A stretch of DNA of 64,000 bases from assembly GCF_002866025.1 (NCBI RefSeq), contig NZ_LNDE01000001.1, positions 248,001-312,000 of the forward strand, given 5' to 3'. Position 1 is the stretch's first letter. Each line of letters starts with the position of its first letter. The position numbers and the translations under genes are program-made. A model generated the notes under the pieces. It was not told the origin of the DNA and did not search any database. It worked only from the letters and a program-made list of their open reading frames with translations. This DNA is from Thermotoga sp. KOL6. GTDB taxonomy: Bacteria; Thermotogota; Thermotogae; Thermotogales; Thermotogaceae. This document shows positions 1 through 64,000 of the stretch, in pieces.

Positions 1-570
1 TATTTCACCAAAAATGATCTTCATAGGGCTCCTGGCTGTGATTCTCGCAAGGTCGACAAACTCCCTTGTCTTCAAAGAAAGCGTCTGTGCCCTTACAGCT
101 CTCGCTGTCCAAGGCCAAGCAGTGAACCCTATGATCACACTCTCTATGAAAACCCCTCTGTATGGGAGATAAGCAGCTATTATTATGAGAAGAGCGAGAG
201 TTGGTATCACCATAAGAATGTTCGTAAACATCATGAGTATCTCATCGAACCAGCCGCCTCTGTATCCTGCAACAAATCCAACGAACAAACCTATAGTTGT
301 TGCTAACGTACCACCAAGGAGCCCAACGAACAAAGAGCTTCTCAGACCGTAAACAAGCTGGGTGAATATGTCTTGACCGAACGTGTTGGTACCAAGCCAA
401 TGTTCTTTGCTTGGAGGTTGGTATCCTGGTCCTACAAAAGCAAGAGGATCCTTGTAAGGAGAGATGTAAGGCCCTATGAGGGCAAGAAGGATCAATCCTA
501 TGTATACACATATTGCAAAAATGACCTTTTTATTTTTTAAAAAGAAGTGGACAAATTCTTTTCGTGTCAT
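1..570 (-). CDS. ABC oligosaccharide/oligopeptide permease, DppC/OppC type (3' end outside window)
   Basis: This is an inner-membrane permease of the oligopeptide ABC family (OppC/DppC-like), which in Thermotoga commonly carries oligosaccharides. Only the first 190 codons are present and the frame runs open off the window edge. It begins with ATG at 570 behind a GGAGAGG site. A short cytoplasmic N-terminus is followed by a first membrane segment, then the OppC-type extracellular stretch containing 'HWLGTNTFGQDIF', typical of the N-terminal part of this family. Further hydrophobic segments follow. It starts 6 bases after the stop of the DppB-like permease, so the two are co-transcribed and should form one heterodimeric channel. 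Mannan oligosaccharides are the inferred substrate, from the mannanase gene upstream. Confidence 0.88.
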   Translation of the reverse strand, partial: MTRKEFVHFFLKNKKVIFAICVYIGLILLALIGPYISPYKDPLAFVGPGYQPPSKEHWLGTNTFGQDIFTQLVYGLRSSLFVGLLGGTLATTIGLFVGFVAGYRGGWFDEILMMFTNILMVIPTLALLIIIAAYLPYRGVFIESVIIGFTAWPWTARAVRAQTLSLKTREFVDLARITARSPMKIIFGEI

Positions 571-575
571 GACTA

Positions 576-1565
576 TCAAACCTCTCCTGAATAAGATTTT
601 CTGATTCTCGGATCTATGATCACATAGAAAATATCAACTAGAAAATTGGCAAGAAGCACCCCAAGAATAATGAAAAGGAAACATCCCTGTATCAAGAAAT
701 AGTCTTGATTTAATATCCCCTGCATAAGTAAGTAACCTATCCCAGGATAAGAAAACACTATTTCAGTTGTGAGAGCTCCTGCCACCACCGTTCCAAGCTG
801 AATAGCAAGCCCTGTCACTTGTGGAAGAATAGCATTTCTGTAAGCGTATCTCCTTATTAACCTCTGAGAAGATCCCAGAGCCTCAAGGTACCTTGAGTAG
901 TTTGCTTCTAATTCGTATATGATCATATTTCTCATTCCAATTGCCCATCCACCTAACATCACAAGGAACAAAGAACCAAATGGAAGCACCCAATGATGAA
1001 GGAAATCGAGAATAAACTGCCAAGAAAAAGAAGGTGTTATGCCAAAACTGTAAGCTCCCGCCAATGGAAAAAGAGGAATTACAACACCGAATATCCACGC
1101 AAGGAGTATACCAAACCAAAAGTACGGTGAAGCTGTTAAAGTATAGAAAATTGGCAACGCGAAATTGTCAAGTTTCTTTTTCCTAGCAACGAAGGCACCG
1201 AATCTATTTCCTATCGCAAAACTCAATAGAACTGCTGGTAAAAGTATCACTAGAGAATACGGTAAGGCTTCTGCTATCACTTTAGCAACCGGTTGGGGAT
1301 ACATATAAATACTTATTCCCAAGTCACCGTTGAAAAGTGCTTTCCAGAAATTTACGTACTGCTCCCAAAGTGGTTTATCCAACCCGAAGGCTTGTGTAAA
1401 ATAGCTTTGGAGAACCTTTACAGATTCTGGAAGACCCGCAAACCTTGATATCAGAAAATTGATAGGGTTACCTGGCATAAAACGAGGGATTGCCCAATCG
1501 ATAGTAACAGCAAAAAAGAAGGTTAATATGTAGATCAGTGTCTTCTTGACGAGATATCTTCTCAA
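576..1565 (-). CDS. ABC oligosaccharide/oligopeptide permease, DppB/OppB type
   Basis: This integral membrane permease pairs with the DppC-like protein downstream. The 329 residues match the usual OppB/DppB length of about 310-340. One membrane segment is near the N-terminus and about five more lie in the C-terminal two thirds. The cytoplasmic EAA-like loop is 'EALGSSQRLIRRYAYRNAILP', around residue 230. The start is TTG at 1565, 8 bases after an AGGAGG site; the ATG at 1573 is out of frame. A GC-rich hairpin separates it from the binding-protein gene, which suggests lower expression of the permeases than of the binding protein. Likely substrate, by context: beta-mannan oligosaccharides. Confidence 0.93.
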   Translation of the reverse strand: MRRYLVKKTLIYILTFFFAVTIDWAIPRFMPGNPINFLISRFAGLPESVKVLQSYFTQAFGLDKPLWEQYVNFWKALFNGDLGISIYMYPQPVAKVIAEALPYSLVILLPAVLLSFAIGNRFGAFVARKKKLDNFALPIFYTLTASPYFWFGILLAWIFGVVIPLFPLAGAYSFGITPSFSWQFILDFLHHWVLPFGSLFLVMLGGWAIGMRNMIIYELEANYSRYLEALGSSQRLIRRYAYRNAILPQVTGLAIQLGTVVAGALTTEIVFSYPGIGYLLMQGILNQDYFLIQGCFLFIILGVLLANFLVDIFYVIIDPRIRKSYSGEV

Positions 1566-1586
1566 GACTCATACCTCCTTCTTTTT

Positions 1587-1610
1587 AAAACCCCGCCCCT
1601 CAGGGCGGGG
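1587..1610 (-). terminator. GC-rich hairpin between binding protein and permease genes
   Basis: A perfect 8-bp stem (CCCCGCCC at 1591-1598, GGGCGGGG at 1603-1610) with a CTCA loop is followed on the minus strand by TTTTAAAA. It lies directly after the binding-protein stop codon and before the permease ribosome binding site. It probably acts as a partial terminator or a 3' mRNA stabiliser, setting a higher level of binding protein than permease. Confidence 0.75.
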
Positions 1611-1620
1611 AAACATTAAA

Positions 1621-3294
1621 TCATTTTGCTTCAATTCCAAACAGTGTCTTGATACCGGTGAGTTGCCACCAACCGTTCCATCCTATGGGTACTGCGTATG
1701 GATTCTTTTCCGTTGGCCAGTTCGTCCAGACAGCGTTGGAAGCTTGGAACCAGGCTCCGTTGTACCAAAGTGGTATGAACGGCAGATCTTTGAGTAGGAT
1801 CTCCGACAGTTTGGCTACCACTTCTTTAATTTTATCATCTTCTTTGCTTCTGTTGAGTTCATCGAGAAGTGTTTCAACCTCTGGATTAGAGTATCTTCCA
1901 AAGTTTCCAGCGTAGGAGTATTCGGACTCTACTGCATCTGGATAGAACACACCATTGAAGTAAGACCATATGGTAGCAGCGACTCCCGTTGTAAAGTTGT
2001 TAAGAATGAGGTCGAATTTTCCACCGTAGAGATCGTCTGCGTATTTAGAGTAGTCTGGATATTTAGGTTCTACGTTGATACCAACTTTAACGAGATCTTC
2101 AGCTATTGACTGAATGGACACCATCCAATCTGTCCAGCCGTAAGGACATTCTATAGTGAGCTTGAACGGCTTTCCGTTCGGATCTTCTCTGAAACCATCG
2201 CCGTTCGCATCTTTGAATCCAAGTTTATCAAGGATCTCTTTTGCTTTCTCTGGATTGTATGTGAAACCGTATTTTTCGATGACCTCTTTCGGGTAATACT
2301 TCATGTAGCCAGGAAGCGGCAATATACCGGCAGGATTCGCTGCTGTAACCATGTTTTCATATGCCCTATTCACTATTTTCGCCGGATCAATTGCAAAGGC
2401 CATTGCTCTTCTGAACTCTGGTATGCTGAGAGGATACTTGTTAACATTGACAAAGACACCTGCTGTGTTGGCAGGAAGCATGTAAGGAGGTTCATCGTAC
2501 CAAGTAACAATTCCGTACGCTTTTTTCAAAACGGGGACTCCAGGAAGGAAGAAGTTACTCCAGTCGAGTTCACCTTTCATCAACATTCCCACAGCGACGT
2601 TGTTACTGAGAACTCTCAACTCAACAACTCTTTCAGGTTTAGGATCATATCCGAGTTCTCTTATACCCCACCAGTTCTCATTCTTCTTGAAAACACATCT
2701 GTCTTGTGTCCAACTTTCAACGTAGTAAGGTCCGGAACCAACAGGATATTCATTAGCACTCTGGAGAACTTCTTCTTCCGTTTTTTTCTCCCAAATGTGC
2801 TTCGGCACAATAGGAGTGTTGATAAGCATTTGTTTCCATTCCTGATATCTGGGATCGGAAAAGACGAACTTCAAAGTGAAATTGTCAATTTTTTCGATCC
2901 TGTCGAGCCAATTCCAAACAGGGCTGTAGCTGATTCCCGTGTACTTTTTGGCAATTTCAAAAGTGAATTTTACATCTTCCACCGTAAGAGGCATACCGTC
3001 CTGCCACCTGAGTCCTTTCCTGAGTTTGAGTACGTATTCGTTGTCACTGACCCATTCTCCACTCTCCGCCAGCCATGGTTCGAATTTGTCGTTCAATGGA
3101 TCGTACAGGAACAAGGGTTCATAAACCAAACCTACCGTTCCAGCCACTGCGTTCCAAGGTGTAAATGGATTCCAGTTGGACGGAGGTGACCACAACGCAC
3201 CGCCCCAATAAAGTGTTTTGTTTCTTTCGAATGCTTGTCCAAATACTGCAACCAAAGCTGAAACAAGAAGAAGTAATACTAAAAACTTTTTCAC
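1621..3294 (-). CDS. Oligosaccharide-binding lipoprotein-like periplasmic protein, SBP_bac_5 family
   Basis: This extracytoplasmic binding protein of the family-5 (oligopeptide/cellobiose) type delivers substrate to the adjacent DppBC-like permeases. The longest frame opens at GTG 3303, but that codon lies inside the ribosome binding site. GTG 3294, 8 bases after GGGGG, gives a proper signal peptide (MKKFLVLLLLVSALVAVFGQ) and 557 residues. Family features include an early 'NPFTPWNA' segment, 'WQDGMPLTVEDVKFTFE' near residue 105 (the SBP_bac_5 signature region) and 'FAIDPAKIVNRAY'. The mature protein is Trp/Tyr-rich. T. maritima proteins in the same position (TM1223, TM1226) are reported to bind mannobiose-type sugars; transfer of that specificity here is an inference. 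It is the first gene of the transporter unit. Confidence 0.93.
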   Translation of the reverse strand: MKKFLVLLLLVSALVAVFGQAFERNKTLYWGGALWSPPSNWNPFTPWNAVAGTVGLVYEPLFLYDPLNDKFEPWLAESGEWVSDNEYVLKLRKGLRWQDGMPLTVEDVKFTFEIAKKYTGISYSPVWNWLDRIEKIDNFTLKFVFSDPRYQEWKQMLINTPIVPKHIWEKKTEEEVLQSANEYPVGSGPYYVESWTQDRCVFKKNENWWGIRELGYDPKPERVVELRVLSNNVAVGMLMKGELDWSNFFLPGVPVLKKAYGIVTWYDEPPYMLPANTAGVFVNVNKYPLSIPEFRRAMAFAIDPAKIVNRAYENMVTAANPAGILPLPGYMKYYPKEVIEKYGFTYNPEKAKEILDKLGFKDANGDGFREDPNGKPFKLTIECPYGWTDWMVSIQSIAEDLVKVGINVEPKYPDYSKYADDLYGGKFDLILNNFTTGVAATIWSYFNGVFYPDAVESEYSYAGNFGRYSNPEVETLLDELNRSKEDDKIKEVVAKLSEILLKDLPFIPLWYNGAWFQASNAVWTNWPTEKNPYAVPIGWNGWWQLTGIKTLFGIEAK

Positions 3295-3364
3295 GGAGAA
3301 CACCCCCTTAAAAAAGTTGATGCGATCTTACTCAAATGTAAAACTACTATGAAAATGTTTACAT

Positions 3365-3376
3365 ACCAAATTTGGT
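3365..3376. promoter_or_regulatory. Palindrome upstream of binding-protein gene, candidate operator
   Basis: A perfect 12-base palindrome ACCAAATTTGGT sits about 70 bases upstream of the binding-protein start. On the minus strand a possible promoter (TTCATA, 17-base spacer, TAAGAT) lies between it and the gene. I did not find the same 12-mer upstream of the mannanase. Binding by a local sugar regulator is only an inference. Confidence 0.35.
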
Positions 3377-3425
3377 TACCTACAATTATCCAGATTTATT
3401 TCCGAATATTTTCGAAAAAGTTTTC

Positions 3426-3680
3426 TTAACTCGTTGCTGCTTTTTCTAGACGATTTTCTAATACGTAAACTGCCACACCAAACGCAATTACCGGTTCGCG
3501 AACATTTGAGAAACTTATATCAATTTCGGAGGCTTGAGTAGAGAACAATACAGACATAGAAGTTAGAAAATGGCATGCTAAACGGAATGACTTGCTTGTG
3601 TAGATCCTTACAGAGAAGGGAACAAGCGCTGGTAAAAATTTAACTCTTGGCAATTTGCTATGTTTTTTTATTAGATCCAT
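3426..3680 (-). pseudogene. Possible remnant of a ROK/XylR-family regulator C-terminus
   Basis: The 635-base stretch 3304-3938 between the binding protein and the mannanase has no intact gene. The only sizeable frame encodes 84 residues, whose end (FSNVREPVIAFGVAVYVLEN) resembles the C-terminal helix of ROK-family sugar regulators. Just upstream in another frame (about 3750-3840, minus) a short Cys-rich stretch (ECQSFQLGCYNKGANC) faintly recalls the ROK zinc motif. The frame has no good ribosome binding site and is broken by stops on both sides. As I recall, T. maritima carries a XylR-type regulator gene next to TM1223, so decay of that gene after a deletion is plausible. It may also be a chance frame. 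Confidence 0.35.
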
Positions 3681-3938
3681 GATTTCAACTATCCGGAGGC
3701 GAGAACAACACAGGTATCAACTGCCCCGCAACACATAATCCTTCCAGATCTACTCCTCTTCTGTTTCTATTGTTTCTATTTCACAGTTTGCACCTTTGTT
3801 GTAACAGCCGAGTTGAAAACTTTGGCACTCTTTGTGAGGATTCTCTTCTAAAATCGGATTTTCTTTACGATTTCATATCGAACTTGTATGACTTCCACAG
3901 AGGAATAGGAAGGCTCTCAACAAAAAACTTTCATTCCT

Positions 3939-5945
3939 TTACCTCCCCTTTTTGTAAAGACGGATGTTATCGATGTAAATGGGCCCTTCGTATTTCAAAT
4001 GATCTCCTACAACACCTATGTGGAGTTCTTTTACGCCGGAAACCCTGTTGAATTCGATTTTTACATGGAACTTTCTGAATCTCTGTCCGTTGAACAAAAC
4101 AATCTTTCCTCCTTTGTAATTCATGATGTTTTTATCGAGTCCTATTTTCACCCAACCCGGATTCAGAACGGCATATGGTCTCAGCCTCCCGGAGAGATCT
4201 TCCAGATCTGGAATATAAATATCGTACTCAAGAATTTCACATTCAAAGAGATCTTCGAAGTTTCTAGCCACTCTCACTTCTTCCCAATCGTTCTTACCAG
4301 ACAACTTTACGTTTACTCTCAACGATCCTTCTCCAATCACGTTGCTCCACTCGATATCAGGCTTTTCAAATTCTGCCTGCCAAGTTCCACTATTCCACCA
4401 TTTCTTTATTTCATCAGGATTAGAAAAATCCACTTTTTCTAAGAGAACGTACCGTGCTTTGTTTACAATTTTTACGCCAACGGTATCAGCCGCAACATCT
4501 CCACCAAAGCTAGCTTTGAGAAACAATTCGTACTCACCGTCGAGAAGTTGAGTTGTATCGAAAGTGATCCCATATATTCCGTATCCTAAAGCTTTCATTT
4601 GATCATCTGTGAAAACTCGTTCTCCTATCTTTACAACAAAGCTTTTAAGTGAACCATTGTAATCGAAAATTGCCACTCGCACTTTCACCTTTCCCTTGAG
4701 TTCTGCTTCATTTTTTGGTATAACGAATAAAGCAGTATTTTCTCTTACGCTTTCACCGTCGCTGAACAACCTCGTGTAATTCCTGAAAAGTGCAGCTTCT
4801 TCAGAATCATCGTTCACGATTCTAAAACCATCATAATCTGGATAATACCCTCTTTCGTCCTTATCTCTCCCTTCTCCAACACCAGCCAAAAACCAAAACA
4901 TCGCACCATCTCCTCCAAGGTCGTATATGACATCATTCCATAATTTGTAAACAGCCACTCTATCAACAGGTGCAGATTTTGGAATCCCGTATTCCTCCAG
5001 AACAACTGGTTTCCCTAATTTTTTCGCTATCTTTATGTGATCCTCTATCCACTTTGCTCCCCACTGGGCGTAGTTTTCAGGTTTCACACCCCAATGCGAC
5101 GGATAAAGGTGGAAAGTTCCAAAGTCTATGGTTTCGATCTCAAGGAGTTTCTTCCAGTCGACACCTGACCAGCCACTGTAAGTCCATCCCGCTTCTCCAT
5201 CGTAAGGTTCGAACCCTTCATAGTTGTTGAAGAAGCCTTCATCCCCTATTGCTACAAGATGGTTCGGATCCAAATTTTTTATATAAGCGCTCATTTCCTT
5301 AACCCATTCTACAAGCGTTTCTCCGGACTTATCAGTTTCGCATCTCGGTTCGTTCGCCAGTTCCCATGCCATGATTGTTGGTTCATCCTTATAAGGAATC
5401 CCAGTGTAGATGTTCACCCTGTTTACGATGTACGAAACGTACCTTTTGTATTCTTCTTTTATATTTTTATCTCTATAGAAATCATCATGATGCCTTCCAT
5501 TTAACCATTTAACATATTGATTCATCCCTCCAAAATCATCCCAATTGTTTACAAGTACAACAATAAGCTTTATTCCCAGCTCTTTTGCTCTCTTAATAGT
5601 GTAATCCAAGCGTTCGAAACCGTCTTGAACTCCAGATATATTCTCTGGGATCCCAAAAACACCAGGGGCGGGGTGCATATAGGTATTCTTCTCACGACAA
5701 TAGTTTTCTCCATCGAGGAATCCCCAAATTCTAAGAACTTTTATTCCCATATCTTTTGCACTCTCAAGGACGTTGTCTATCATGTTGCTACTCTTGTAAT
5801 GCATGTAGTAATTATTGCTTCCGATGAAGCGAAAATCTTGACCATTTAAAAAGAAGCGTCCATTTTTCACTCTCACAAATTCATCGTTTGAAAACAGGGT
5901 AAACGAGATCGTCATGGCCAATAAAATGAACATAATTCTACTCAT
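3939..5945 (-). CDS. man5: Secreted endo-1,4-beta-mannanase, GH5 with C-terminal CBM27-like domain
   Basis: This enzyme hydrolyses internal beta-1,4-mannosidic bonds of mannan, glucomannan and galactomannan outside the cell. I use the ATG at 5945 (7 bases after AGGAGG) rather than the ATG at 5951 that abuts the ribosome site; this gives 668 residues, essentially the length of T. maritima Man5 (TM1227). A signal peptide (MSRIMFILLAMTISFTLFS) is followed by the GH5 barrel. The acid/base is in 'WELANEP' (about E199) and the nucleophile in 'VVLEEYG' (about E318). After about residue 390 come a beta-rich linker domain and a C-terminal domain of about 170 residues, corresponding to the mannan-binding CBM27 of the maritima enzyme. 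The sugars produced would feed the transporter at 1-3294. Confidence 0.96.
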   Translation of the reverse strand: MSRIMFILLAMTISFTLFSNDEFVRVKNGRFFLNGQDFRFIGSNNYYMHYKSSNMIDNVLESAKDMGIKVLRIWGFLDGENYCREKNTYMHPAPGVFGIPENISGVQDGFERLDYTIKRAKELGIKLIVVLVNNWDDFGGMNQYVKWLNGRHHDDFYRDKNIKEEYKRYVSYIVNRVNIYTGIPYKDEPTIMAWELANEPRCETDKSGETLVEWVKEMSAYIKNLDPNHLVAIGDEGFFNNYEGFEPYDGEAGWTYSGWSGVDWKKLLEIETIDFGTFHLYPSHWGVKPENYAQWGAKWIEDHIKIAKKLGKPVVLEEYGIPKSAPVDRVAVYKLWNDVIYDLGGDGAMFWFLAGVGEGRDKDERGYYPDYDGFRIVNDDSEEAALFRNYTRLFSDGESVRENTALFVIPKNEAELKGKVKVRVAIFDYNGSLKSFVVKIGERVFTDDQMKALGYGIYGITFDTTQLLDGEYELFLKASFGGDVAADTVGVKIVNKARYVLLEKVDFSNPDEIKKWWNSGTWQAEFEKPDIEWSNVIGEGSLRVNVKLSGKNDWEEVRVARNFEDLFECEILEYDIYIPDLEDLSGRLRPYAVLNPGWVKIGLDKNIMNYKGGKIVLFNGQRFRKFHVKIEFNRVSGVKELHIGVVGDHLKYEGPIYIDNIRLYKKGR

Positions 5946-6059
5946 AAGCATTCCTCCTACTAAGAATCATACTATCCTCCTATGATTAGAGCGAATTTTA
6001 TCGTCTTCTAGAATCAAAAGCGGCTATGGAGGAGTATTTTCGAATTAGTACACAAAGTC

Positions 6060-6860
6060 TTAAAATTTCTTCGGTTTGAAAACACCTTCCAAGTTTTCGA
6101 AGTGCTTTTTCCTGTCTTGATAGATCTTTTGAAAGGTCTCTTTGAACAACACATCCACAACCGCAATTTCACCTATGTTTTCTCTTAGGAATTCGTAGGT
6201 TTCGTACTTAACGGGTGGACTTTGGAGCACAAGGTGGGCAACTTTGGCAAGTTCGGAGGCGGGATTAGTTGTGATGGCGATTGTTCTTGCTCCCATGTCT
6301 TTCGCAACTTGAGTGGATTTCACAGTATCTCGAATGTTTCCAGTGTGGCTGATAGAAATTACCACATCCTTGTTGCTCAAATTTACCGCTTCTATTACTT
6401 GCACATGTGGATCGTTAGAGAAGAATGTGGAGAATCCCAAAAGAGCGAATTTCAAACTGGCGTACTCCGATACTACCCCAGAAAGTCCTACCCCGAAGAA
6501 AAGTACCCGCCGAGCGGCAATAATCCAATTTACTGCTTTTTCCACGTTCTTAATATCTAGAGTCTCTTTCAAACGTTTCAAAATTTCGATTTCCTCATCT
6601 ATGAAATCATGTTTTTCGAGGGATTCTTCGATTCCGCTCAGTTCTCTAGCAAGAGAAATTTTGAAGGTTTGATAACCTTCGAAATCCAACTTCTTTATCA
6701 CCCTGTGCACCGTTGTTTCACTCACACCTACTATCTTTGCAAACTCCGTGATCGAATAATGAATGACATCATCTGGTTTATCGAGGATGTAATCTGCTAC
6801 TTTTCGCTCGGCGGGGCTAAACTGAGTGTAGATGTTCAATATCCTATCTTTTATTTTCAA
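6060..6860 (-). CDS. RpiR-family transcriptional regulator (HTH plus SIS sugar-phosphate domain)
   Basis: This DNA-binding regulator presumably responds to a phosphosugar and controls the operon of which it is the last gene. Residues 1-75 form the RpiR helix-turn-helix ('FSPAERKVADYIL', 'ITEFAKIVGVSETTVHRVIKKL'). Residues about 105-235 form an SIS domain ('VLFFGVGLSG', 'DVVISISHTGNIRDTV', 'GARTIAITTN'). The start is TTG at 6860, 8 bases after a GGAGG site inside the preceding glycosyltransferase gene, giving 266 residues; the longer frame to 6941 would add 27 out-of-character residues. It overlaps the upstream gene by 17 bases, so translation is probably coupled. Autoregulation of the operon is an inference. 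Confidence 0.9.
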   Translation of the reverse strand: MKIKDRILNIYTQFSPAERKVADYILDKPDDVIHYSITEFAKIVGVSETTVHRVIKKLDFEGYQTFKISLARELSGIEESLEKHDFIDEEIEILKRLKETLDIKNVEKAVNWIIAARRVLFFGVGLSGVVSEYASLKFALLGFSTFFSNDPHVQVIEAVNLSNKDVVISISHTGNIRDTVKSTQVAKDMGARTIAITTNPASELAKVAHLVLQSPPVKYETYEFLRENIGEIAVVDVLFKETFQKIYQDRKKHFENLEGVFKPKKF

Positions 6861-7986
6861 ATCCCCATTCCTCCTTAAGGAACTTTTTCTTTTCCAAGAA
6901 TACATCGAGCTGTCCATAGACACGTTTTTCGGCTTCTTCATCGGATAGAGATTTTACCTCTTCGGCAAAAGAAGCAGTTCGCGCAAAGTAAAAAGGTAAG
7001 AGCTCCTCGATTACTCGTTTATCCCTTGTTTCTCTGTAACGAATTGCACTTTTGAACAACACATCAGTCCATGAAGGGAGACTCAATGTTCCTGTTTTCC
7101 TCACCTCGGAAACAATTTCTTCGTCTACGTAATCCAAATTTACAACACTTTCTCTTGCAAGTTTCTTCAAATTTTCGATGTTGATTTCCATCGGCGGCAC
7201 CTCTTCTTCCGGTGTCTCCCCATAAATGGTAACATCTTCTATCTTCCACACATCCTTCCATTTGTTCTCATAAATGATCATGAGTTCAAAAAGAGTCCCC
7301 ACCACTTGAAGAAACATACCTTTCAAATGCTTCCCCGGATCTTTGACATCATGAATTTTCGCACCAAGAGCTGCTTGAATCACTTTGCCGGACTCGTTTA
7401 TAGCGGTTGTTGTCATCCATATGTCGATACCGAATCTTGCTACATCTGTTTCCCATATCTCTTTTGGCTTACTCAAATATATCTCCAACAAATTCCTTCC
7501 AACACCGAAATCGCCGCCGATTGGTTGCCTCACCTTCTTCCCATAGAGAACGGCTGTCATAGGGAAACAAACATTATTCGTGATCGTTCCATCAAATCTG
7601 TGCCTTAGGTAAAAAGGTGTCACGTAGTCTGCTTCTTTTCTCAAGATAGGTCCTGCGAGTCTCTCAACCCACCAAGGTTTTACACTTCTGAGATCAGAAT
7701 CCAAGAAAACAACTGCTTCCGCATTGTGTCTTAATGCAAACTCCATGATAGCTTTCATGGCACTGCCCTTCCCTGATATTCCTTCGTATATAAAACTTTC
7801 TTTTGGAACACCGAAAGTATCTGTTTCCATAAACCTTTCTCGCGTACCGTCGGATGATCCTCCATCAGAGTTAACAATCATGCCGTTGCCATCGAAGAAA
7901 TCCACAATACCCTTGGCAGCTGTTTTTGCAACGTGAGAAATGGTTTCTACGTTGTTATAACTCGGTATTCCCACAACGATCTTCAT
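6844..7986 (-). CDS. GT-A fold glycosyltransferase, GT78/GT81-like (possible glucosyl- or mannosyl-glycerate synthase)
   Basis: A cytosolic nucleotide-sugar glycosyltransferase of 380 residues. The N-terminus has the GT-A pattern ('VVGIPSYNN', 'NSDGGSSDGT' near 39-48) and a DXD metal motif 'FLDSD' at D96-D98. 'QPIGGDFGVGRN' and the 'KIHDVKDPGKHL' stretch resemble retaining transferases that make glucosyl-3-phosphoglycerate or mannosylglycerate (GT81, GT78). That likeness is from memory of motifs, so donor and acceptor are unproven. ATGA overlaps with the genes on both sides place it in one operon with a GT4-like transferase and a GH38 enzyme. A dolichol-phosphate-type GT2 is a less likely alternative, as there are no membrane segments. 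Confidence 0.85.
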   Translation of the reverse strand: MKIVVGIPSYNNVETISHVAKTAAKGIVDFFDGNGMIVNSDGGSSDGTRERFMETDTFGVPKESFIYEGISGKGSAMKAIMEFALRHNAEAVVFLDSDLRSVKPWWVERLAGPILRKEADYVTPFYLRHRFDGTITNNVCFPMTAVLYGKKVRQPIGGDFGVGRNLLEIYLSKPKEIWETDVARFGIDIWMTTTAINESGKVIQAALGAKIHDVKDPGKHLKGMFLQVVGTLFELMIIYENKWKDVWKIEDVTIYGETPEEEVPPMEINIENLKKLARESVVNLDYVDEEIVSEVRKTGTLSLPSWTDVLFKSAIRYRETRDKRVIEELLPFYFARTASFAEEVKSLSDEEAEKRVYGQLDVFLEKKKFLKEEWGFENKR

Positions 7987-9266
7987 GTTAATACCTCCTC
8001 GGCTAAGATTTTCTCCAATCTTTCCAAACTGAAATGTTTTTTTCCAATCTCGAAATTGTGTTCCACTATGTTTCTGTAAAGGATGGAATCGAACAGTATT
8101 TGAGAAAGATCATCAGCTGCTTTCGTTAGAACACTTTTCTCGACCCTCACAAACTCTTTCTCTCTCCAATATCTATCTCCTAAACTCGCGTATTTCAAAC
8201 CTGAGGGTTTTATGTCTGATTTGAATACCTCGTACTCGAACAAAACGATAGGTTTCTTCGCAACCATTGCTTCAAGAAGTTGATTTCCCCATCCTTCGAG
8301 AATAGATGGATAAGTAACGAAATCGGCAACGTTGTAAAGTTTCCAAAAGAGCGTAGTATCTTTTTTCACTTCGTAACTCAAAACCATAAAAGGAACGTTC
8401 TTTGAAGAAGCGTATTCTAAGAGTTCCTCAAGGTACAATTCATCCTCACATATTCCAGAGAATACGAGGATTACTTCGCCATTGAAAAGGTCCCCATTGT
8501 AGAGACGTTCACCCCTCCTCATAACTAGTTTCTCCCTCAATGTTGAAACTAGGTCTATTGAAAGTTCTATTGCCTTCCTTCTATCTATTCTGGTTGCTTG
8601 AAGTGCCACAATTGTTCCAGGTTTTATTTGAAAATCCTCTCTCACAACTCGATACATTTTTTCCGATGTGATCGGTTTGCTAAAATCCATCACATTCGGT
8701 ACCACAATTGAATCGATATTTCTTCGTCTCTTCAACTCCTTTTGAGCAATCGTGTTTATGACAATGTGTTTTATGTTCGGCAAATCAGGAGGGAAGTATC
8801 TTTCTAGAATGCTTTTCATCTTTTCGTTTTTCGGAATCAAGTGATTTCTTTCCCACCAAAAATCATGATGATGAGCAATAAATCTTTTGTCCAATCTTGC
8901 AAGTGCGAGTCCTAAAGGAGGGAAAAGCCCCAGAGACCAGACATTGTTCGGTACAACGAGATCGTAATCTATAAGTTTTTTATCCAAAATCTGAAAAAGC
9001 TCCTCCTCCTTTCCTTTAAGAAAATCCATGAATGATCTCTCATCAGCGAAATCTTCTATCCCTCCAAAGAAATTCCGATTCACCGTTTCAAAATCTGGAT
9101 TTTCAAATCCGATTTCTTTTACAACAACATCCACACCTTCCTTTTCGTTGCCAGCAACTATGTCAACTTCATGACCCATCTTTGTGAGAACTCTCCTCCA
9201 TTTCTCCATTTCTAATGAAACTCCATCCATGAGGCCTCCACGATAATGGAGCAACGCGATCTTCAT
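7983..9266 (-). CDS. GT4-like (GT-B fold) glycosyltransferase
   Basis: A 427-residue cytosolic glycosyltransferase. The N-terminal half has the GT-B opening ('KIALLHYRGGLMDGVSLEMEK' with the glycine-rich loop) and 'FIAHHHDFWWERN' about residue 130. The C-terminal half has 'LQATRIDRRKAIELSIDL' and the donor-binding block 'TYPSILEGWGNQLLEAM' with the E-x7-E pattern of retaining GT4 enzymes. It overlaps both neighbours by ATGA. With the adjacent GT-A enzyme it could build a two-sugar product, for example mannosylglucosylglycerate as known in Petrotoga; this is a hypothesis from context. Substrates are not readable from the sequence. Confidence 0.88.
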   Translation of the reverse strand: MKIALLHYRGGLMDGVSLEMEKWRRVLTKMGHEVDIVAGNEKEGVDVVVKEIGFENPDFETVNRNFFGGIEDFADERSFMDFLKGKEEELFQILDKKLIDYDLVVPNNVWSLGLFPPLGLALARLDKRFIAHHHDFWWERNHLIPKNEKMKSILERYFPPDLPNIKHIVINTIAQKELKRRRNIDSIVVPNVMDFSKPITSEKMYRVVREDFQIKPGTIVALQATRIDRRKAIELSIDLVSTLREKLVMRRGERLYNGDLFNGEVILVFSGICEDELYLEELLEYASSKNVPFMVLSYEVKKDTTLFWKLYNVADFVTYPSILEGWGNQLLEAMVAKKPIVLFEYEVFKSDIKPSGLKYASLGDRYWREKEFVRVEKSVLTKAADDLSQILFDSILYRNIVEHNFEIGKKHFSLERLEKILAEEVLT

Positions 9267-11761
9267 GCTTTCTCCTCACTTTCTAGAAGCTCCAACACGT
9301 AGTCATAGGTTCTTCTTCTCATTCGAAACTCATTCAATTCTCTTGCCTTTTCTTTCACATCTTGGAGATACAGCAACGAAAGCTCTATTTCCTTTTTTGT
9401 TCTAGTAAGAGAAAGATAACGATGAACTGATTTTGGATCAGTTTCTTTTGCAAGTTCAGAAATTTCTTCATCGAGTTTTGAGATCATATCTTTTAAAGTG
9501 TTTAAAACATCCTCTTCTGGTTTTGATGTAATGTTTAGAACCGGAAACTTCGGAAAGTTCAGAAAGAAAACGTTCGATCTCCCTTCTTTTTTCGATAGTA
9601 CATGCACCCTTCTGCTTGATATCTGAAGCGGCTTTGTACCATCTACTTCTTCGAGATAGGGATTGTAGACCCACAAGAAGTCTCTATCTTTTACACCGAT
9701 CCACGGTAGTTCCGATTTGAAGAATACCCCTTCTTTTTCGTTTCCACCTGCCTTGACATCCAAAAGAAGGGGGGGATTTTCAAAAAGGGAATACCACCTG
9801 AAAAACTCTTTACTTCTTGGATGAAATGGGATTTCCATAAAGGCGAGTTTCACAGAAAAGGTTCCTTCACATTTTGCACCGGGCACATACATCAAAGGCC
9901 CAGCATCTCCTATTCGATTTTTCACATCTTTTGCGATCCATTCAACGGATCTCACGAGTGTCACATTTACCTTTCCTTCCTCTACCCAATATTCTCTCAA
10001 ACCTTGAGCTAAGATAGATCTTGCAAACTTCCCATCGTACAAGGCTATGAATCCCTGGAAAGGGAACTCTCTAACTGCCCCCGTCTCTCTCGCTGCAAGA
10101 AGAATTCCTCTCAGATTCTCTGGAAGCACTTCTGGAAGCAGATAATCGTCTTCCTTGGCTCTTTCCACCACATCGAAAGGCATCTTCGATAAGATCTTCC
10201 CTTGTCCCGTCTCGTATATAATGGAGAGCTTGTAGTTTTTCCCTTTCGTGATCAAAGTCACGTTCCATTTTACAAGGGGAGTTTCATCGAAGATAATTCT
10301 TTCTCTCGTTTCAATATGGCTCGAGTGTGAATCAACGATTCTTTCCATTTCTACTACCATCGAACGACTCGTTCTCAAGATGATCCCGATTTTTTTCAGG
10401 GAAACAGAAAAATCTGTCTCTTCAGTGGAAGTTGTGTAAGTGTCTCCTTTTTCTTCAAAAAGCTTTAAGATTCCCAATCTCTTTCCATTTAAAACAAGTA
10501 CTCCATCTTTCTCAAAATAAGCCTCGTAATAGTCGTTTTTCCATGAAAGTTCTTTTTCACTTTCTTCTCGTTCATCGAGCGAAACTACTTTGAAAAACCC
10601 AACTCCACTGGTTTTCAATGGTAAAGTTCTTTCGCCATCACAGTACCAGTGATCATAATCGAAGGGAGAAAGAGAAAACACATAAAGCCCTTTTTCTAGA
10701 TTCGATTTCGAAGCAAGTTTTTTCATTTTTTCTTCTATGGATCCCTTTAGATAAAAGTACAGCCTTCTGTACGTTCTGTCCATGTTCTCATGAACCTTAT
10801 CCACACAGACACCACAAATGTTGTCGTGTGCAAGCGTTTTGAGAAAATCTCTCCACAGAACTTCCTGTACATCTTCACCATTCAAAACAGAGAGCAGATC
10901 ATTTGTCTTTAAAAGCTTTTCAACCAGATCGCTTTCGAGCTTCAAGTAGACTCTTGTGGAAAGTGTTCCAGGAAAAGTGCAGGCGTATCTTCCAGAAAGA
11001 AGTTCCCCGAAGAGTACGGAAACATTGTTTGGAAATTTCTCTGGGAAACTTTCAGGAGTAGCAAGTTCAACGTTCACATATTCACTCGGATCTTCTGGTG
11101 AAAGATCTATATCGTAGCCGTCCAAGAGGAGGATTTCATCGGATTTTGAAAACTTCTCGAGTTTTTTTATCTCATGCTTCAACCTTTTATCTGCTATATC
11201 TCTCGTTTCTTTCAAGTTGTATAAGTTTCTGTATCCACCAATGAGAAAGATTGCTTGAACAGCTGAACCATCACTTCCTTTCCAGATAAATTCCTGTGAA
11301 ATGTTATCTTCTGGAAAAGAAACTCCTCGCCAAAGGAAAACCTTGTTTATTCCAAATAACCTATGGATTTGTGGCTCCTGGGAAACGTGACCGAAGTTAT
11401 CAAGAAGCCACCCTACCTTCATGCACTTTCCAAAACGTTCAGCCTCCTTGACTCCGAGTTCCAAATTTTTCAATATTGCCGATTCTCCTGGTATCCTCCA
11501 GTCGATTTGAATATAATAAGGTCCGATGAGTATCCTCCCTGTTTCAACAAGTTTTCTGAGATCCTCTCCCAATTCCGGATTCGCTATAAGCAAATCCTCT
11601 ATTACCGCAGTCTGGCCATCCATTACATAGGTGAACTGAGGATTCTTCTCACAGAGATCCTTCACTTTGATGAATACTTCTTTCAACCAAGAAGAAGTTA
11701 TATCTTCTGTCGCAAACCATTCTCTATCCCAGTGATTGTGCACGATCACTTTTGCTTTCAT
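9263..11761 (-). CDS. GH38 alpha-mannosidase-like hydrolase (MngB-like)
   Basis: A large (832-residue) zinc-dependent retaining alpha-mannosidase family member, apparently cytosolic because no signal peptide is present. Zinc ligands are visible as 'HNHWDREW' (H10, D12) and 'AHDNICG' (H312), and the nucleophile is D121 in 'GWLLDNFGH'. Blocks 'YVMDGQTAVIED', 'ILIGPYYIQID' and 'FLWRGVSFPEDN' resemble E. coli MngB, which hydrolyses 2-O-alpha-mannosyl-D-glycerate derivatives. The C-terminal 400 residues are the usual beta-sandwich region, ending in a charged helical segment. The start ATG overlaps the ATPase stop (ATGA). The substrate would be something imported by the same operon's transporter or made by its glycosyltransferases. 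Confidence 0.9.
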   Translation of the reverse strand: MKAKVIVHNHWDREWFATEDITSSWLKEVFIKVKDLCEKNPQFTYVMDGQTAVIEDLLIANPELGEDLRKLVETGRILIGPYYIQIDWRIPGESAILKNLELGVKEAERFGKCMKVGWLLDNFGHVSQEPQIHRLFGINKVFLWRGVSFPEDNISQEFIWKGSDGSAVQAIFLIGGYRNLYNLKETRDIADKRLKHEIKKLEKFSKSDEILLLDGYDIDLSPEDPSEYVNVELATPESFPEKFPNNVSVLFGELLSGRYACTFPGTLSTRVYLKLESDLVEKLLKTNDLLSVLNGEDVQEVLWRDFLKTLAHDNICGVCVDKVHENMDRTYRRLYFYLKGSIEEKMKKLASKSNLEKGLYVFSLSPFDYDHWYCDGERTLPLKTSGVGFFKVVSLDEREESEKELSWKNDYYEAYFEKDGVLVLNGKRLGILKLFEEKGDTYTTSTEETDFSVSLKKIGIILRTSRSMVVEMERIVDSHSSHIETRERIIFDETPLVKWNVTLITKGKNYKLSIIYETGQGKILSKMPFDVVERAKEDDYLLPEVLPENLRGILLAARETGAVREFPFQGFIALYDGKFARSILAQGLREYWVEEGKVNVTLVRSVEWIAKDVKNRIGDAGPLMYVPGAKCEGTFSVKLAFMEIPFHPRSKEFFRWYSLFENPPLLLDVKAGGNEKEGVFFKSELPWIGVKDRDFLWVYNPYLEEVDGTKPLQISSRRVHVLSKKEGRSNVFFLNFPKFPVLNITSKPEEDVLNTLKDMISKLDEEISELAKETDPKSVHRYLSLTRTKKEIELSLLYLQDVKEKARELNEFRMRRRTYDYVLELLESEEKA

Positions 11762-12825
11762 AAGATTCTCTCCCCAGTTTTAGGATGGAAGAGATGAAGA
11801 CGTCCAAGATCGAGAAAGAACGATATCTTTTCACCACTCTTGAAATCAACGTCTCCAGGGATCTTAGCAACGATTTTGTCGTTCCCTATGTTGATATGAA
11901 GAATCGTATCCGACATTAGTTTCTCGGCGAAATAAATTTCACCAGTTAGCTTTACAGTGTTGGGCTTTTCTTCAAGATATATGTTCTCCGGTCTGATTCC
12001 CATAACAACTTGCTTTACTTTTGGATCTGATTTCACCGGTATATCGATTCCATCTTTATGGAGTAGAATCTTCGTTCCTTCGGATTTCACTGTCATTTCC
12101 AAAAAGTTCATTTGTGGAGATCCAACGAATCCAGCAACGAAGATATTCACAGGATGATGATAAATTTCAGAAGGAGTTCCTACTTGCTGTAGTTTACCTT
12201 GATTCATTACGGCAATCCTATCTCCCATGGTCATCGCTTCTGTTTGATCGTGTGTGACATAAATTGTTGTGACACCAATTCTCTCTTGAAGTTTTTTCAA
12301 CTCACTCCGCATCTTTACACGAAGAAGCGCGTCTAGGTTAGAGAGAGGTTCATCCATTAAAAGAACTTCCGGTTCGTGAACAATGGCTCGGGCGACTGCC
12401 ACTCTCTGCCTCTGTCCCCCTGAAAGTTGAGCAGGATACCTGTCGAGGAGCTCCGAGATATGTAAAAGATCCGCGGCCCAATGTACTTTTTTCTCTATTT
12501 CCTCCTTCGGAACCTTCTTGAGTTTCAAAGGGTAGGCAATGTTGTCACGCACCTTCATGTGAGGCCATACCGCGTAACTCTGGAAAACCATAGAAATATT
12601 TCTATCTTTAGGAGCGAGGTTAGTCACTTCACGATCGTCGAAGAAAATTTTTCCATCAGTTACCTGTTCTAGCCCTGCTATACAGCGAAGGAGAGTGGTT
12701 TTCCCACATCCAGAAGGACCTAGGAGCACGAGGAACTCCCCTTCGTTCACAATGAGATCTATTCCATCGAGAGCTTTCACATTTCCGAAATATTTCTTTA
12801 CGCTCTCTATTCTTACCCGTGCCAA
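11758..12825 (-). CDS. Sugar ABC transporter ATPase, MalK/UgpC type
   Basis: The 355-residue ATPase energises the two permeases encoded just upstream. Walker A is 'GPSGCGKTT' (about 36-44), the signature is 'LSGGQRQRV' (about 134-142), Walker B is 'VLLMDEP' and the switch histidine is in 'YVTHDQTEAMTM'. The C-terminal 120 residues form the regulatory OB-like domain typical of MalK/UgpC ('VMGIRPENIYLEE'). The start is TTG 12825, 9 bases after GAGAGG. A second ATPase of the same class is encoded at 51207-52310, so this one is probably dedicated to its operon. Confidence 0.95.
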   Translation of the reverse strand: MARVRIESVKKYFGNVKALDGIDLIVNEGEFLVLLGPSGCGKTTLLRCIAGLEQVTDGKIFFDDREVTNLAPKDRNISMVFQSYAVWPHMKVRDNIAYPLKLKKVPKEEIEKKVHWAADLLHISELLDRYPAQLSGGQRQRVAVARAIVHEPEVLLMDEPLSNLDALLRVKMRSELKKLQERIGVTTIYVTHDQTEAMTMGDRIAVMNQGKLQQVGTPSEIYHHPVNIFVAGFVGSPQMNFLEMTVKSEGTKILLHKDGIDIPVKSDPKVKQVVMGIRPENIYLEEKPNTVKLTGEIYFAEKLMSDTILHINIGNDKIVAKIPGDVDFKSGEKISFFLDLGRLHLFHPKTGERIL

Positions 12826-12838
12826 TTCAAATCACCTC

Positions 12839-13636
12839 TCATTTCAGGGTAATTCCCCACATACTCACAAGATACTTTCTTATGAAGAAGATAAACACCA
12901 TGGCAGGTATTGCCATGATCGTTCCTGCAGCGAATTTGAAGTAGTCGGGTGATGCCATTGCCGTGTTCAGAATGTGTGCAGGAAGTGTCCTGTTCGTGAG
13001 AGTTAGTATGGAAGCGGCGAACACCTCGTTCCAAGACATGATGAAAGCAAATATAGCAGAAGCAGCGAGTCCTGGAAGTGCCAAAGGCAGTGTGATCCTC
13101 AGAAAAGCTTGAAAACGACTCAATCCGAAAACCATCCCTGCTTCTTCGTATTCAACAGAGATCCCAGAAAACACACTGGATGTGATCAAAACAACAAACG
13201 GAAGTATCATCGAAGCATGTGCAAGAGCTACTCCAAGAGTGGTATCGGCGAGATTCAACCTCATGTAAAGAACAACGAGAGGGACAGCAATTACTATGAG
13301 AGGAATAGACCTCGTCATGAGCATGGAAAGCCTGATAATGTTTTTCCCTGGGAAAATGTAGCGCGTCAAAGCATAACCTGCGGGAAGCCCCAATAGGAAA
13401 GAAACTCCTATCGAGATAAGAGCTACTTCTATACTCACCAAAGTAGCTTTACCACCACCTAAGGTGACAAAAAGTTTGTAAAGATGTTCCAGCGTGAGTC
13501 TACTGGGAAATATCTTGGTTGGATTGTAATAATCGGAAGATGGTGTGAGAGATGCCAAAACGATGAAAAAAACTGGTGTCAAAAACCACAGAGAAATAAT
13601 AACCGAAAGAAAAATTATGAGGAATTTTTTCATCAT
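12839..13636 (-). CDS. Sugar ABC transporter permease, MalG type
   Basis: An inner-membrane permease of the carbohydrate CUT1 class, 265 residues from ATG 13636, which overlaps the upstream stop as ATGA (the next codon, also ATG, is an alternative). The longer frame to 13684 would run deep into the upstream gene without a ribosome site. About six membrane segments are visible. The EAA loop, which contacts the ATPase, is 'EEAGMVFGLSRFQAFLRITLP' with the conserved Gly. It pairs with the MalF-type permease. Confidence 0.93.
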   Translation of the reverse strand: MMKKFLIIFLSVIISLWFLTPVFFIVLASLTPSSDYYNPTKIFPSRLTLEHLYKLFVTLGGGKATLVSIEVALISIGVSFLLGLPAGYALTRYIFPGKNIIRLSMLMTRSIPLIVIAVPLVVLYMRLNLADTTLGVALAHASMILPFVVLITSSVFSGISVEYEEAGMVFGLSRFQAFLRITLPLALPGLAASAIFAFIMSWNEVFAASILTLTNRTLPAHILNTAMASPDYFKFAAGTIMAIPAMVFIFFIRKYLVSMWGITLK

Positions 13637-14478
13637 CGCGCCCCCTCTAGGTGTTTTGCTCTGAGGAACGTGATGTAAAACCAACTAACGATGATCGTAA
13701 CGAGGGCTATCACCAAAGCATACGCACTCGCCATGTTGGGATCGTTCATGAAGGTATACCAATAATATGTTTCCCCCGCAAGAACGGGAATATCTCTTCC
13801 AGCAAGCAACCATACGACACCGAATATTTGAAATGCAAAAAGAGTTCTCAAAAGGAGGGCAGACATGATTGAAGGTTTGAGAAGGGGTAAGATGATCTTT
13901 GTAAATTTTTTCCATTTCGAGAATCCAAACAAATCAGCTGCTTCCAAGTATTCTTTGTTTATCGATTGAAGACCCGCAAGAATAATGATGAACACAAGAG
14001 GTGTTGCTCTCCACACTTCCGTAAGAGCCACTACCCAGAATTCTCTGTTTTTGAACAGATATCCGAAAAAGTATATGGGTCTTTCTATCAAATGAAAGTT
14101 CATCAAAATCTTGTTGATGTAACCATTCGGTGAAAAGATGGTATAGCTCATGAGTGCCGCTGTCACATCACTCAACGCAAGAGGAATAGCTATGAAATAG
14201 AGAATTGTTGTGTAACCCTTGAATTTTTTATTCACAAAAAGAGCAAGCCCCAAGGCGAGAATCAGCTGAATAGGAACTATCACCACTGTCAAGAGGAGAG
14301 TATTCTTCATCGCGTTCCAAAATTGTCCACTTTCCACCAATCTCTTGAAGTTTCCAAAAACACCTTCGTTGCTCGTGAAGGCCAACCTAAATGTCTCGAA
14401 GAGTGGGTAACCCATCAAAAGCAGAAGATACAAAATTGCCGGCAATATAAGGAGAAAGGGAATCCATTTTCCTCTCAT
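13633..14478 (-). CDS. Sugar ABC transporter permease, MalF type
   Basis: A 281-residue inner-membrane permease with six predicted membrane segments. The EAA loop is 'EYLEAADLFGFSKWKKFTKII', about residue 195, followed by 'LPLLKPS'. The ATG start at 14478 is 6 bases after a GGGGG ribosome site. It is separated from the binding-protein gene by only 41 bases that hold a strong GC hairpin. It forms the translocation channel with the downstream MalG-type protein. Confidence 0.93.
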   Translation of the reverse strand: MRGKWIPFLLILPAILYLLLLMGYPLFETFRLAFTSNEGVFGNFKRLVESGQFWNAMKNTLLLTVVIVPIQLILALGLALFVNKKFKGYTTILYFIAIPLALSDVTAALMSYTIFSPNGYINKILMNFHLIERPIYFFGYLFKNREFWVVALTEVWRATPLVFIIILAGLQSINKEYLEAADLFGFSKWKKFTKIILPLLKPSIMSALLLRTLFAFQIFGVVWLLAGRDIPVLAGETYYWYTFMNDPNMASAYALVIALVTIIVSWFYITFLRAKHLEGAR

Positions 14479-14494
14479 GATACACCCCCAGAAA

Positions 14495-14513
14495 GGGGCG
14501 GGGCCCCCGCCCC
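14495..14513 (-). terminator. GC-rich hairpin between sugar-binding protein and permease genes
   Basis: GGGGCGGGG (14495-14503) faces CCCCGCCCC (14505-14513), a near-perfect inverted repeat in the 41-base gap between the binding-protein stop and the permease ribosome site. No long T-run follows, so it is more likely an mRNA stability/processing element or attenuator than a full terminator. Confidence 0.65.
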
Positions 14514-14519
14514 GGCTTA

Positions 14520-15782
14520 TCAGAAGAGGCTGGCATCTGGTTCTGGTAGTTCCGCTCCTGTTTCTTTGAACATCTGTCTGATTCGCTCACCAAGCTCCTT
14601 CACAACCTTCGCTGGATCTTCACCCTGGAAAACGATCCTTGTGAAAGCCATTCTGTAGGTTTCTGTAAACTCTCCGCTCTTTGGACCCAAGCTTGGTATA
14701 AAGGATATGATGGAATCTTTCGCAGCGGATTGATTTATAACTCCTTGTGCCAAAACTTTCAAAGCTCCCTCAGGAATCGCACCGGCAGCCTCTTGTACAA
14801 CAGGGAAGAATCCGACGTTTTTCAAAATTTCAACCTGCATTTCTGGAGAAGTGAGAAAGTCTATCACTTTAGATGGTTCATCGAAATCTGCACCTTTGGG
14901 TATGGCAAGTCCTACGAGAACGATGATGTACCCTCTTCCCATGGGGCCCCTCGGAACAGGAACGACGACGAAATCGTCTGGTTTCTCAACAATGGCGGGT
15001 TTCAACCTAGCAGTGTGATCCCAAGCAATCCAAACTTCTTCTCTCAGGAGTGGATCGGCCATTCCATCCCATGTGGTACTGGCAGGATGCACGTATTTGA
15101 AGAGTTCTTTCAGATAATTCCACATCTCGACCGCTCTTACACTGTCGAATTTCAAAGCCTGTGCTCCGGTGTAAGACGGATAAATGTAACCATGGAGGAA
15201 TCTATGCCATAACCCTTTCGGCCCCACAGGAAATCCGAGTAAAGGTTGCCCAGTTTTTTCGTAGATATTCTTAGCCCACGCAAGGAGAGCATCATAAGTC
15301 CATTTCTCCGTTCCTTTGATCACATCTTCCTTCGAAAGGCCGCGTGGCAAGTAATCGAACGCCTTCTTGTTGACGGCCATCACGTAAGTTGCCTGGAGCC
15401 AAGGAATGAAAATCTTTTGACCGTTGACGTATGCGAATCTTTCAAGGGTTTCAATGAAAGTTTTCCCTTCGAACTTGAGATCTTTAAGATCGCTCAACAA
15501 TCCTTCTGAAGCCATGATGTAAAGATTACCTTGTAAGTCTGCAACTAAATTCAAAGTGGTTTTTCCTGCCCTTACTTCTGCTTGAAGCCTGCTGAAAAGT
15601 TGTGGATACTCAAAATTGAGAAACTCTACATCGATGCCAGAAGATTTAGAAAATTCAGCGAGTTTGTTGAGCATGAACTCCCTCTCTGCAGCTGGTGTCA
15701 TCTGAGTGGAAGCAAAATTCACTTTACCCAATACAACAGATGCCACAATCAAGAGAACCATCAAAAACAACCACTTTTTCAC
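14520..15782 (-). CDS. Sugar-binding periplasmic protein, SBP_bac_1 family
   Basis: This is the extracytoplasmic receptor for the CUT1-type transporter encoded downstream. I start it at GTG 15782, 8 bases after GGGGG, giving 420 residues with a clear signal peptide (KKWLFLMVLLIVASVVLG). The GTG at 15791 lies against the ribosome site. Family features include 'AEFSKSSGIDVEFLNF' near residue 45, 'KGTEKWTYDALLAWAK' and 'GRGYIIVLVGLAIPKGAD', and the usual C-terminal helices. It lacks the lipobox cysteine, so it is probably soluble in the periplasm. The substrate is unknown; the operon suggests a mannosyl- or glucosyl-containing small molecule. Confidence 0.92.
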   Translation of the reverse strand: MKKWLFLMVLLIVASVVLGKVNFASTQMTPAAEREFMLNKLAEFSKSSGIDVEFLNFEYPQLFSRLQAEVRAGKTTLNLVADLQGNLYIMASEGLLSDLKDLKFEGKTFIETLERFAYVNGQKIFIPWLQATYVMAVNKKAFDYLPRGLSKEDVIKGTEKWTYDALLAWAKNIYEKTGQPLLGFPVGPKGLWHRFLHGYIYPSYTGAQALKFDSVRAVEMWNYLKELFKYVHPASTTWDGMADPLLREEVWIAWDHTARLKPAIVEKPDDFVVVPVPRGPMGRGYIIVLVGLAIPKGADFDEPSKVIDFLTSPEMQVEILKNVGFFPVVQEAAGAIPEGALKVLAQGVINQSAAKDSIISFIPSLGPKSGEFTETYRMAFTRIVFQGEDPAKVVKELGERIRQMFKETGAELPEPDASLF

Positions 15783-15848
15783 AGCAAACACCCCCTCAGA
15801 AAAAGTTTTTCATAAATTACCATTTTAAAGAAAATTTTCTACATATTT

Positions 15849-15890
15849 ATCATAACAAAAAATTACTCCTTTGTCAAGTGATGTTAACAT
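15849..15890 (-). promoter_or_regulatory. Sigma-70-type promoter of the GH38/sugar ABC operon, with adjacent palindrome
   Basis: On the minus strand a perfect -35 TTGACA (15872-15877) is separated by 17 bases from TATGAT (15849-15854), about 67 bases upstream of the binding-protein start. Directly upstream of the -35 lies the perfect palindrome ATGTTAACAT (15881-15890), a candidate operator, possibly for the RpiR regulator at the far end of this operon. Confidence 0.7.
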
Positions 15891-15899
15891 TAATTGGAT

Positions 15900-17846
15900 T
15901 CATCTCACTTCCCACACTTCCACGAGATCCGGAGGTATTCTATCGATGAAATTTTCTCCGCTTCTCATGATGAATCTGTTTCCGCGGTAAGGATAAGAAG
16001 TACCGGCGATTTGATAGGATATGTAAAGGTGTTCTTTTGCCCTTGTTATGGCTACGTAAAAGATTCTTTCTTCTTCATCTAAGTTTCCTTCCACAATCGC
16101 AAAATAATTCGGGAAGTCACCCGGATTTACCGACACAACAAAAACAACTCTCCATTCGAGACCCTTTGCCTGATGAACAGTTGTTAAAGTAATCTTTCCT
16201 TCCCTCTGAAAAACATCTCTTTGAATCTCCACATCCTCTGTCACCGCAAGATCTGTCAAAAATTCCTCTAAATTTCTGTAGCGGGATGCGATCTCGATAA
16301 GCCTTTCAATATCCATTTCCCTTTCTCGGTAATCTGGATACCTTGCTTCAAGATACTCGGCGTAGAATGTTGAGAGAACGTGCTCGATCATTTCACCGGG
16401 CTGATCTAGTTGTTTCAAATGGTTCAAAATATCCACGAATTTCGTATATTCCCCTGAAAAATTCACCTTTCTTAACTCGTTGAAAGGATCCAATTCCTCT
16501 TCCACATAAGCACTCGCAAGATCTGCTATTTTGGAAGCCGTCCTGTCACCAATTCCATAGAAAAGTTTTGCAGCTCTCAACCAAGCGGATTTATCTCTCG
16601 GATTTTGAACGATCCTGAGGAACGCAAGAATATCCTTTACATGAGCACTTTCGGTGAACCTCGGTCCAGAAAGCACACGATAATCTATTTTACTTCTGGC
16701 AAGCTCCATCTGGAGCTCCAAAGAATGAGAATGCGATCTGTACAGTACTGCTATTTCTTCAGGTTTGAATCCTTCCTCAAAGAGTTCTAATATCCTTTGA
16801 GAGACGAACCTGGCCTCTTCGTATCTGTCCCACGTCTTAACAACAACCGGCTTCATTCCATCTTTCTTTACGGGTTTCAACTCTTTGGGAACCGACCTGG
16901 ATGGAAGCATAGCATTTATGAATTTCACTATGTTCTCTGTGCTTCTGTAATTTGTTTGGATCTTGAAAATTTTGGTATCAGGTGTTTTGATGAAATCTTC
17001 CACATTCTCGTACCTAGCACCTCGAAAAGAATAAATGCTCTGTGCATCATCCCCAACAGCAAGAATGTTACCGTGTTTCGAAGACAATTGTTCGATCATC
17101 CTGTACTGTACGTAATTCGTATCCTGAAACTCATCGACAAGAATCCACAGAAATCTTTCAGCTTCTCTCTTACGTATTTCTTCATGTTCTTCAAAAAGCC
17201 TATACGCATAGAATAGTAGATCTTCGTAATCCACAACGTTTTGTGAACGTTTCTCTTGTTCGTAAAGTTCAAAAATTTCCGCTATCTCTTCCTTGTGATC
17301 GAGAAACTTTGGATTTTTAACGATGATACTTTCTCTCAAAGATTTCAGAGTGTTCTTCATGTAAGAATATATTGACATGAGAACCGAAGGTTGAGGGAAG
17401 TTTCTTCTTTCTTCCTTGTTTTTCTTTTCAAGAAATTTGCTTCTTGCATGCCTCATCAAGCTTTCTGCGTCCTCTCTGTCCAAGATAGAATAGTTTCTCT
17501 CCAAACCAACATAGGGTGCATATTTCCTCAAAAAATAATTGCTTACGTGATGGAATGTACCCGCGAGCATGTTAGAAAGTTCCTTTCCCGTTACCGCCTT
17601 TGCCCTTTCAACCATTTCTCTAGCCGCTGCCCGAGTAAACGTAACAAGCATGATTCTGGATGGATCTATTCCACACGCCAAAAGATAGGCGATTTTATAA
17701 GTAATAACGCGGGTCTTCCCCGAACCTGGACCCGCTATCACTATACATCTTCCCTTCGACTCAACAACTGCCTTTCTTTGCTCTTCGTCCAATTCTCTCA
17801 GAAACGAAAGATCTGATTCTCGAGGTTTTATTCTGTACTCTTTCAT
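15900..17846 (-). CDS. UvrD/Rep/PcrA-type superfamily 1 DNA helicase
   Basis: A 648-residue 3'-5' SF1A helicase acting in DNA repair or replication restart. Motifs in order: Q-motif region 'LDEEQRKAVVES', Walker A 'IAGPGSGKTRV' (about 37-47), 'TFTRAAAREM', Walker B 'ILVDEFQDTN', motif III 'GDDAQSIYSFRGA', motif IV 'QTNYRS', motif V 'TTVHQAKGLEW' and motif VI 'YVAITRAKEHLY'. At 648 residues it is somewhat shorter than UvrD/PcrA (about 720) and lacks a long C-terminal tail. The ATG start at 17846 follows GAGGTGGAG. It is the last gene of the ychF-PAP2-helicase group. Confidence 0.95.
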   Translation of the reverse strand: MKEYRIKPRESDLSFLRELDEEQRKAVVESKGRCIVIAGPGSGKTRVITYKIAYLLACGIDPSRIMLVTFTRAAAREMVERAKAVTGKELSNMLAGTFHHVSNYFLRKYAPYVGLERNYSILDREDAESLMRHARSKFLEKKNKEERRNFPQPSVLMSIYSYMKNTLKSLRESIIVKNPKFLDHKEEIAEIFELYEQEKRSQNVVDYEDLLFYAYRLFEEHEEIRKREAERFLWILVDEFQDTNYVQYRMIEQLSSKHGNILAVGDDAQSIYSFRGARYENVEDFIKTPDTKIFKIQTNYRSTENIVKFINAMLPSRSVPKELKPVKKDGMKPVVVKTWDRYEEARFVSQRILELFEEGFKPEEIAVLYRSHSHSLELQMELARSKIDYRVLSGPRFTESAHVKDILAFLRIVQNPRDKSAWLRAAKLFYGIGDRTASKIADLASAYVEEELDPFNELRKVNFSGEYTKFVDILNHLKQLDQPGEMIEHVLSTFYAEYLEARYPDYREREMDIERLIEIASRYRNLEEFLTDLAVTEDVEIQRDVFQREGKITLTTVHQAKGLEWRVVFVVSVNPGDFPNYFAIVEGNLDEEERIFYVAITRAKEHLYISYQIAGTSYPYRGNRFIMRSGENFIDRIPPDLVEVWEVR

Positions 17847-17855
17847 TGCTCCACC

Positions 17856-18224
17856 TCACCAAAGATGAAGACGCGCCGGAAAAAGATAAGCAACAAGCAT
17901 ACCCAATCCCAATCCCGCAAGGGCCTCTAACAAATTATGCCCCAAATCTTTCTTCACAGCTGGCCTTAAAACGATAGCGTCCATGAATACGATTATAAGA
18001 AAGATAGAAGCAATCGAAGTGTAAGGAGAATCGAAACCCGTATTTCGCGCAAGTGACCAAGCAAGACCAGATACGGTGGCAACGTGACCACTGGGCATTC
18101 CACCGTAACTTTTCAACATTTTCACGTCTCTTTTGATCAAAAATTTTATGAACTGTGCCAGAAGGAAAGATACAACAGCCGTTGTGAACGGCGTGCTGCG
18201 GAAGACTTTCCAAACATCAAGCAC
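17856..18224 (-). CDS. Divergent PAP2-family membrane protein (DUF212/YuiD-like)
   Basis: A small (122-residue) membrane protein of the divergent PAP2 family. It contains the PAP2-like motif 'GGMPSGHVATVSGLAWSLA' at about 41-59, then 'VFMDAIVLRPAV' and a C-terminal 'LLEALAGLGLGMLVAYLF'. About four membrane segments are present. By family it may be a lipid or polyprenyl phosphatase, but activity is unproven for this subfamily. The GTG start overlaps the ychF stop by 8 bases (GTGCTTGA) and has no ribosome site of its own at normal distance, so it probably depends on coupled translation. Confidence 0.88.
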   Translation of the reverse strand: MLDVWKVFRSTPFTTAVVSFLLAQFIKFLIKRDVKMLKSYGGMPSGHVATVSGLAWSLARNTGFDSPYTSIASIFLIIVFMDAIVLRPAVKKDLGHNLLEALAGLGLGMLVAYLFPARLHLW

Positions 18225-19299
18225 GGAATAAGAAATGAATCACATCCCCCTCTCTTAGAACGTAATCTTTTCCATGAGTTTCAACGGCTCCAGATTCACG
18301 TGCTTTTTTGAGAGAGCCGTACTCGAGGTATTTTTCGAAAGAAATTACCTCTACCTTCACAAAGCCTTTTTGTATATCGCTATGAATAAGTCCTGCTGCT
18401 TCGTAAGCGGTAGTTCCCCGCTTCGCAGTCCAGCATTTTGCTTCGTTATGTGTGGCCGTTAAAAATCTTATAAGATCGAGAAGTTTGAGAACCTTTTCGA
18501 AGAACTCCTTTTTCTTGTCACCATCGAGATTGTATTCCTCACGAAAAAGTTTTGCTTCTTCCTCCGGTAGAACTTTTAACTCTTCCTCCAGTTTCACATT
18601 TATTATAATGTACTCTTCATCCCTCTCTTTAATTATATCCTCTATGGTTCTTTTCTTTTCATCGTTCAATTCATCAACGTTGAAGACGAGTATTTGTGGT
18701 TTATCCGTTAAAAGAAAGAGTGAACGAACGATATTTTTCTCGAACTCGTCGTGTCTTGGAAACTTTGCGGCTCTTTTTCCTTGGGAGAGGAATTCTTTGA
18801 GTTCCTTTAGAAGTTCAACCTCTCTTCTGGCGTCTTTATCTCCTGCCCTTGCTACTTTGAAGCGTTTTTCCAATCGTTTCTCCACGGTTTCTAAATCTTT
18901 CAATATAAGTTCTGTTTCCACTATTTCTATATCTCTTTTTGGATCCACATTTTGATAAGGATGTGAAACTCTCTCATCGTTGAACATACGAACAACATGA
19001 GCTATGACATCCACTTTGCTTATATGATCAAGAAATTGATTTCCCAATCCTTCACCCTTGCTTGCTCCTTTTACGAGACCAGCTATATCAACTATTTCCA
19101 CAAAGGGATGAACTATTTTTTTTGAACCTTCGTTTTTCGCTAATATCTCTATTCTGTTGTCTGGAACAACGAGGATCCCAACATTTGGTTCTATCGTACA
19201 AAAAGGGAAACTTTCCGCAGGAACGTTGTTTTCAGTTAGGAAATTGAAGAAAGATGATTTCCCTGCATTCGGAAGTCCTACAATTCCCACCCTCTCCAA
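18217..19299 (-). CDS. ychF: Ribosome-associated GTPase/ATPase YchF (OLA1 family)
   Basis: A universal Obg-related P-loop NTPase that binds ribosomes. The 360 residues match the family. G1 is 'GLPNAGKSSFFN' (about 8-19), G3 is 'DIAGLVKGASKGEGLGNQFL', and the G4 region near 'ILVFNVDE' departs from NKxD, as expected for YchF, which prefers ATP. A helical domain (about 125-200) follows, and a C-terminal TGS domain ends with 'HGKDYVLREGDVIHFLF'. The start is TTG 19299, 7 bases after a GAGG site that overlaps the upstream stop region. Confidence 0.95.
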   Translation of the reverse strand: MERVGIVGLPNAGKSSFFNFLTENNVPAESFPFCTIEPNVGILVVPDNRIEILAKNEGSKKIVHPFVEIVDIAGLVKGASKGEGLGNQFLDHISKVDVIAHVVRMFNDERVSHPYQNVDPKRDIEIVETELILKDLETVEKRLEKRFKVARAGDKDARREVELLKELKEFLSQGKRAAKFPRHDEFEKNIVRSLFLLTDKPQILVFNVDELNDEKKRTIEDIIKERDEEYIIINVKLEEELKVLPEEEAKLFREEYNLDGDKKKEFFEKVLKLLDLIRFLTATHNEAKCWTAKRGTTAYEAAGLIHSDIQKGFVKVEVISFEKYLEYGSLKKARESGAVETHGKDYVLREGDVIHFLFRA

Positions 19300-19308
19300 G
19301 TTATCACC

Positions 19309-19746
19309 TCAGTACTCGTCTTCCTCGTCGTAGAAGTCTTCCTCGTCTTCCTCGTAAAAATCTTCCTCGTTGAAAAGATCGAAATCTTCATCTTCTTCGA
19401 AATCTTCTTCTTCCTCTTCAAATTCCTCAGTTTTTCTCTCTGTTTCTGTTTGATGAATAGATAACGGTTTCCTTGGATCCAGCATTCCATCGAAAACTTT
19501 CCTTTCCTTACCGTTGACTACAAGATATCCCTCTGCTTTGGCGGGTTTCCCATAAGCACTTATTACCAACATTATAAGTTCTTCGTCCACGTCGTGACCC
19601 GGTTTTGAAACAATAACGAGTGTGTCACCATCGTAATGAAGCTCGTTATGTACTTTCTCGGCATGACTTTGAATCTTCTTGTTTTTGAGTATTTCCTGAG
19701 CGGCCTCCTGATCAATGTGCACCCTCAAAATGTACCTGAAATCCAC
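19309..19746 (-). CDS. Uncharacterised protein with very acidic C-terminal tail
   Basis: I do not recognise a named family. Residues 1-95 form a mixed alpha/beta domain (starts MDFRYILRVHIDQEAAQ, contains 'LVIVSKPGHDVDEELIMLVI'). The last 50 or so residues are almost only Glu, Asp, Phe and Tyr (runs such as 'EEDFYDEEDEY'), a disordered polyacidic tail. I prefer GTG 19746, 8 bases after AAGGGGAG, over GTG 19755, which abuts that site; this gives 145 residues. It is the first gene of the unit with ychF, under a near-consensus promoter. A ribosome-linked or basic-partner-binding role would fit the tail and neighbour, but that is speculation. Confidence 0.85.
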   Translation of the reverse strand: MDFRYILRVHIDQEAAQEILKNKKIQSHAEKVHNELHYDGDTLVIVSKPGHDVDEELIMLVISAYGKPAKAEGYLVVNGKERKVFDGMLDPRKPLSIHQTETERKTEEFEEEEEDFEEDEDFDLFNEEDFYEEDEEDFYDEEDEY

Positions 19747-19786
19747 GTTCTTCACTCCCCTTCAGAAATTCTTTTACGCTTTTCGA

Positions 19787-19814
19787 ATTATACAGTAGAA
19801 GCATTAAAAGTCAA
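19787..19814 (-). promoter_or_regulatory. Promoter of the acidic protein-ychF-PAP2-helicase unit
   Basis: Minus-strand -35 TTGACT (19809-19814) and -10 TATAAT (19787-19792) with a 16-base spacer, ending about 40 bases before the GTG start. It is divergent from the tRNA promoter. Confidence 0.75.
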
Positions 19815-19823
19815 GAGACTAAG

Positions 19824-19870
19824 TTGTTAAACCATTGTCCGCTTTATAATCACCATGGTTATGATATAAT
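19824..19870 (+). promoter_or_regulatory. Promoter region of tRNA-Pro
   Basis: Two TATAAT boxes precede the tRNA: 19845-19850 (with TTGTTA at 19824-19829, 15-base spacer) and 19865-19870 (12 bases before the mature 5' end, weak -35). Between them lies an imperfect inverted repeat around ACCATGGT. Which one is used cannot be told from sequence. Confidence 0.55.
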
Positions 19871-19881
19871 AACAAAGGTCC

Positions 19882-19958
19882 CGGGGAGTAGCTCAGACGG
19901 CCAGAGCGCCAGAATCGGGATCTGGAGGTCGCGGGTTCAAGTCCCGCCTCCCCGACCA
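19882..19958 (+). tRNA. tRNA-Pro (anticodon CGG)
   Basis: A 77-nt cloverleaf with encoded CCA. Acceptor arms CGGGGAG and CTCCCCG pair perfectly, and the discriminator A is followed by CCA. The anticodon stem is CCAGA/TCTGG with loop ATCGGGA, giving anticodon CGG, which reads CCG (Pro). The T arm is GCGGG-TTCAAGT-CCCGC, and the D arm contains GCTCAGACGGCCAGAGC. A strong terminator follows within 5 bases, so it is a single-tRNA transcript. Confidence 0.97.
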
Positions 19959-19962
19959 AACG

Positions 19963-19995
19963 CGGGAGCTTATGCTCCCGTTTTTCTGTTTTTTT
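19963..19995 (+). terminator. Rho-independent terminator of tRNA-Pro
   Basis: Stem CGGGAGC (19963-19969), loop TTAT, GCTCCCG (19974-19980), followed by a T-rich run TTTTTCTGTTTTTTT. Confidence 0.93.
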
Positions 19996-20072
19996 CAAAG
20001 AGTTTACCTCGAATGTAATTTTCATTCATGATAAAAATATAGAATTTTCAAAAAGGGTGGGGAGGCGAGTAT

Positions 20073-20765
20073 GTGGTCTACGAAGGTAAAACAAAAATTG
20101 TTAGGATCGTCGGCGATCATGCTTTAATTGAATTCAAAGATGATATTACCGCCGGCGATGGTTTGAAACACGATGTTATATTGAACAAAGGCTCTATCTG
20201 CGCAGAAATAACCGCCATTCTTATGAATTTTCTCTCCGAAAAAGGGATCAAAACCCACCTCGTTGAATTCCTACCGCCAAATATATTAAAAACCGTTCCC
20301 CTGAAAATGTTCCCTCTCGAAGTTGTGGTGAGACTAAAAAAGGCAGGATCCTTTGTAAAGAGATACGGGGGAGTAGAAGGAGAAGAGCTACCGTTTCCTC
20401 TAGTTGAGTTCTTCATAAAAGACGACGAAAGACACGATCCTATGGTGTGTTTTGATCACTTAGAAATTTTGGGTATCTCTACCAAAAAACAAGCAGAGGA
20501 AATGAAAGAAATCTCCATAAAAGCGACTCTTGTTCTGAAAGAGTTTTTCGAAAAGGGTGATTTTGAGTTGTGGGATATAAAGTACGAATTTGGTCTCAGC
20601 AAAGATGGACAAATAATATTAGGAGATGAAATTTCGCCGGATACATTCCGATTGAGAAAAAAAGGAGAGATCTTCGATAAAGACGTTTACAGGAGGAATC
20701 TTGGAGATCCCATGAAAAAATACGAGGAGGTGCTGGAACTTTGCAGATCTTTAAGTTCGCAGTAG
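20073..20765 (+). CDS. purC: Phosphoribosylaminoimidazole-succinocarboxamide synthase (SAICAR synthetase)
   Basis: This enzyme joins CAIR and aspartate with ATP to give SAICAR in purine synthesis. At 230 residues it is the typical short bacterial form. 'YEGKTKIV' at the N-terminus is the ATP-binding strand, 'VVVRLKKAGSFVKRYGG' and 'DEISPDTFRL' are family signatures. The GTG start at 20073 lies 7 bases after GGGGAGG; the ATG at 20071 is out of frame. It is the first gene of the pur operon. The 77 bases between the tRNA terminator and this gene are too short for a known purine riboswitch and none is seen. Confidence 0.96.
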   Translation: MVYEGKTKIVRIVGDHALIEFKDDITAGDGLKHDVILNKGSICAEITAILMNFLSEKGIKTHLVEFLPPNILKTVPLKMFPLEVVVRLKKAGSFVKRYGGVEGEELPFPLVEFFIKDDERHDPMVCFDHLEILGISTKKQAEEMKEISIKATLVLKEFFEKGDFELWDIKYEFGLSKDGQIILGDEISPDTFRLRKKGEIFDKDVYRRNLGDPMKKYEEVLELCRSLSSQ

Positions 20766-20989
20766 ACGTTCAGTACAAGAGCAACGTTAGAGATCCTCGT
20801 GGAGAAACCATTGAGCGTGTTCTCAGAGAAGAGAAAAACTTACCCGTCAAAAAGTTGAGACTAGGAAAATCCATTCATTTGGAAGTAGAAGCAGAAAACA
20901 AAGAGAAAGCCTATGAAATCGTTAAAAAAGCTTGTGAAGAACTTTTGGTAAACCCCGTTGTAGAAGAGTATGAGGTGAGGGAACTGTGA
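20741..20989 (+). CDS. purS: Phosphoribosylformylglycinamidine synthase subunit PurS
   Basis: An 82-residue small subunit that bridges PurQ and the short PurL in the FGAM synthetase complex and channels ammonia. It has the PurS pattern 'FAVDVQYKSNVRDPRGETI' near the N-terminus and 'LRLGKSIHLEVEAENKEKA'. The start is TTG 20741, 10 bases after GAGGAGG, within the end of purC (25-base overlap). Its presence fits the split PurQ/PurS/PurL type of bacteria without the large single-chain enzyme. Confidence 0.95.
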   Translation: MQIFKFAVDVQYKSNVRDPRGETIERVLREEKNLPVKKLRLGKSIHLEVEAENKEKAYEIVKKACEELLVNPVVEEYEVREL

Positions 20990-21627
20990 GACCGAGAGCT
21001 TGTGTTGTAGTTTATCCTGGATCCAACTGTGATAGGGATGCTTATCACGCGTTGGAAATAAACGGATTTGAACCGAAGTTTGTGGGGCTAGATGATAGGT
21101 TGGACGATTATGAATTGATAATTCTTCCCGGGGGATTTTCCTATGGGGACTATCTCAGGCCCGGGGCTGTTGCAGCAAGAGAAAAGATTTCATATGAAAT
21201 AGAAAAAGCCGCTGAAAAAGGGAAGTTGATAATGGGCATATGCAACGGTTTTCAAATACTCATAGAAATGGGATTATTGAAAGGGGCTCTTCTTCAAAAT
21301 TCCTCTGGAAAATTCATATGCAAGTGGGTTGATTTGGTCGTCGAAGACACAGAAAACCCCTTCACAAACGCTTTCTATCCTGGTGAGATAATAAAAATCC
21401 CGATAGCTCACGGATTCGGAAGATACGTAAAGGTAGAAAATGTGAACGTCGTCCTTCGATATGTTGAAGATGTAAACGGATCTGATGAACGAATAGCAGG
21501 TATTCTAAACGAAGAAAAGAACGTTTTTGGTTTGATGCCCCACCCAGAAAGAGCCATTGAACAGCTCATCGGTGGAGAAGACGGTGTAAAGGTTTTCCAA
21601 TCCATTCTCAATTATCTGAAGAGGTGA
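20986..21627 (+). CDS. purQ: Phosphoribosylformylglycinamidine synthase glutaminase subunit PurQ
   Basis: Class I glutamine amidotransferase subunit, 213 residues. The catalytic Cys is in 'GICNGFQIL' (about residue 86), the His-x-Glu is in 'LMPHPERAIE' near 193-195, and 'LPGGFSYGDYLRPGA' is conserved in PurQ. It starts at GTG 20986, overlapping the purS stop (GTGA). It supplies ammonia to PurL. Confidence 0.97.
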   Translation: MRPRACVVVYPGSNCDRDAYHALEINGFEPKFVGLDDRLDDYELIILPGGFSYGDYLRPGAVAAREKISYEIEKAAEKGKLIMGICNGFQILIEMGLLKGALLQNSSGKFICKWVDLVVEDTENPFTNAFYPGEIIKIPIAHGFGRYVKVENVNVVLRYVEDVNGSDERIAGILNEEKNVFGLMPHPERAIEQLIGGEDGVKVFQSILNYLKR

Positions 21628-23438
21628 TGAAATTGAGATATCTGGACATCTTGGAGAAGGAGCTTGGCAGGAAGCCTTCCTTCGTCGAACTTCAAGCGTT
21701 TTCTGTTATGTGGAGTGAACATTGTGGCTATTCTCACACGAAGAAGTACATAAGGAGATTGCCGAAGACTGGTTTCGAAGGAAATGCTGGGGTTGTGAAT
21801 CTGGACGAATATTATTCGATCGCTTTCAAGATAGAGAGTCACAACCATCCAAGTGCTATTGAACCTTACAACGGAGCAGCAACAGGTGTTGGTGGAATAA
21901 TCAGGGATGTTTTGGCAATGGGAGCTCGACCCACGGCAATATTCGATTCCCTACACATGTCTCGGATGATCGATGGAATAATAGAAGGAATAGCCGATTA
22001 CGGGAATTCCATAGGCGTACCAACAGTGGGGGGAGAGCTAAGAATATCTCCTCTGTATGCACATAACCCTCTTGTAAACGTACTCGCTGCTGGCGTTGTA
22101 AAAAACAACATGCTGATCGATTCCAAAGCTATCAGACCCGGCCAAGTTATTGTGATCTTTGGAGGAGCAACTGGGAGAGATGGTATTCATGGAGCGTCTT
22201 TTGCTTCTGAAGATCTAACAGGAGAAAAAGCAACAAAACTCTCGATACAAGTTGGTGATCCATTCGCTGAAAAAATGCTGATAGAAGCTTTCCTGAAGAT
22301 GGTAGAGGAAGGTCTCGTCGAAGGGGCACAGGATCTCGGAGCAGGTGGCGTACTATCTGCCACATCGGAGCTTGTGGCCAAGGGAAATCTCGGTGCTATC
22401 GTTCATCTCGATCGTGTCCCCTTGAGGGAACCTAACATGGAACCTTGGGAAATTCTCATAAGTGAAAGTCAAGAGAGAATGGCAGTGGTGACATCACCCT
22501 CCAAAGTAGACAGAATACTGGAAATAGCTAAAGAGCATTTACTGTTTGGAAACGTTGTGGCAGAAGTAGTGAAAGAACCGATTTATAGGGTTCTCTACGA
22601 AGATAGGCTCGTAATGGAAGTCCCCGTTCAACTGCTTGCAAACGCCCCGGAGGAAGAAGCACTCGACTACACTCCTGGAGATTTACCAAAATTCAAAAGA
22701 GTGGAGTTCGAGGACGTTAACGCAAGAGAAGTTTTTGAGCAATACGATTACATGGTAGGAACAGACACTGTTCTTCCACCTGGTTTCGGAACGGCTGTAA
22801 TGAGAATAAAGAGAAACAGCGGTTATTCCCTCGTCACACACAGCAGAGCGGATTTGGCCTTACAAGATGTGTACTGGGGAACGTTCATTGCTGTGCTTGA
22901 AAGTGTGAGAAAAACGTTAAGTGTTGGAGCAGATCCACTGGCCATCACCAACTGTATAAATTACGGAGATCCTGATGAAGATCCGGTCGGTCTTTCGGCT
23001 ATGATGAGAGCTCTGAAAAATGCATGTGAATTTACCAATGTGCCAGTTGCCTCTGGAAATGCTTCTCTCTATAACACATACCAAGGAAAACCCATACCCC
23101 CTACCCTCGTGATAGGTATGCTTGGTAAAGTGGACCCCCAGAGAGTTTCTATACCCAAACCTTCGAAGATCTTTGCAGTAGGGTGGCCGGATTTCGACTT
23201 GGAGAGAGAAAAAAAGCTTTGGGAAACCATAAAGAATCTCGTTGGTAGCGGAGCATTTGTACTTGCCTCTTCCCAACTCCTGACCAAAACACATGTGGAG
23301 ACATTCAAAGAATACGGTTTGAAAGTAAACGTAAAACTTCCAAAAGTAGAACCAGCCCATCAAACTGTGCTCGTGTTTTCCACTAGCAAACCATCGGTTG
23401 ATATCCCTATGAAAGAAGTAGGAACTCTTTCGAGGTGA
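21627..23438 (+). CDS. purL: Phosphoribosylformylglycinamidine synthase, small-type PurL
   Basis: The catalytic subunit that converts FGAR to FGAM with ATP. ATG 21627 gives 603 residues, the short PurL length (T. maritima PurL is the same size as remembered). The GTG at 21624 sits in the ribosome site and is not preferred. Conserved parts: 'MWSEHCGYSHTKKYIRRLP', 'KIESHNHPSAIEPYNGAATGVGG' (catalytic His, Mg sites), 'GAQDLGAGG' and 'ASGNASLYN'. The stop of purQ overlaps the start. Confidence 0.97.
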   Translation: MKLRYLDILEKELGRKPSFVELQAFSVMWSEHCGYSHTKKYIRRLPKTGFEGNAGVVNLDEYYSIAFKIESHNHPSAIEPYNGAATGVGGIIRDVLAMGARPTAIFDSLHMSRMIDGIIEGIADYGNSIGVPTVGGELRISPLYAHNPLVNVLAAGVVKNNMLIDSKAIRPGQVIVIFGGATGRDGIHGASFASEDLTGEKATKLSIQVGDPFAEKMLIEAFLKMVEEGLVEGAQDLGAGGVLSATSELVAKGNLGAIVHLDRVPLREPNMEPWEILISESQERMAVVTSPSKVDRILEIAKEHLLFGNVVAEVVKEPIYRVLYEDRLVMEVPVQLLANAPEEEALDYTPGDLPKFKRVEFEDVNAREVFEQYDYMVGTDTVLPPGFGTAVMRIKRNSGYSLVTHSRADLALQDVYWGTFIAVLESVRKTLSVGADPLAITNCINYGDPDEDPVGLSAMMRALKNACEFTNVPVASGNASLYNTYQGKPIPPTLVIGMLGKVDPQRVSIPKPSKIFAVGWPDFDLEREKKLWETIKNLVGSGAFVLASSQLLTKTHVETFKEYGLKVNVKLPKVEPAHQTVLVFSTSKPSVDIPMKEVGTLSR

Positions 23439-23442
23439 TAAC

Positions 23443-24738
23443 GTGTGCGGAATCGCTGGTGTATGGAATGTGAAAGACGCTTTTTCCGTGCTCCATGATG
23501 TACTATTGGGCCTTCAACACAGAGGTCAGGAGAGCGTAGGGATTGTAGTTGATGGCTTCAAAACGATAAAGGGAAAAGGTCTCGTGGACACGGTGTTGAC
23601 GGAAGATAAATGGGAAGATGCAGAGAAAGGAATAGGACACGTGAGATATTCCACTGCCGGTTCTCTTGAGGACATTCAACCTATTCTCGCTTTCACGAAA
23701 AAAGGAAGACTCGCCGTGGCACACAACGGCAATATTCCAAATGCAGACAAATGGATAGATTTGCTCCATGAGAAAGGAGCTGTTTTTCAAAGTACCTTGG
23801 ATTCTGAAATATTCCTTCACCTTATTTCCATGAACGAAGGAGATTTAAAAAGTTCTATTGTCAAAGCGTTGAAGAAAGTACCACTCGCTTATTCCTTGTT
23901 GATACTTCACGAAGACTTTCTTGCAGCTGCACGTGATCCCTACGGCGTGCGTCCTCTCTTTTACGGAAGGTTCGACGAAGGAGTAGTAGTAGCTTCTGAA
24001 GACTCCGCACTGAGAGCCATTGGGGTAGAAGAAATAGAAGAAGTTCCTCCTGGAACGATTGTGTTTTTCACAACCGAGGGAGAAGAAAGAATAAAATTCG
24101 GCAGTCGGGGGAAGAAATTCTGTTCTTTTGAGTTTATCTATTTTGCAAGGCCAGATAGTCATTTTATGAGCCAAAGTGTTCATATTGTTCGTTACAGAAT
24201 GGGTGAAGAACTTTTCCGAGAAAATCCCATAGAAGCCGATGTGGTTGTTCCTGTTCTTGACTCTGGTCTTTCGGGAGCAATGGGGTTTTCCAACGCTTCT
24301 GGAATCCCGCTGGATATCGGCCTCATGAGAAACAGGTACGTTGGTAGAAGTTTTATTATGCCTGCGAACAGAGAAAAAATTGTGAAGAAAAAACTTGTTC
24401 CAATTGAAGATGTGATCCGCGGAAAAAGGGTCGTGGTTATCGATGATTCGATTGTCAGAGGAACGACAATGGGCATCATCGTGAAGATATTGAGAGAAGC
24501 CGGAGCAAAAGAAGTTCATGTAGGTATTCATTCCCCCCCTGTTCGATATCCCTGCTTTTATGGAATAGATACTGCGAGAAAGAAAGAACTCGTTGCGGGA
24601 GAACATGACGTAGAAGAAATTAAAAAAATTGTCAATGCAGATTCCCTCTTCTACCTTTCGTTGTCTGGTTTGAAAAAAGCCATTAGGAGGAGTGAACTGT
24701 GTGTGGCATGTTTCAACGGAGAGTACTTCCACGAATAG
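23443..24738 (+). CDS. purF: Amidophosphoribosyltransferase
   Basis: The first committed enzyme of purine synthesis: PRPP plus glutamine gives phosphoribosylamine. 431 residues. The chain begins MCGIAG, so removal of fMet exposes the N-terminal nucleophile Cys2. Ntn glutaminase features 'GLQHRGQESVGI' and 'GHVRYSTAG' follow, and the PRPP loop is 'VVVIDDSIVRGTTM' around 330. The C-terminus ends with 'SELCVACFNGEYFHE', the usual GPATase tail. GTG start, 4 bases after the purL stop. Confidence 0.97.
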   Translation: MCGIAGVWNVKDAFSVLHDVLLGLQHRGQESVGIVVDGFKTIKGKGLVDTVLTEDKWEDAEKGIGHVRYSTAGSLEDIQPILAFTKKGRLAVAHNGNIPNADKWIDLLHEKGAVFQSTLDSEIFLHLISMNEGDLKSSIVKALKKVPLAYSLLILHEDFLAAARDPYGVRPLFYGRFDEGVVVASEDSALRAIGVEEIEEVPPGTIVFFTTEGEERIKFGSRGKKFCSFEFIYFARPDSHFMSQSVHIVRYRMGEELFRENPIEADVVVPVLDSGLSGAMGFSNASGIPLDIGLMRNRYVGRSFIMPANREKIVKKKLVPIEDVIRGKRVVVIDDSIVRGTTMGIIVKILREAGAKEVHVGIHSPPVRYPCFYGIDTARKKELVAGEHDVEEIKKIVNADSLFYLSLSGLKKAIRRSELCVACFNGEYFHE

Positions 24739-25316
24739 TTGTTCTCGCCTCCGGAAACGGTAGTAATTTCGAGGCAATAGCGAATGCAACACAAAAGGGT
24801 CTTCTAAAGGCTGAAATACAAGCTCTTCTTGTTGATAGGGAATGTTTTGCTGTCGAAAGGGCAAAGAGGTTGGACATTCAATGGATCAGACTGGAAAAAC
24901 CTTGGAACTCATCTCTCACAAAATATCTTGAAAGACTGAAACCAGATTTGATAGTTTTGGCTGGGTTCATGAGAATCCTCCCATCTGAAATTGTTAAAGA
25001 GTGGCAATGGAAGATCGTGAACATACATCCTTCACTCCTTCCCGCTTTTCCCGGTATGCACGCTATTGAAAAAGCGTACAACTACGGTGTAAAGGTATCT
25101 GGTATCACCATCCATTTCGTTGATGAAGGCGTAGACACCGGCCCTATAATCTTTCAAAAAGCATTGGAAATAAAGAGAGATTGGTCACTGAAAAAACTAG
25201 AAGAAGAAATTCACAAATTGGAACACCGCTACTATCCACTTGTTATTCAAAAGGTGTTGGAAAAAAAGTGGAAAATCGTAGGAAGGAGGGTTATTCTTGA
25301 AGAGGATATTGGTTAG
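24699..25316 (+). CDS. purN: Phosphoribosylglycinamide formyltransferase (folate dependent)
   Basis: GAR transformylase using 10-formyl-THF. 205 residues from GTG 24699, which lies 8 bases after a perfect AGGAGG; the coding start overlaps the end of purF by 40 bases. Family signatures are 'VLASGNGSNFEAI' (phosphate loop), 'NIHPSLLPAFPG' with catalytic Asn and His, and 'HFVDEGVDTGPII' with the catalytic Asp. Confidence 0.96.
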   Translation: MCGMFQRRVLPRIVVLASGNGSNFEAIANATQKGLLKAEIQALLVDRECFAVERAKRLDIQWIRLEKPWNSSLTKYLERLKPDLIVLAGFMRILPSEIVKEWQWKIVNIHPSLLPAFPGMHAIEKAYNYGVKVSGITIHFVDEGVDTGPIIFQKALEIKRDWSLKKLEEEIHKLEHRYYPLVIQKVLEKKWKIVGRRVILEEDIG

Positions 25317-26655
25317 TTTGTACGAAAAAGAAAAATTCCTAGGTGTACTGAAAGATCTCTACGAAAGCGGATGGGAAATATGGGCAAGTTCTGGTACGGC
25401 AAGGTTTTTGAAAGAGAATGGAATAAAAGCAAATGACGTGAGCTCTATTACAGGCTTTGAAAATCTTCTCGGAGGGCTCGTGAAAACTCTTCATCCCGAG
25501 ATCTTTGCGGGTATTCTTGGACCGAATCCAAGGTGGGATGTTGTATTCGTTGACCTTTATCCTCCACCAGACATCGATATAGGAGGGGTTGCTCTTCTCA
25601 GAGCAGCTGCCAAAAATTGGAAAAATGTGAAACCTGCTTTCGACATGAAAACCTTGAAATTAGCCATAGAAAGAGATGATGAAGAAACAAGAAAGCGCCT
25701 CGCTGGAATGACTTTTGCCTTCACCAGTGTGTACGACTCTGTAAGAGCGAATCAACTTGTTGAAGGTATTTCAATGGCCTTTAGAAGAGAGGAGATTCAA
25801 CTGAGATACGGTGAGAATCCTCATGAAAAGGCCTCTGTGTACGGAGAGCTTGCTTTCGAAATTCTCCATGAAGGAAAAACGATATCTTTCAACAACATTT
25901 TGGATGCAGAGAACGCATGGTTTGTTGCTAAGAATCTTCCAAAAATGGGGGCCGTTGTGGTAAAACATCAATCTCCCTGTGGAGCGGCAGTAGGTGAAAA
26001 TAAGATCGAAGTTGTAAGAAAGGCTATTGAAGCAGACAGCGAATCGAGTTTTGGAGGAATCCTCGCTGTCAATTTTGAAATAGATGAAGAAATTGCAAGG
26101 TCTCTGAAGAAGTATCTGGAAGTAATAGTCGCCCCTTCCTTCACCACTGAAGCAGTAAACATCCTTTCCAAGAAAAAGGTAAGACTTTTGAAACCTAACA
26201 ACTACATTCCAACAGCGGGGAAGATGGCTTTTGGTTCTCTGGTTTTGAGTGAAAGAAAATATCCAGAAGGAGAGTTCGAATTAGTCGTGGGAGATCCTCT
26301 CTCCGAAAAAGAGTTTGAAGACATAGATTTCGCTTACAGAGTAGTAGAAGGTGTAAAATCAAACGCTGTCCTCATCGTAAGAAACGGTGTAACAGTGGGA
26401 ATAGGAAGTGGTCAACCTTCCAGAAAAAGATCCGCTTGGATCGCCACTGTGATGGCCGGTGATAAGGCAAAAGGAGCCGTGGCAGCTTCGGATGCGTTCT
26501 TTCCTTTTCCAGACTCCCTGGAAATATTGGCACAAGCCGGTGTGAAAGCAGTGGTGGCTCCTCTAGGATCGATAAGAGATGAAGAAGTTCTTTCAAAAGC
26601 AAAAGAACTCGGGTTGACTTTCTATAAAGCACCAAGCAGAGTATTCAGACACTGA
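25297..26655 (+). CDS. purH: Bifunctional AICAR formyltransferase/IMP cyclohydrolase
   Basis: Catalyses the last two steps to IMP. At 452 residues it is shorter than the usual 510-530, as is the T. maritima enzyme. Residues 1-155 are the MGS-like cyclohydrolase domain ('ASSGTARFL', 'KTLHPEIFAGIL'), and the remainder is the transformylase with the Lys-His pair in 'VVVKHQSPCGAA' and 'RYGENPHEKAS'. TTG start at 25297, 6 bases after GGAAGGAGGG, overlapping purN by 20 bases. Confidence 0.96.
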   Translation: MKRILVSLYEKEKFLGVLKDLYESGWEIWASSGTARFLKENGIKANDVSSITGFENLLGGLVKTLHPEIFAGILGPNPRWDVVFVDLYPPPDIDIGGVALLRAAAKNWKNVKPAFDMKTLKLAIERDDEETRKRLAGMTFAFTSVYDSVRANQLVEGISMAFRREEIQLRYGENPHEKASVYGELAFEILHEGKTISFNNILDAENAWFVAKNLPKMGAVVVKHQSPCGAAVGENKIEVVRKAIEADSESSFGGILAVNFEIDEEIARSLKKYLEVIVAPSFTTEAVNILSKKKVRLLKPNNYIPTAGKMAFGSLVLSERKYPEGEFELVVGDPLSEKEFEDIDFAYRVVEGVKSNAVLIVRNGVTVGIGSGQPSRKRSAWIATVMAGDKAKGAVAASDAFFPFPDSLEILAQAGVKAVVAPLGSIRDEEVLSKAKELGLTFYKAPSRVFRH

Positions 26656-26662
26656 GAGGTGA

Positions 26663-27862
26663 ATGACTGTGAGAGTTCACGTTCTTGGTTCTGGTGGTAG
26701 AGAACATGCGATCGGATGGGCTTTTAGCCAACAAGGATACGAAGTCCATTTTTATCCGGGGAACGCTGGTACCAAGAGAGACGGTGTGAATCATCCTTAC
26801 GAAGGTGAAAAAACGATAAAAAGCATTCCAGAAGAGGACTTGATTCTCCCGGGATCGGAGGAATTTCTAGTCGAAGGAGTAGCAAATTGGAAATCGAATG
26901 TCTTTGGACCGATCAAAGAAGTTGCAAGGTTAGAAGGATCCAAAGTATACGCAAAGTTCTTCATGAAAAAATACGGAATAAGAACCGCCCGTTTTGAAAT
27001 AGCAGAAACTCCTGAAGAATTGAGAGAAAAAATAAAAAAATTTTCTTCTCCTTATGTGGTAAAAGCTGATGGCCTTGCTCGAGGAAAAGGTGTTTTGATT
27101 CTCGAAACAGAGGAAGAGGCAGTAGAGAAGGGATCAAAACTCATAGAAGGAAGTTTAATAAAAGGAGTTTCTGGTCCTGTTGTTTTGGACGAGTACATAC
27201 CAGGTGAAGAACTCTCAGCCATGGCGATAGTCAATGGCAGAAACTTTGTGTTGCTTCCCTTTGTGAGGGATTACAAGCGACTTCTCACAGGAAACAAAGG
27301 CCCGAACACAGGTGGTATGGGATCTTGGGGTCCTGTGGATATATCCCCTGACACGGTATCAAAAATCGAAGAACTCTTCGATAAAACTCTTTGGGGAGTA
27401 GAGAAGGAAGGTTACATATATCGAGGTTTTTTGTATCTAGGTTTGATGCTCTACAATGGAGATCCTTATATTCTTGAGTACAATGTACGATTGGGGGATC
27501 CTGAAACTGAGGTAATTGTGACATTGAATCCTGAAGCTTTTGTTAACACCGTTTTAGAGGGATACAGAGGTGGTAGAATGGAAGCGATTTCTCCAAAAGG
27601 TTTTGCAGTAGATGTAGTTCTTGCTTCAAGAGGTTATCCAGACGCTCCGGAAAAAGGAAAAGAGATCACATTGCCAGAAGAGGGTCTTATATTCTTCGCG
27701 GGAGTTTCAGAAAAAGATGGAAAACTGGTTACAGCAGGAGGAAGGGTGCTTCATTGTATGGGCACCGGTTCGACCAAAGAAGAAGCGAGAAAAGATGCTT
27801 ATGAACTTGTTAAAAAAGTGCATTTCGAGGGAAAGATGTACAGGGAGGACATAGCTCTATGA
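26663..27862 (+). CDS. purD: Phosphoribosylamine-glycine ligase (GAR synthetase)
   Basis: An ATP-grasp ligase joining glycine to phosphoribosylamine. 399 residues. N-terminal 'VLGSGGREHAIGWAF', ATP-grasp block 'VVKADGLARGKGVLI', 'NTGGMGSWGPV' and 'EYNVRLGDPETEV' are conserved. ATG 26663 is close to its GAGAGGTGA site; GTG 26669 is a possible alternative start. It ends in an ATGA overlap with purM. Confidence 0.97.
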   Translation: MTVRVHVLGSGGREHAIGWAFSQQGYEVHFYPGNAGTKRDGVNHPYEGEKTIKSIPEEDLILPGSEEFLVEGVANWKSNVFGPIKEVARLEGSKVYAKFFMKKYGIRTARFEIAETPEELREKIKKFSSPYVVKADGLARGKGVLILETEEEAVEKGSKLIEGSLIKGVSGPVVLDEYIPGEELSAMAIVNGRNFVLLPFVRDYKRLLTGNKGPNTGGMGSWGPVDISPDTVSKIEELFDKTLWGVEKEGYIYRGFLYLGLMLYNGDPYILEYNVRLGDPETEVIVTLNPEAFVNTVLEGYRGGRMEAISPKGFAVDVVLASRGYPDAPEKGKEITLPEEGLIFFAGVSEKDGKLVTAGGRVLHCMGTGSTKEEARKDAYELVKKVHFEGKMYREDIAL

Positions 27863-28788
27863 AGTACACTTACAAAAACGCTGGTGTAGATGTCGAAAGG
27901 GGAGAAAAGTTTTCCAAGAAAATAAAAGAAACCGTGAATCTTCCTGATTGGTTGCTGAAAGAACCGACGGGATACGCCGCCGTATTAGGAATTTCGAAAC
28001 CACCCGTGGCCGTCACAGCAGATGGTATAGGAACGAAACTCATCCTTCATCGAAAGTATGGAACGTGGCGCTATGCGGCAGAAGATCTGGTGGGTATGAA
28101 CTACAATGACTTGGTATGTGTGGGAGCAAGGCCCTTGGCTTTTCTAGATTACCTCGGTGTAGAGAAGATATCCGAAGAACATGAAAAATTCATTGAAGAG
28201 TTAATATCCGTCTTGGAAAGTGTGGGAATGAAATTAGTTGGGGGAGAAACTGCAGAAATGCCGGACGTCTATCGCAACGATTGGGATGCTGTTGGATTCG
28301 CGGTAGGAATTTTAGAAAGAAACATTCCCATCGATACGATAAAAGAAGGGGACATCATTATCGGTATCCCCTCTTCGGGTTTTCATTCAAACGGTTGGTC
28401 CCTGATAAGGAAAATTCTGAAAGAAGAAAATATAAAGCCTGAGAGTTTGCCTTTTGATCTTCTTAAGGGGACACGTATATACAGTGAAGTGATAGATGTG
28501 TTTGATTCAATAAAAGGTTTGGCCCACGTGACGGGTGGAGGTGTGTACAGGGCTCTGAAGAGAGTATTAAGAAACTCTGGAGCACACATTTCTCTTCCCA
28601 GAAGGGATTTCATCGACTGGATTTTGAGATACGTGGAGTTCGAGGAAGCAATAAACACCTTCAACATGGGAATTGGAATGTTCGTAATTGCGGAAAAAGA
28701 CAAGTTAGAAAATATACTGAGTAGGTTGGAGAGTGGCATAGTAGTAGGGAAGGTTGATTGCGATTGGAGGATAGAGTACAGCAGCTAG
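27859..28788 (+). CDS. purM: Phosphoribosylformylglycinamidine cyclo-ligase (AIR synthetase)
   Basis: Converts FGAM to AIR. 309 residues, shorter than the E. coli enzyme (about 345). Conserved parts: 'TYKNAGVDVERGE', 'VAVTADGIGTKL', 'GMNYNDLVCVGARPL', 'GGETAEMPDVY', 'GIPSSGFHSNGWSL' and 'HVTGGGVY'. It is the last pur gene of the operon. No purE, purK or purB is in the window, so CAIR formation and the lyase steps are encoded elsewhere. Confidence 0.96.
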   Translation: MKYTYKNAGVDVERGEKFSKKIKETVNLPDWLLKEPTGYAAVLGISKPPVAVTADGIGTKLILHRKYGTWRYAAEDLVGMNYNDLVCVGARPLAFLDYLGVEKISEEHEKFIEELISVLESVGMKLVGGETAEMPDVYRNDWDAVGFAVGILERNIPIDTIKEGDIIIGIPSSGFHSNGWSLIRKILKEENIKPESLPFDLLKGTRIYSEVIDVFDSIKGLAHVTGGGVYRALKRVLRNSGAHISLPRRDFIDWILRYVEFEEAINTFNMGIGMFVIAEKDKLENILSRLESGIVVGKVDCDWRIEYSS

Positions 28789-28803
28789 TTAGGGGGGATG
28801 GAC

Positions 28804-29394
28804 ATGTTTGAAAGCTTTGTGAGAGGATTCCAGGAAGTAGTTCAAAACACAAAAGTCGCTATGGTGAGTATCATAGCAGTCGCTTTAGGAATCGTGGTAG
28901 AAGTACTCTATGTTTTCACGGGAAAATACGATTTCTTGGATTTAGACCTTTTCGCCATAAAGCTTTTTGAAGAAACTATGTTGGCTCTGTTTTTAGGATC
29001 TCTTGTCGTAAAATGGAAAAAAGAGAATTTGTTTAGCCTCCTTGTTTTCAGTGCATTTTATGGTATGACATTGGCATTGGGCTTTTCTATATTTGTTCTT
29101 CCAGGATTCATAGCGTTCATGTTTCTCCTTTTCACTCCTCTTCTTTCTGCCAAGTATGATTCGGTATCCACAGTGTTGACAGAGAGTTACAAAATGGTGT
29201 TCAATCAACAAAGGACAATCGAAGCATTCCTCGTCGCTGGAGTTGTGTTCATAGTCTGGTTTATTCCTTTCATAGGTTCCATCTTGTCGAATTTTTTGAG
29301 AATAGTTCTTGTGTACACTCTCTTTTCAATCTTGGAGGGATCATATGAAAAGACTGAGAGTAACCCTAGCTCAACTCAATCCGACGCTAGGTGA
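28804..29394 (+). CDS. Uncharacterised four-helix membrane protein
   Basis: A 196-residue polytopic membrane protein of no family I recognise. Four to five hydrophobic segments lie at about 18-37, 57-68, 75-113 and 138-172, and the tail is short and polar. I prefer ATG 28804 (6 bases after GGGGGG) over ATG 28798, which abuts the site. It follows purM by 15 bases and its 3' end overlaps nadE by 50 bases, so it is translated from the purine-nadE transcript. The location suggests a role linked to nucleotide or NAD metabolism, but nothing in the sequence shows it. Confidence 0.82.
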   Translation: MFESFVRGFQEVVQNTKVAMVSIIAVALGIVVEVLYVFTGKYDFLDLDLFAIKLFEETMLALFLGSLVVKWKKENLFSLLVFSAFYGMTLALGFSIFVLPGFIAFMFLLFTPLLSAKYDSVSTVLTESYKMVFNQQRTIEAFLVAGVVFIVWFIPFIGSILSNFLRIVLVYTLFSILEGSYEKTESNPSSTQSDAR

Positions 29395-31075
29395 CTTTGA
29401 AGGAAATCTAAAAAAAGCGATAGAAGCTTTGAAAACAGCTGAAGAACGGGAAAGCGATCTTCTCATCTTTCCTGAGTTGTTCTTACCAGGCTATCCACCG
29501 GAAGATCTCATGTTGAGGTTGTCTTTCCTGAAAGAGAACAAAAGATACCTCCAAAAGTTCGCATCCTATACCAAGAACTGCGAAGTTACAGTGCTCGTTG
29601 GTTTCATCGACAGTGATGAAGATGCGTACAACGCAGCTGCTGTTTTGAAAAGGGGAGAAATACTCGGAACGTACAGGAAGATGTTTCTGCCAAACTATGG
29701 TGTTTTCGACGAAAGGAGATACTTCAAACCTGGTGAGAATCTTCTCGTTCTGGAAATGGGCGATATAAAAATAGGAGTTACCATCTGTGAAGACATTTGG
29801 AACCCAGTGGAGCCGATTGCCACACTCTCTCTCGGAGAAGGAGTACACATCGTAGCGAATCTCTCGGCGTCTCCCTATCATGTGGGAAAACCTGCTTTGA
29901 GAAGAAGCTACCTATCGATGAGAGCGTACGATTATCACACAGCAATAGCGTATTGCAACATGGTTGGGGGACAAGATGAACTTGTTTTCGACGGTGGAAG
30001 TATAGTTGTAGATGCTTCGGGAGAAGCGATAAGCTACGGAAAGCTTTTTGAAGAAGAAATGATTACTGTGGATCTGGATCTCGACGAAAATCTCAGAACA
30101 TCTTTGATAGATCCAAGAAGAAGGTATATGAAGACCCACAATTATCCATCGAAAGTCATAAAAGTTGGACACATTCGTGAAAAAACATCTTACTACGAAT
30201 CAACTGTCAACCCAATTCCTTGCAGGGAAGAAGAGATGTTCAGAGCTTTGGTTGCAGGTGTGAGAGATTACGTAAAAAAGAACGGTTTCAAAAAAGTTCT
30301 TGTTGGTCTCAGCGGTGGAATGGATTCCTCTCTCGTCGCTGTCATAGCCACTGAAGCTTTGGGAAAAGAAAATGTTAAAGGAGTTTTGATGCCCTCTATG
30401 TACACCTCAAAATCTAGCATAGAAGATGCACAAATGCTTGCAAGAAATTTGGGGATAGAAACATTTGTGATACCAATAACTGAAGTGTTCAAGTCTTATC
30501 TCGAAGCTCTGAAAGATGTGTTCGCAGGTCGGGAACCTGACATAACTGAGGAGAACATACAAGCCAGGATAAGAGGAAATTACCTCATGGCCCTTTCGAA
30601 CAAATTCGGATGGCTCGTTCTGACTACTGGAAACAAGAGTGAAATGGCAACAGGATACGCAACTCTTTATGGAGACATGGCAGGTGGTTTTGCTGTGATA
30701 AAAGACGTATACAAAACCGACGTATACAAAATAGGAAGATGGTACAACGAGTGGAAAGGAAAACAAATCATACCAGAAAACGTGTTCATCAAACCTCCTT
30801 CTGCGGAACTCAGACCAGGTCAAACAGACCAAGAAAAGTTGCCTCCATATGAAATCTTGGATGAAATACTGAAGCTTTACATAGAAGAAGGTCTTGATCC
30901 AGAAGAGATCGCACTCAAGGGATTCGACAAAAGGACGGTAATAGAGGTAACAGAAATGGTGAGAAGAAACGAATACAAAAGAAAACAGGCAGCTATCGGC
31001 ACAAAAATCACTATCAGGGCTTTTGGAAAAGATTGGAGGATGCCCATAACCAACAAGTTCAAAGAACCTCTTTGA
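29345..31075 (+). CDS. nadE: Glutamine-dependent NAD+ synthetase
   Basis: Final step of NAD synthesis. 576 residues from ATG 29345 (behind GGAGGG), as in T. maritima. The N-terminal glutaminase is of nitrilase type (Glu in 'FPELFLPGYPPEDL', Lys in 'YRKMFLPNYGVFDE', Cys in 'GVTICEDIW'). The C-terminal synthetase has the ATP P-loop 'GLSGGMDSSLVAVI' around 310 and 'TTGNKSEMATGYATLYGDMAG'. The last 17 bases overlap the end of the convergent HAD gene. Confidence 0.97.
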   Translation: MKRLRVTLAQLNPTLGDFEGNLKKAIEALKTAEERESDLLIFPELFLPGYPPEDLMLRLSFLKENKRYLQKFASYTKNCEVTVLVGFIDSDEDAYNAAAVLKRGEILGTYRKMFLPNYGVFDERRYFKPGENLLVLEMGDIKIGVTICEDIWNPVEPIATLSLGEGVHIVANLSASPYHVGKPALRRSYLSMRAYDYHTAIAYCNMVGGQDELVFDGGSIVVDASGEAISYGKLFEEEMITVDLDLDENLRTSLIDPRRRYMKTHNYPSKVIKVGHIREKTSYYESTVNPIPCREEEMFRALVAGVRDYVKKNGFKKVLVGLSGGMDSSLVAVIATEALGKENVKGVLMPSMYTSKSSIEDAQMLARNLGIETFVIPITEVFKSYLEALKDVFAGREPDITEENIQARIRGNYLMALSNKFGWLVLTTGNKSEMATGYATLYGDMAGGFAVIKDVYKTDVYKIGRWYNEWKGKQIIPENVFIKPPSAELRPGQTDQEKLPPYEILDEILKLYIEEGLDPEEIALKGFDKRTVIEVTEMVRRNEYKRKQAAIGTKITIRAFGKDWRMPITNKFKEPL

Positions 31076-31709
31076 GAACTTTGAGAATTTCCTCAGGCCT
31101 TACTACTCTCGTTGCACCTGCTTCGAGCAGAGATTTTCCATCGTTCAAAGAGTGAACTACTCCGTACACTCTTTCTATACCGGCACCCAACGCTGCTTTT
31201 ACTCCACTTTTTGAATCTTCAAAGACGATCACTTTTGAAGGATTCACTCTCAATTTTTTCAGCGCAAGCAAATATATCTCTGGATTTGGTTTTCCGTTTT
31301 TTACCTGATCACCAAAGACCATAACATCGAAGAATTTCTTCAGCTTCAGTTTCTCAAGCCTCTGAAGAGCTTCTTCTTTCGAGGTAGAAGTTGCAAGGGC
31401 GAGCTTTACACCTTTGCTTTTTGCGAAACTCAGCGCTTCCTTGATCCCTGGATTTTCCTTCAGCAATTCGGCAAAAACCCGGCTCTTTTCTTCTTGGATC
31501 TTTTTTCTGAATGTCTCAACATCCTCTTTTACATCGAGTTCTTTTATCAGGATGACGAGGCTTTCTTTCTCAGGAATTCCCATGATTTTCCTGTGAATTC
31601 CTTCCGTGTAAGGTTTCCCATAATTTTCTGCAACCCTTCTGTAAACCTCAAAATAGAGCGGTTCAGTGTCCATGAGCACTCCATCCATATCGAAAATCAC
31701 AGCTTCCAT
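31059..31709 (-). CDS. HAD-superfamily phosphatase/beta-phosphoglucomutase-like
   Basis: A 216-residue cytosolic HAD subfamily I enzyme. Motif I 'DMDGVLMDTEP' contains both catalytic Asp residues, motif II is in 'LALATSTSKEEAL', motif III Lys is in 'VKNGKPNPEIY' and motif IV is 'VFEDSKSGVKAA'. A helical cap (about 15-75) of the beta-phosphoglucomutase type is present. The homologous T. maritima TM1254 is described as beta-phosphoglucomutase-like; substrate specificity is not readable. ATG 31709 is preferred over the longer frame. Its end overlaps nadE tail-to-tail by 17 bases. Confidence 0.93.
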   Translation of the reverse strand: MEAVIFDMDGVLMDTEPLYFEVYRRVAENYGKPYTEGIHRKIMGIPEKESLVILIKELDVKEDVETFRKKIQEEKSRVFAELLKENPGIKEALSFAKSKGVKLALATSTSKEEALQRLEKLKLKKFFDVMVFGDQVKNGKPNPEIYLLALKKLRVNPSKVIVFEDSKSGVKAALGAGIERVYGVVHSLNDGKSLLEAGATRVVRPEEILKVLKEVL

Positions 31710-31760
31710 TTCCAACTCCTCCTTTCGCTTCAAAGGATAACACAGGAAGTTTAAAATGCC

Positions 31761-31790
31761 TTGAATTCAACATATGTGGTAGTATTAAAT
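31761..31790 (+). promoter_or_regulatory. Promoter of the aminotransferase-ABC-HerA unit
   Basis: TTGAAT (31761-31766) followed after 16 bases by TATTAA (31783-31788), 30 bases before the aminotransferase ATG. The alternative -10 TTAAAT (31785-31790) gives an 18-base spacer. It lies in the divergent gap with the HAD gene. Confidence 0.5.
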
Positions 31791-31817
31791 ATGAAAACAC
31801 AATCAGGAGGGTTTCAG

Positions 31818-32951
31818 ATGGTATCCAAGAAGATTTCGAAAATACCGGTGTCCAAGACAATGGAGTTGGATGCGAAAGCGAAGGAACTCATTAGAAAAGG
31901 AGAGGATGTTATAAATCTCACCGCTGGTGAACCCGATTTTCCCACTCCTGAACCTATCATTGACGCGGCAAAGAAGCTCTTGGAAAAAGGACACATAAAG
32001 TACACCGACCCAAGAGGCATCTTCGAACTGAGAAGGGCTATCGCTGAAAAGATAGGAAAAAAGTATGGGAAAGAGATAACTCCAGATCAAGTGATTGTGA
32101 CAAACGGAGCAAAACAAGCACTTTTCAACACGTTTATGACCTTGCTCGATCCAGGTGATGAGGTGATCGTCTTCTCCCCGGTGTGGGTGAGCTACATACC
32201 ACAGATTGTTCTCTCGGGTGGAGCAGCCAAGGTGGTGGAAACGTCTCTGAAAAGCGGCTTCCATCCGAGCATAGAAGAGTTGGAGAAGCTTGTCGATAGT
32301 AGAGTGAAGGCCGTTCTTATCAACTCCCCCAACAATCCTACTGGTGTGATTTATAGAGAAGATTTTTTGAAAAGACTCCTGGAACTTGCCAAAGAGAAAA
32401 ATTTCTACGTGGTGAGCGATGAGGTGTACGATTCTTTGGTTTACACCGATGAATTTTCTTCCATCTTGAATGTGGGTAAAGATTTCGAAAGAATCGTTTA
32501 CATAAACGGTTTCTCAAAATCTCATGCCATGACCGGTTGGAGAGTGGGTTACTTGATTTCCAATGCGGAAGTCGCCTCTGCTGTGGCGAAAATCCAGTCC
32601 CATACCACATCTTGCATCAACACGGTTGCACAGTATGCTGCCCTCGAAGCTCTAAATGTAGACAACTCTCACATGGTCCGAACCTTCAAAGAAAGAAGAG
32701 ATTTCGTTGTGGATAGATTGAAAAAGATCGGTGTGAACTTTGTCGAACCTTCAGGTGCTTTTTACTTGTTTTTTGAAACACCCGGAGACGATCTAAGATT
32801 TTGTGAAAGGCTTCTTGAAGAGAAAAGAGTTGCTTTAGTACCAGGTTCCTCTTTTCTCAGGCCTGGCTTTGTAAGACTCTCTTTCGCTACTTCCACAGAA
32901 AAGCTCTCGGAGGCGTTGGATAGAATTGAAGACTTCCTCAATTCTCGCTGA
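31818..32951 (+). CDS. aspC: Aspartate aminotransferase, class I PLP (subgroup Ib-like)
   Basis: Cytosolic PLP enzyme of 377 residues transferring amino groups between aspartate and 2-oxoglutarate. The start ATG 31818 follows AGGAGG; the 19 codons upstream in frame are not needed. Conserved parts: 'LTAGEPDFPTPEPI', 'YTDPRGIFELRRAI', 'SPNNPTG', 'VSDEVYDSLVY', the PLP lysine in 'NGFSKSHAMTGWRVGY' and 'RLSFATS'. This looks like the bacterial Ib type; another amino acid substrate is possible. It ends 26 bases inside the ABC exporter frame. Confidence 0.94.
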   Translation: MVSKKISKIPVSKTMELDAKAKELIRKGEDVINLTAGEPDFPTPEPIIDAAKKLLEKGHIKYTDPRGIFELRRAIAEKIGKKYGKEITPDQVIVTNGAKQALFNTFMTLLDPGDEVIVFSPVWVSYIPQIVLSGGAAKVVETSLKSGFHPSIEELEKLVDSRVKAVLINSPNNPTGVIYREDFLKRLLELAKEKNFYVVSDEVYDSLVYTDEFSSILNVGKDFERIVYINGFSKSHAMTGWRVGYLISNAEVASAVAKIQSHTTSCINTVAQYAALEALNVDNSHMVRTFKERRDFVVDRLKKIGVNFVEPSGAFYLFFETPGDDLRFCERLLEEKRVALVPGSSFLRPGFVRLSFATSTEKLSEALDRIEDFLNSR

Positions 32952-34659
32952 TTTTTTGAAGAAAAATTGGTATAAATACCTTTTCGGATTTCTGTCTCTT
33001 GTTACAGTAGACCTTTTGCAGGTCTATGTTCCTCGTGTAGTTGGAAGAATCGTAGACACTTTGAACACAGGAACCACAGATTTTGCAACGTTGAAGATAA
33101 TGATAGGATGGATAATGGCAGCTGCTTCCGGAATGTTCATAGGAAGATTCTTGTGGAGATACTTCCTAGGTGGCGCTTCTAGGAAGTTTTTGTTGGAAAC
33201 GATGAATATGATGTTCTCCAAGATGCTGAGCCTTACTCCAGGTTTCTTCGATAGGATAAAAAGTGGAGAGCTCATGGCAAGATTCACCAACGACCTGAGT
33301 TTACTAAGAAGAGTACTCGGCCAAGGGGCTATCTTGCTCTTCGATTCCTTCATTATGATCGTGATGGTCTTCATTTTCATGATAGGAAACGTTGGCTGGA
33401 AACTCTCGTGGATTAGTTTTGCTCCTCTTTTGCTCTTGATACCAACTTCCATGTCTTTCGGGAGGCTCATCCACAGAAAAGTGGCAGAGGTTCAAAAGTC
33501 TTTTTCAGGACTCTCAGGTTTCACAGAAGAGACGGTAAGTGGTATCCGTGTTGTAAAGAGTTTTTCCTCGGAAGATATTTCATTCAAATTGTTTGAAGAG
33601 AAAGCGAAAAAGAACTTCGGAGATACGATAGGATCCATAAAAATTTCCAGCATCTTTCGACCACTCATAAGTCTGATCGCCTTTTCATCATTCTTTCTCG
33701 CTCTCCTCTATGGTGGAAGAGCCGTCATAAACGAGACGATTTCCTTGGGTGATTTCATTGCTTTCAACTCGTATCTTGGGATGCTGGTATGGCCCATGAT
33801 GGCATACGGTTTCATGGTAGATTTGTTCCAAAGAGGTAGGGCTGCTATGAAACGCCTGGATACAATCTTCACCGCTCAGCCTGAGGTAAAGGAACCAGAA
33901 AAACCTATCAGGATAGAACACTTCGAAGAATTCGTTATAAGGGATCTGACGTACAAGTACCCAATGTCCGATCGAGTGGTGTTGAAAAACATCTACATGG
34001 AGATAAAAAGAGGAGATATGATCGGAATTGTTGGAAGTGTTGGAAGCGGAAAAACCACTATAGCTAAACTTTTGATGAAACTCTACCCAGTAGAAAGAGG
34101 TAAGATATTCGTGAACGGGATAGACATAAACGATGTTTCTTCGGAGAATTTGAGGTCGTTGGTAACCCTCGTTCCTCAGGAAACTTTTCTCTTTTCAGAC
34201 ACGATAAGAAACAACATAACAATGGGAATGGAGAATGTTGACGAAGGAAAGATTGAAAAGGCAACGAAACTCGCAGCTGTGTACGACGATATTATGAATT
34301 TCCCTGAAAAGTTCGACACTATTGTGGGTGAGCGAGGTGTAACACTTTCAGGTGGTCAGAAGCAGAGGATTACCATAGCCCGAGCTTTGATCAGGGATTT
34401 TGAAATTTACATCTTCGACGATTGCCTCTCTGCCGTTGATCCAGAAACCGAGGAAAGAATCATAAACTCCATCAGAAACAAAATGAAAGGGAAGACGATC
34501 ATAGTGATAACCCATCGTTTGAAAGTTCTGAAAGATGCGGACAAGATATACGTTCTCGACGATGGAACGATCGTAGAGGAGGGAACTCATGAAGAATTGA
34601 TCAGAAAGAAAGGTGTGTACAGTAAGATGTACAGGAAACAGCTCATCGAGGAGGGATGA
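32926..34659 (+). CDS. ABC exporter half-transporter (membrane domain fused to ATPase), degenerate Walker B
   Basis: A 577-residue type IV ABC exporter half: six membrane segments in residues 15-300, then an ATPase domain. Walker A is 'GSVGSGKT' at 370-377, the signature is 'LSGGQKQRI' and the H-loop is 'IVITHRL'. Walker B is followed by Asp (D498-D499 in 'IFDDCLSAVD') where the catalytic Glu is normally found. Such a D is seen in one half of heterodimeric exporters such as TM287/288 and BmrCD, yet no partner gene is adjacent here. The start is uncertain: TTG 32926 has GGAGG 12 bases upstream; a later TTG near 32957 is possible. Substrate unknown. Confidence 0.9.
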   Translation: MKTSSILADFLKKNWYKYLFGFLSLVTVDLLQVYVPRVVGRIVDTLNTGTTDFATLKIMIGWIMAAASGMFIGRFLWRYFLGGASRKFLLETMNMMFSKMLSLTPGFFDRIKSGELMARFTNDLSLLRRVLGQGAILLFDSFIMIVMVFIFMIGNVGWKLSWISFAPLLLLIPTSMSFGRLIHRKVAEVQKSFSGLSGFTEETVSGIRVVKSFSSEDISFKLFEEKAKKNFGDTIGSIKISSIFRPLISLIAFSSFFLALLYGGRAVINETISLGDFIAFNSYLGMLVWPMMAYGFMVDLFQRGRAAMKRLDTIFTAQPEVKEPEKPIRIEHFEEFVIRDLTYKYPMSDRVVLKNIYMEIKRGDMIGIVGSVGSGKTTIAKLLMKLYPVERGKIFVNGIDINDVSSENLRSLVTLVPQETFLFSDTIRNNITMGMENVDEGKIEKATKLAAVYDDIMNFPEKFDTIVGERGVTLSGGQKQRITIARALIRDFEIYIFDDCLSAVDPETEERIINSIRNKMKGKTIIVITHRLKVLKDADKIYVLDDGTIVEEGTHEELIRKKGVYSKMYRKQLIEEG

Positions 34660-34660
34660 T

Positions 34661-36487
34661 ATGAAACAGATTGGAGTTGTTACGGGTATTTTTGAATCCA
34701 ATCCTTACGAATTCTTCGTGAGAATGGTTTCCGAAAGAGGATATCAAGCGAGTGCACAGATAGAAGATATTGTAAAAATCGAGTACTCCACAGGGTACGG
34801 AAAAGTTCTCACTTACGGGGTAATTGTGGACATACAAAATAGATGGGACGGGGATTTAAAGAATGGTTACGAGGAAGATGTGGCTCTTGAAGGATTAAAA
34901 CCCGCTTATCCAATCTACATCGCCAAAGTAAAAGTGACGAGATCTTTCCTGAAAAAAGGTGAACAACTCTCTGAAACAGCACCAGAAATTCCTCCTTCAA
35001 TTGGTTCTCCCGTCTTTCTCGTTGAGGACGATGAGATAGACATCGCACTCGGCTTCGATGAATTGAAGAGAAAGAACGTGGCACTTCCTGTGGGGATTCT
35101 CAAAAACGGTAGACCCGCTTATTTGGATTTGAGATACATCTTAGGAGACAATGGAGCACACATCAATGTTTCGGGACAGTCCGGTGTGGCAGCGAAGACA
35201 TCTTACACGACTTTTCTTGTGAAATCTATGATGGAGACTTCTAGAAAGCACGAAGGAGAGCTAATGGAACTGCTACGTGAAGCGAGGTATATTATATTCA
35301 ACGTAAAAGGAGAAAGCTTAATGTTTCTCGATCGCATTTCGAAAGAATGGAAAGCGGAAAGGGAAAAATGGGACGAGATGTACAAATCACTGGATATCGA
35401 ACCAACGCCGTTTGAAAACGTTGCCTTTTACGCACCAAGCAAGCGTAAGGGATCTTACAAACCAGATGTGAACAAACGAATGAGCGGTGTGAAAACTTAC
35501 GGTTGGGACACCTTTGACATCGTTGAAATGGGACTCCTGGAACTCATGTTCGATCCCGATGAGATGGCCCGTAACCAGAACTTCCAATTGGCCGTATGGT
35601 CACTTCAAGAATTTCTCACCCAAAGAATGGAAGAAATTTATCAAGAATTTCTGAGCAGAGGTTACGTGAAAGACAAGGAACAGCTTCCTTCACAAGCTTT
35701 AAGAGAGATCGCTATGAAACACGGTGATGGTCTTATAAAAGACGAGATTCCTCTTGATCTCGACAGTTTAATAGAAGATCTGAAGAGAGACGACGGAAAG
35801 GCAAGAAGATATCTTTTGAGCGAACATGTGCAGTCACAAACTATCAGCATGTTAGTGCGTCGTTTGAAAACCGCCCAAAAAATGGATTTCGACAGACTTT
35901 GGATGAGACCACCCTTGGGGGTGACCGCAAGTCAAGTGGAATATCGAATAAATTGGAACGTACCAGGACGGGTCACCGTAATAGACATATCGAAACTGAG
36001 AACGCGTTCTCAAGCTTTCGTTGTGGGTGCCATTCTTTCCGAAGTTATGAGAGAGAAAGAAACCAACAACAGCTTCGTACATCCCGTCTTCATTTTCTTG
36101 GATGAGCTGAACAAGTATGCACCGAGACACGGAGGAGGAGCACTTGCGAACATTTTCAGAGATGTTGCCGAGCGTGGAAGATCTTTCAGAGTGATTCTCA
36201 TTGGAGCAGAACAAACAGCTTCCGAAGTAGACTACAGAGTTATCACACAAGCAGCTACAGTAGTTGTTGGCAGACAAAAAGGTGCAGAACTCCTGAAACC
36301 AGAATACTCACACCTCACAGATCATTACAAGAGAAAAGCGGCTCTTTTGAAACAAGGAGAAGTGATAGTGGATCAACCTTTTCTGAACCTTCCGCTCACT
36401 GTGAAGTTTCCATTACCGGCTTGGTGTACGAGAGAGGACGGTTACGTGATGGAAAGCGAAAACGATGAAGACGAATACATCATCTGA
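34661..36487 (+). CDS. HerA/FtsK-like hexameric ATPase with atypical P-loop
   Basis: A 608-residue ATPase of the HerA type, a DNA translocase/helicase family working with nucleases in end resection in archaea. The N-terminal 110 residues resemble the HerA barrel (HAS) domain. The P-loop region 172-180 reads 'GQSGVAAKT', with Ala-Ala before the Lys instead of Gly-Lys. Walker B is 'IFLDELNKYAPRHGG' (D481-E482), and the sensor region is 'ILIGAEQTASEVDYRVITQA'. No NurA nuclease gene is adjacent. ATG 34661 follows GAGGAGGG; it is 1 base after the ABC exporter stop. The last 8 bases overlap the convergent phoR. Confidence 0.85.
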   Translation: MKQIGVVTGIFESNPYEFFVRMVSERGYQASAQIEDIVKIEYSTGYGKVLTYGVIVDIQNRWDGDLKNGYEEDVALEGLKPAYPIYIAKVKVTRSFLKKGEQLSETAPEIPPSIGSPVFLVEDDEIDIALGFDELKRKNVALPVGILKNGRPAYLDLRYILGDNGAHINVSGQSGVAAKTSYTTFLVKSMMETSRKHEGELMELLREARYIIFNVKGESLMFLDRISKEWKAEREKWDEMYKSLDIEPTPFENVAFYAPSKRKGSYKPDVNKRMSGVKTYGWDTFDIVEMGLLELMFDPDEMARNQNFQLAVWSLQEFLTQRMEEIYQEFLSRGYVKDKEQLPSQALREIAMKHGDGLIKDEIPLDLDSLIEDLKRDDGKARRYLLSEHVQSQTISMLVRRLKTAQKMDFDRLWMRPPLGVTASQVEYRINWNVPGRVTVIDISKLRTRSQAFVVGAILSEVMREKETNNSFVHPVFIFLDELNKYAPRHGGGALANIFRDVAERGRSFRVILIGAEQTASEVDYRVITQAATVVVGRQKGAELLKPEYSHLTDHYKRKAALLKQGEVIVDQPFLNLPLTVKFPLPAWCTREDGYVMESENDEDEYII

Positions 36488-37433
36488 ATCGCACAGTGAA
36501 TTCGGATCCTAAAAGCCAACGCGATTTAACTTCGAGTTTATATCCTATCATGTTACAGAGATGTTTAACTATAGAAAGGCCAAGTCCCGATCCGGGTGCC
36601 ATCTTGAGGGCCTCAGCACCCCTGTAAAAACGTTCAAAAATCCTTTCTCGTTCTTCCTCTTTTATTCCTATTCCTTGATCTTTAACCGTCATTTTTTCTT
36701 TGGAAACGATGACTTCTACTTCGGATTTTGGGTAAGAGTATTTAACAGCATTTGAAATTAGATTTTTTAAAATTGTGTAGAAAACAAATCTATCTGTTTC
36801 GAGCTCATCAACTTCCAGTAAGAATTTCAACTTTATTTTCTTCGATTCAATCTTTCTTCGAAGATCCTCAAATATTTTCTCAAGAATTTCTTTTACTGAA
36901 ACACTTTCCATTTTGAGTTCGTAGAGACCAAGTTGTACCATAGCAAGGACTTTGGATTGTCTAATGATGGTTTCCATCTTGTCAAGAGAACGTTCGATCT
37001 TTTCCAAAATTTGAAGTTTTTCGGAATCCTTCTCAAGATCTTTTAAGAGAAAAACATTTGCTTTGGAGGCAGAAAGGGGTGTGAAAAGTTCGTGCGATAC
37101 AGCCATAACAAAATCAAGTTTGGCCTCATCCAATTTTTTTTCTTCCGTGAGGTCGTTCACAATTAAAAGTCCCTTTTTTGGATTGAAGTGGAAAGAGACA
37201 AATCTTTTCGCCTGAATTTCGAAAAAGTAGGCGTCTGTTTCAATGGAAAAATCCTTGTTTTTCTGTATTTTATCAACGATTTTGTCCATCTCTTTGCAAG
37301 TAAAAACGGAGAGCAAACTTTTGTCCTTTTTAAATCCGTATCTCTCACCTACGGTATTCGAAGCTCTTACTTTCAACCCTTCCAAAATCACTATCGCTTC
37401 TTTGAGATGGCTCAGATCCTCAACTTCTATCAT
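36480..37433 (-). CDS. phoR: Cytoplasmic histidine kinase of the phosphate operon (PhoR-like)
   Basis: Sensor kinase, partner of the response regulator encoded just upstream. ATG 37433 (8 bases after GAGG) gives 317 residues. A PAS-like domain occupies about 1-95, the HisKA H-box is 'VMAVSHELFTPL' with phospho-acceptor about H114, and the HATPase has N box 'LISNAVKYSYP', G1 'VKDQGIGI', F box 'FERFYRG' and G2 'GSGLGLSIV'. No membrane segment is visible, unlike most PhoR proteins, so sensing is likely through the Pst-PhoU complex or a cytoplasmic signal. It overlaps phoB by 14 bases. Confidence 0.92.
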   Translation of the reverse strand: MIEVEDLSHLKEAIVILEGLKVRASNTVGERYGFKKDKSLLSVFTCKEMDKIVDKIQKNKDFSIETDAYFFEIQAKRFVSFHFNPKKGLLIVNDLTEEKKLDEAKLDFVMAVSHELFTPLSASKANVFLLKDLEKDSEKLQILEKIERSLDKMETIIRQSKVLAMVQLGLYELKMESVSVKEILEKIFEDLRRKIESKKIKLKFLLEVDELETDRFVFYTILKNLISNAVKYSYPKSEVEVIVSKEKMTVKDQGIGIKEEERERIFERFYRGAEALKMAPGSGLGLSIVKHLCNMIGYKLEVKSRWLLGSEFTVRFR

Positions 37434-38100
37434 TCTCATCACCTCGGGATGAAAACTTATATCCCAATCCCCTAACTGTTTTTATCCAACCTTTCCCAAT
37501 CTTTGCTCGAATGGCACTTATATGTACATCTACCACCCTATCAGAAACGTATTCATCTTTCCAAACCCTGTCTAGAATCTCCTCTCGAGAGAAGACTTTG
37601 TTGGGAGTGATGGCTAGGAGTTTCAAAACTTCAAACTCTTTAGCGGTCATCTCAATGATTTTTCCATCGTACCTCACAAGATAGTCTTCGAGAAAGATCT
37701 CAAGTTTTCCAAACTTCAAAACTTTTTGTTCTTTTCCCATTCTTCTCAGGATGGCTTTTACCCTCGCTATTACCTCTCTAGGATTGAAAGGTTTCGTTAT
37801 GTAGTCGTCTGCTCCAAGCTCTATTCCAAAGATTCGATCAAGATCTCTATCTCTCGCCGAAATTATGAGAATCGCCGTTTCAGGATGAGAAACTTTCATC
37901 TCTGGAATTTCATCCATAGCGATCCCATCGGGAAACATAAGGTCGAGAAGTACAACACTGTACACATTTTCCGATAGCTTCTTCTTCAAATCGAAAAGGG
38001 TTCCTACTTCATCACACTCGAATCCTTCAGCTTCTAGATATCTTTTCAGGACACTCCTAATATCTTCATCATCCTCAGCTATCAACACCCTTATTCCCAC
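37420..38100 (-). CDS. phoB: Phosphate response regulator, OmpR/PhoB family
   Basis: A DNA-binding response regulator. The receiver domain (about 1-115) has the acidic cluster 'AEDDED', phospho-acceptor about D53 in 'VVLLDLMFPDG' and Lys in 'YITKPFNPRE'. The C-terminal winged helix ends 'HISAIRAKIGKGWIKTVRGLGYKF'. GTG 38100 (9 bases after GAGAGG) is preferred; GTG 38109 abuts the ribosome site. It should bind the TTAACA direct repeats upstream of pstS and so control its own operon. It overlaps phoU by 26 bases. Confidence 0.94.
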   Translation of the reverse strand: MGIRVLIAEDDEDIRSVLKRYLEAEGFECDEVGTLFDLKKKLSENVYSVVLLDLMFPDGIAMDEIPEMKVSHPETAILIISARDRDLDRIFGIELGADDYITKPFNPREVIARVKAILRRMGKEQKVLKFGKLEIFLEDYLVRYDGKIIEMTAKEFEVLKLLAITPNKVFSREEILDRVWKDEYVSDRVVDVHISAIRAKIGKGWIKTVRGLGYKFSSRGDENDRS

Positions 38101-38773
38101 TTTCGACACCTCTCAGAAAGTCCTTCATATTCTTTCCTGTCACTATGTAGATCACTTCTTCACAAAGGTTGTTTGCATGATCACCTATTCTTTCTAGATC
38201 TCTGGCAATGAGAATGTAAACCAAAGCAAGTTCAGCGGGTATGCCATCTTCTTTGATTTTCTCGACGACGATCTCTCGGATCCTTTTCTCCATTTCGTCT
38301 ATCGAATCATCAAACTTCCACAGCTTGAAAGCAGAATCCACGTCTTCATCAACAAAAGTCTTGAAGGAATCCTGTACCACTTTCAGCGTACTTCCAAACA
38401 TATCTTTCAACTCTTTCAACATCTCAAACTTTATCTTCCTCTTGGAGAGGTACAAACACTTTTCCGCTATGTTACAAGAGAGATCGCCTATTCTTTCAAG
38501 GTCGTTGGAGAACTTTAAAATGGTAATGATGTACCTAAGTTGCTTCAAAATAGGGTTGTATCTTGCTATTATCTGATATGCTTTTTCTTCTATCTCCTTG
38601 TTCAAATCGTCTATCATATCGTCAGACTCAAGTACTCTTTTGGCCACTGCCGTGTTCATGGTTTCGAGACATTCTATCGCATCGTTTAAAGACTCAGAAA
38701 CCAAAAAGAGCATCTTTGAAACATCGGATTTCAGAAGTGTCAATTCTCTTTCAAAATGAACATGGTCTACCAT
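38075..38773 (-). CDS. phoU: Phosphate transport regulator PhoU
   Basis: A 232-residue all-helical protein of two PhoU three-helix repeats. It links the Pst transporter to the PhoR kinase and represses signalling when phosphate is plentiful. Metal-cluster motif remnants are visible as 'DDMIDDLNKEIEEKA' and 'DDSIDEMEKRIREIV', one in each repeat. ATG 38773, 7 bases after GGAGG, is used rather than the longer frame to 38794. Confidence 0.94.
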   Translation of the reverse strand: MVDHVHFERELTLLKSDVSKMLFLVSESLNDAIECLETMNTAVAKRVLESDDMIDDLNKEIEEKAYQIIARYNPILKQLRYIITILKFSNDLERIGDLSCNIAEKCLYLSKRKIKFEMLKELKDMFGSTLKVVQDSFKTFVDEDVDSAFKLWKFDDSIDEMEKRIREIVVEKIKEDGIPAELALVYILIARDLERIGDHANNLCEEVIYIVTGKNMKDFLRGVESGNKGVDS

Positions 38774-38786
38774 CTTTTCGCCTCCG

Positions 38787-39542
38787 TCATCCAATTTTCC
38801 CAGTCAGATACTCTTCTGTGAGACTGTTCTTAGGTCTTTCAACGATTTCTCTAGTGGGACCAAACTCCACCAATTCACCTCTGTACATGAAAGCAATGTA
38901 ATCGGCTATTCTTATGGCTTGACCAATGTTGTGGGTAACTAAAACTATCGTGTAGTTCTGAGAGAGTTCCTCAAGAAGTTTCTCTATCCTTTGAGTTGCA
39001 ATAGGATCCAAAGCGGAAGTGGGTTCGTCAAGAAGTATGACTTCTGGCTCTACCGCTATGGCTCTTGCTATGCAAAGCCTCTGTTGTTGACCACCTGAAA
39101 GCTTATTCCCTGGCTTGTTCAACTCCGATTTTACTTCATCCCAAAGTGCGGCTTTTTTCAGTGCTTCTTCGACTATTCTATCCAAAACGTGTCTACTCTT
39201 CACACCGTGTATCCTAGGGCCGAAGGCTACGTTGTCGTATACGGACATCGGAAACGGTGTAGGTTTTTGAAAGACCATCCCCACTCTTTTTCTATACTCT
39301 ATCACGTTGAGCTTAGGATCGTACACATCCTGTCCCTTGAAATATATCTTACCTTCCACTCTGAAACCAGGTAAATGATCGTTCATCCTGTTGATACTTC
39401 TTAGAAGAGTGGTTTTTCCACAACCCGAAGGACCGATAATAGCGGTTATTTGATTCTTGAAAATCCTCATTGTCACGTTTTTCACTGCTATTTTGTCACC
39501 GTAATATGCACTGAAGTTTTCGATATCAATAATTGATTCCAT
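38787..39542 (-). CDS. pstB: Phosphate ABC transporter ATPase PstB
   Basis: A 251-residue ATPase of the high-affinity phosphate importer. Walker A 'GPSGCGKTTLLRSINRMND' is typical of PstB, with signature 'LSGGQQQRLCIARA', Walker B 'VILLDEPTSALDP' and H-loop 'VLVTHN'. ATG 39542 is 7 bases after GGAGG and overlaps the pstA end by 17 bases. Confidence 0.97.
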   Translation of the reverse strand: MESIIDIENFSAYYGDKIAVKNVTMRIFKNQITAIIGPSGCGKTTLLRSINRMNDHLPGFRVEGKIYFKGQDVYDPKLNVIEYRKRVGMVFQKPTPFPMSVYDNVAFGPRIHGVKSRHVLDRIVEEALKKAALWDEVKSELNKPGNKLSGGQQQRLCIARAIAVEPEVILLDEPTSALDPIATQRIEKLLEELSQNYTIVLVTHNIGQAIRIADYIAFMYRGELVEFGPTREIVERPKNSLTEEYLTGKIG

Positions 39543-40356
39543 CGTCTCTCCTCCTCAAAAGGAAAGCTATACCGTATACGATAGCAACGATTATCATCAA
39601 GAAAGCTGCTGTACCCTTCGCCATCCATTGAGCGGATTCTCCGTAAGCTGCCGTTATGTAATAGATATGAGTTGGAAGAGTCATAACCGGAGAAAGCAAG
39701 TTCTTAGGAAGCTGTGTCGAATAGAAGACAGCACCGGTGAGAAGTACAGGAGCAGTTTCACCTAACGCTCTACCACCTCCGACAAACACAGCAGTGAGAA
39801 TTCCCTTTTTCGCTGCGGGTAATAGTACTTTGAAAATCACCTCTTCTTCCGTAGCTCCAAGGGCCAACGCTGCTTCTCGAATTTCAACAGGAATGGCCTT
39901 CAACGTTTCACGAGTTGAGGTCGCAATAACCGGTAGGACCATGAGTGATAACGTTAGAGAAGCTGCTATCATGGAAGTGCCAAATTTGAGAGCTACGCAG
40001 AAGAAAGCGAGCCCAAAAAGACCGTATACGACGGAAGGTATGCCACTGAGTGCCGAGAGAGAAACATCTATCCACTTTGCTACTGGATTGTTGCCATACT
40101 CTGCAAGAAATACCCCTGTAAACATTCCGAGTGGAACGGATATTAGAAACGTGAGAAGCATGAGATAAAAACTCCCCAATATGGCAGGAAAGATCCCTCC
40201 TTCGGTCATGCCGTTTCTTGGGTAATCTAGGAAAAAGGAGGCTGAGAAAAACCTTACTCCATCAACGAGAATCGCCATGAACATGATCAGAACCACAGCA
40301 AAAGCGACATAGCTAATTGCTCGAAAAATACCAGAGATGAACGCGTCTTTTCTCAT
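39526..40356 (-). CDS. pstA: Phosphate ABC transporter permease PstA
   Basis: A 276-residue permease with six membrane segments. PstA hallmarks: 'GGIFPAILGSFYLMLLTFLI' near 50-70, 'GIPSVVYGLFGLAFF', the EAA-like loop 'EAALALGATEEEVIFKVLLPA' and 'GGGRALGETAPVLLTGA'. It starts with ATG overlapping the pstC stop (ATGA). Confidence 0.97.
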   Translation of the reverse strand: MRKDAFISGIFRAISYVAFAVVLIMFMAILVDGVRFFSASFFLDYPRNGMTEGGIFPAILGSFYLMLLTFLISVPLGMFTGVFLAEYGNNPVAKWIDVSLSALSGIPSVVYGLFGLAFFCVALKFGTSMIAASLTLSLMVLPVIATSTRETLKAIPVEIREAALALGATEEEVIFKVLLPAAKKGILTAVFVGGGRALGETAPVLLTGAVFYSTQLPKNLLSPVMTLPTHIYYITAAYGESAQWMAKGTAAFLMIIVAIVYGIAFLLRRRDDGINY

Positions 40357-41204
40357 CTTGTTTGCCTCCCCGATATGTATCTGGAAACACCCGTGAGAGT
40401 AAGAGAGATGGCTAGCAGGATAACACCGGCAGCAAATAGTACGTGGTAATGCATACTATCAACTGCCACCTCACCGATTTCGCTCGCTATAGCAGCTGTT
40501 AGAGGTTTTACAGGATCGAACAGAGATCGCGGAATGATAGCTGCTCCCCCTCCGACCATGAGAACAATCATAGTTTCGCCAACGACTCTGTTCACGGTAA
40601 GTACGAAAGCGTTGAGAATCCCGGAGAGTGCGGCTCTGGTTGTGATCTTTAAAGTGGTGGTAAATTTATCAGCACCAAGTGCCAACGCGCTCTCCTCAAG
40701 GGAAACATCAACTGAATCAAGGGCTTCAAGTGAAAGAGAAACAGTGTAAGGCAACGCTGTTAAAATAAGTCCAATAGATGCCATAAGAAAGTTCTCTGTT
40801 GACCAGATGTCGAAGCGAAGGAGAATTGGGGAAATGTAAGAAAGTACAAAGAGACCCATAACAACTGATGGAGTTCCTGCAAGAAACTCTACAGTGGTCC
40901 TTATAAGGTTCTTCTCTGCATTTGAAGCGTAAGTGTGTAGAAAGAACGCTATAAGATATCCAATGGGAAGAAGAATCAGTGAAGAAAAGCTCGTGAGAAG
41001 AAGGGTTCCCACGATCATTGCAAGCATACCGTATTCAGGCGGTTCAGACGTTGGATACCAATAAACACTTGTGAAAAGCTCGCCCCCAATTTCCACGAGG
41101 GCGGGCCAAGCTTCTTTCATCAGAAAAAACATGAGAAGAAATAACGCGAAAATACCACTTCCTGAAAATACGAGTATCACAATTTTTCTCAGGAAATTCG
41201 CCAC
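40353..41204 (-). CDS. pstC: Phosphate ABC transporter permease PstC
   Basis: A 283-residue permease partner of PstA, six membrane segments. 'EYGMLAMIVGTLLLTSFSSLI', 'GTPSVVMGLFVL', 'EESALALGADKFTTTLKI' (EAA loop) and 'NRVVGETMIVLMVGGG' are typical. The start is unsettled: GTG 41204 has only a weak nearby AAGGA, whereas an in-frame CTG at 41216 sits 7 bases after a strong AGGAGGG that overlaps the pstS stop. The coordinates use GTG; CTG would add four residues. Confidence 0.94.
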   Translation of the reverse strand: MANFLRKIVILVFSGSGIFALFLLMFFLMKEAWPALVEIGGELFTSVYWYPTSEPPEYGMLAMIVGTLLLTSFSSLILLPIGYLIAFFLHTYASNAEKNLIRTTVEFLAGTPSVVMGLFVLSYISPILLRFDIWSTENFLMASIGLILTALPYTVSLSLEALDSVDVSLEESALALGADKFTTTLKITTRAALSGILNAFVLTVNRVVGETMIVLMVGGGAAIIPRSLFDPVKPLTAAIASEIGEVAVDSMHYHVLFAAGVILLAISLTLTGVSRYISGRQTR

Positions 41205-41229
41205 TTTCCTTCCCAGATCAGATCCCTCC

Positions 41230-42054
41230 TCATTGACCGTAGGCTGCTATATAACCTGCTTTCTCTACTAGTTCCTGCCCTTTTTTAGAGAAGGCGAACA
41301 TTATATACTCAAACACGAGACTTCCCATTTCCGGGAAACCTTTCGTTGCATCGACGAACATGAACAGCGGTCTTGCGAGAGGATATTTTCCTTTCAATAC
41401 GTTCTCTTTCGTTGGATAAACTCCGTTGATTTTCAACACCTTTACACCTTCTGTAACGTAACCTACGCCAACGTAGGCGATCGCATACGGATTTTTTGCC
41501 ACATTTTCTATTTCAAGTTGAGTACTTTCCACCATTCTGATGTCTGGAGCCATTCTTGCGCCGCCGAGAACTTTGTTTTCAAAAGTCTCGTAAGTTCCGG
41601 AAGCGGTATTTCTTGAGTAAACAACTATCCTCTTTTTAGGAAGATTCGGATTCACTTGGGACCAATACCTTATTTCTCCAGTGTATATCTTCTTCAAAGT
41701 CTCAATGGATATGTCCTCAATTTCAAGGTTCTTGTTGACGATCACGGCTATCCCATCGAAACCGACCAAGAACGGTATGAAGTACCTTCCCTCTCTGTGC
41801 ATCCTTTCGATCTCTTCCGCTTTGAGCCACCTACTAGCATTTGCTATGTCCGTCGTTCCGTTGAACAAAGCGGCGATACCGGTGGAAGATCCCGCTCCTT
41901 CCAGAGTTACTTGGAGATCAGGATGAAACTTTTTAAACTCTTCGATCCACAATTGAGCGATGGGAAAAACTGTGTTTGAACCTTTGATAACAAGCCTTTC
42001 TGCACTTACAAAAATGGAAAAAACTATCAGGACAAACACGAGGAATCTTTTCAC
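41230..42054 (-). CDS. pstS: Phosphate-binding periplasmic protein PstS
   Basis: High-affinity phosphate receptor, first gene of the pst-pho operon. GTG 42054 (8 bases after AGGAGG) gives 274 residues with a signal peptide ending near 'FVSAERL'. The phosphate-contact loops 'KGSNTVFPIAQLW', 'GAGSSTGIAALFNGTTDIANASR' and 'YSRNTASGTYETFEN' match the PstS pattern. The GTG at 42063 lies in the ribosome site and is rejected. Expression should depend on PhoB through the repeats at 42128-42143. Confidence 0.96.
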   Translation of the reverse strand: MKRFLVFVLIVFSIFVSAERLVIKGSNTVFPIAQLWIEEFKKFHPDLQVTLEGAGSSTGIAALFNGTTDIANASRWLKAEEIERMHREGRYFIPFLVGFDGIAVIVNKNLEIEDISIETLKKIYTGEIRYWSQVNPNLPKKRIVVYSRNTASGTYETFENKVLGGARMAPDIRMVESTQLEIENVAKNPYAIAYVGVGYVTEGVKVLKINGVYPTKENVLKGKYPLARPLFMFVDATKGFPEMGSLVFEYIMFAFSKKGQELVEKAGYIAAYGQ

Positions 42055-42104
42055 AAGGAACACCTCCTATGGTTGATTTTCATCGTTTATTACTCTCCAG
42101 ATTT

Positions 42105-42143
42105 TTTTTAGGTGTCTTCTTTTCCTTTGTTAAGAAATGTTAA
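42105..42143 (-). promoter_or_regulatory. Pho-box-like direct repeat and promoter of pstS
   Basis: On the minus strand TTAACA occurs twice exactly 10 bases apart (42138-42143 and 42128-42133; CTTAACATTT then CTTAACAAAG). This matches the PhoP/PhoB box pattern of Gram-positive type (TTAACA repeats with 4-5 base gaps). The proximal copy also fits a -35, with TAAAAA 17 bases downstream (42105-42110). A less perfect third copy, TTCAAC, lies just upstream. Confidence 0.65.
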
Positions 42144-42172
42144 GTTGAATTACATTCGAAGAGAAATTACTG

Positions 42173-42202
42173 TTGAAACAATGGGTCACTGTGTGATATA
42201 AT
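42173..42202 (+). promoter_or_regulatory. Promoter of the hydrogenase maturation operon
   Basis: TTGAAA (42173-42178), 18-base spacer, TATAAT (42197-42202). Predicted transcription start is near 42209, leaving a leader of about 115 bases. It is divergent from and close to the pstS promoter region. Confidence 0.7.
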
Positions 42203-42208
42203 TTCATC

Positions 42209-42323
42209 AGAAAGTGATAAAAATCACAAACCTCCTGAGGTGGAGGGAGAAATCCTGACACCGGGGGAGGGGAATGGATAGAAGTATACCCCTCTCCCGG
42301 TACGTGGAGAGGGGGTTTTCATT
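42209..42323 (+). promoter_or_regulatory. Structured leader with mutually exclusive hairpins controlling the first ribosome site
   Basis: The leader can form three elements. First, a small hairpin GTGAT-AAAA-ATCAC (42215-42228). Second, a 12-13 bp stem pairing 42260-42272 (ACCGGGGGAGGGG) with 42289-42301, with a 16-base loop and one G-U pair. Third, a 9-bp hairpin pairing CCCCTCTCC (42289-42297) with GGAGAGGGG (42306-42314), followed by TTTT. The second and third share 42289-42297 and exclude each other. The third hides GGAGAGGGGG, the ribosome site 8 bases before the TTG start. This looks like a riboswitch or attenuator expression platform. No known aptamer was recognised. Confidence 0.6.
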
Positions 42324-42572
42324 TTGGAAAAAAGATTTTATATACTCACCATCGTCGTGGAAGATAGAGAAAGAGCCTATCGCCAAGTAAACGAACTTCT
42401 TCACAATTTTTCTGAAGACATTCTACTCAGAGTAGGTTATCCCGTCAAAGAAGAAAATGTGGCGATTATTTTCCTCGTTCTGAAAACAGATAACGATACG
42501 ATCGGTGCCCTCTCTGGAAAACTTGGACAGATTTCCGGTGTTCGGGTGAAAACAGTCACTCTGAAGAGGTGA
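42324..42572 (+). CDS. [FeFe]-hydrogenase system putative regulator (TM1266-like)
   Basis: An 82-residue ACT/NikR-C-like alpha/beta protein nearly identical to remembered T. maritima TM1266, annotated as an iron-only hydrogenase system regulator. It begins MEKRFYILTIVVEDRE and shows a ferredoxin-like beta-alpha-beta pattern with a conserved 'DNDTIGALSGKLGQISGV'. There is no DNA-binding segment, so it may act by binding a ligand or partner. TTG start at 42324; its ribosome site is inside the leader hairpin. It is the first gene of the hydG-hydE operon. Confidence 0.93.
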   Translation: MEKRFYILTIVVEDRERAYRQVNELLHNFSEDILLRVGYPVKEENVAIIFLVLKTDNDTIGALSGKLGQISGVRVKTVTLKR

Positions 42573-42577
42573 TAAGC

Positions 42578-43993
42578 ATGTATGTATTTGTAAGGGAACG
42601 TGTGGAAAGCAAGTCTTTCATTCCCGAAGAGAAGATCTTCGAACTCCTGGAAAAAACAAAAAATCCCGATCCTGTCAAGGTAAGAGAGATCATAAAGAAA
42701 TCATTGGACAAAAACAGGCTCGAACCAGAAGAAACAGCCACTCTCTTGAACGTGGAAGACCCGAAACTTCTAGAGGAGATCTTCGAAGCGGCACGTACCC
42801 TGAAGGAAAGGATCTACGGTAACAGGATAGTGCTGTTCGCTCCTCTGTACATAGGGAACGATTGTGTTAACGATTGTGTGTACTGTGGTTTCAGAAGTTC
42901 GAACACCCTGGTTGAAAGAAAAACGCTGAACGATGATCAATTGAGAGAAGAAGTCAAAGCTCTTGTCTCACATGGGCACAAGAGATTGATCGTGGTTTAT
43001 GGAGAACATCCGAAATACTCCCCGGAATTCATCGCAAAGACTATCGACATTGTGTACAACACGAAGTTTGGAAAAGGAGAGATAAGAAGAGTGAACGTTA
43101 ACGCCGCTCCTCAAACTGTTGAAGGTTACAAGATAATAAAATCCGTTGGAATTGGTACCTTCCAAATCTTTCAAGAGACGTATCACAAAAAAACATACTT
43201 GAAACTTCATCCACGGGGACCGAAATCGAATTACAACTGGAGGTTGTACGGATTAGATCGAGCGATGATGGCTGGCATAGACGACGTGGGAATTGGAGCC
43301 CTTTTCGGTCTCTACAACTGGAAATTCGAAGTTATGGGTCTTCTCTACCACACAATACACCTTGAAGAAAGATTTGGAGTTGGACCACATACCATCTCCT
43401 TCCCGAGGATAAAACCCGCTATAAACACCCCGTACTCACAAAAACCTGAACATGCCGTAAACGATGAGGATTTCAAAAAACTAGTTGCTATCATCAGGCT
43501 CTCTGTACCTTATACGGGAATGATCCTCACTGCGAGAGAGCCTGCAAAACTTAGAGATGAGGTTATAAAGCTTGGAGTCTCGCAGATAGATGCGGGTTCA
43601 AGGATAGGAATAGGAGCGTATTCCCATAGAGAAGACGACGAAGACAGAAAAAGACAATTCACTTTGGAAGATCCAAGGCCACTGGATCAAGTAATAAGAA
43701 GTCTCTTGAAAGAAGGATTCGTTCCTTCCTTCTGTACAGCGTGTTACAGAGCGGGAAGGACGGGTGAGCATTTCATGGAGTTTGCCATACCTGGTTTCGT
43801 CAAAAACTTCTGTACTCCCAACGCCCTTTTCACACTTCAGGAGTATCTCTGCGATTATGCAACCACAGAAACAAGAAAAGTGGGTGAAAAAGTTATTGAA
43901 AAGGAACTCCAGAAGATGAATCCAAAGATCAGAGAAAAAGTGAGAGAAGGCCTCAAAAGAATAAAACTCGGTGAGAGAGATGTTAGATTTTAA
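42578..43993 (+). CDS. hydG: [FeFe]-hydrogenase H-cluster maturase HydG (radical SAM tyrosine lyase)
   Basis: Splits tyrosine to give the CO and CN ligands of the hydrogenase H-cluster. ATG 42578 (8 bases after GAGG) gives 471 residues. The radical SAM cysteines C96, C100, C103 lie in 'CVNDCVYCGF', and the C-terminal HydG-specific cluster motif is C386, C389 ('FCTACYRAGRTG') and C412, absent in ThiH, which it otherwise resembles. Other conserved parts are 'ETYHKKTYLKLHPRGPKSNY' and 'DAGSRIGIGAY'. HydF is not in the window. Confidence 0.97.
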   Translation: MYVFVRERVESKSFIPEEKIFELLEKTKNPDPVKVREIIKKSLDKNRLEPEETATLLNVEDPKLLEEIFEAARTLKERIYGNRIVLFAPLYIGNDCVNDCVYCGFRSSNTLVERKTLNDDQLREEVKALVSHGHKRLIVVYGEHPKYSPEFIAKTIDIVYNTKFGKGEIRRVNVNAAPQTVEGYKIIKSVGIGTFQIFQETYHKKTYLKLHPRGPKSNYNWRLYGLDRAMMAGIDDVGIGALFGLYNWKFEVMGLLYHTIHLEERFGVGPHTISFPRIKPAINTPYSQKPEHAVNDEDFKKLVAIIRLSVPYTGMILTAREPAKLRDEVIKLGVSQIDAGSRIGIGAYSHREDDEDRKRQFTLEDPRPLDQVIRSLLKEGFVPSFCTACYRAGRTGEHFMEFAIPGFVKNFCTPNALFTLQEYLCDYATTETRKVGEKVIEKELQKMNPKIREKVREGLKRIKLGERDVRF

Positions 43994-44237
43994 AAAAATA
44001 CTCGAAGAGATAGCTGAAAAGTACGACTGCAAAATCTGGATTTCGGAAAAAATCGGAAAGAGGTGGTCTTTCTATAAAGATTTGAAAGCGGGGAGAGAAA
44101 AATTCCTCCCCGCGGTGCTCCTACTGGAAAATGGAAAATTTGGCGTCTTCGCTGAGGATTTTCCAGAAGAGAAAAAAGGAGAAGTGCTTCCTATTCTGAA
44201 GAGATTACTGGAGGGATTGCATGAAGGACATCATTGA
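43980..44237 (+). CDS. Small uncharacterised protein between hydG and hydE
   Basis: An 85-residue protein (from ATG 43980; GTG 43971 is possible) with no family I know. It is charged, with predicted helix at the N-terminus ('DFKKILEEIAEKYDCKIWI'), a central beta portion ('FLPAVLLLENGKFGVFAED') and a C-terminal helix. A single Cys is present, so it is not a metal-cluster protein. It overlaps hydG by 14 bases and hydE by 17, which ties it to hydrogenase maturation in translation. A homologous gene appears in the same place in T. maritima (TM1268, from memory). Function unknown; a maturation accessory role is the obvious guess. Confidence 0.82.
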   Translation: MLDFKKILEEIAEKYDCKIWISEKIGKRWSFYKDLKAGREKFLPAVLLLENGKFGVFAEDFPEEKKGEVLPILKRLLEGLHEGHH

Positions 44238-45261
44238 GAAACTAGAAAAAAGAGAATTCACTCGCGACGTTTTAAAACAAGCTCTTTCCATAAACGACAA
44301 AGTGTTCAACGATGAACTATTCAAATTGGCTGATCAGATGAGAAAAAAATACGTGGGTGACGAAGTGCACGTGAGAGCCATAATAGAATTCTCGAACGTG
44401 TGCCGGAAGAATTGTCTCTATTGTGGCCTTCGAAGAGATAACAAAAATTTGAAAAGGTATCGAATGACCCCTGAGGAAATTATTGAAAGGGCGAAACTCG
44501 CCGCTCAATTCGGTGCCAAGACGATCGTGCTTCAATCCGGTGAAGATCCTTACTACATGCCTGATGCAATAGTAGAGATTGTGAAAGAAATAAAAAAAAT
44601 GGGTGTGGCTGTAACTCTGAGTCTTGGAGAATGGCCGAGAGAGTTCTACGAAAAGTGGAAAGAGGCGGGAGCAGATAGATACCTTCTCAGGCACGAAACG
44701 GCGAATCCGATGCTTCATAAAAAACTCCGGCCGGACACCTCGTTTGAAAACAGAGTGAAGTGTCTTTTAACCCTCAAAGAACTCGGCTACGAAACAGGTG
44801 CGGGATCCATGGTGGGATTGCCGGGACAAACGATAGAAGATCTCGTCGATGATCTGCTCTTTCTCAAAGAACACGATTTCGATATGGTGGGAATAGGTCC
44901 CTTCATACCACATCCAGACACTCCCCTTGCCAACGAGAAAAAGGGAGATTTCGTACTCACACTGAAGATGGTCGCACTCACACGAATTCTCATACCGGAC
45001 TCGAACATCCCTGCAACTACAGCCATGGGAACGATCGTACCCGGTGGAAGAGAGATCACTCTCAAATGTGGAGCAAACGTAATCATGCCAAACTGGACTC
45101 CTTCTCCTTACAGGCATCTCTATCAGCTTTATCCAGGGAAAATTTGCGTTTTTGAAAAAGATACCGCTTGCATACCCTGTGTGATGAAAATGATCGAGCA
45201 TCTGGGAAGAAAACCTGGAAGAGATTGGGGCAGTAGAAAAAAAGTCTTTGAAACTGTATGA
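44221..45261 (+). CDS. hydE: [FeFe]-hydrogenase maturation radical SAM protein HydE
   Basis: Radical SAM enzyme of 346 residues that takes part in building the H-cluster diiron unit. SAM cluster cysteines C61, C65, C68 are in 'CRKNCLYCGL', followed by 'YRMTPEEIIERAKLAAQFGAK', 'VLQSGEDPYY' and 'GSMVGLPGQTIEDL'. The barrel and ending 'PNWTPSPYRHLYQLYPGK' match T. maritima HydE (TM1269), whose structure is known. A C-terminal Cys pair (CIPC, near residue 319) is also present. ATG 44221 overlaps the small upstream gene. Confidence 0.97.
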   Translation: MKDIIEKLEKREFTRDVLKQALSINDKVFNDELFKLADQMRKKYVGDEVHVRAIIEFSNVCRKNCLYCGLRRDNKNLKRYRMTPEEIIERAKLAAQFGAKTIVLQSGEDPYYMPDAIVEIVKEIKKMGVAVTLSLGEWPREFYEKWKEAGADRYLLRHETANPMLHKKLRPDTSFENRVKCLLTLKELGYETGAGSMVGLPGQTIEDLVDDLLFLKEHDFDMVGIGPFIPHPDTPLANEKKGDFVLTLKMVALTRILIPDSNIPATTAMGTIVPGGREITLKCGANVIMPNWTPSPYRHLYQLYPGKICVFEKDTACIPCVMKMIEHLGRKPGRDWGSRKKVFETV

Positions 45262-45275
45262 ACATAGGTTAAAAT
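45248..45275 (+). promoter_or_regulatory. Promoter of the PLP sulfur-amino-acid enzyme gene
   Basis: TTGAAA (45248-45253) and TAAAAT (45270-45275) with a 16-base spacer; the -35 lies within the last codons of hydE, 37 bases before the next start. A separate transcript from the hyd operon is therefore likely. Confidence 0.6.
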
Positions 45276-45311
45276 ATGATTCGGTACACAAACACAACAG
45301 GAGGCTCACTC

Positions 45312-46451
45312 ATGAACACAGATGACATCTTGTTCTCTCACGGTGAAGGGGATATTCCTTTCAAAGCACTGTCTTTTCCCATCTTTGAGACGACGAATTT
45401 CTATTTCGACAGTTTTGATGAGATGTCCAAAGCGTTAAGAAGTGGAGACTACGAGTACGTTTACAACAGGGGGAGTAACCCCACTACAAGACTGGTTGAA
45501 AAGAAACTTGCAGCGCTTGAAAAGTGCGAAGATGCCCGTCTCGTCTCTTCCGGTATGAGTGCTATTACGCTTTCCATCCTTCATTTTTTGAAGAGAGAAG
45601 ATCATGTGGTGTGTGTGAACGAGGCGTATTCATGGGCCAAAAGATTTTTCAGATACCTTTCGAAAAAATTTGATGTCGAGGTTACATTTGTGCCTCCCAA
45701 CGCCGATGAAGTACTGAGAGCTCTAACGAGAAAGACGAAACTGATCTACCTCGAAAGTCCCACGAGCATGAGGATGAAGGTATTGGATATAAGAAAAATA
45801 ACAAAAGTTGCAAAGGAGCAAGGAATAAAAACCATCATCGACAACACGTGGGCATCTCCTATTTTTCAAAATCCAAAAGAACTTGGTGTAGATATAGTGG
45901 TACATTCCGCAACGAAGTACATTTCCGGCCACGGTGATGTAATGGCGGGAGCGATAGCAGGAAGCAAAGAAGACATGAACGGGATATTTCAAGACGAGTT
46001 CAAAAGTATAGGTTCGGTCCTTTCGCCGATAGAGTCGTGGCTCATCTTGAGAGGATTGAGAACGCTCGAAATTCGTATGAAAAGACACTATGAAAATGCA
46101 CTCGTCGTATCTGACTTCCTGTTTGAACACCCTAAAGTTCTCGAGGTGAATTATCCAATGAATCCAAAGTCACAAGAATACGAACTTGCTTCTTCACAAA
46201 TGAGTGGAGGATCTGGACTGATGAGTTTCAGATTGAAAACAAACAGTGTGGGAAAGGTGAAAGAGTTTGTGGAAAGTTTGAAAGTATTCAAACTCGCTGT
46301 GAGTTGGGGTAGTTACGAAAATCTGGTGGTTCCAAGAGCAGCTTACGGCGATTGTCCAAAAGAAGATGTAAATCTCATTAGGATCCATGTTGGTCTTGGA
46401 GATCCTTCAAAACTTGTGGAAGATTTAGAGCAAGCACTCAGAAAAATATAA
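45312..46451 (+). CDS. Cys/Met metabolism PLP enzyme (cystathionine gamma-synthase/methionine gamma-lyase type)
   Basis: A 379-residue fold-type I PLP enzyme acting on sulfur amino acids. ATG 45312 follows AGGAGG by 7 bases. Family parts: '[22 protein letters not shown]', '[15 protein letters not shown]', '[13 protein letters not shown]' and the PLP lysine K202 in '[14 protein letters not shown]', then '[19 protein letters not shown]'. Sequence alone does not separate gamma-synthase, gamma-lyase or sulfhydrylase. A Trp instead of the common Tyr/Phe in '[10 protein letters not shown]' is noted. Ends at a bidirectional terminator. Confidence 0.92.
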
Positions 46452-46473
46452 AGCCCCCAGGCGGGGGCTTTTT
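46452..46473. terminator. Bidirectional terminator between PLP enzyme and pilin gene
   Basis: Stem AGCCCCC (46452-46458), loop AGGC, GGGGGCT (46463-46469), followed by TTTTT on the plus strand and by TTTATATTTTT on the minus strand, so it can end both the PLP gene and the convergent pilin gene. Confidence 0.9.
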
Positions 46474-46491
46474 CTTCTTTTGCCATGAAGA

Positions 46492-47001
46492 TTACCACCA
46501 GAAGGCTTCTATTTTTTTTACAACCGCAACTTTTCCATTACCGTCAACATAAACACCTTCACTAGTGCTAGCATCAAAAGCGGGTGGATAAGTATTCCCA
46601 CCATCTCCATATGTTTGAACAAGCGTTCCCTTAACAAGATCAGCCAGGGTGCCATTCCCCGTATCGTATTCTACAGCTATCACTATTTGGTTGTTGGCTG
46701 TATCAGGTATTGCTTCGGCCGTTCTTAAATTTGTATCGCTTAGTATTTGGGCATCAACAAATCCACCATCAGTCAATTTTGAAGAATCGCTTACAAAATT
46801 AATCTCAGTAGCGGGCGGCAACGTCGCCATCAAATACTGCTCGATTCCCTGCTCCAAATTTCTCAGTTGAACCGCTATTCTCGTTGCCCTTGCTTTCCTC
46901 ATGGCACCCGCTGCAGTTGGAATGAGGACCGCCATCAAAGCAGCAATGATAGCCATGACGATCAAAAGTTCAATCAACGTGAAACCCGCTCTCTTTTTCA
47001 T
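46492..47001 (-). CDS. Type IV pilin-like (pseudopilin) protein
   Basis: A 169-residue prepilin. The leader MKKRAG is followed by 'FTLIELLIVMAIIAALMAV', the class III signal cleaved by prepilin peptidase before Phe with Glu at +5. Then comes the helix 'RATRIAVQLRNLEQGIEQYL' and a beta-rich Asn/Asp/Thr-rich globular domain. ATG 47001 is 8 bases after GGAGG; GTG 47010 lies in that site. It is a lone gene under its own strong promoter, with no pilus assembly genes nearby. Role in pili, secretion or DNA uptake is unknown. Confidence 0.94.
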   Translation of the reverse strand: MKKRAGFTLIELLIVMAIIAALMAVLIPTAAGAMRKARATRIAVQLRNLEQGIEQYLMATLPPATEINFVSDSSKLTDGGFVDAQILSDTNLRTAEAIPDTANNQIVIAVEYDTGNGTLADLVKGTLVQTYGDGGNTYPPAFDASTSEGVYVDGNGKVAVVKKIEAFWW

Positions 47002-47055
47002 AAAATACACCTCCCGGGATTAAAATCTGTTAAATATTTGATTTACTTCTAGTTG

Positions 47056-47085
47056 ATTATATAACAGCTTTTTGTAGAATGTCAA
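47056..47085 (-). promoter_or_regulatory. Consensus sigma-70 promoter of the pilin gene
   Basis: Minus strand TTGACA (47080-47085), 18-base spacer, TATAAT (47056-47061), both hexamers perfect, about 55 bases upstream of the ATG. This predicts strong constitutive expression. Confidence 0.85.
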
Positions 47086-47190
47086 GTTACAAAATCACAT
47101 AAAAAGTTTTATTAAACACCTAGAAAACTCTTCATTTTTGTTATCGACAATTTCATGACATTCCTTAGTAGACAATTATAACATCATCTT

Positions 47191-47199
47191 TGTTATAAT
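47191..47199 (+). promoter_or_regulatory. Extended -10 promoter of gatA
   Basis: TGTTATAAT (extended -10, TGnTATAAT) with a weak TAGACA-like -35 at 47169-47174, 19-base spacer. It ends 22 bases before the gatA start, so the leader is very short. Confidence 0.6.
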
Positions 47200-47220
47200 C
47201 TTCCCGAGGAGGTGATCAAT

Positions 47221-48639
47221 TTGGACTTCAGGAATCTAACAATAGAGGAGTGTTTGAAACTTTCAGAAAAGGAGAGAGAAAAGCTTCCAAGGCTTTCTTT
47301 GAAGACAATCAAAGAGCTCGACTCACACGTGAAAGCGTTCATCTCGTGGAAGGAAGAAGTTCAAGTAGAGAAGAACGGAGAGTATTGGGGAGTTCCTGTT
47401 GCTATTAAAGACAACATTCTCACCCTCGGGATGAAAACGACGTGTGCGTCCAAAATCCTAGAGAACTACGAATCCGTTTTCGATGCCACCGTTGTGAAGA
47501 AGCTCAAAAAACATGGTTTTGTCATTGTAGGAAAGACGAATCTCGACGAATTTGCAATGGGATCTAGCACGGAAAGATCCGCTTTCTTTCCAACGAGGAA
47601 CCCTTGGGATCTTGAGAGAGTCCCCGGTGGTAGTAGTGGAGGATCCGCCGCTGCGGTTGCTGCAGGGATGGTCGTTGCCGCTCTTGGAAGTGACACGGGA
47701 GGATCGGTAAGACAACCTGCTTCGTTGTGTGGTGTCGTAGGATATAAACCCACTTACGGTCTCGTTTCAAGATACGGTCTTGTGGCGTTCGCGAGTTCTC
47801 TCGATCAGATTGGTCCCATAACCAAAACGGTGAGAGACGCTGCCATCCTCATGGAAATAATCTCAGGAAAAGACGAAAACGATGCCACCACAGTGGACAG
47901 AAAAGTGGATTTCCTTTCCGAAATCGAGGAAGGGGTTGCAGGAATGAAATTTGCAGTTCCTGAAGAGATCTTCGAGCACGACATCGAAGAAGGAGTTGCA
48001 GTTTCCTTCGAGGAAGCGCTGAAACTTTTGGAAAATCTCGGTGCGAAAGTGGAAAGAGTGAGTATTCCTCACATAAAATACTCGGTCGCCACTTATTACG
48101 TTATTGCTCCAGCTGAAGCGAGTTCCAACCTCGCACGCTTTGATGGCGTGAAATACGGTCTCAGGGTGAAAGAAAAGGGACTTAAAGAAATGTACATGAA
48201 GACGAGAAATGTAGGATTCGGTGAAGAAGTGAAAAGAAGGATCATGATCGGTACTTTCACACTCAGCGCAGCATATTATGAAGCTTACTTCAACAAAGCT
48301 ATGAAAGTGAGAAAAAAAATTTCCGATGAACTCAACGATGTTCTTTCACGATACGACGCCATTCTCACTCCCACTTCTCCCGTTACCGCGTTCAAAATCG
48401 GTGAGATTAAAGACCCTCTGACTTACTATTTGATGGATATCTTCACGATACCAGCGAATCTTGCAGGACTTCCTGCGATCAGTGTACCCTTCGGATTTTC
48501 CAACAATCTGCCCGTTGGAGTTCAAGTGATAGGAAAGCGGTTTGCAGACGGCAAGGTTTTCAGAATAGCAAGAGCCATAGAAAAGAACTCTCCATACAAC
48601 GAGAACGGTAGATTTCCGTTACCGGAGGTGAAAGCATGA
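47221..48639 (+). CDS. gatA: Aspartyl/glutamyl-tRNA amidotransferase subunit A
   Basis: The amidase subunit of GatCAB, which releases ammonia from glutamine to amidate Glu-tRNA(Gln) and/or Asp-tRNA(Asn). Amidase-signature features are visible: catalytic Lys about K63 in 'VAIKDNIL', '[12 protein letters not shown]' and the Ser pair in '[16 protein letters not shown]'. I use TTG 47221, 8 bases after GAGGAGG (472 residues). GTG 47212 overlaps that site, though it would keep the N-terminus remembered for T. maritima. It overlaps gatB by ATGA. gatC is not adjacent. Confidence 0.95.
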
Positions 48640-50084
48640 GATACAAACCCGTGATAGGACTCGAAATCCACGTCCAACTTTCGACAAAAACAAAGGCCTT
48701 CTGTTCTTGTTCTGCAGACGTTTTCGACTTGCCACCAAACACCGCCATTTGTCCCGTCTGCACTGGACAGCCCGGTGCTCTTCCTGTTCCGAATGAAGAA
48801 ATGGTTAGATTCGCAGTGAAAACTGCCCTTGCTTTGAACTGTAAAATTCACAAATATTCTCGCTTTGACAGAAAAAATTACTTTTATCCAGACCTTCCTA
48901 AGGGATATCAGATAAGTCAATATTTCTACCCAATCGCAACCGAAGGGTATCTCGAGATCGATGGAGACGAAGGAAAAAAGAAGGTTAGAATTAGAAGACT
49001 CCACATAGAGGAGGATGCAGGAAAACTCCTGCACGAAGGAGATTCCATAACACGTGCAAGTTACTCGCTCGTCGATATGAACAGATGTGGTGTGCCTCTC
49101 ATAGAAATCGTTACAGAACCAGATATCTCTTCACCAAGGGAAGCGAGAATCTTCATGGAAAAGTTGAGAACGATCGTGAGGTATCTTGGTGTGAGTACAG
49201 GAGACATGGAAAAGGGAGCTCTTCGATGTGACGCGAACATCTCCGTCGTGGACACAGAGACGGGAAAACAAAGCAACAGAGTGGAAGTTAAGAACATGAA
49301 CTCTTTCAGATTCGTAGAAAAAGCACTAGAATACGAATTCGAACGAATTGTAAAAGCAATGGAAAAAGGCGAAGACGTGGAGAGAGAAACAAGAGGATGG
49401 GTTGAATCTACCAAGACCACTGTTTCCATGCGTGGAAAAGAAGAAGAAAGCGATTACAGATACTTTCCAGAACCTGACATACCACCCGTTGTTTTGAGTG
49501 ATGAGTATCTTGAAAGAGTGAAACAAGAACTTCCTGAACTTCCAGACGAAAAGGCAGAACGCTTCATGAGAGAATACGGTTTGCCGGAGTACGACGCGAA
49601 GGTTCTCACCGCTAGCAAAGAACTCGCTGAATTCTTCGAAAAATGTGTGAAAGTAGTTAAAAAGGCAAAGGAGCTCAGCAACTGGATCATGACAGAAGTT
49701 CTCAGAGAGCTGAATGAGAGAAACATAGAAATCACAGAATCAAAGCTCAAACCAGAACATTTCGCAGATCTCTTCAAACTGATGGATGAAGGGAAGATTT
49801 CCATAAAGATAGCAAAAGAGATATTCCCAGAAGTTTTTGAAACGGGGAAAATGCCATCACAGATAGTAGAAGAAAAAGGATTCGTCCAAATAAACGATGA
49901 AAAACTCATAGAAGAACTCGCTAAAAGAGCGATCGAGCAGAATCCGAAAGCAGTTCAGGACTACAAAGCTGGCAAGAAAAAAGCTATGGGATTCTTCGTG
50001 GGATTCGTTATGCGAGAAACGAAGGGAAAGGCAAATCCAGAAATCACAAACAGGATCGTGAAAAAACTCCTTGAAGAGGAGTGA
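48636..50084 (+). CDS. gatB: Aspartyl/glutamyl-tRNA amidotransferase subunit B
   Basis: A 482-residue subunit that activates the mischarged tRNA with ATP and accepts ammonia from GatA. '[18 protein letters not shown]' at the N-terminus, the zinc-site cysteines ('FCSCSADVF', '[10 protein letters not shown]'), '[20 protein letters not shown]' and '[11 protein letters not shown]' are typical. The C-terminal helical and YqeY-like tail ('[34 protein letters not shown]', split here across residues 440-475) binds tRNA. ATG overlaps the gatA stop. Confidence 0.96.
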
Positions 50085-50088
50085 AAAT

Positions 50089-50820
50089 ATGAGGAAGCTT
50101 TTTCTTCCCCTCCTTTTGATAGTGGGGGGACTTGTCTTTTCTCATTCCTTCGTATGGACATCAGATGGATACCGGGTAAAATTCGGTGAAACTCTCTTTC
50201 TAGAAGCCTTCAACGGCGGATGGGGCATTGGGGTTGAGCTCGAAAGATCCGCCGCAAATTTCCAAAAAATAGGCTTTTTGAAAGTGAAAACCTCCGAAGT
50301 CTCACTGAAAACTCGCCTTTCCTTCGGAAACGGCTGGAATTTCTCGTTCGTTGTTGATCAGAAAGATTTGGTACCTTTCCCAGGAACTCTTCACTACGAA
50401 TTTTTCATCGGAAGATTCGGAGGGTACGCTTTGCTCGATCAGAAGTACGTTGCAAAGATTGGAGGATACAAACTTTCTACTGAAAATTTCTCGTATATGT
50501 CGAAGAATATAGTGATGTTTTGGAGCGGACATTTTTCCATGGGTAGTACCACCTTCTCTTACAGGACTTTGAACGATACTTTCCTTGTCGGGATCTCCGA
50601 TCCAGACAACGTTGTCTTCCTTGGAATGGGAGGTTTGAATTGGAAACTCGCAGGCGGTGCGGGATTCAACTTTTCCGTTTCGAAGGATGTCGATTTGAAA
50701 CTCCTTGCTTCGGTGGCGAAGGATGAATTCTCTTACGGATTTATGGTTCGTGTCAAGAAAGAAACGGAAGTGACGCTTGTAGTGAACACAAACAAGTTTT
50801 ATATAAGCGTGAAATTTTGA
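50089..50820 (+). CDS. Exported beta-rich protein, possible small outer-membrane (toga) beta-barrel
   Basis: A 243-residue exported protein of no family I recognise. A signal peptide (MRKLFLPLLLIVGGLVFSHS) is followed by a regular pattern of alternating polar/hydrophobic strands with Gly and aromatic residues. The C-terminal residue is Phe after 'NKFYISVKF', the ending typical of outer-membrane barrels. Eight to ten strands could form. ATG 50089 follows GAGGAG by 8 bases and lies 4 bases after gatB, so it rides on the gat transcript. Location in the Thermotoga outer sheath (toga) is an inference. Confidence 0.85.
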   Translation: MRKLFLPLLLIVGGLVFSHSFVWTSDGYRVKFGETLFLEAFNGGWGIGVELERSAANFQKIGFLKVKTSEVSLKTRLSFGNGWNFSFVVDQKDLVPFPGTLHYEFFIGRFGGYALLDQKYVAKIGGYKLSTENFSYMSKNIVMFWSGHFSMGSTTFSYRTLNDTFLVGISDPDNVVFLGMGGLNWKLAGGAGFNFSVSKDVDLKLLASVAKDEFSYGFMVRVKKETEVTLVVNTNKFYISVKF

Positions 50821-50844
50821 GAAAATCCATAATATTTTTCTACA

Positions 50845-50877
50845 AACAGGGATATCTTCGGATATCCCTGTTTTTTT
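50845..50877 (+). terminator. Terminator of the gatA-gatB unit
   Basis: Perfect stem AACAGGGATATC (50845-50856), TTCG tetraloop, GATATCCCTGTT (50861-50872) then T7. Confidence 0.96.
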
Positions 50878-50891
50878 ACTGAAAATCGGGT

Positions 50892-50930
50892 TTGCTCTTT
50901 TATGTAAACTTGACTATAATTCTAGTCAAG
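50892..50930 (+). promoter_or_regulatory. Promoter with overlapping inverted-repeat operator of the antitoxin gene
   Basis: TTGCTC (50892-50897), 17-base spacer, TATAAT (50915-50920). A perfect 8-bp inverted repeat CTTGACTA (50909-50916) and TAGTCAAG (50923-50930) with a 6-base gap straddles the -10. A bound Phd-type protein would block the promoter, which suggests autorepression. Confidence 0.7.
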
Positions 50931-50940
50931 GAGTGGGAGA

Positions 50941-51204
50941 ATGAATCTGAACGATCTTTTGTTTTATAGTCTGGCAGAGGCGAAAGCGAAATTTTCCCAG
51001 GTAGTCGAAGAAGCAAAGAAAAAAGATGTAGTCGTGACAAAAAATGGGGTACCAGCCGTTGTGATCATCGAATACGACAAATACAGAAAACTGATGGAAT
51101 TTCTCGAAGAAATACTGGACAGTTATCTCTTGGACATCGGTAACGTGGAGAAATACTTGGAACTCAAAAAGTATTTTGAATTCAACGGTTCTCAGGAGGT
51201 GTGA
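50941..51204 (+). CDS. Phd/YefM-family antitoxin-like DNA-binding protein, no adjacent toxin
   Basis: An 87-residue protein with the Phd/YefM N-terminal fold: 'YSLAEAKAKFSQVVEEAKKKD' then 'VVVTKNGVPAVVIIEYDKYRKL', the family hallmark. The C-terminal part (about 55-87), where antitoxins bind their toxins, is a short acidic helical stretch. No toxin gene lies on either side; the next gene is a sugar ABC ATPase 2 bases downstream. An operator-like repeat covers its promoter. It may be an orphan antitoxin turned regulator of the ATPase gene. ATG 50941 has a modest GGAG/GGGAG site. Confidence 0.88.
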   Translation: MNLNDLLFYSLAEAKAKFSQVVEEAKKKDVVVTKNGVPAVVIIEYDKYRKLMEFLEEILDSYLLDIGNVEKYLELKKYFEFNGSQEV

Positions 51205-51206
51205 TG

Positions 51207-52310
51207 ATGGCTCAGGTTGTGCTTGAAAACGTCACTAAGATCTACGATAACAAAGTCGTCGCCGTGAAAAACGCCAACCTTGTTGTTGAAGACAAAGAAT
51301 TCGTTGTTTTGCTTGGACCATCTGGATGTGGAAAGACAACCACACTCAGAATGATCGCAGGCCTCGAGGAAATCACCGAAGGAAAGATTTATATCGATGG
51401 AAAAGTGGTTAACGACGTTGAACCAAAGGACAGAGACATCGCTATGGTGTTTCAGAACTACGCTCTGTATCCCCATATGACCGTTTATGAAAACATGGCT
51501 TTCGGTTTGAAGCTGAGAAAATACCCGAAAGATGAAATCGACAGGAGAGTTAGGGAAGCTGCTAAGATCCTAGGAATAGAAAACCTCCTGGATAGGAAGC
51601 CAAGGCAACTTTCCGGTGGTCAAAGGCAAAGGGTAGCAGTAGGAAGGGCGATCGTGAGAAACCCAAAGGTTTTCCTTTTCGACGAACCTCTTTCCAACCT
51701 CGATGCAAAGCTCAGGGTTCAGATGAGAAGCGAACTTAAAAAACTTCATCACAGACTTCAAGCGACGATCATCTACGTGACACACGATCAAGTGGAAGCT
51801 ATGACCATGGCTGACAAGATAGTCGTTATGAAAGATGGAGAAATTCAACAGATTGGAACACCCCACGAGATATACAACAATCCTGCAAACATCTTTGTGG
51901 CGGGATTCATAGGTAGTCCTCCTATGAATTTCATCAATGCAAGAGTTGTGAGAGGAGAAGGAGGATTGTGGTTGCAGGCATCTGGTTTCAAAGTCAAAGT
52001 ACCGAAAGAGTTTGAAGAGAAGCTTGAAAACTACATCGACAAGGAGATCATTTTTGGAATAAGACCTGAAGACATCTACGACAAACTCTTCGCGATAGCG
52101 CCATCGCCGGAGAACACGGTCACAGGTATCGTCGATGTTGTAGAACCACTAGGTAGCGAAACGATCCTCCATGTGAAAGTTGGAGACGATGTTATAACCG
52201 CTTCCGTCAATCCGAGAACCCAAGCGAAAGAAGAACAAAAGATTGATCTCGTGTTCGACATGACACGAATGCATGCCTTCGATAAAGAAACGGAGAAGGC
52301 CATCATCTGA
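51207..52310 (+). CDS. Sugar ABC transporter ATPase, MalK/UgpC/MsmX type, without its own permeases
   Basis: A 367-residue ATPase of the carbohydrate CUT1 class. Walker A 'GPSGCGKTTTLRMIAGL', Q-loop 'MVFQNYALYPHM', signature 'LSGGQRQRVAVGRAIVR', Walker B 'VFLFDEPLSNLDA' and switch 'YVTHDQVEAMTM' are present. The C-terminal regulatory domain contains 'IFGIRPEDIYD'. ATG 51207 is 7 bases after AGGAGG. No binding protein or permease is adjacent, so it is probably the shared ATPase for several transporters whose loci lack one, as MsmX in Bacillus. It is co-transcribed with the antitoxin-like gene. Confidence 0.95.
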   Translation: MAQVVLENVTKIYDNKVVAVKNANLVVEDKEFVVLLGPSGCGKTTTLRMIAGLEEITEGKIYIDGKVVNDVEPKDRDIAMVFQNYALYPHMTVYENMAFGLKLRKYPKDEIDRRVREAAKILGIENLLDRKPRQLSGGQRQRVAVGRAIVRNPKVFLFDEPLSNLDAKLRVQMRSELKKLHHRLQATIIYVTHDQVEAMTMADKIVVMKDGEIQQIGTPHEIYNNPANIFVAGFIGSPPMNFINARVVRGEGGLWLQASGFKVKVPKEFEEKLENYIDKEIIFGIRPEDIYDKLFAIAPSPENTVTGIVDVVEPLGSETILHVKVGDDVITASVNPRTQAKEEQKIDLVFDMTRMHAFDKETEKAII

Positions 52311-52335
52311 GGGGGCCGGCCCCCTCACTTTTTTA
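52309..52335. terminator. Terminator after the ABC ATPase gene
   Basis: GAGGGGGCC (52309-52317) followed at once by GGCCCCCTC (52318-52326), a perfect palindrome, then ACTTTTTTATT on the plus strand. It begins in the ATPase stop codon and overlaps the stop of the convergent FtsA-like gene. Confidence 0.85.
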
Positions 52336-54319
52336 TTCTGAATTCCACCACATCTCCATCCTCCAAAGGATCTGTGAACATGGCTTTTTTACCGTTCTTG
52401 AGAAGTTCATAATCTTTGAGACCGTCTACCTTTATGTCTTTAAGAAGGTCTATTACCATTGGAGTGAAGTCCTTCACTTCAATTTTCGCCTCATCGATTT
52501 TTTGAATCGCTTTCATCGGAATCTTCTTTGGAACACCGTTGAATGTAACAACGATACACGGGATTTCCAAGGCTTCTTCTAAAGTTTTTTCTCCTTTTTC
52601 AACCAGAACGATTTCGTCGCCGAGTGATATTTCGTCATCATCTTTCAAGGGATTTCCGTCTTTCACAAGGTCGAATTCTACTATGGAGATCTTCTTTTTC
52701 TCTCCATTGATAACAAGTTCAATTTTGCCGTAGGATAATTTCTTCTTTATTTCCTCTACTTTTATTTTCTCTGGAAACGTGATCACGTCTTCTTCGTTTA
52801 AGGACTCCTCTGGTGAAGTAGAGCTACCATTCTTCAAAATCTGCGGGAAAATCTCCTCCGTCTCTCCGGTCGGGAGTTTTACCTTCACGGGTTTAACAAA
52901 GTCTTTCACAAAGAGTGATGTTGTTTTTTCTTCCACGTGTACATCTATTCTGTCACCATGTTTCACTTTTGAAGAGAGGTTGGCTTCCTCGCCGTTCACA
53001 AAAATTCTCACGGAAATCTTTCGTTTCGGTCTAAGGATGGTGTTCCCGTTCACAACAATTGGAACGACATCTCCACCGACGAGGGAAGAAAATTTATACC
53101 CCGCTTGTATGAGAACTTGCATGACAGAGTATCTTCCTACCGCTCCTATGAGCCTTACAGGAATTCCGTTCACCACAACCTGAGAGAAAACAGATCCCTT
53201 GTTTCTAAAAGCACTATAAGCTATTCCTAAAGGAGTCACGTATTCGCTTCCTCTGACCTTCCCCGTGAGGTCTTCCACTATCCCAGTGCTCTCAACATTT
53301 TTAAGAGATACCCTGTCCGCTGGTAGGTTTAGCCTTTTTGCAAGGTGTTCCACGAATCCCGGCACCTTCGCTCCTCCGCCAACAACTAGAACGACGGATG
53401 GAACACCACCGTTGAGCTCTATTACAACATCAGATATTTCCGTTGCGATTTGATCTAAGACCGGCTCTATTACACTTGCTACTTCCTCACTTGCGAGCTC
53501 AACCTCTCTGTCAAGAACATTCTTCACCTTCACTTTTCCATCGAAAAAAACTCTTCTTTTCACAAATTCCGCGGTTTGGAAATCCAAGAGGAAGTTCTTT
53601 CCAATAGCTTCCGTTATTTCATCACCGGCCATGGGTATCATTCCATAAGCGACAACAGTGCCATCTTTGGATATCGCGATGTCACTAGTTCCCGCTCCAA
53701 CATCCACAAGGGCAATGTTCAGATACCTCAAATCTTCCGGAACTGTCAATTCCATGGCTGCTATGGGCTCCAACGTTACGTGTACGGGAACAAGACCAAC
53801 TGTTTCTAAAACCCTCATCAGAGAATCTACAACGTGAACCGGTAGAAATGCAGAAACTACTTTCACGTAAGCTTTCCCGCCTCTATGTCCCTCCAACCGT
53901 TTCAACCACATTCCGTCCAACTTATATTCAACAACAGAATAACCGACACAGAAGAAATCTTCCTCCACATCTTTCTGGGCATTTCCAACAGCTTCTATTT
54001 CCAATTTCATCACATCTTCCTTTGTGATGTGTCCAACCTTTGAAAGATCCATCTCCGCTTCACCGATTTTTGTTTTCAAAAATCTTCCTGCCAACGCAAC
54101 TGCCACATCTTTGAGTTCCACTTCATTTCGTGATTCAAGCTTTCTTTTCACCTCATCGACAATCTCTGCTACACCCATAACATCGTGAACCTGACCATCG
54201 AACATAGTACGAGATCTGTGCTCTATCAATTCCGAATCAACTATTCTCAATATTTTATTTTCCTCAACAACTATCAACCCCGCTATTTTACGGGTACCAA
54301 CATCTAAAGCAAAGATCAT
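52325..54319 (-). CDS. FtsA/PilM-like actin-fold ATPase with long C-terminal extension
   Basis: A 664-residue protein. ATG 54319 (7 bases after GGAGG) begins 'MIFALDVGTRKIAGLIV', the phosphate-1 motif of the actin/Hsp70/FtsA fold; phosphate-2 'IALVDVGAGTSDIAI' is near 208-222, and the adenosine motif is 'VVLVVGGGAKVPGF'. Residues about 90-175 fit the FtsA 1C insertion. After about residue 375 an extra 290 residues carry several beta-grasp-like repeats ('NGNTILRPKRKISVRIFVNGE', 'NPLKDDDEISLGDEIVLVEKG', 'DPLEDGDVVEFRIKK'). No C-terminal membrane-binding amphipathic helix is evident. This is not the division ftsA (no ftsZ nearby); its job is unknown. It overlaps mutS2 by ATGA. Confidence 0.88.
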   Translation of the reverse strand: MIFALDVGTRKIAGLIVVEENKILRIVDSELIEHRSRTMFDGQVHDVMGVAEIVDEVKRKLESRNEVELKDVAVALAGRFLKTKIGEAEMDLSKVGHITKEDVMKLEIEAVGNAQKDVEEDFFCVGYSVVEYKLDGMWLKRLEGHRGGKAYVKVVSAFLPVHVVDSLMRVLETVGLVPVHVTLEPIAAMELTVPEDLRYLNIALVDVGAGTSDIAISKDGTVVAYGMIPMAGDEITEAIGKNFLLDFQTAEFVKRRVFFDGKVKVKNVLDREVELASEEVASVIEPVLDQIATEISDVVIELNGGVPSVVLVVGGGAKVPGFVEHLAKRLNLPADRVSLKNVESTGIVEDLTGKVRGSEYVTPLGIAYSAFRNKGSVFSQVVVNGIPVRLIGAVGRYSVMQVLIQAGYKFSSLVGGDVVPIVVNGNTILRPKRKISVRIFVNGEEANLSSKVKHGDRIDVHVEEKTTSLFVKDFVKPVKVKLPTGETEEIFPQILKNGSSTSPEESLNEEDVITFPEKIKVEEIKKKLSYGKIELVINGEKKKISIVEFDLVKDGNPLKDDDEISLGDEIVLVEKGEKTLEEALEIPCIVVTFNGVPKKIPMKAIQKIDEAKIEVKDFTPMVIDLLKDIKVDGLKDYELLKNGKKAMFTDPLEDGDVVEFRIKK

Positions 54320-56592
54320 GTTTCCACCTCCACAACTGTGACACCCGTTCCCCCCTCGGAAGGCATACCGAATCTGAAAGACTTCACTCTCTTGTCCTTT
54401 CTGAGAATATCCCAAACTCCCGTCGCAAGCCTACCAGTACCCTTACCATGTATTATGTAACCTTTTTTGATACCCGCCATGATCAAATCATCAATAAACT
54501 TTTTCACAACAGGTTCCGCTTCTTCCACGGTCATCCCTCTTATATCGATCTCTGTTCTAAAGGAAGAAGGTTTCTGAGGAGAAACGGATTTCTCTTCTTC
54601 ACTTTTCTTCGCTGCTTTTCTTAGCTTCCCCGCAGGAACTTTCACCCTCAAAAATCCAAAATCTACCAGTGCTGTGTTTCCTTTTATTTCTACCACTCTT
54701 CCAACAGATGTTCCACCTTCAACCCTCACATGATCCCCAACACCTATATCTTCTTCGGGTTTCTCTTCCACAACTTTTCTCTCAAGATCCCTCTTCTCCC
54801 TCTCCAATGTTTTTGCGGTTTCTCTCATCTCCTCAATAGAACCTTTCTTCGCCACGTGTATCGCTTGATCTAGTTCCTTCCTTACCTTCCTGATATATTC
54901 GTTGAGTTCTTTCAATTCTCTGTCGAATTCTTCTATTTTCATTCTTCTGAGCTTTTTGTAGTTCTCTTCATACTTTAACTTCAATTTCAGAAACTCTTCA
55001 CGCTCCTTCTGAAATTTCCTTTTTTCTTCTTCGAGGAGCGAAATTTTTTCGTGCAATGATCTTATTAGTCCCTCGAGCTCCATCTCTTCTTGAGAAAGTC
55101 TAGACTCCGCTCTTTCTATCACACGTTTATCGAGACCAAGTTTTTCCGCTATCTGAAAAGCATGAGAACCTCCAGGTACCCCCACAAGCACTCTGTAAGT
55201 CGGTGAGAGCGTCTCTGGATCGAACTCCATAGAGGCGTTGAGAAGCAAGGAATGATTCATTGCAAAGACTTTAACAGGCGTAAGATGTGTGGTGACGAAC
55301 AAGGTGGCTCCTTTTTCCAAAAGTTCTTCTATTATGGCTATTGCAAGAGCTGCTCCTTCCGCAGGATCTGTTCCAGATCCTAATTCATCGAGTATGACAA
55401 GAGAATCACTATCAGCATCTTTCACGATATCAATGATCCTTTTCATGTGAGATGAGAAAGTACTCAAACTCTGTTCAATGCTTTGTTCTTCACCAATATC
55501 TGCCATAATTTTGGAGAATATTTTCAACTCCGTTCCCTCATCACACGGCAGAGGAAAGCCACTCATCATCATGGCAGTGAACAAACCAACGGTTTTGACG
55601 GTGACGGTTTTCCCACCCATGTTCGGTCCCGTTATCACGACACCCTTTTTGTTTGGAGGAAGTTCCAAGTTTATTGGGACCACCTTTTCTTTGGGTATCA
55701 GCGGATGTCTTGCATTTACCAGTTTTATTCTCGACGATGGTTTCACAACAATACCATTGAATTCTTTCGCAAACTTTGCACGCGCATAAAGTGAATCGAA
55801 CCAAGAGATCAATTCGACGTTCTTTTTCAACTCTTTCATCCTCGAAAGGAGCATGTTCGTCAACCGACGAAGGATTCTGTTTATCTCTAATCTCTCCTCT
55901 TCTTCCAAAAGACGCATCTTGTTGTTCAACTCTACAAATTCTTCTGGTTCTATGAAAACCGTTGCCCCAGAAGAGGAGAGATGATGAACAATACCTTTCA
56001 CGGAACCCTTCATAGAAGCTTTCACAGGAAACAAATACCTACCATCTCTGTAAACATACCTCTGCTCTTGCAAGATTTGTGAGTGAGTGTTCACAAAATT
56101 GTCTGCCTTTCTTTTTATCTCATTCGACAACCGTTTCTTTTCGTTCCTAATTTCTTTCAGCCTGGGACTCGCGTTATCCGAAATCTCCCCATCCGTTTCG
56201 ATACACCTGTTCACTTCCTTTACAAATTCTCCAAAAAGGACGAGTTGTTCGAAGACTTCCTTCAATTTTTGATACTCTCTCCTTTCAAGATCGTTCCTCA
56301 ATATTTCACAACCTTCGAGAAAATTTGCGATCTTTAGAAGTTCCCACGGCTCGAGGAGAGAACCTGCATCCAATTTTTCTATCTCCGATGTGATATCGTT
56401 CAATCCCTTTATAGGGGGTTCCCCAAATCTTATAAGATAGTTCAGAAGTTCTTCCACGAGTTCTAATTCGTCCCATGGATTTACTTTTGGTTTCAACGTG
56501 TCTAGGTGCCTTTTTCCAAGATCAGAAAAGGCATATCCCTTCACTAACTCTACAACTTTCACAAAATCGAGAGTATCCAAGTACTTATCCAC
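54316..56592 (-). CDS. mutS2: MutS2 ATPase/Smr endonuclease
   Basis: A MutS-related protein without the mismatch-recognition domain, implicated in suppressing recombination or in rescue of collided ribosomes. GTG 56592 (8 bases after GAGG) gives 758 residues, the T. maritima length. Core and clamp domains run 1-300. The ATPase has Walker A 'GPNMGGKTVT', Walker B 'VILDELGSGTDP' and 'FVTTHLTPVK'. A long coiled coil runs about 510-620, then a KOW-like segment ('GDHVRVEGGTSVGRVVEI') and a C-terminal Smr domain ('EIDIRGMTVEEAEPVVKKF', 'IIHGKGTGRL'). Confidence 0.96.
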   Translation of the reverse strand: MDKYLDTLDFVKVVELVKGYAFSDLGKRHLDTLKPKVNPWDELELVEELLNYLIRFGEPPIKGLNDITSEIEKLDAGSLLEPWELLKIANFLEGCEILRNDLERREYQKLKEVFEQLVLFGEFVKEVNRCIETDGEISDNASPRLKEIRNEKKRLSNEIKRKADNFVNTHSQILQEQRYVYRDGRYLFPVKASMKGSVKGIVHHLSSSGATVFIEPEEFVELNNKMRLLEEEERLEINRILRRLTNMLLSRMKELKKNVELISWFDSLYARAKFAKEFNGIVVKPSSRIKLVNARHPLIPKEKVVPINLELPPNKKGVVITGPNMGGKTVTVKTVGLFTAMMMSGFPLPCDEGTELKIFSKIMADIGEEQSIEQSLSTFSSHMKRIIDIVKDADSDSLVILDELGSGTDPAEGAALAIAIIEELLEKGATLFVTTHLTPVKVFAMNHSLLLNASMEFDPETLSPTYRVLVGVPGGSHAFQIAEKLGLDKRVIERAESRLSQEEMELEGLIRSLHEKISLLEEEKRKFQKEREEFLKLKLKYEENYKKLRRMKIEEFDRELKELNEYIRKVRKELDQAIHVAKKGSIEEMRETAKTLEREKRDLERKVVEEKPEEDIGVGDHVRVEGGTSVGRVVEIKGNTALVDFGFLRVKVPAGKLRKAAKKSEEEKSVSPQKPSSFRTEIDIRGMTVEEAEPVVKKFIDDLIMAGIKKGYIIHGKGTGRLATGVWDILRKDKRVKSFRFGMPSEGGTGVTVVEVET

Positions 56593-56709
56593 TCTTTTCA
56601 CCTCAATCTCAACAAAATGATACAATCGATCTAGAATGCCTTACCGAAACTATTGTACCTCAATGACTATGAACGGGAGAACTGTGTTTCCTCTGCAGGG
56701 GGTGAAAAA

Positions 56710-57669
56710 GTGATACTCCTCGGATGTGATGTGGGAGGAACGAAGACTCTTGCTGTACTCAGTGACGAAAATGGAAATATACTCGCACTTCACAAAGGGA
56801 AAGGAGCAAATTACCAAGTTGTTGGTATGGAGAATGCTTTAAAGAACCTCCGAGAGACTTTGAAAGAAGTCTTGAATAAAGCCAATAAAAGTGTTGAAGA
56901 TATCGACTTCGCTTTCTTTGGATATGCGGGGGCAGATTTCGAACATGAAATGAAAATCGTCAGGAATATTCTCGAACAACTGGGGTTGAAAAAATTCGAT
57001 TTTGACAACGATGGAAGGATCGCTTTGAGGTCTGGCACTTTCAACGATGTTGGTATCATGGTAAGCTGCGGAACAGGAAGTATATCTTATGCCTCCGATG
57101 GAAAGAACGTGAACAGAATAGGTGGACTCTCATTTTCTCTAGGAGAACGACTTGGATCTCATTACATAGCTGGACTTGTAACTTCCGCAGTTGTGAGAGC
57201 AAAAGATGGTAGAGACGATTGGACGATGTTGGTAGAAGAGGTGGAAAAGGAAATTGGTTTCGTTGAGAATCTTTTGAGATACGATTATGAAGGTGGTGAT
57301 ACTACAGAGATCGTAAAAAAAGTTAATCAAATCCTCTTCAAATGTGCAGGAAAAGGGGACACGGTCTCTCTCAGAATATTCAACGAGATAGTGACAGAGG
57401 TTAAAAAGATCGTCGACGCGCACATGAAGGTTCTGAATTTCTCACCACCGGTGATGCTGATTTTGGAGGGAAGTTTCTTCAAAAACGCTCCTTCTCTTCT
57501 TATAAAGATGATAGAGAGTTGCGTCGGGAAAGATTTTAAAATCATTGTCCCAAAACACGATCCGGTGATCGGTGCTTTGCTTTTTGCAATGGAACGATCT
57601 GGTGTGAAGATAACGGAAGATCTTTACAACAGACTGATTGAAAACTATCTTATGGAGGTGGAAAAATGA
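56710..57669 (+). CDS. BadF/BadG-type ATPase, N-acetylglucosamine-kinase-like sugar kinase
   Basis: A 319-residue actin-fold kinase. Phosphate-1 loop 'LLGCDVGGTKTLAVLSDENG', phosphate-2 'IMVSCGTGSISYAS', then 'LSFSLGERLGSHYIAG', which resembles the 'GxGxxLGDEGSG' region of N-acetylglucosamine kinases, and 'ILEGSFFKNAP'. GTG 56710 is 7 bases after GGGGG; the longer frame is not supported. ATGA overlap with the GH4 gene implies that it makes the phosphorylated glycoside the next enzyme cleaves. Whether it phosphorylates a free sugar or a disaccharide is unknown. Confidence 0.9.
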   Translation: MILLGCDVGGTKTLAVLSDENGNILALHKGKGANYQVVGMENALKNLRETLKEVLNKANKSVEDIDFAFFGYAGADFEHEMKIVRNILEQLGLKKFDFDNDGRIALRSGTFNDVGIMVSCGTGSISYASDGKNVNRIGGLSFSLGERLGSHYIAGLVTSAVVRAKDGRDDWTMLVEEVEKEIGFVENLLRYDYEGGDTTEIVKKVNQILFKCAGKGDTVSLRIFNEIVTEVKKIVDAHMKVLNFSPPVMLILEGSFFKNAPSLLIKMIESCVGKDFKIIVPKHDPVIGALLFAMERSGVKITEDLYNRLIENYLMEVEK

Positions 57670-58913
57670 AGATTGCGGTAATAGGAGGAGGAAGTAGTTA
57701 CACTCCTGAACTCATAAAAGGTCTTCTGGACGTTTCGAAAGAGATTCAAATCGATGAGGTTATATTCTACGATGTCAATGAAGAGAAGCAAAAAATCGTA
57801 GTTGAGTTTGTAAAAAAATTGGTCGGTGATAGATTCAAGGTTTTGATCAGTGACACCTTCGAAGAAGCCGTGATGGACGCAAAATATGTGATTTTTCAAT
57901 TTAGACCAGGTGGATTGAAAGGAAGAGAGAACGATGAAAGCATTCCTCTCAAGTATGGTCTTATCGGACAAGAGACAACTGGAGTGGGTGGATTTTCTGC
58001 TGCCTTGAGAGCTTTCCCGATAATCGAGGAATACATTGATACTATAATTAAAACGTCAAAAGCAACGGTAATAAATTTCACCAATCCATCTGGTCATATC
58101 ACAGAATTTGTCAAAAATTATCTCGGATATGAAAATTTCATCGGCCTCTGCAATGTCCCTATAAATTTCATTCGAGAGATAGCGGAAATGTTTTCGGCAG
58201 ATTTGGAGGATGTCTTGCTCAAATACTATGGTCTCAACCATCTCAGTTTCGTGGAAAGGGTGTATGTGAAAGGAAAAGATGTCACTGAGGAAGTGCTTGA
58301 GAGTTTGAAAATCAAGTTGTCCAATATCCCAGAAGAAGATTTCCCAGCATGGTTTTACGACTCGGTAAGGCTTCTTGTTAACCCGTATTTGAGATACTAT
58401 TTGATGAAAAAGAAGATGTTCAAAAAAATCACATCGCACGAGCTGAGATCTCGAGAAGTGATGAAAATAGAACAAGAACTCCTTGAAATATACAAAACTG
58501 CTGATAGGATACCTGAGGAACTCTCAAAACGTGGTGGAAGTATGTATTCAACCGCGGCTGCCCATCTTATAAGAGATCTCGAAGCAGACGAAGGGAAGAT
58601 ACACATAATCAACACAAGGAACAATGGGGCTGTATCTAACCTTCCAAATGATTACGTTTTAGAGATCCCTTGTTACGTGAGAGGAGGTCGAGTGTATCCT
58701 ATTTCTCAAAGAGAAGGAGATCTCTTCGCACTCTCATTTGTCCACACGGTAAAAATGTATGAACGACTCACAATAGAAGCGTACATGAAGCGATCGAAAA
58801 AACTTGCACTGAAAGCCTTGCTTTCTCATCCTCTGGGTCCGGATGTGGAAGACGCAAAAGATCTTCTGGAGGAGATTCTTGAAAGAAACAAAGAATACGT
58901 GAAATTGGATTGA
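57666..58913 (+). CDS. bglT: 6-phospho-beta-glucosidase, GH4 family (NAD+ and metal dependent)
   Basis: Cytosolic hydrolase of 415 residues, the same length as T. maritima BglT (TM1281), cleaving 6-phospho-beta-glucosides by the GH4 redox-elimination mechanism. NAD-binding 'AVIGGGSSYTPELIKGL' is N-terminal. Metal ligands are C162 in 'GLCNVPINF' and H192 in 'YGLNHLSF', with 'INFTNPSGH' between. No PTS genes are in the window, so its 6-phospho substrate must come from a kinase, most simply the overlapping BadF-type gene. Confidence 0.95.
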   Translation: MKIAVIGGGSSYTPELIKGLLDVSKEIQIDEVIFYDVNEEKQKIVVEFVKKLVGDRFKVLISDTFEEAVMDAKYVIFQFRPGGLKGRENDESIPLKYGLIGQETTGVGGFSAALRAFPIIEEYIDTIIKTSKATVINFTNPSGHITEFVKNYLGYENFIGLCNVPINFIREIAEMFSADLEDVLLKYYGLNHLSFVERVYVKGKDVTEEVLESLKIKLSNIPEEDFPAWFYDSVRLLVNPYLRYYLMKKKMFKKITSHELRSREVMKIEQELLEIYKTADRIPEELSKRGGSMYSTAAAHLIRDLEADEGKIHIINTRNNGAVSNLPNDYVLEIPCYVRGGRVYPISQREGDLFALSFVHTVKMYERLTIEAYMKRSKKLALKALLSHPLGPDVEDAKDLLEEILERNKEYVKLD

Positions 58914-58917
58914 AAAA

Positions 58918-58948
58918 GTAAGAAAAGGGGGACATCCCCCCTTTCTTA
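58918..58948 (+). terminator. Terminator after bglT
   Basis: TAAGAAAAGGGGG (from 58919) faces CCCCCCTTTCTTA with a short ACAT loop; the A and T arms make it active in both directions, also serving the convergent lectin-like gene. Confidence 0.85.
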
Positions 58949-59004
58949 TTCATCGTGTGGTATACCACATCTCATTTCAATTGCAGAGAAGCTTTTAAAA
59001 TACT

Positions 59005-60645
59005 CTAGGTTTCCTTTTCTTTCAAAACGATTCTCACATCATCGATGATGTAAGTGTTTCCAAGAGCACCCGTTGCACCCGAAAAGCCTAACCCTCCATA
59101 CGTAGTGTCAAGCTCGCCATGCCACTCCAATATCTTCTTTCCGTCGACGAAGACTAGAACACCTTCCTTGTCGACCGATATCTTCACCCTGTGCCATTTA
59201 CCGTCGTTTATCGAACCTCCTGCTACCATCAAATGTTTGTCAACACTATCTTTTATAAGTGCCACATGACCTATTGAGCTGTCCCATATGTTCTGCCAAT
59301 CATCAAACTCGATACCGTATCCTGGAACAGATCCACGCTCTTTTCTTTCGAATCCAAGGTATCCACCTTCATAAGGTTCATAATCTGTCTTTTTGTAAAA
59401 CATAAAGACCATGCCATCCGCAAAGCCTCCAGCTGTTTTACATTTGAACTCGACAGTGAATGGAGATCTCACAGGATTTTTGAACCAAATGATTCCTACT
59501 TCTCCTATACCAGAAACCAGAACAACGTAATCTTCTGTAGTATCTCTGTAAGCACTTCCCACATATCTCCACATTCCCGTATCCACTCTAAAATCATCGA
59601 AAAACATCTTGACACTTTCTTTAGATTCCATGACCTTTCTTTCAGCTTCCTCACTTGGAATCGTAACTACAACTTCATTAGAGAGAGGCCCCACGAATCC
59701 ACTATCTGTTTTAGCAGCCACTGCAAAATAATAAGTTCCCGGTTGAAGTGAGATATCGAACTCATTGACATCCCCAACCTCAATCGATTCGGTGTAACTT
59801 TTAGAACCTGTCCCGTAGAACACCACGTATCCAGCAGGTTCCGAGCTTTCTCCAAATTTCGTCGGAACAATTTGCACGTTGTAAATTTTAAATTCATCGT
59901 AAGTTCCAAGCATGCTGTGTGGACCGTATGGCCAATACCCTGGATCTTGCCCTAATGAGAAACTCTTCGATGTGCATATGTCTCCTTTGTACTCACCTCT
60001 TGCCCATTCTTCTCCGTTAACGTAAAGAATGTTACCTTTTGGTCCCCATGTGACAGTGAACTTGTACCACTTGTTCGGATCCCATAACCATAACCTGTGT
60101 TTCGCTGACCAACTTAAATGAACCTTATTTCCAACAACTTTTGCAGAGAGAGTTGGCCTGTTTGAAAGGCCCTTGGAAGCGCTATGCCATTTTTTGCCAT
60201 CCCACATCTCCCAAACTATACTGGAATTAGGAGAATCTGGTTTCTTCCAATCCAGAGGGACCAAATAAAAGTTGAAAGAACCTCTAGGTGCAGCTCTCCA
60301 ACCTATGTTGTCGAGTAAGAATAAACCGCTTGGAGGAGTGTAATTTCGATAATTTTTCCAACTCTCGTGTCTGTAGGAGTATATCTCGTATATATTGTTG
60401 GGAGGTTTCCAATAAAACTCAATGGATCCCTCAGAAGCAGGTAGAACACGCTCAGGGTATCTTACAAAACTGTCATCGGATTCAAAGTAGACACCCAAAC
60501 CTTCGTACCCCTCAACAAAGGTGATGTTTCCATTGTCATTACCATAGGTTTCTCCTTCAAAAGAATCGATGAATACAGGTTGTGGGCTCGACAAAACTGT
60601 TGATAGAGTTAGAAGTAGTGAAAAGATGAGAAACCTTACCCACAT
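59005..60645 (-). CDS. Secreted multidomain lectin/LamG-like protein
   Basis: A 546-residue exported protein. The signal peptide is MWVRFLIFSLLLTLSTVLSS. Residues about 22-255 form a LamG-like concanavalin fold ('EGSIEFYWKPP', 'KWYKFTVTWGPKGNILYVNGE', 'GTYDEFKIYNV'). Residues about 258-330 form a fibronectin-III-like module ('PGTYYFAVAAKTDSGFVGPLSNEVV'). Residues about 345-540 form an L-type lectin/glucanase-like jelly roll ('YGIEFDDWQN', 'WHRVKISVDKEGVLVFVDG', 'YIIDDVRI'). It is rich in Trp and Tyr. No catalytic glycosidase motif was recognised, so carbohydrate binding at the cell surface is the inference. ATG 60645, 8 bases after AAGGGG. Confidence 0.87.
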   Translation of the reverse strand: MWVRFLIFSLLLTLSTVLSSPQPVFIDSFEGETYGNDNGNITFVEGYEGLGVYFESDDSFVRYPERVLPASEGSIEFYWKPPNNIYEIYSYRHESWKNYRNYTPPSGLFLLDNIGWRAAPRGSFNFYLVPLDWKKPDSPNSSIVWEMWDGKKWHSASKGLSNRPTLSAKVVGNKVHLSWSAKHRLWLWDPNKWYKFTVTWGPKGNILYVNGEEWARGEYKGDICTSKSFSLGQDPGYWPYGPHSMLGTYDEFKIYNVQIVPTKFGESSEPAGYVVFYGTGSKSYTESIEVGDVNEFDISLQPGTYYFAVAAKTDSGFVGPLSNEVVVTIPSEEAERKVMESKESVKMFFDDFRVDTGMWRYVGSAYRDTTEDYVVLVSGIGEVGIIWFKNPVRSPFTVEFKCKTAGGFADGMVFMFYKKTDYEPYEGGYLGFERKERGSVPGYGIEFDDWQNIWDSSIGHVALIKDSVDKHLMVAGGSINDGKWHRVKISVDKEGVLVFVDGKKILEWHGELDTTYGGLGFSGATGALGNTYIIDDVRIVLKEKET

Positions 60646-60768
60646 ACTTCACACCCCTTTCAAATCTTAAAATTTTCCAGGTGTTGAAAATATATCCCAC
60701 GTCGCTGATAAAATAGTGTGGTTGCGAAAACCAAAGATAATCTGGTTATTCTCCGATTTGTCCTTTCT

Positions 60769-60797
60769 TTGACAGGTTTTTCTTGCCTTTTTAGAAC
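60769..60797 (+). promoter_or_regulatory. Possible promoter of the cupin gene
   Basis: TTGACA (60769-60774), 17-base spacer, TAGAAC (60792-60797), about 100 bases upstream of the cupin ATG. A second option is TTGTTA (60810-60815) with CATTAT (60833-60838), 17-base spacer. The 258-base divergent gap 60646-60903 otherwise shows only AT-rich sequence. Confidence 0.45.
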
Positions 60798-60903
60798 AGA
60801 TTCGGAATCTTGTTAACTATTTCTTAATTATACATTATACTTTTATTATATCCTGTTTGCAAGTTGATGTGTAATATAAGAAAAACAAGGGAGGTGTCTT
60901 ACT

Positions 60904-61251
60904 ATGGTAGTAAAATCTTCCAAGATCACTTTCGAAAAGGTTTTGAACATGAGAGGAGGAAAAGGTGAAGTCGAAATGGCCCATCTTCTTTCGCAAGAAA
61001 CTATGAGAAACAAATTGCGTCTTTTTGCACTTATGAAACTCCCACCCAACTCTTCCGTTGGACTTCACAAGCACGAAGGAGAATTCGAAATATATTACAT
61101 CCTCTCTGGAGAGGGAGTCTTTCATGACAACGGGAAAGATGTACCTGTGAAGGCAGGAGATGTGTGCTTCACAGATTCAGGAGAGTCTCATTCTATAGAA
61201 AACACGGGAGACAAAAATTTGGAGTTTCTGGCTATGATCGTGTTACTTTAA
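60904..61251 (+). CDS. Single-domain cupin protein (TM1287-like)
   Basis: A 115-residue cupin. Motif 1 is 'GLHKHEGEFEIYYILSGEG', with metal ligands H55, H57 and E62; motif 2 is 'AGDVCFTDSGESHSIEN', with H96. The T. maritima counterpart TM1287 has a solved structure described as oxalate-decarboxylase-like; the natural substrate is not known. ATG 60904 follows GGGAGG. The stop overlaps the stop of the convergent methyltransferase by 4 bases. Confidence 0.93.
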   Translation: MVVKSSKITFEKVLNMRGGKGEVEMAHLLSQETMRNKLRLFALMKLPPNSSVGLHKHEGEFEIYYILSGEGVFHDNGKDVPVKAGDVCFTDSGESHSIENTGDKNLEFLAMIVLL

Positions 61252-61871
61252 ATTTTCTCTGCTCTGATCACAACAAAGGCTCCCTTGCCATATCCATCTT
61301 TGACAGGTTCAACAACAAGAACTTCGGTTGGGTGTTTGAAAAGAGTTTGGACTATTTTGAAATTTCCAAAGCCGGTTGTTCTCAATAGATCCAAGAGGTT
61401 TTCAGTGGAGAAAAAACGAGCGTTTCTGTAGAAAACACTTTTTTCTTTGTTTGCTTCGTACTCTTTTCCAAGAAAACTTTCCCTGTCCACGATCCCAACG
61501 ATCACATATCCTTCTCTTTTGACAACCCTGTGCACTTCTTCTAATGCCTTTCTTGGGTTGTCAACAAAACAAATAGTTGTCACCATTATTGCAAAATCGA
61601 AACTTTCATCTTTCAGCGGCAATTTCTCTGCTGTACCCTTCAAGACAAATATGCCTCTTTTCCTCGCAACCTCGGCCATTTTTTTGGAAGGTTCCACTCC
61701 GATCTTTATCCCAAGAGGCACAGCAAATCTCCCCGTTCCAACACCTATCTCGATACCTCTTCCTTTCGGTAAAATCGACTTTACTGCTCTGAGTTCGGAG
61801 AGATAAACTAATCTATTTTTTAAGAACCATTCATCGTACTTCTTAACAAATTGATCAAACATGCTCCACAC
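61248..61871 (-). CDS. SAM-dependent methyltransferase, class I (TM1293-like)
   Basis: A 207-residue cytosolic methyltransferase of the Methyltransf_11 type. SAM motif I 'GIEIGVGTGRFAVPL' about 38-52, acidic end of beta-2 in 'KIGVEPSKKMAEVA', motif 'AEKLPLKDESFDFAIMV', and post-motif 'EVHRVVKREGYVIVGIVD'. GTG 61871 keeps the N-terminus 'MWSMFDQFV', which agrees with remembered TM1293 (MWHIFERFV); ATG 61862 is an alternative. Substrate unknown. Confidence 0.9.
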   Translation of the reverse strand: MWSMFDQFVKKYDEWFLKNRLVYLSELRAVKSILPKGRGIEIGVGTGRFAVPLGIKIGVEPSKKMAEVARKRGIFVLKGTAEKLPLKDESFDFAIMVTTICFVDNPRKALEEVHRVVKREGYVIVGIVDRESFLGKEYEANKEKSVFYRNARFFSTENLLDLLRTTGFGNFKIVQTLFKHPTEVLVVEPVKDGYGKGAFVVIRAEKI

Positions 61872-61921
61872 ACTCTCACCCGCTTTCTAGTAGAATATTG
61901 ACTGTTCGAGGAGGTGATGAT

Positions 61922-64000
61922 GTGTTCAAAAAATACGTGATCTTTGTTTCCAAGAATAGGAAAAAGCTTTTGATTTTGGTTTTGTTTCTCAATATAATAT
62001 CACTCATTGGACTCTTCAGACTCAATTTTTCGGTAGACTTTTCAATATTCATGCCTCAAAACTCACATCAGAAGATGTTATACGAAAAGATGATGAAAAC
62101 TTTCGGAAGCGGTGAACAAATAGTAGTTATGGTGAAAATGGATATAGATCCCCTCAGCAAAAACGGCATTTCAGAGATCTTCAAAATAAAAGAGTTGCTC
62201 TCTTCCGTCGAAGAAGTAAAGGTGGTTATCCCGCCCCTTCCAGAGAAATTTCCAGTGGGCTTCAAGTTGGTTGAGACCAAGAATTTGAGTGATGATCAGT
62301 ATCGAGAATTCCTAGATTATGTTCAAAATATGGGGGATCTTTCGAATATTAAGAAAACAAAGGAAGGTTTTTATGCTCTTTTTGTGGTTTTACCAAAAGA
62401 AACCGTTTCAACGGAGAAGATCGAAAAAGTGTTGGGAGGATACGTTTTTTATCTTTCGGGTACCCAGTACTTGGAAGAAAGAATCTTTCGATACCTCCTC
62501 TTCATGATTTTTTCTATCCCTCCCTTTGCAGTTCTCTTACTTTTAGGCGTTTTCAGACTTCAAATGGGGAGTTTTAAATTCGCTTTATTCGCTTTGATAC
62601 CAGCAGGACTCGCTGCTTTATGGACCTTAGGAACTATCATGGGATGGCTTGGGCAGGATCTTTCTGTGATTACCGTTTTGGTTCCCATCTTTACTATTGT
62701 AATGGGAAGTGCCGATGGTTTGCATTTTGTTTCCCACTTTCTAGAGAAGAAGAGAGAGGGAGAAACAACACTCGATGCGTTGGAAAAAACACTTGAAAGT
62801 GTGGGACGTGCTATGATTCTGACCACCTTAACCACGATGGCAGGTTTCTTATCCTTCCTCACACTGAACTCTCAATCGATGAAACAGATGGGAGTTCTAG
62901 CCGCAACAGGTGTGGGACTTGCCGGAATTTCTACTTGGATCGTGCTCCCTTTGATTCTAATGGGAATAGAAGAAGTGAAAATTTCTGAGAAGCAAAATTT
63001 CGTTTTTTCAATTTTTCAAAAATTATCAAAACATGCTTGGCTTGTGACGATTGGTGTGCTCTTACTCTTCATCCCCGGGCTGTTTTTACTGAGAGCTGAT
63101 TTGAACATCCTGAAACTCTACAAGAGTTACACGGAAGTCAGGAGAAATGTCGAAAAGATAGAAGAAGTCTTTGGAAGAGCGTTACCTGTTTACGTAATAT
63201 TCGAATCGCAAAACATCTTCGAACCATCCTTCGCGCAAAGGGTGTTAACACTCAGAGAAGAGCTTCGAGATCATGGTTACGCTATGTTCTCTGTTTACGA
63301 CATTATAGAAAAACTGAACGAACGTCTTTTCAAGGAGAAAGGATATCCGAGATTACTTGCAAGAGCTTTGATCATAAAGAGATTTCTTCCAGAAGAATAC
63401 CTCGAAAATTTCATCTCAGATAACAAAGGAAGAGCACTTATCTTTTTGAACGATTTGGATAAAGACACCCTTGAAGAAGTTTCAAATATCGTAAAAAAAC
63501 ACGGTCTTGAAGTAACCGGCATACCGTTTATAGTAAAAGAAATGAACGACACAATAGTTCCACAACAGGTTGAATCACTAATTTTGGCAATCGGTATGGT
63601 CTTTCTCTTACTCGTTTTGTTCCAGAAAAGCTTAATCCAATCTGCAAAAGCAATAGTTCCTGTAAGCATTTCTCTAGTTTCTTTATTCGGTTTCATGGGA
63701 CTCACTGGAATCCCTCTCAATCTCATCACAGCCAATATGGGGGGAATCGTAATAGGAGTGGGAATAGATTACGCAATCCATGTTGTTGAACTATACAGGT
63801 ATTACAAAAATATAGAGAAAACGGTGAGAATGGCCTCCATTCCTGTGCTCACAAACGCTTATGGTCTGGCTGTTGGTCTTTCCGCTCTTCTCCTGTCTCC
63901 TTTCACTTTTCATGCATATCTTGTTGCGATCATGTGGATAACGATGACTATAAGCTCCTTTACGAGTCTAGTGGTTTTACCAAAACTTCTTCAGAGGAGA
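61922..64000 (+). CDS. RND/MMPL-superfamily membrane transporter (3' end outside window)
   Basis: The 693 codons present read open to the window end. GTG 61922 is 7 bases after GAGGAGG. An N-terminal membrane segment (about 15-36) is followed by a periplasmic domain of about 150 residues, then a cluster of membrane segments (about 185-335) containing 'VLVPIFTIVMGSADGLHFVSHF', the RND/SSD-type TM4 motif. A second half repeats the layout: a segment at about 365, a periplasmic domain, and TM segments from 550 with 'ANMGGIVIGVGIDYAIHVVELY'. This two-fold repeat is typical of RND exporters of the MmpL/HpnN/SSD class. The cargo is unknown; lipids are common for this class. Confidence 0.9.
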   Translation, partial: MFKKYVIFVSKNRKKLLILVLFLNIISLIGLFRLNFSVDFSIFMPQNSHQKMLYEKMMKTFGSGEQIVVMVKMDIDPLSKNGISEIFKIKELLSSVEEVKVVIPPLPEKFPVGFKLVETKNLSDDQYREFLDYVQNMGDLSNIKKTKEGFYALFVVLPKETVSTEKIEKVLGGYVFYLSGTQYLEERIFRYLLFMIFSIPPFAVLLLLGVFRLQMGSFKFALFALIPAGLAALWTLGTIMGWLGQDLSVITVLVPIFTIVMGSADGLHFVSHFLEKKREGETTLDALEKTLESVGRAMILTTLTTMAGFLSFLTLNSQSMKQMGVLAATGVGLAGISTWIVLPLILMGIEEVKISEKQNFVFSIFQKLSKHAWLVTIGVLLLFIPGLFLLRADLNILKLYKSYTEVRRNVEKIEEVFGRALPVYVIFESQNIFEPSFAQRVLTLREELRDHGYAMFSVYDIIEKLNERLFKEKGYPRLLARALIIKRFLPEEYLENFISDNKGRALIFLNDLDKDTLEEVSNIVKKHGLEVTGIPFIVKEMNDTIVPQQVESLILAIGMVFLLLVLFQKSLIQSAKAIVPVSISLVSLFGFMGLTGIPLNLITANMGGIVIGVGIDYAIHVVELYRYYKNIEKTVRMASIPVLTNAYGLAVGLSALLLSPFTFHAYLVAIMWITMTISSFTSLVVLPKLLQRR

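What the first reader, a model, noticed from the sequence alone, without database searches (positions are those of the whole stretch)
42209..42323. Riboswitch-like leader in front of the [FeFe]-hydrogenase maturation operon
Seen: about 115 bases between a good promoter (TTGAAA-18-TATAAT) and the TTG start can form a 12-13 bp stem (42260-42272 with 42289-42301) or a 9-bp stem (42289-42297 with 42306-42314), but not both. The second buries the only ribosome site (GGAGAGGGGG) and is followed by TTTT. Upstream is a further hairpin (42215-42228) and CCTCC/GGAGG pairings that could hold a ligand-binding part. Known: this arrangement is the classical expression platform of riboswitches and attenuators. 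I recognise no aptamer. The signal could be iron, SAM, tyrosine, redox state or the TM1266-like protein itself.
Basis: partly seen in the sequence, partly recalled or inferred. Interest (0 to 1): 0.68.

Follow-up and report, generated by a model that had tools for sequence, protein, structure and literature searches.

The report
Hydrogenase-maturation RNA switch with symmetric hairpin
The stretch in front of the hydrogenase-assembly genes is a real RNA switch: a small, nearly two-fold symmetric hairpin conserved across several bacterial phyla in front of the genes that build the active site of [FeFe]-hydrogenase, absent from the RNA-family library, and probably read by the operon's own first protein (TM1266).

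Summary
The two states lie within 2 kcal/mol. The element occurs in 64 of 103 Thermotogota genomes, before H-cluster genes (TM1266-hydG, hydF, hydE, hydA) apart from one copy before an ABC importer, and in Clostridia, Atribacterota, Synergistota, Aminicenantes and KSB1. Across phyla the central helix changes completely (all four Watson-Crick pairs at one position, 51/51 paired) while the two loops stay fixed. In 30 top Clostridia hits, 28 precede TM1266, hydG, hydF, aspartate ammonia-lyase or a NuoE-like subunit. Rfam 15 has no match. All expression platforms imply hairpin formed = OFF. The element is lost together with TM1266 (five congeners keep HydG but lack both) and heads TM1266 operons without hyd genes. 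Best model: TM1266-dependent feedback attenuation; a small-molecule riboswitch is the main rival. The upstream 'hairpin' 42214-42227 looks like a Rex DNA operator.

The parts
42173..42202 (+). Promoter TTGAAA-18-TATAAT (extended -10, TG before); predicted start about 42209
   Evidence: TATAAT/TAAAAT-type boxes precede the hairpin closely in most homologous leaders
42214..42227 (.). GTGATAAAAATCAC palindrome, Rex-like DNA operator, not part of the RNA element
   Evidence: matches GTGA-N6-TCAC of the Rex consensus TTGTGAANNNNTTCACAA (consensus from PMC6391272); similar sites upstream of the hairpin in other leaders; absent as a hairpin in hydF leaders
42231..42270 (+). Pseudo-two-fold symmetric sensor hairpin: P1 42231-42236/42265-42270; loop 1 GA 42237-42238 with GG 42263-42264; central helix 42239-42242/42259-42262; loop 2 GA 42243-42244 with GA 42257-42258; P2b 42245-42248/42253-42256
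   Evidence: MFE fold; RNAalifold on 47 homologues gives the same hairpin; covariation
42260..42301 (+). Antiterminator stem P3: 42260-42272 with 42289-42301 (13 pairs), uses the 3' half of the sensor hairpin
   Evidence: conserved pairing in 55/59 Thermotogota leaders with a terminator, p<=0.05 each against shuffles
42289..42319 (+). Terminator stem 42289-42297/42306-42314 followed by GTTTT; its 3' arm is also the ribosome-binding site GGAGAGGGGG (42306-42315)
42324..42572 (+). TM1266-like gene (TTG start), 82 aa, NikR-C-like domain; candidate trans regulator
   Evidence: TIGR03959 98.3 bits, PF21699 102.7 bits, PDB 2nzc
42569..43993 (+). hydG, H-cluster radical SAM maturase
   Evidence: TIGR03955 539.7 bits
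43971..44237 (+). 88-aa ORF of unknown family between hydG and hydE, conserved in many Thermotogota
44221..45261 (+). hydE, H-cluster radical SAM maturase
   Evidence: TIGR03956 376.3 bits

Best explanation
The leader is a feedback attenuator for [FeFe]-hydrogenase H-cluster biosynthesis. The nascent RNA first makes a 40-nt hairpin with two nearly identical internal loops (CUGA opposite RAGG, i.e. tandem G.A/A.R mismatches next to U.G) related by a two-fold axis across a 4-bp helix of free sequence. If a trans factor stabilises this hairpin, its 3' half cannot pair with the downstream pyrimidine tract; that tract then forms the terminator (or, in other genomes, the ribosome site stays buried) and the operon is off. 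If the hairpin is unbound, its 3' half pairs with the tract as antiterminator and the maturase genes are read. The factor most likely is a dimer of TM1266, the NikR-C-like protein encoded first in the operon, which would thus act in cis on its own operon and in trans on hydF, hydA and aspA. Shown by sequence: the element, its structure, its alternative pairings, its gene set, its co-occurrence with TM1266. Inferred: transcription start, direction of the switch, TM1266 binding, and the signal TM1266 would sense (perhaps an H-cluster precursor or iron).
For: Same element before hydF and hydE and before the [FeFe]-hydrogenase gene hydA. Phylum-wide hits with a clean score gap, >=29.6 bits against <=24. 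Five genomes not used in training (G065, G033, G051, G023, G101) hit at 37-44 bits upstream of TM1266/hydG. Covariation: 94.9% of cells paired vs 84.6% shuffled, 93 double changes vs 32.7; across phyla 92.3% vs 70.1%, 136 vs 47. Terminator after the element in 59/65 Thermotogota and 30/30 Clostridia vs 23% of random windows; antiterminator pairing mean 30.3 vs 14.6. SD inside P1 in Mesoaciditoga-type leaders; leader ORF + terminator in G021/G022/G024: all give hairpin = OFF. TM1266: all 64 element-bearing Thermotogota genomes carry TM1266; five HydG+ TM1266- congeners (G060-G064) lack both at the same syntenic site where G065 has both. In Sedimentibacter and Tissierellales the element heads TM1266 operons without hyd genes.
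Against: No binding data. TM1266 has no known RNA-binding motif. In Clostridia 3 of 54 HydG+ TM1266- genomes have element hits (G304 before hydG and G243 before a NuoE-like gene look genuine; completeness unknown). 153 of 192 HydG+ TM1266+ Clostridia genomes and one Thermotogota genome (G017) show no detectable element. The Clostridia association (Fisher p = 0.013) ignores shared ancestry, and the g34 loss is one event. In the window leader the forced P3 state also lets the 5' pyrimidines pair with the ribosome site, which is unexplained.
Confidence: 0.58

Rival explanations
1. A small-molecule or metal riboswitch: the two symmetric loops bind two copies of a ligand (Fe2+, SAM, an H-cluster intermediate), which stabilises the hairpin and turns H-cluster genes off; TM1266 is just another regulated gene.
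For: Cis architecture with terminator, SD and translation-coupled platforms as in riboswitches; gene set is one pathway including ammonia-lyases shown to feed the bridging amine (PMC11736057); element present in a few genomes without detectable TM1266; SsuA-like importers among the targets.
Against: Very small and dyad-symmetric with only 2x(CUGA/RAGG) fixed, more like a dimeric-protein site than a metabolite pocket (inference). All five complete HydG+ TM1266- Thermotogota genomes lack it. It heads TM1266 operons that lack hyd genes.
Confidence: 0.28
2. Another RNA-binding protein or a general factor (ribosome, NusG, CspA-like) recognises the hairpin; TM1266 is linked only because it is part of the hydrogenase operon.
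For: TM1266 and hyd genes co-occur, so association is confounded.
Against: Joint absence with retained HydG in genus g34 and presence before TM1266 in non-hyd operons.
Confidence: 0.1
3. A constitutive terminator/RBS-occluding leader that only sets the expression level; the alternative stem is a chance by-product of purine/pyrimidine runs.
For: Leader is GC- and purine-rich; near-isoenergetic folds are common in such sequence.
Against: Double compensatory changes in 8 of 13 pairs, all four Watson-Crick pairs at one central position, antiterminator kept in 55/59 leaders, and repeated use before unlinked genes of one pathway.
Confidence: 0.03

Closest known systems
RAT antiterminator hairpin bound by LicT/SacY/BglG dimers (from own knowledge)
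   Same: Short hairpin with two similar internal loops in pseudo-two-fold arrangement, coupled to an intrinsic terminator, with an RNA-binding homodimer as partner (here inferred).
   Different: Different loop sequences; in the RAT system the protein-bound hairpin is itself the antiterminator (ON), here the hairpin opposes the antiterminator (OFF). TM1266 is unrelated to the CAT/PRD proteins and its binding is untested.
Riboswitches with transcription-termination platforms (SAM-I, Moco and others in Rfam)
   Same: 5' leader of a biosynthetic operon, mutually exclusive antiterminator/terminator, SD occlusion variants, regulon of one cofactor pathway.
   Different: No Rfam family matches at gathering score; no known aptamer core; best sub-threshold Rfam hits are L10_leader 22.1 bits (cut-off 44) and Moco 13.9 bits (cut-off 36).
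Rex (NADH/NAD+) regulation of [FeFe]-hydrogenase and hydG (PMC6391272; Thermotoga Rex regulon cited in PMC3750489)
   Same: Controls the same genes; a Rex-like palindrome lies in this leader at 42214-42227.
   Different: DNA-level repression by a protein; it does not explain the conserved RNA hairpin, which is also present in leaders without the palindrome.
TM1266 family (TIGR03959 / PF21699), putative iron-only hydrogenase system regulator
   Same: The operon's first gene belongs to it; linked to this pathway.
   Different: No target or mechanism was found in the papers searched; this report proposes RNA as its target.

Membership tests
Known Rfam RNA family | Match above the curated gathering score | tested here: not met
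   window, 20 Thermotogota loci and 14 other-phylum loci: no hit on the element
Moco riboswitch (RF01055) | Covariance-model score >= 36 bits | tested here: not met
   13.9 bits, E 0.89
Structured cis-regulatory RNA (generic) | Compensatory base changes in homologues | tested here: met
   an off-by-one structure gives 47% pairing instead of 92%
Transcription attenuator / riboswitch expression platform | Conserved mutually exclusive antiterminator and intrinsic terminator | tested here: met
   55/59 Thermotogota leaders with a terminator; energies of both states in the window
Riboswitch | Direct binding of a small ligand by the RNA alone | not testable with these tools
   needs in-line probing or ITC
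Protein-binding attenuator of the RAT/LicT kind | Homodimeric protein binds the two symmetric internal loops | not testable with these tools
   symmetry shown; binding untested
Protein-binding attenuator of the RAT/LicT kind | CAT-domain protein with PRD domains as partner | tested here: not met
   linked protein is TM1266-like, NikR-C related
Autogenous TM1266 element | Element only in genomes with TM1266 | tested here: inconclusive
   64/64 in Thermotogota, 47/53 in Clostridia with 2 plausible exceptions
Rex operator | GTGA-N6-TCAC palindrome near the promoter | tested here: met
   42214-42227, consensus from PMC6391272; binding not tested

The most novel reading that the evidence does not exclude
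TM1266/PF21699 is a new family of RNA-binding feedback regulators (NikR-C/ACT-like fold without a DNA-binding domain) that recognises a two-fold symmetric hairpin and adjusts H-cluster assembly (hydEFG, hydA, ammonia-lyases, an SsuA-like importer) in at least six phyla according to an H-cluster intermediate or iron.
Probability: 0.5. Interest if true: 0.92.

Novelty: new variant of a known kind. Interest (0 to 1): 0.86.

Why it matters
How cells control assembly of the [FeFe]-hydrogenase active site is open: the conserved 'putative regulator' TM1266 has had no known target in the papers searched. This RNA element gives it a concrete one to test, defines a cross-phylum H-cluster regulon from sequence (including ammonia-lyases recently tied to the bridging amine, and an unassigned importer), and adds an RNA family missing from Rfam. 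It would also offer a handle for raising active hydrogenase yield in biohydrogen work.

Tried and rejected
Rfam with lax thresholds: best hits L10_leader and Moco, both far below cut-off; the L10 match rests largely on the terminator. A bulged-G register of the CUGA/RAGG pairs fits nearly as well (93.8% vs 94.9%) and is not excluded. First structure string on A7 was off by one column and served as a negative control. Weak R2 hits of about 15-24 bits in Thermotogota: those inspected lie in coding regions or near rpsF and were discarded. R3 hits L248 and L254 lie in coding sequence, rejected. Literature: no paper with both H-cluster and riboswitch; nothing relevant on TM1266; only open-licence papers were searchable, so an earlier description elsewhere cannot be excluded.

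Full report
WHAT WAS CHECKED. The 115-nt leader folds at -52 kcal/mol, z = -5.45 against shuffles. The minimum-energy fold is already informative: it holds a hairpin at 42231-42270 with two symmetric 2x2 internal loops, plus the terminator. The state with the 13-bp stem is only 1.9 kcal/mol worse at 37 C and 0.6 at 80 C.

THE SAME ELEMENT ELSEWHERE IN THE GENOME FAMILY. A nucleotide search of relatives brought up a second, unlinked copy, which proved to lie in front of hydF. Reading the hydF loci showed the core CTGAGGTGRAGGG...CCGACACCG in front of hydF in every Thermotoga examined, and in a further genus it leads an operon starting with hydE. Where the maturases are split into two transcription units, both carry the element; where one operon holds all of them (G003), there is one copy.

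PHYLUM-WIDE. A covariance model from 12 such cores (R1) hit genomes in most Thermotogota families. The best-scoring hits and nearly all weaker ones lay directly upstream of TM1266-hydG, of hydF, or (three genomes of one genus) of the [FeFe]-hydrogenase gene itself. A second, hairpin-only model (R2) separates true sites (>=29.6 bits) from background (<=24 bits) over 103 genomes. Five genomes that R1 had missed and that were not used for training scored 37-44 bits at the expected place.

STRUCTURE. Aligned homologues show 5'-YYCUGA-GRUG-RAGGR-loop-YYCUGA-CAYC-RAGGR. The two strands of the hairpin read almost alike, so the hairpin has a pseudo-two-fold axis through the central helix, with one CUGA/RAGG loop on each side. 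RNAalifold recovers it unaided. Covariation is strong: 94.9% of cells paired against 84.6% in shuffles and 93 double changes against 32.7. The outer P1 pairs and the first P2b pair were not part of model R1, so their covariation is not a selection effect. A register with a bulged G is nearly as good.

OTHER PHYLA. Eighty TM1266 loci from genome contigs were scanned. R2 itself hits Synergistetes, Aminicenantes, KSB1 and Clostridia upstream of TM1266. A scanner that fixes only the two loops and asks for a paired central helix finds a site scoring >=28 within 320 nt upstream of TM1266 in 46% of the loci, against 0.15% of 1343 control windows. In Clostridia the central helix is UUGC/GCAA, GCUU/GAGC or CCGC/GCGG. 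Over 51 sequences 92.3% of cells pair (70.1% shuffled); one central pair occurs as U-A 14, G-C 13, C-G 12, A-U 11. Caveat: the scanner required most central pairs, so that part is partly selected; the control rate shows it is not chance.

UNSELECTED CLOSTRIDIA SEARCH. Model R3 over 391 Clostridia genomes hit 53. Of the 30 best hits, 17 precede TM1266, 6 hydG, 1 hydF, 3 aspartate ammonia-lyase, 1 a NuoE-like subunit (possibly of a bifurcating hydrogenase), and 2 are coding-sequence false positives. Ammonia-lyases have been shown to supply the nitrogen of the H-cluster bridging ligand and to cluster with hyd operons (PMC11736057). In an Athalassotoga-type genome the element-led hydF operon continues with aspA and serine ammonia-lyase. 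No Rfam family matches any of the leaders scanned.

MECHANISM. In Thermotogota 59 of 65 elements are followed by an intrinsic terminator, and in 55 of those 59 the 3' half of the hairpin pairs significantly with the terminator's 5' arm (mean score 30.3 vs 14.6 shuffled). All 30 other-phylum leaders tested (nearly all Clostridia) have a terminator (random windows 23%), with antiterminator pairing significant in 11. The Thermotogota leaders without a terminator belong to one family (f8, Mesoaciditogaceae), where the gene's own SD (AGGAGG) is the 3' strand of P1. In some members of that family the SD drives a short ORF that runs into a terminator, so loss of translation would also switch the genes off. 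Every platform gives the same logic: hairpin formed = OFF. This is inference from anatomy, not measured.

THE TRANS PARTNER. TM1266 is a NikR-C-like protein of 82 aa without a DNA-binding domain. In Thermotogota all 64 element-positive genomes have HydG and TM1266; five genomes of genus g34 have HydG but neither TM1266 nor element, whereas their congener G065 has both at the same place next to the tmRNA gene. TM1266 may move away and the element stays (G021-G024, G032-G034). In Sedimentibacter and Tissierellales the element heads TM1266 operons that carry an SsuA/NMT1-like ABC importer and no hyd genes; the one non-hyd Thermotogota target (G030) is also such an importer. Among HydG+ Clostridia the element is detected in 39/192 with TM1266 and 3/54 without (p = 0.013, not corrected for ancestry). 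Two of the latter look genuine, so a riboswitch or another protein remains possible.

THE UPSTREAM PALINDROME. GTGATAAAAATCAC (42214-42227) matches the Rex consensus, and Rex is known to bind upstream of a hydG operon in Caldicellulosiruptor whose first gene is annotated as a CopG-family regulator (PMC6391272; that this gene is TM1266-like is my inference). The gene set thus seems to be under redox control at the DNA level and feedback control at the RNA level.

VERDICT. The existence and structure of the RNA element are near certain (about 0.97), the attenuator logic likely (about 0.85), TM1266 as reader more likely than not (about 0.58). It is a new RNA family of a known kind of device, of high interest because it makes the regulation of H-cluster assembly directly testable.

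Noticed in passing
L125 1930-4457 (G030) and L166/L162/L169/L187/L209/L212 downstream of TM1266: The same RNA element is tied to an SsuA/NMT1-like ABC importer in two phyla; its substrate is unknown and may be a clue to the signal or to an H-cluster precursor.
   Followed up: partly
window 43971-44237: 88-aa ORF between hydG and hydE, conserved in many Thermotogota hyd operons, matches no Pfam or NCBIfam model.
   Followed up: no
window 45276-46451: PLP enzyme best matching bifunctional L-alanine/L-glutamate racemase, just below its curated cut-off, after hydE.
   Followed up: no
L121, L122 (Athalassotoga-type genomes): hydF operon contains aspartate ammonia-lyase and serine ammonia-lyase, matching the proposed nitrogen source for the H-cluster bridge.
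   Followed up: yes
G000:C3:146005 and equivalents in most Thermotogota genomes: A second, weakly TM1266-like protein (about 25-32 bits to PF21699) exists besides TM1266; unidentified paralogue.
   Followed up: no
L208 5942-5983 (Aminicenantes): Variant of the hairpin with a 3-bp central helix (GGG/CCC); spacing between the two loops is not strictly four pairs.
   Followed up: no
L082, L083, L087: Element drives a short leader ORF overlapping a terminator, suggesting translation-coupled attenuation in this genus.
   Followed up: partly
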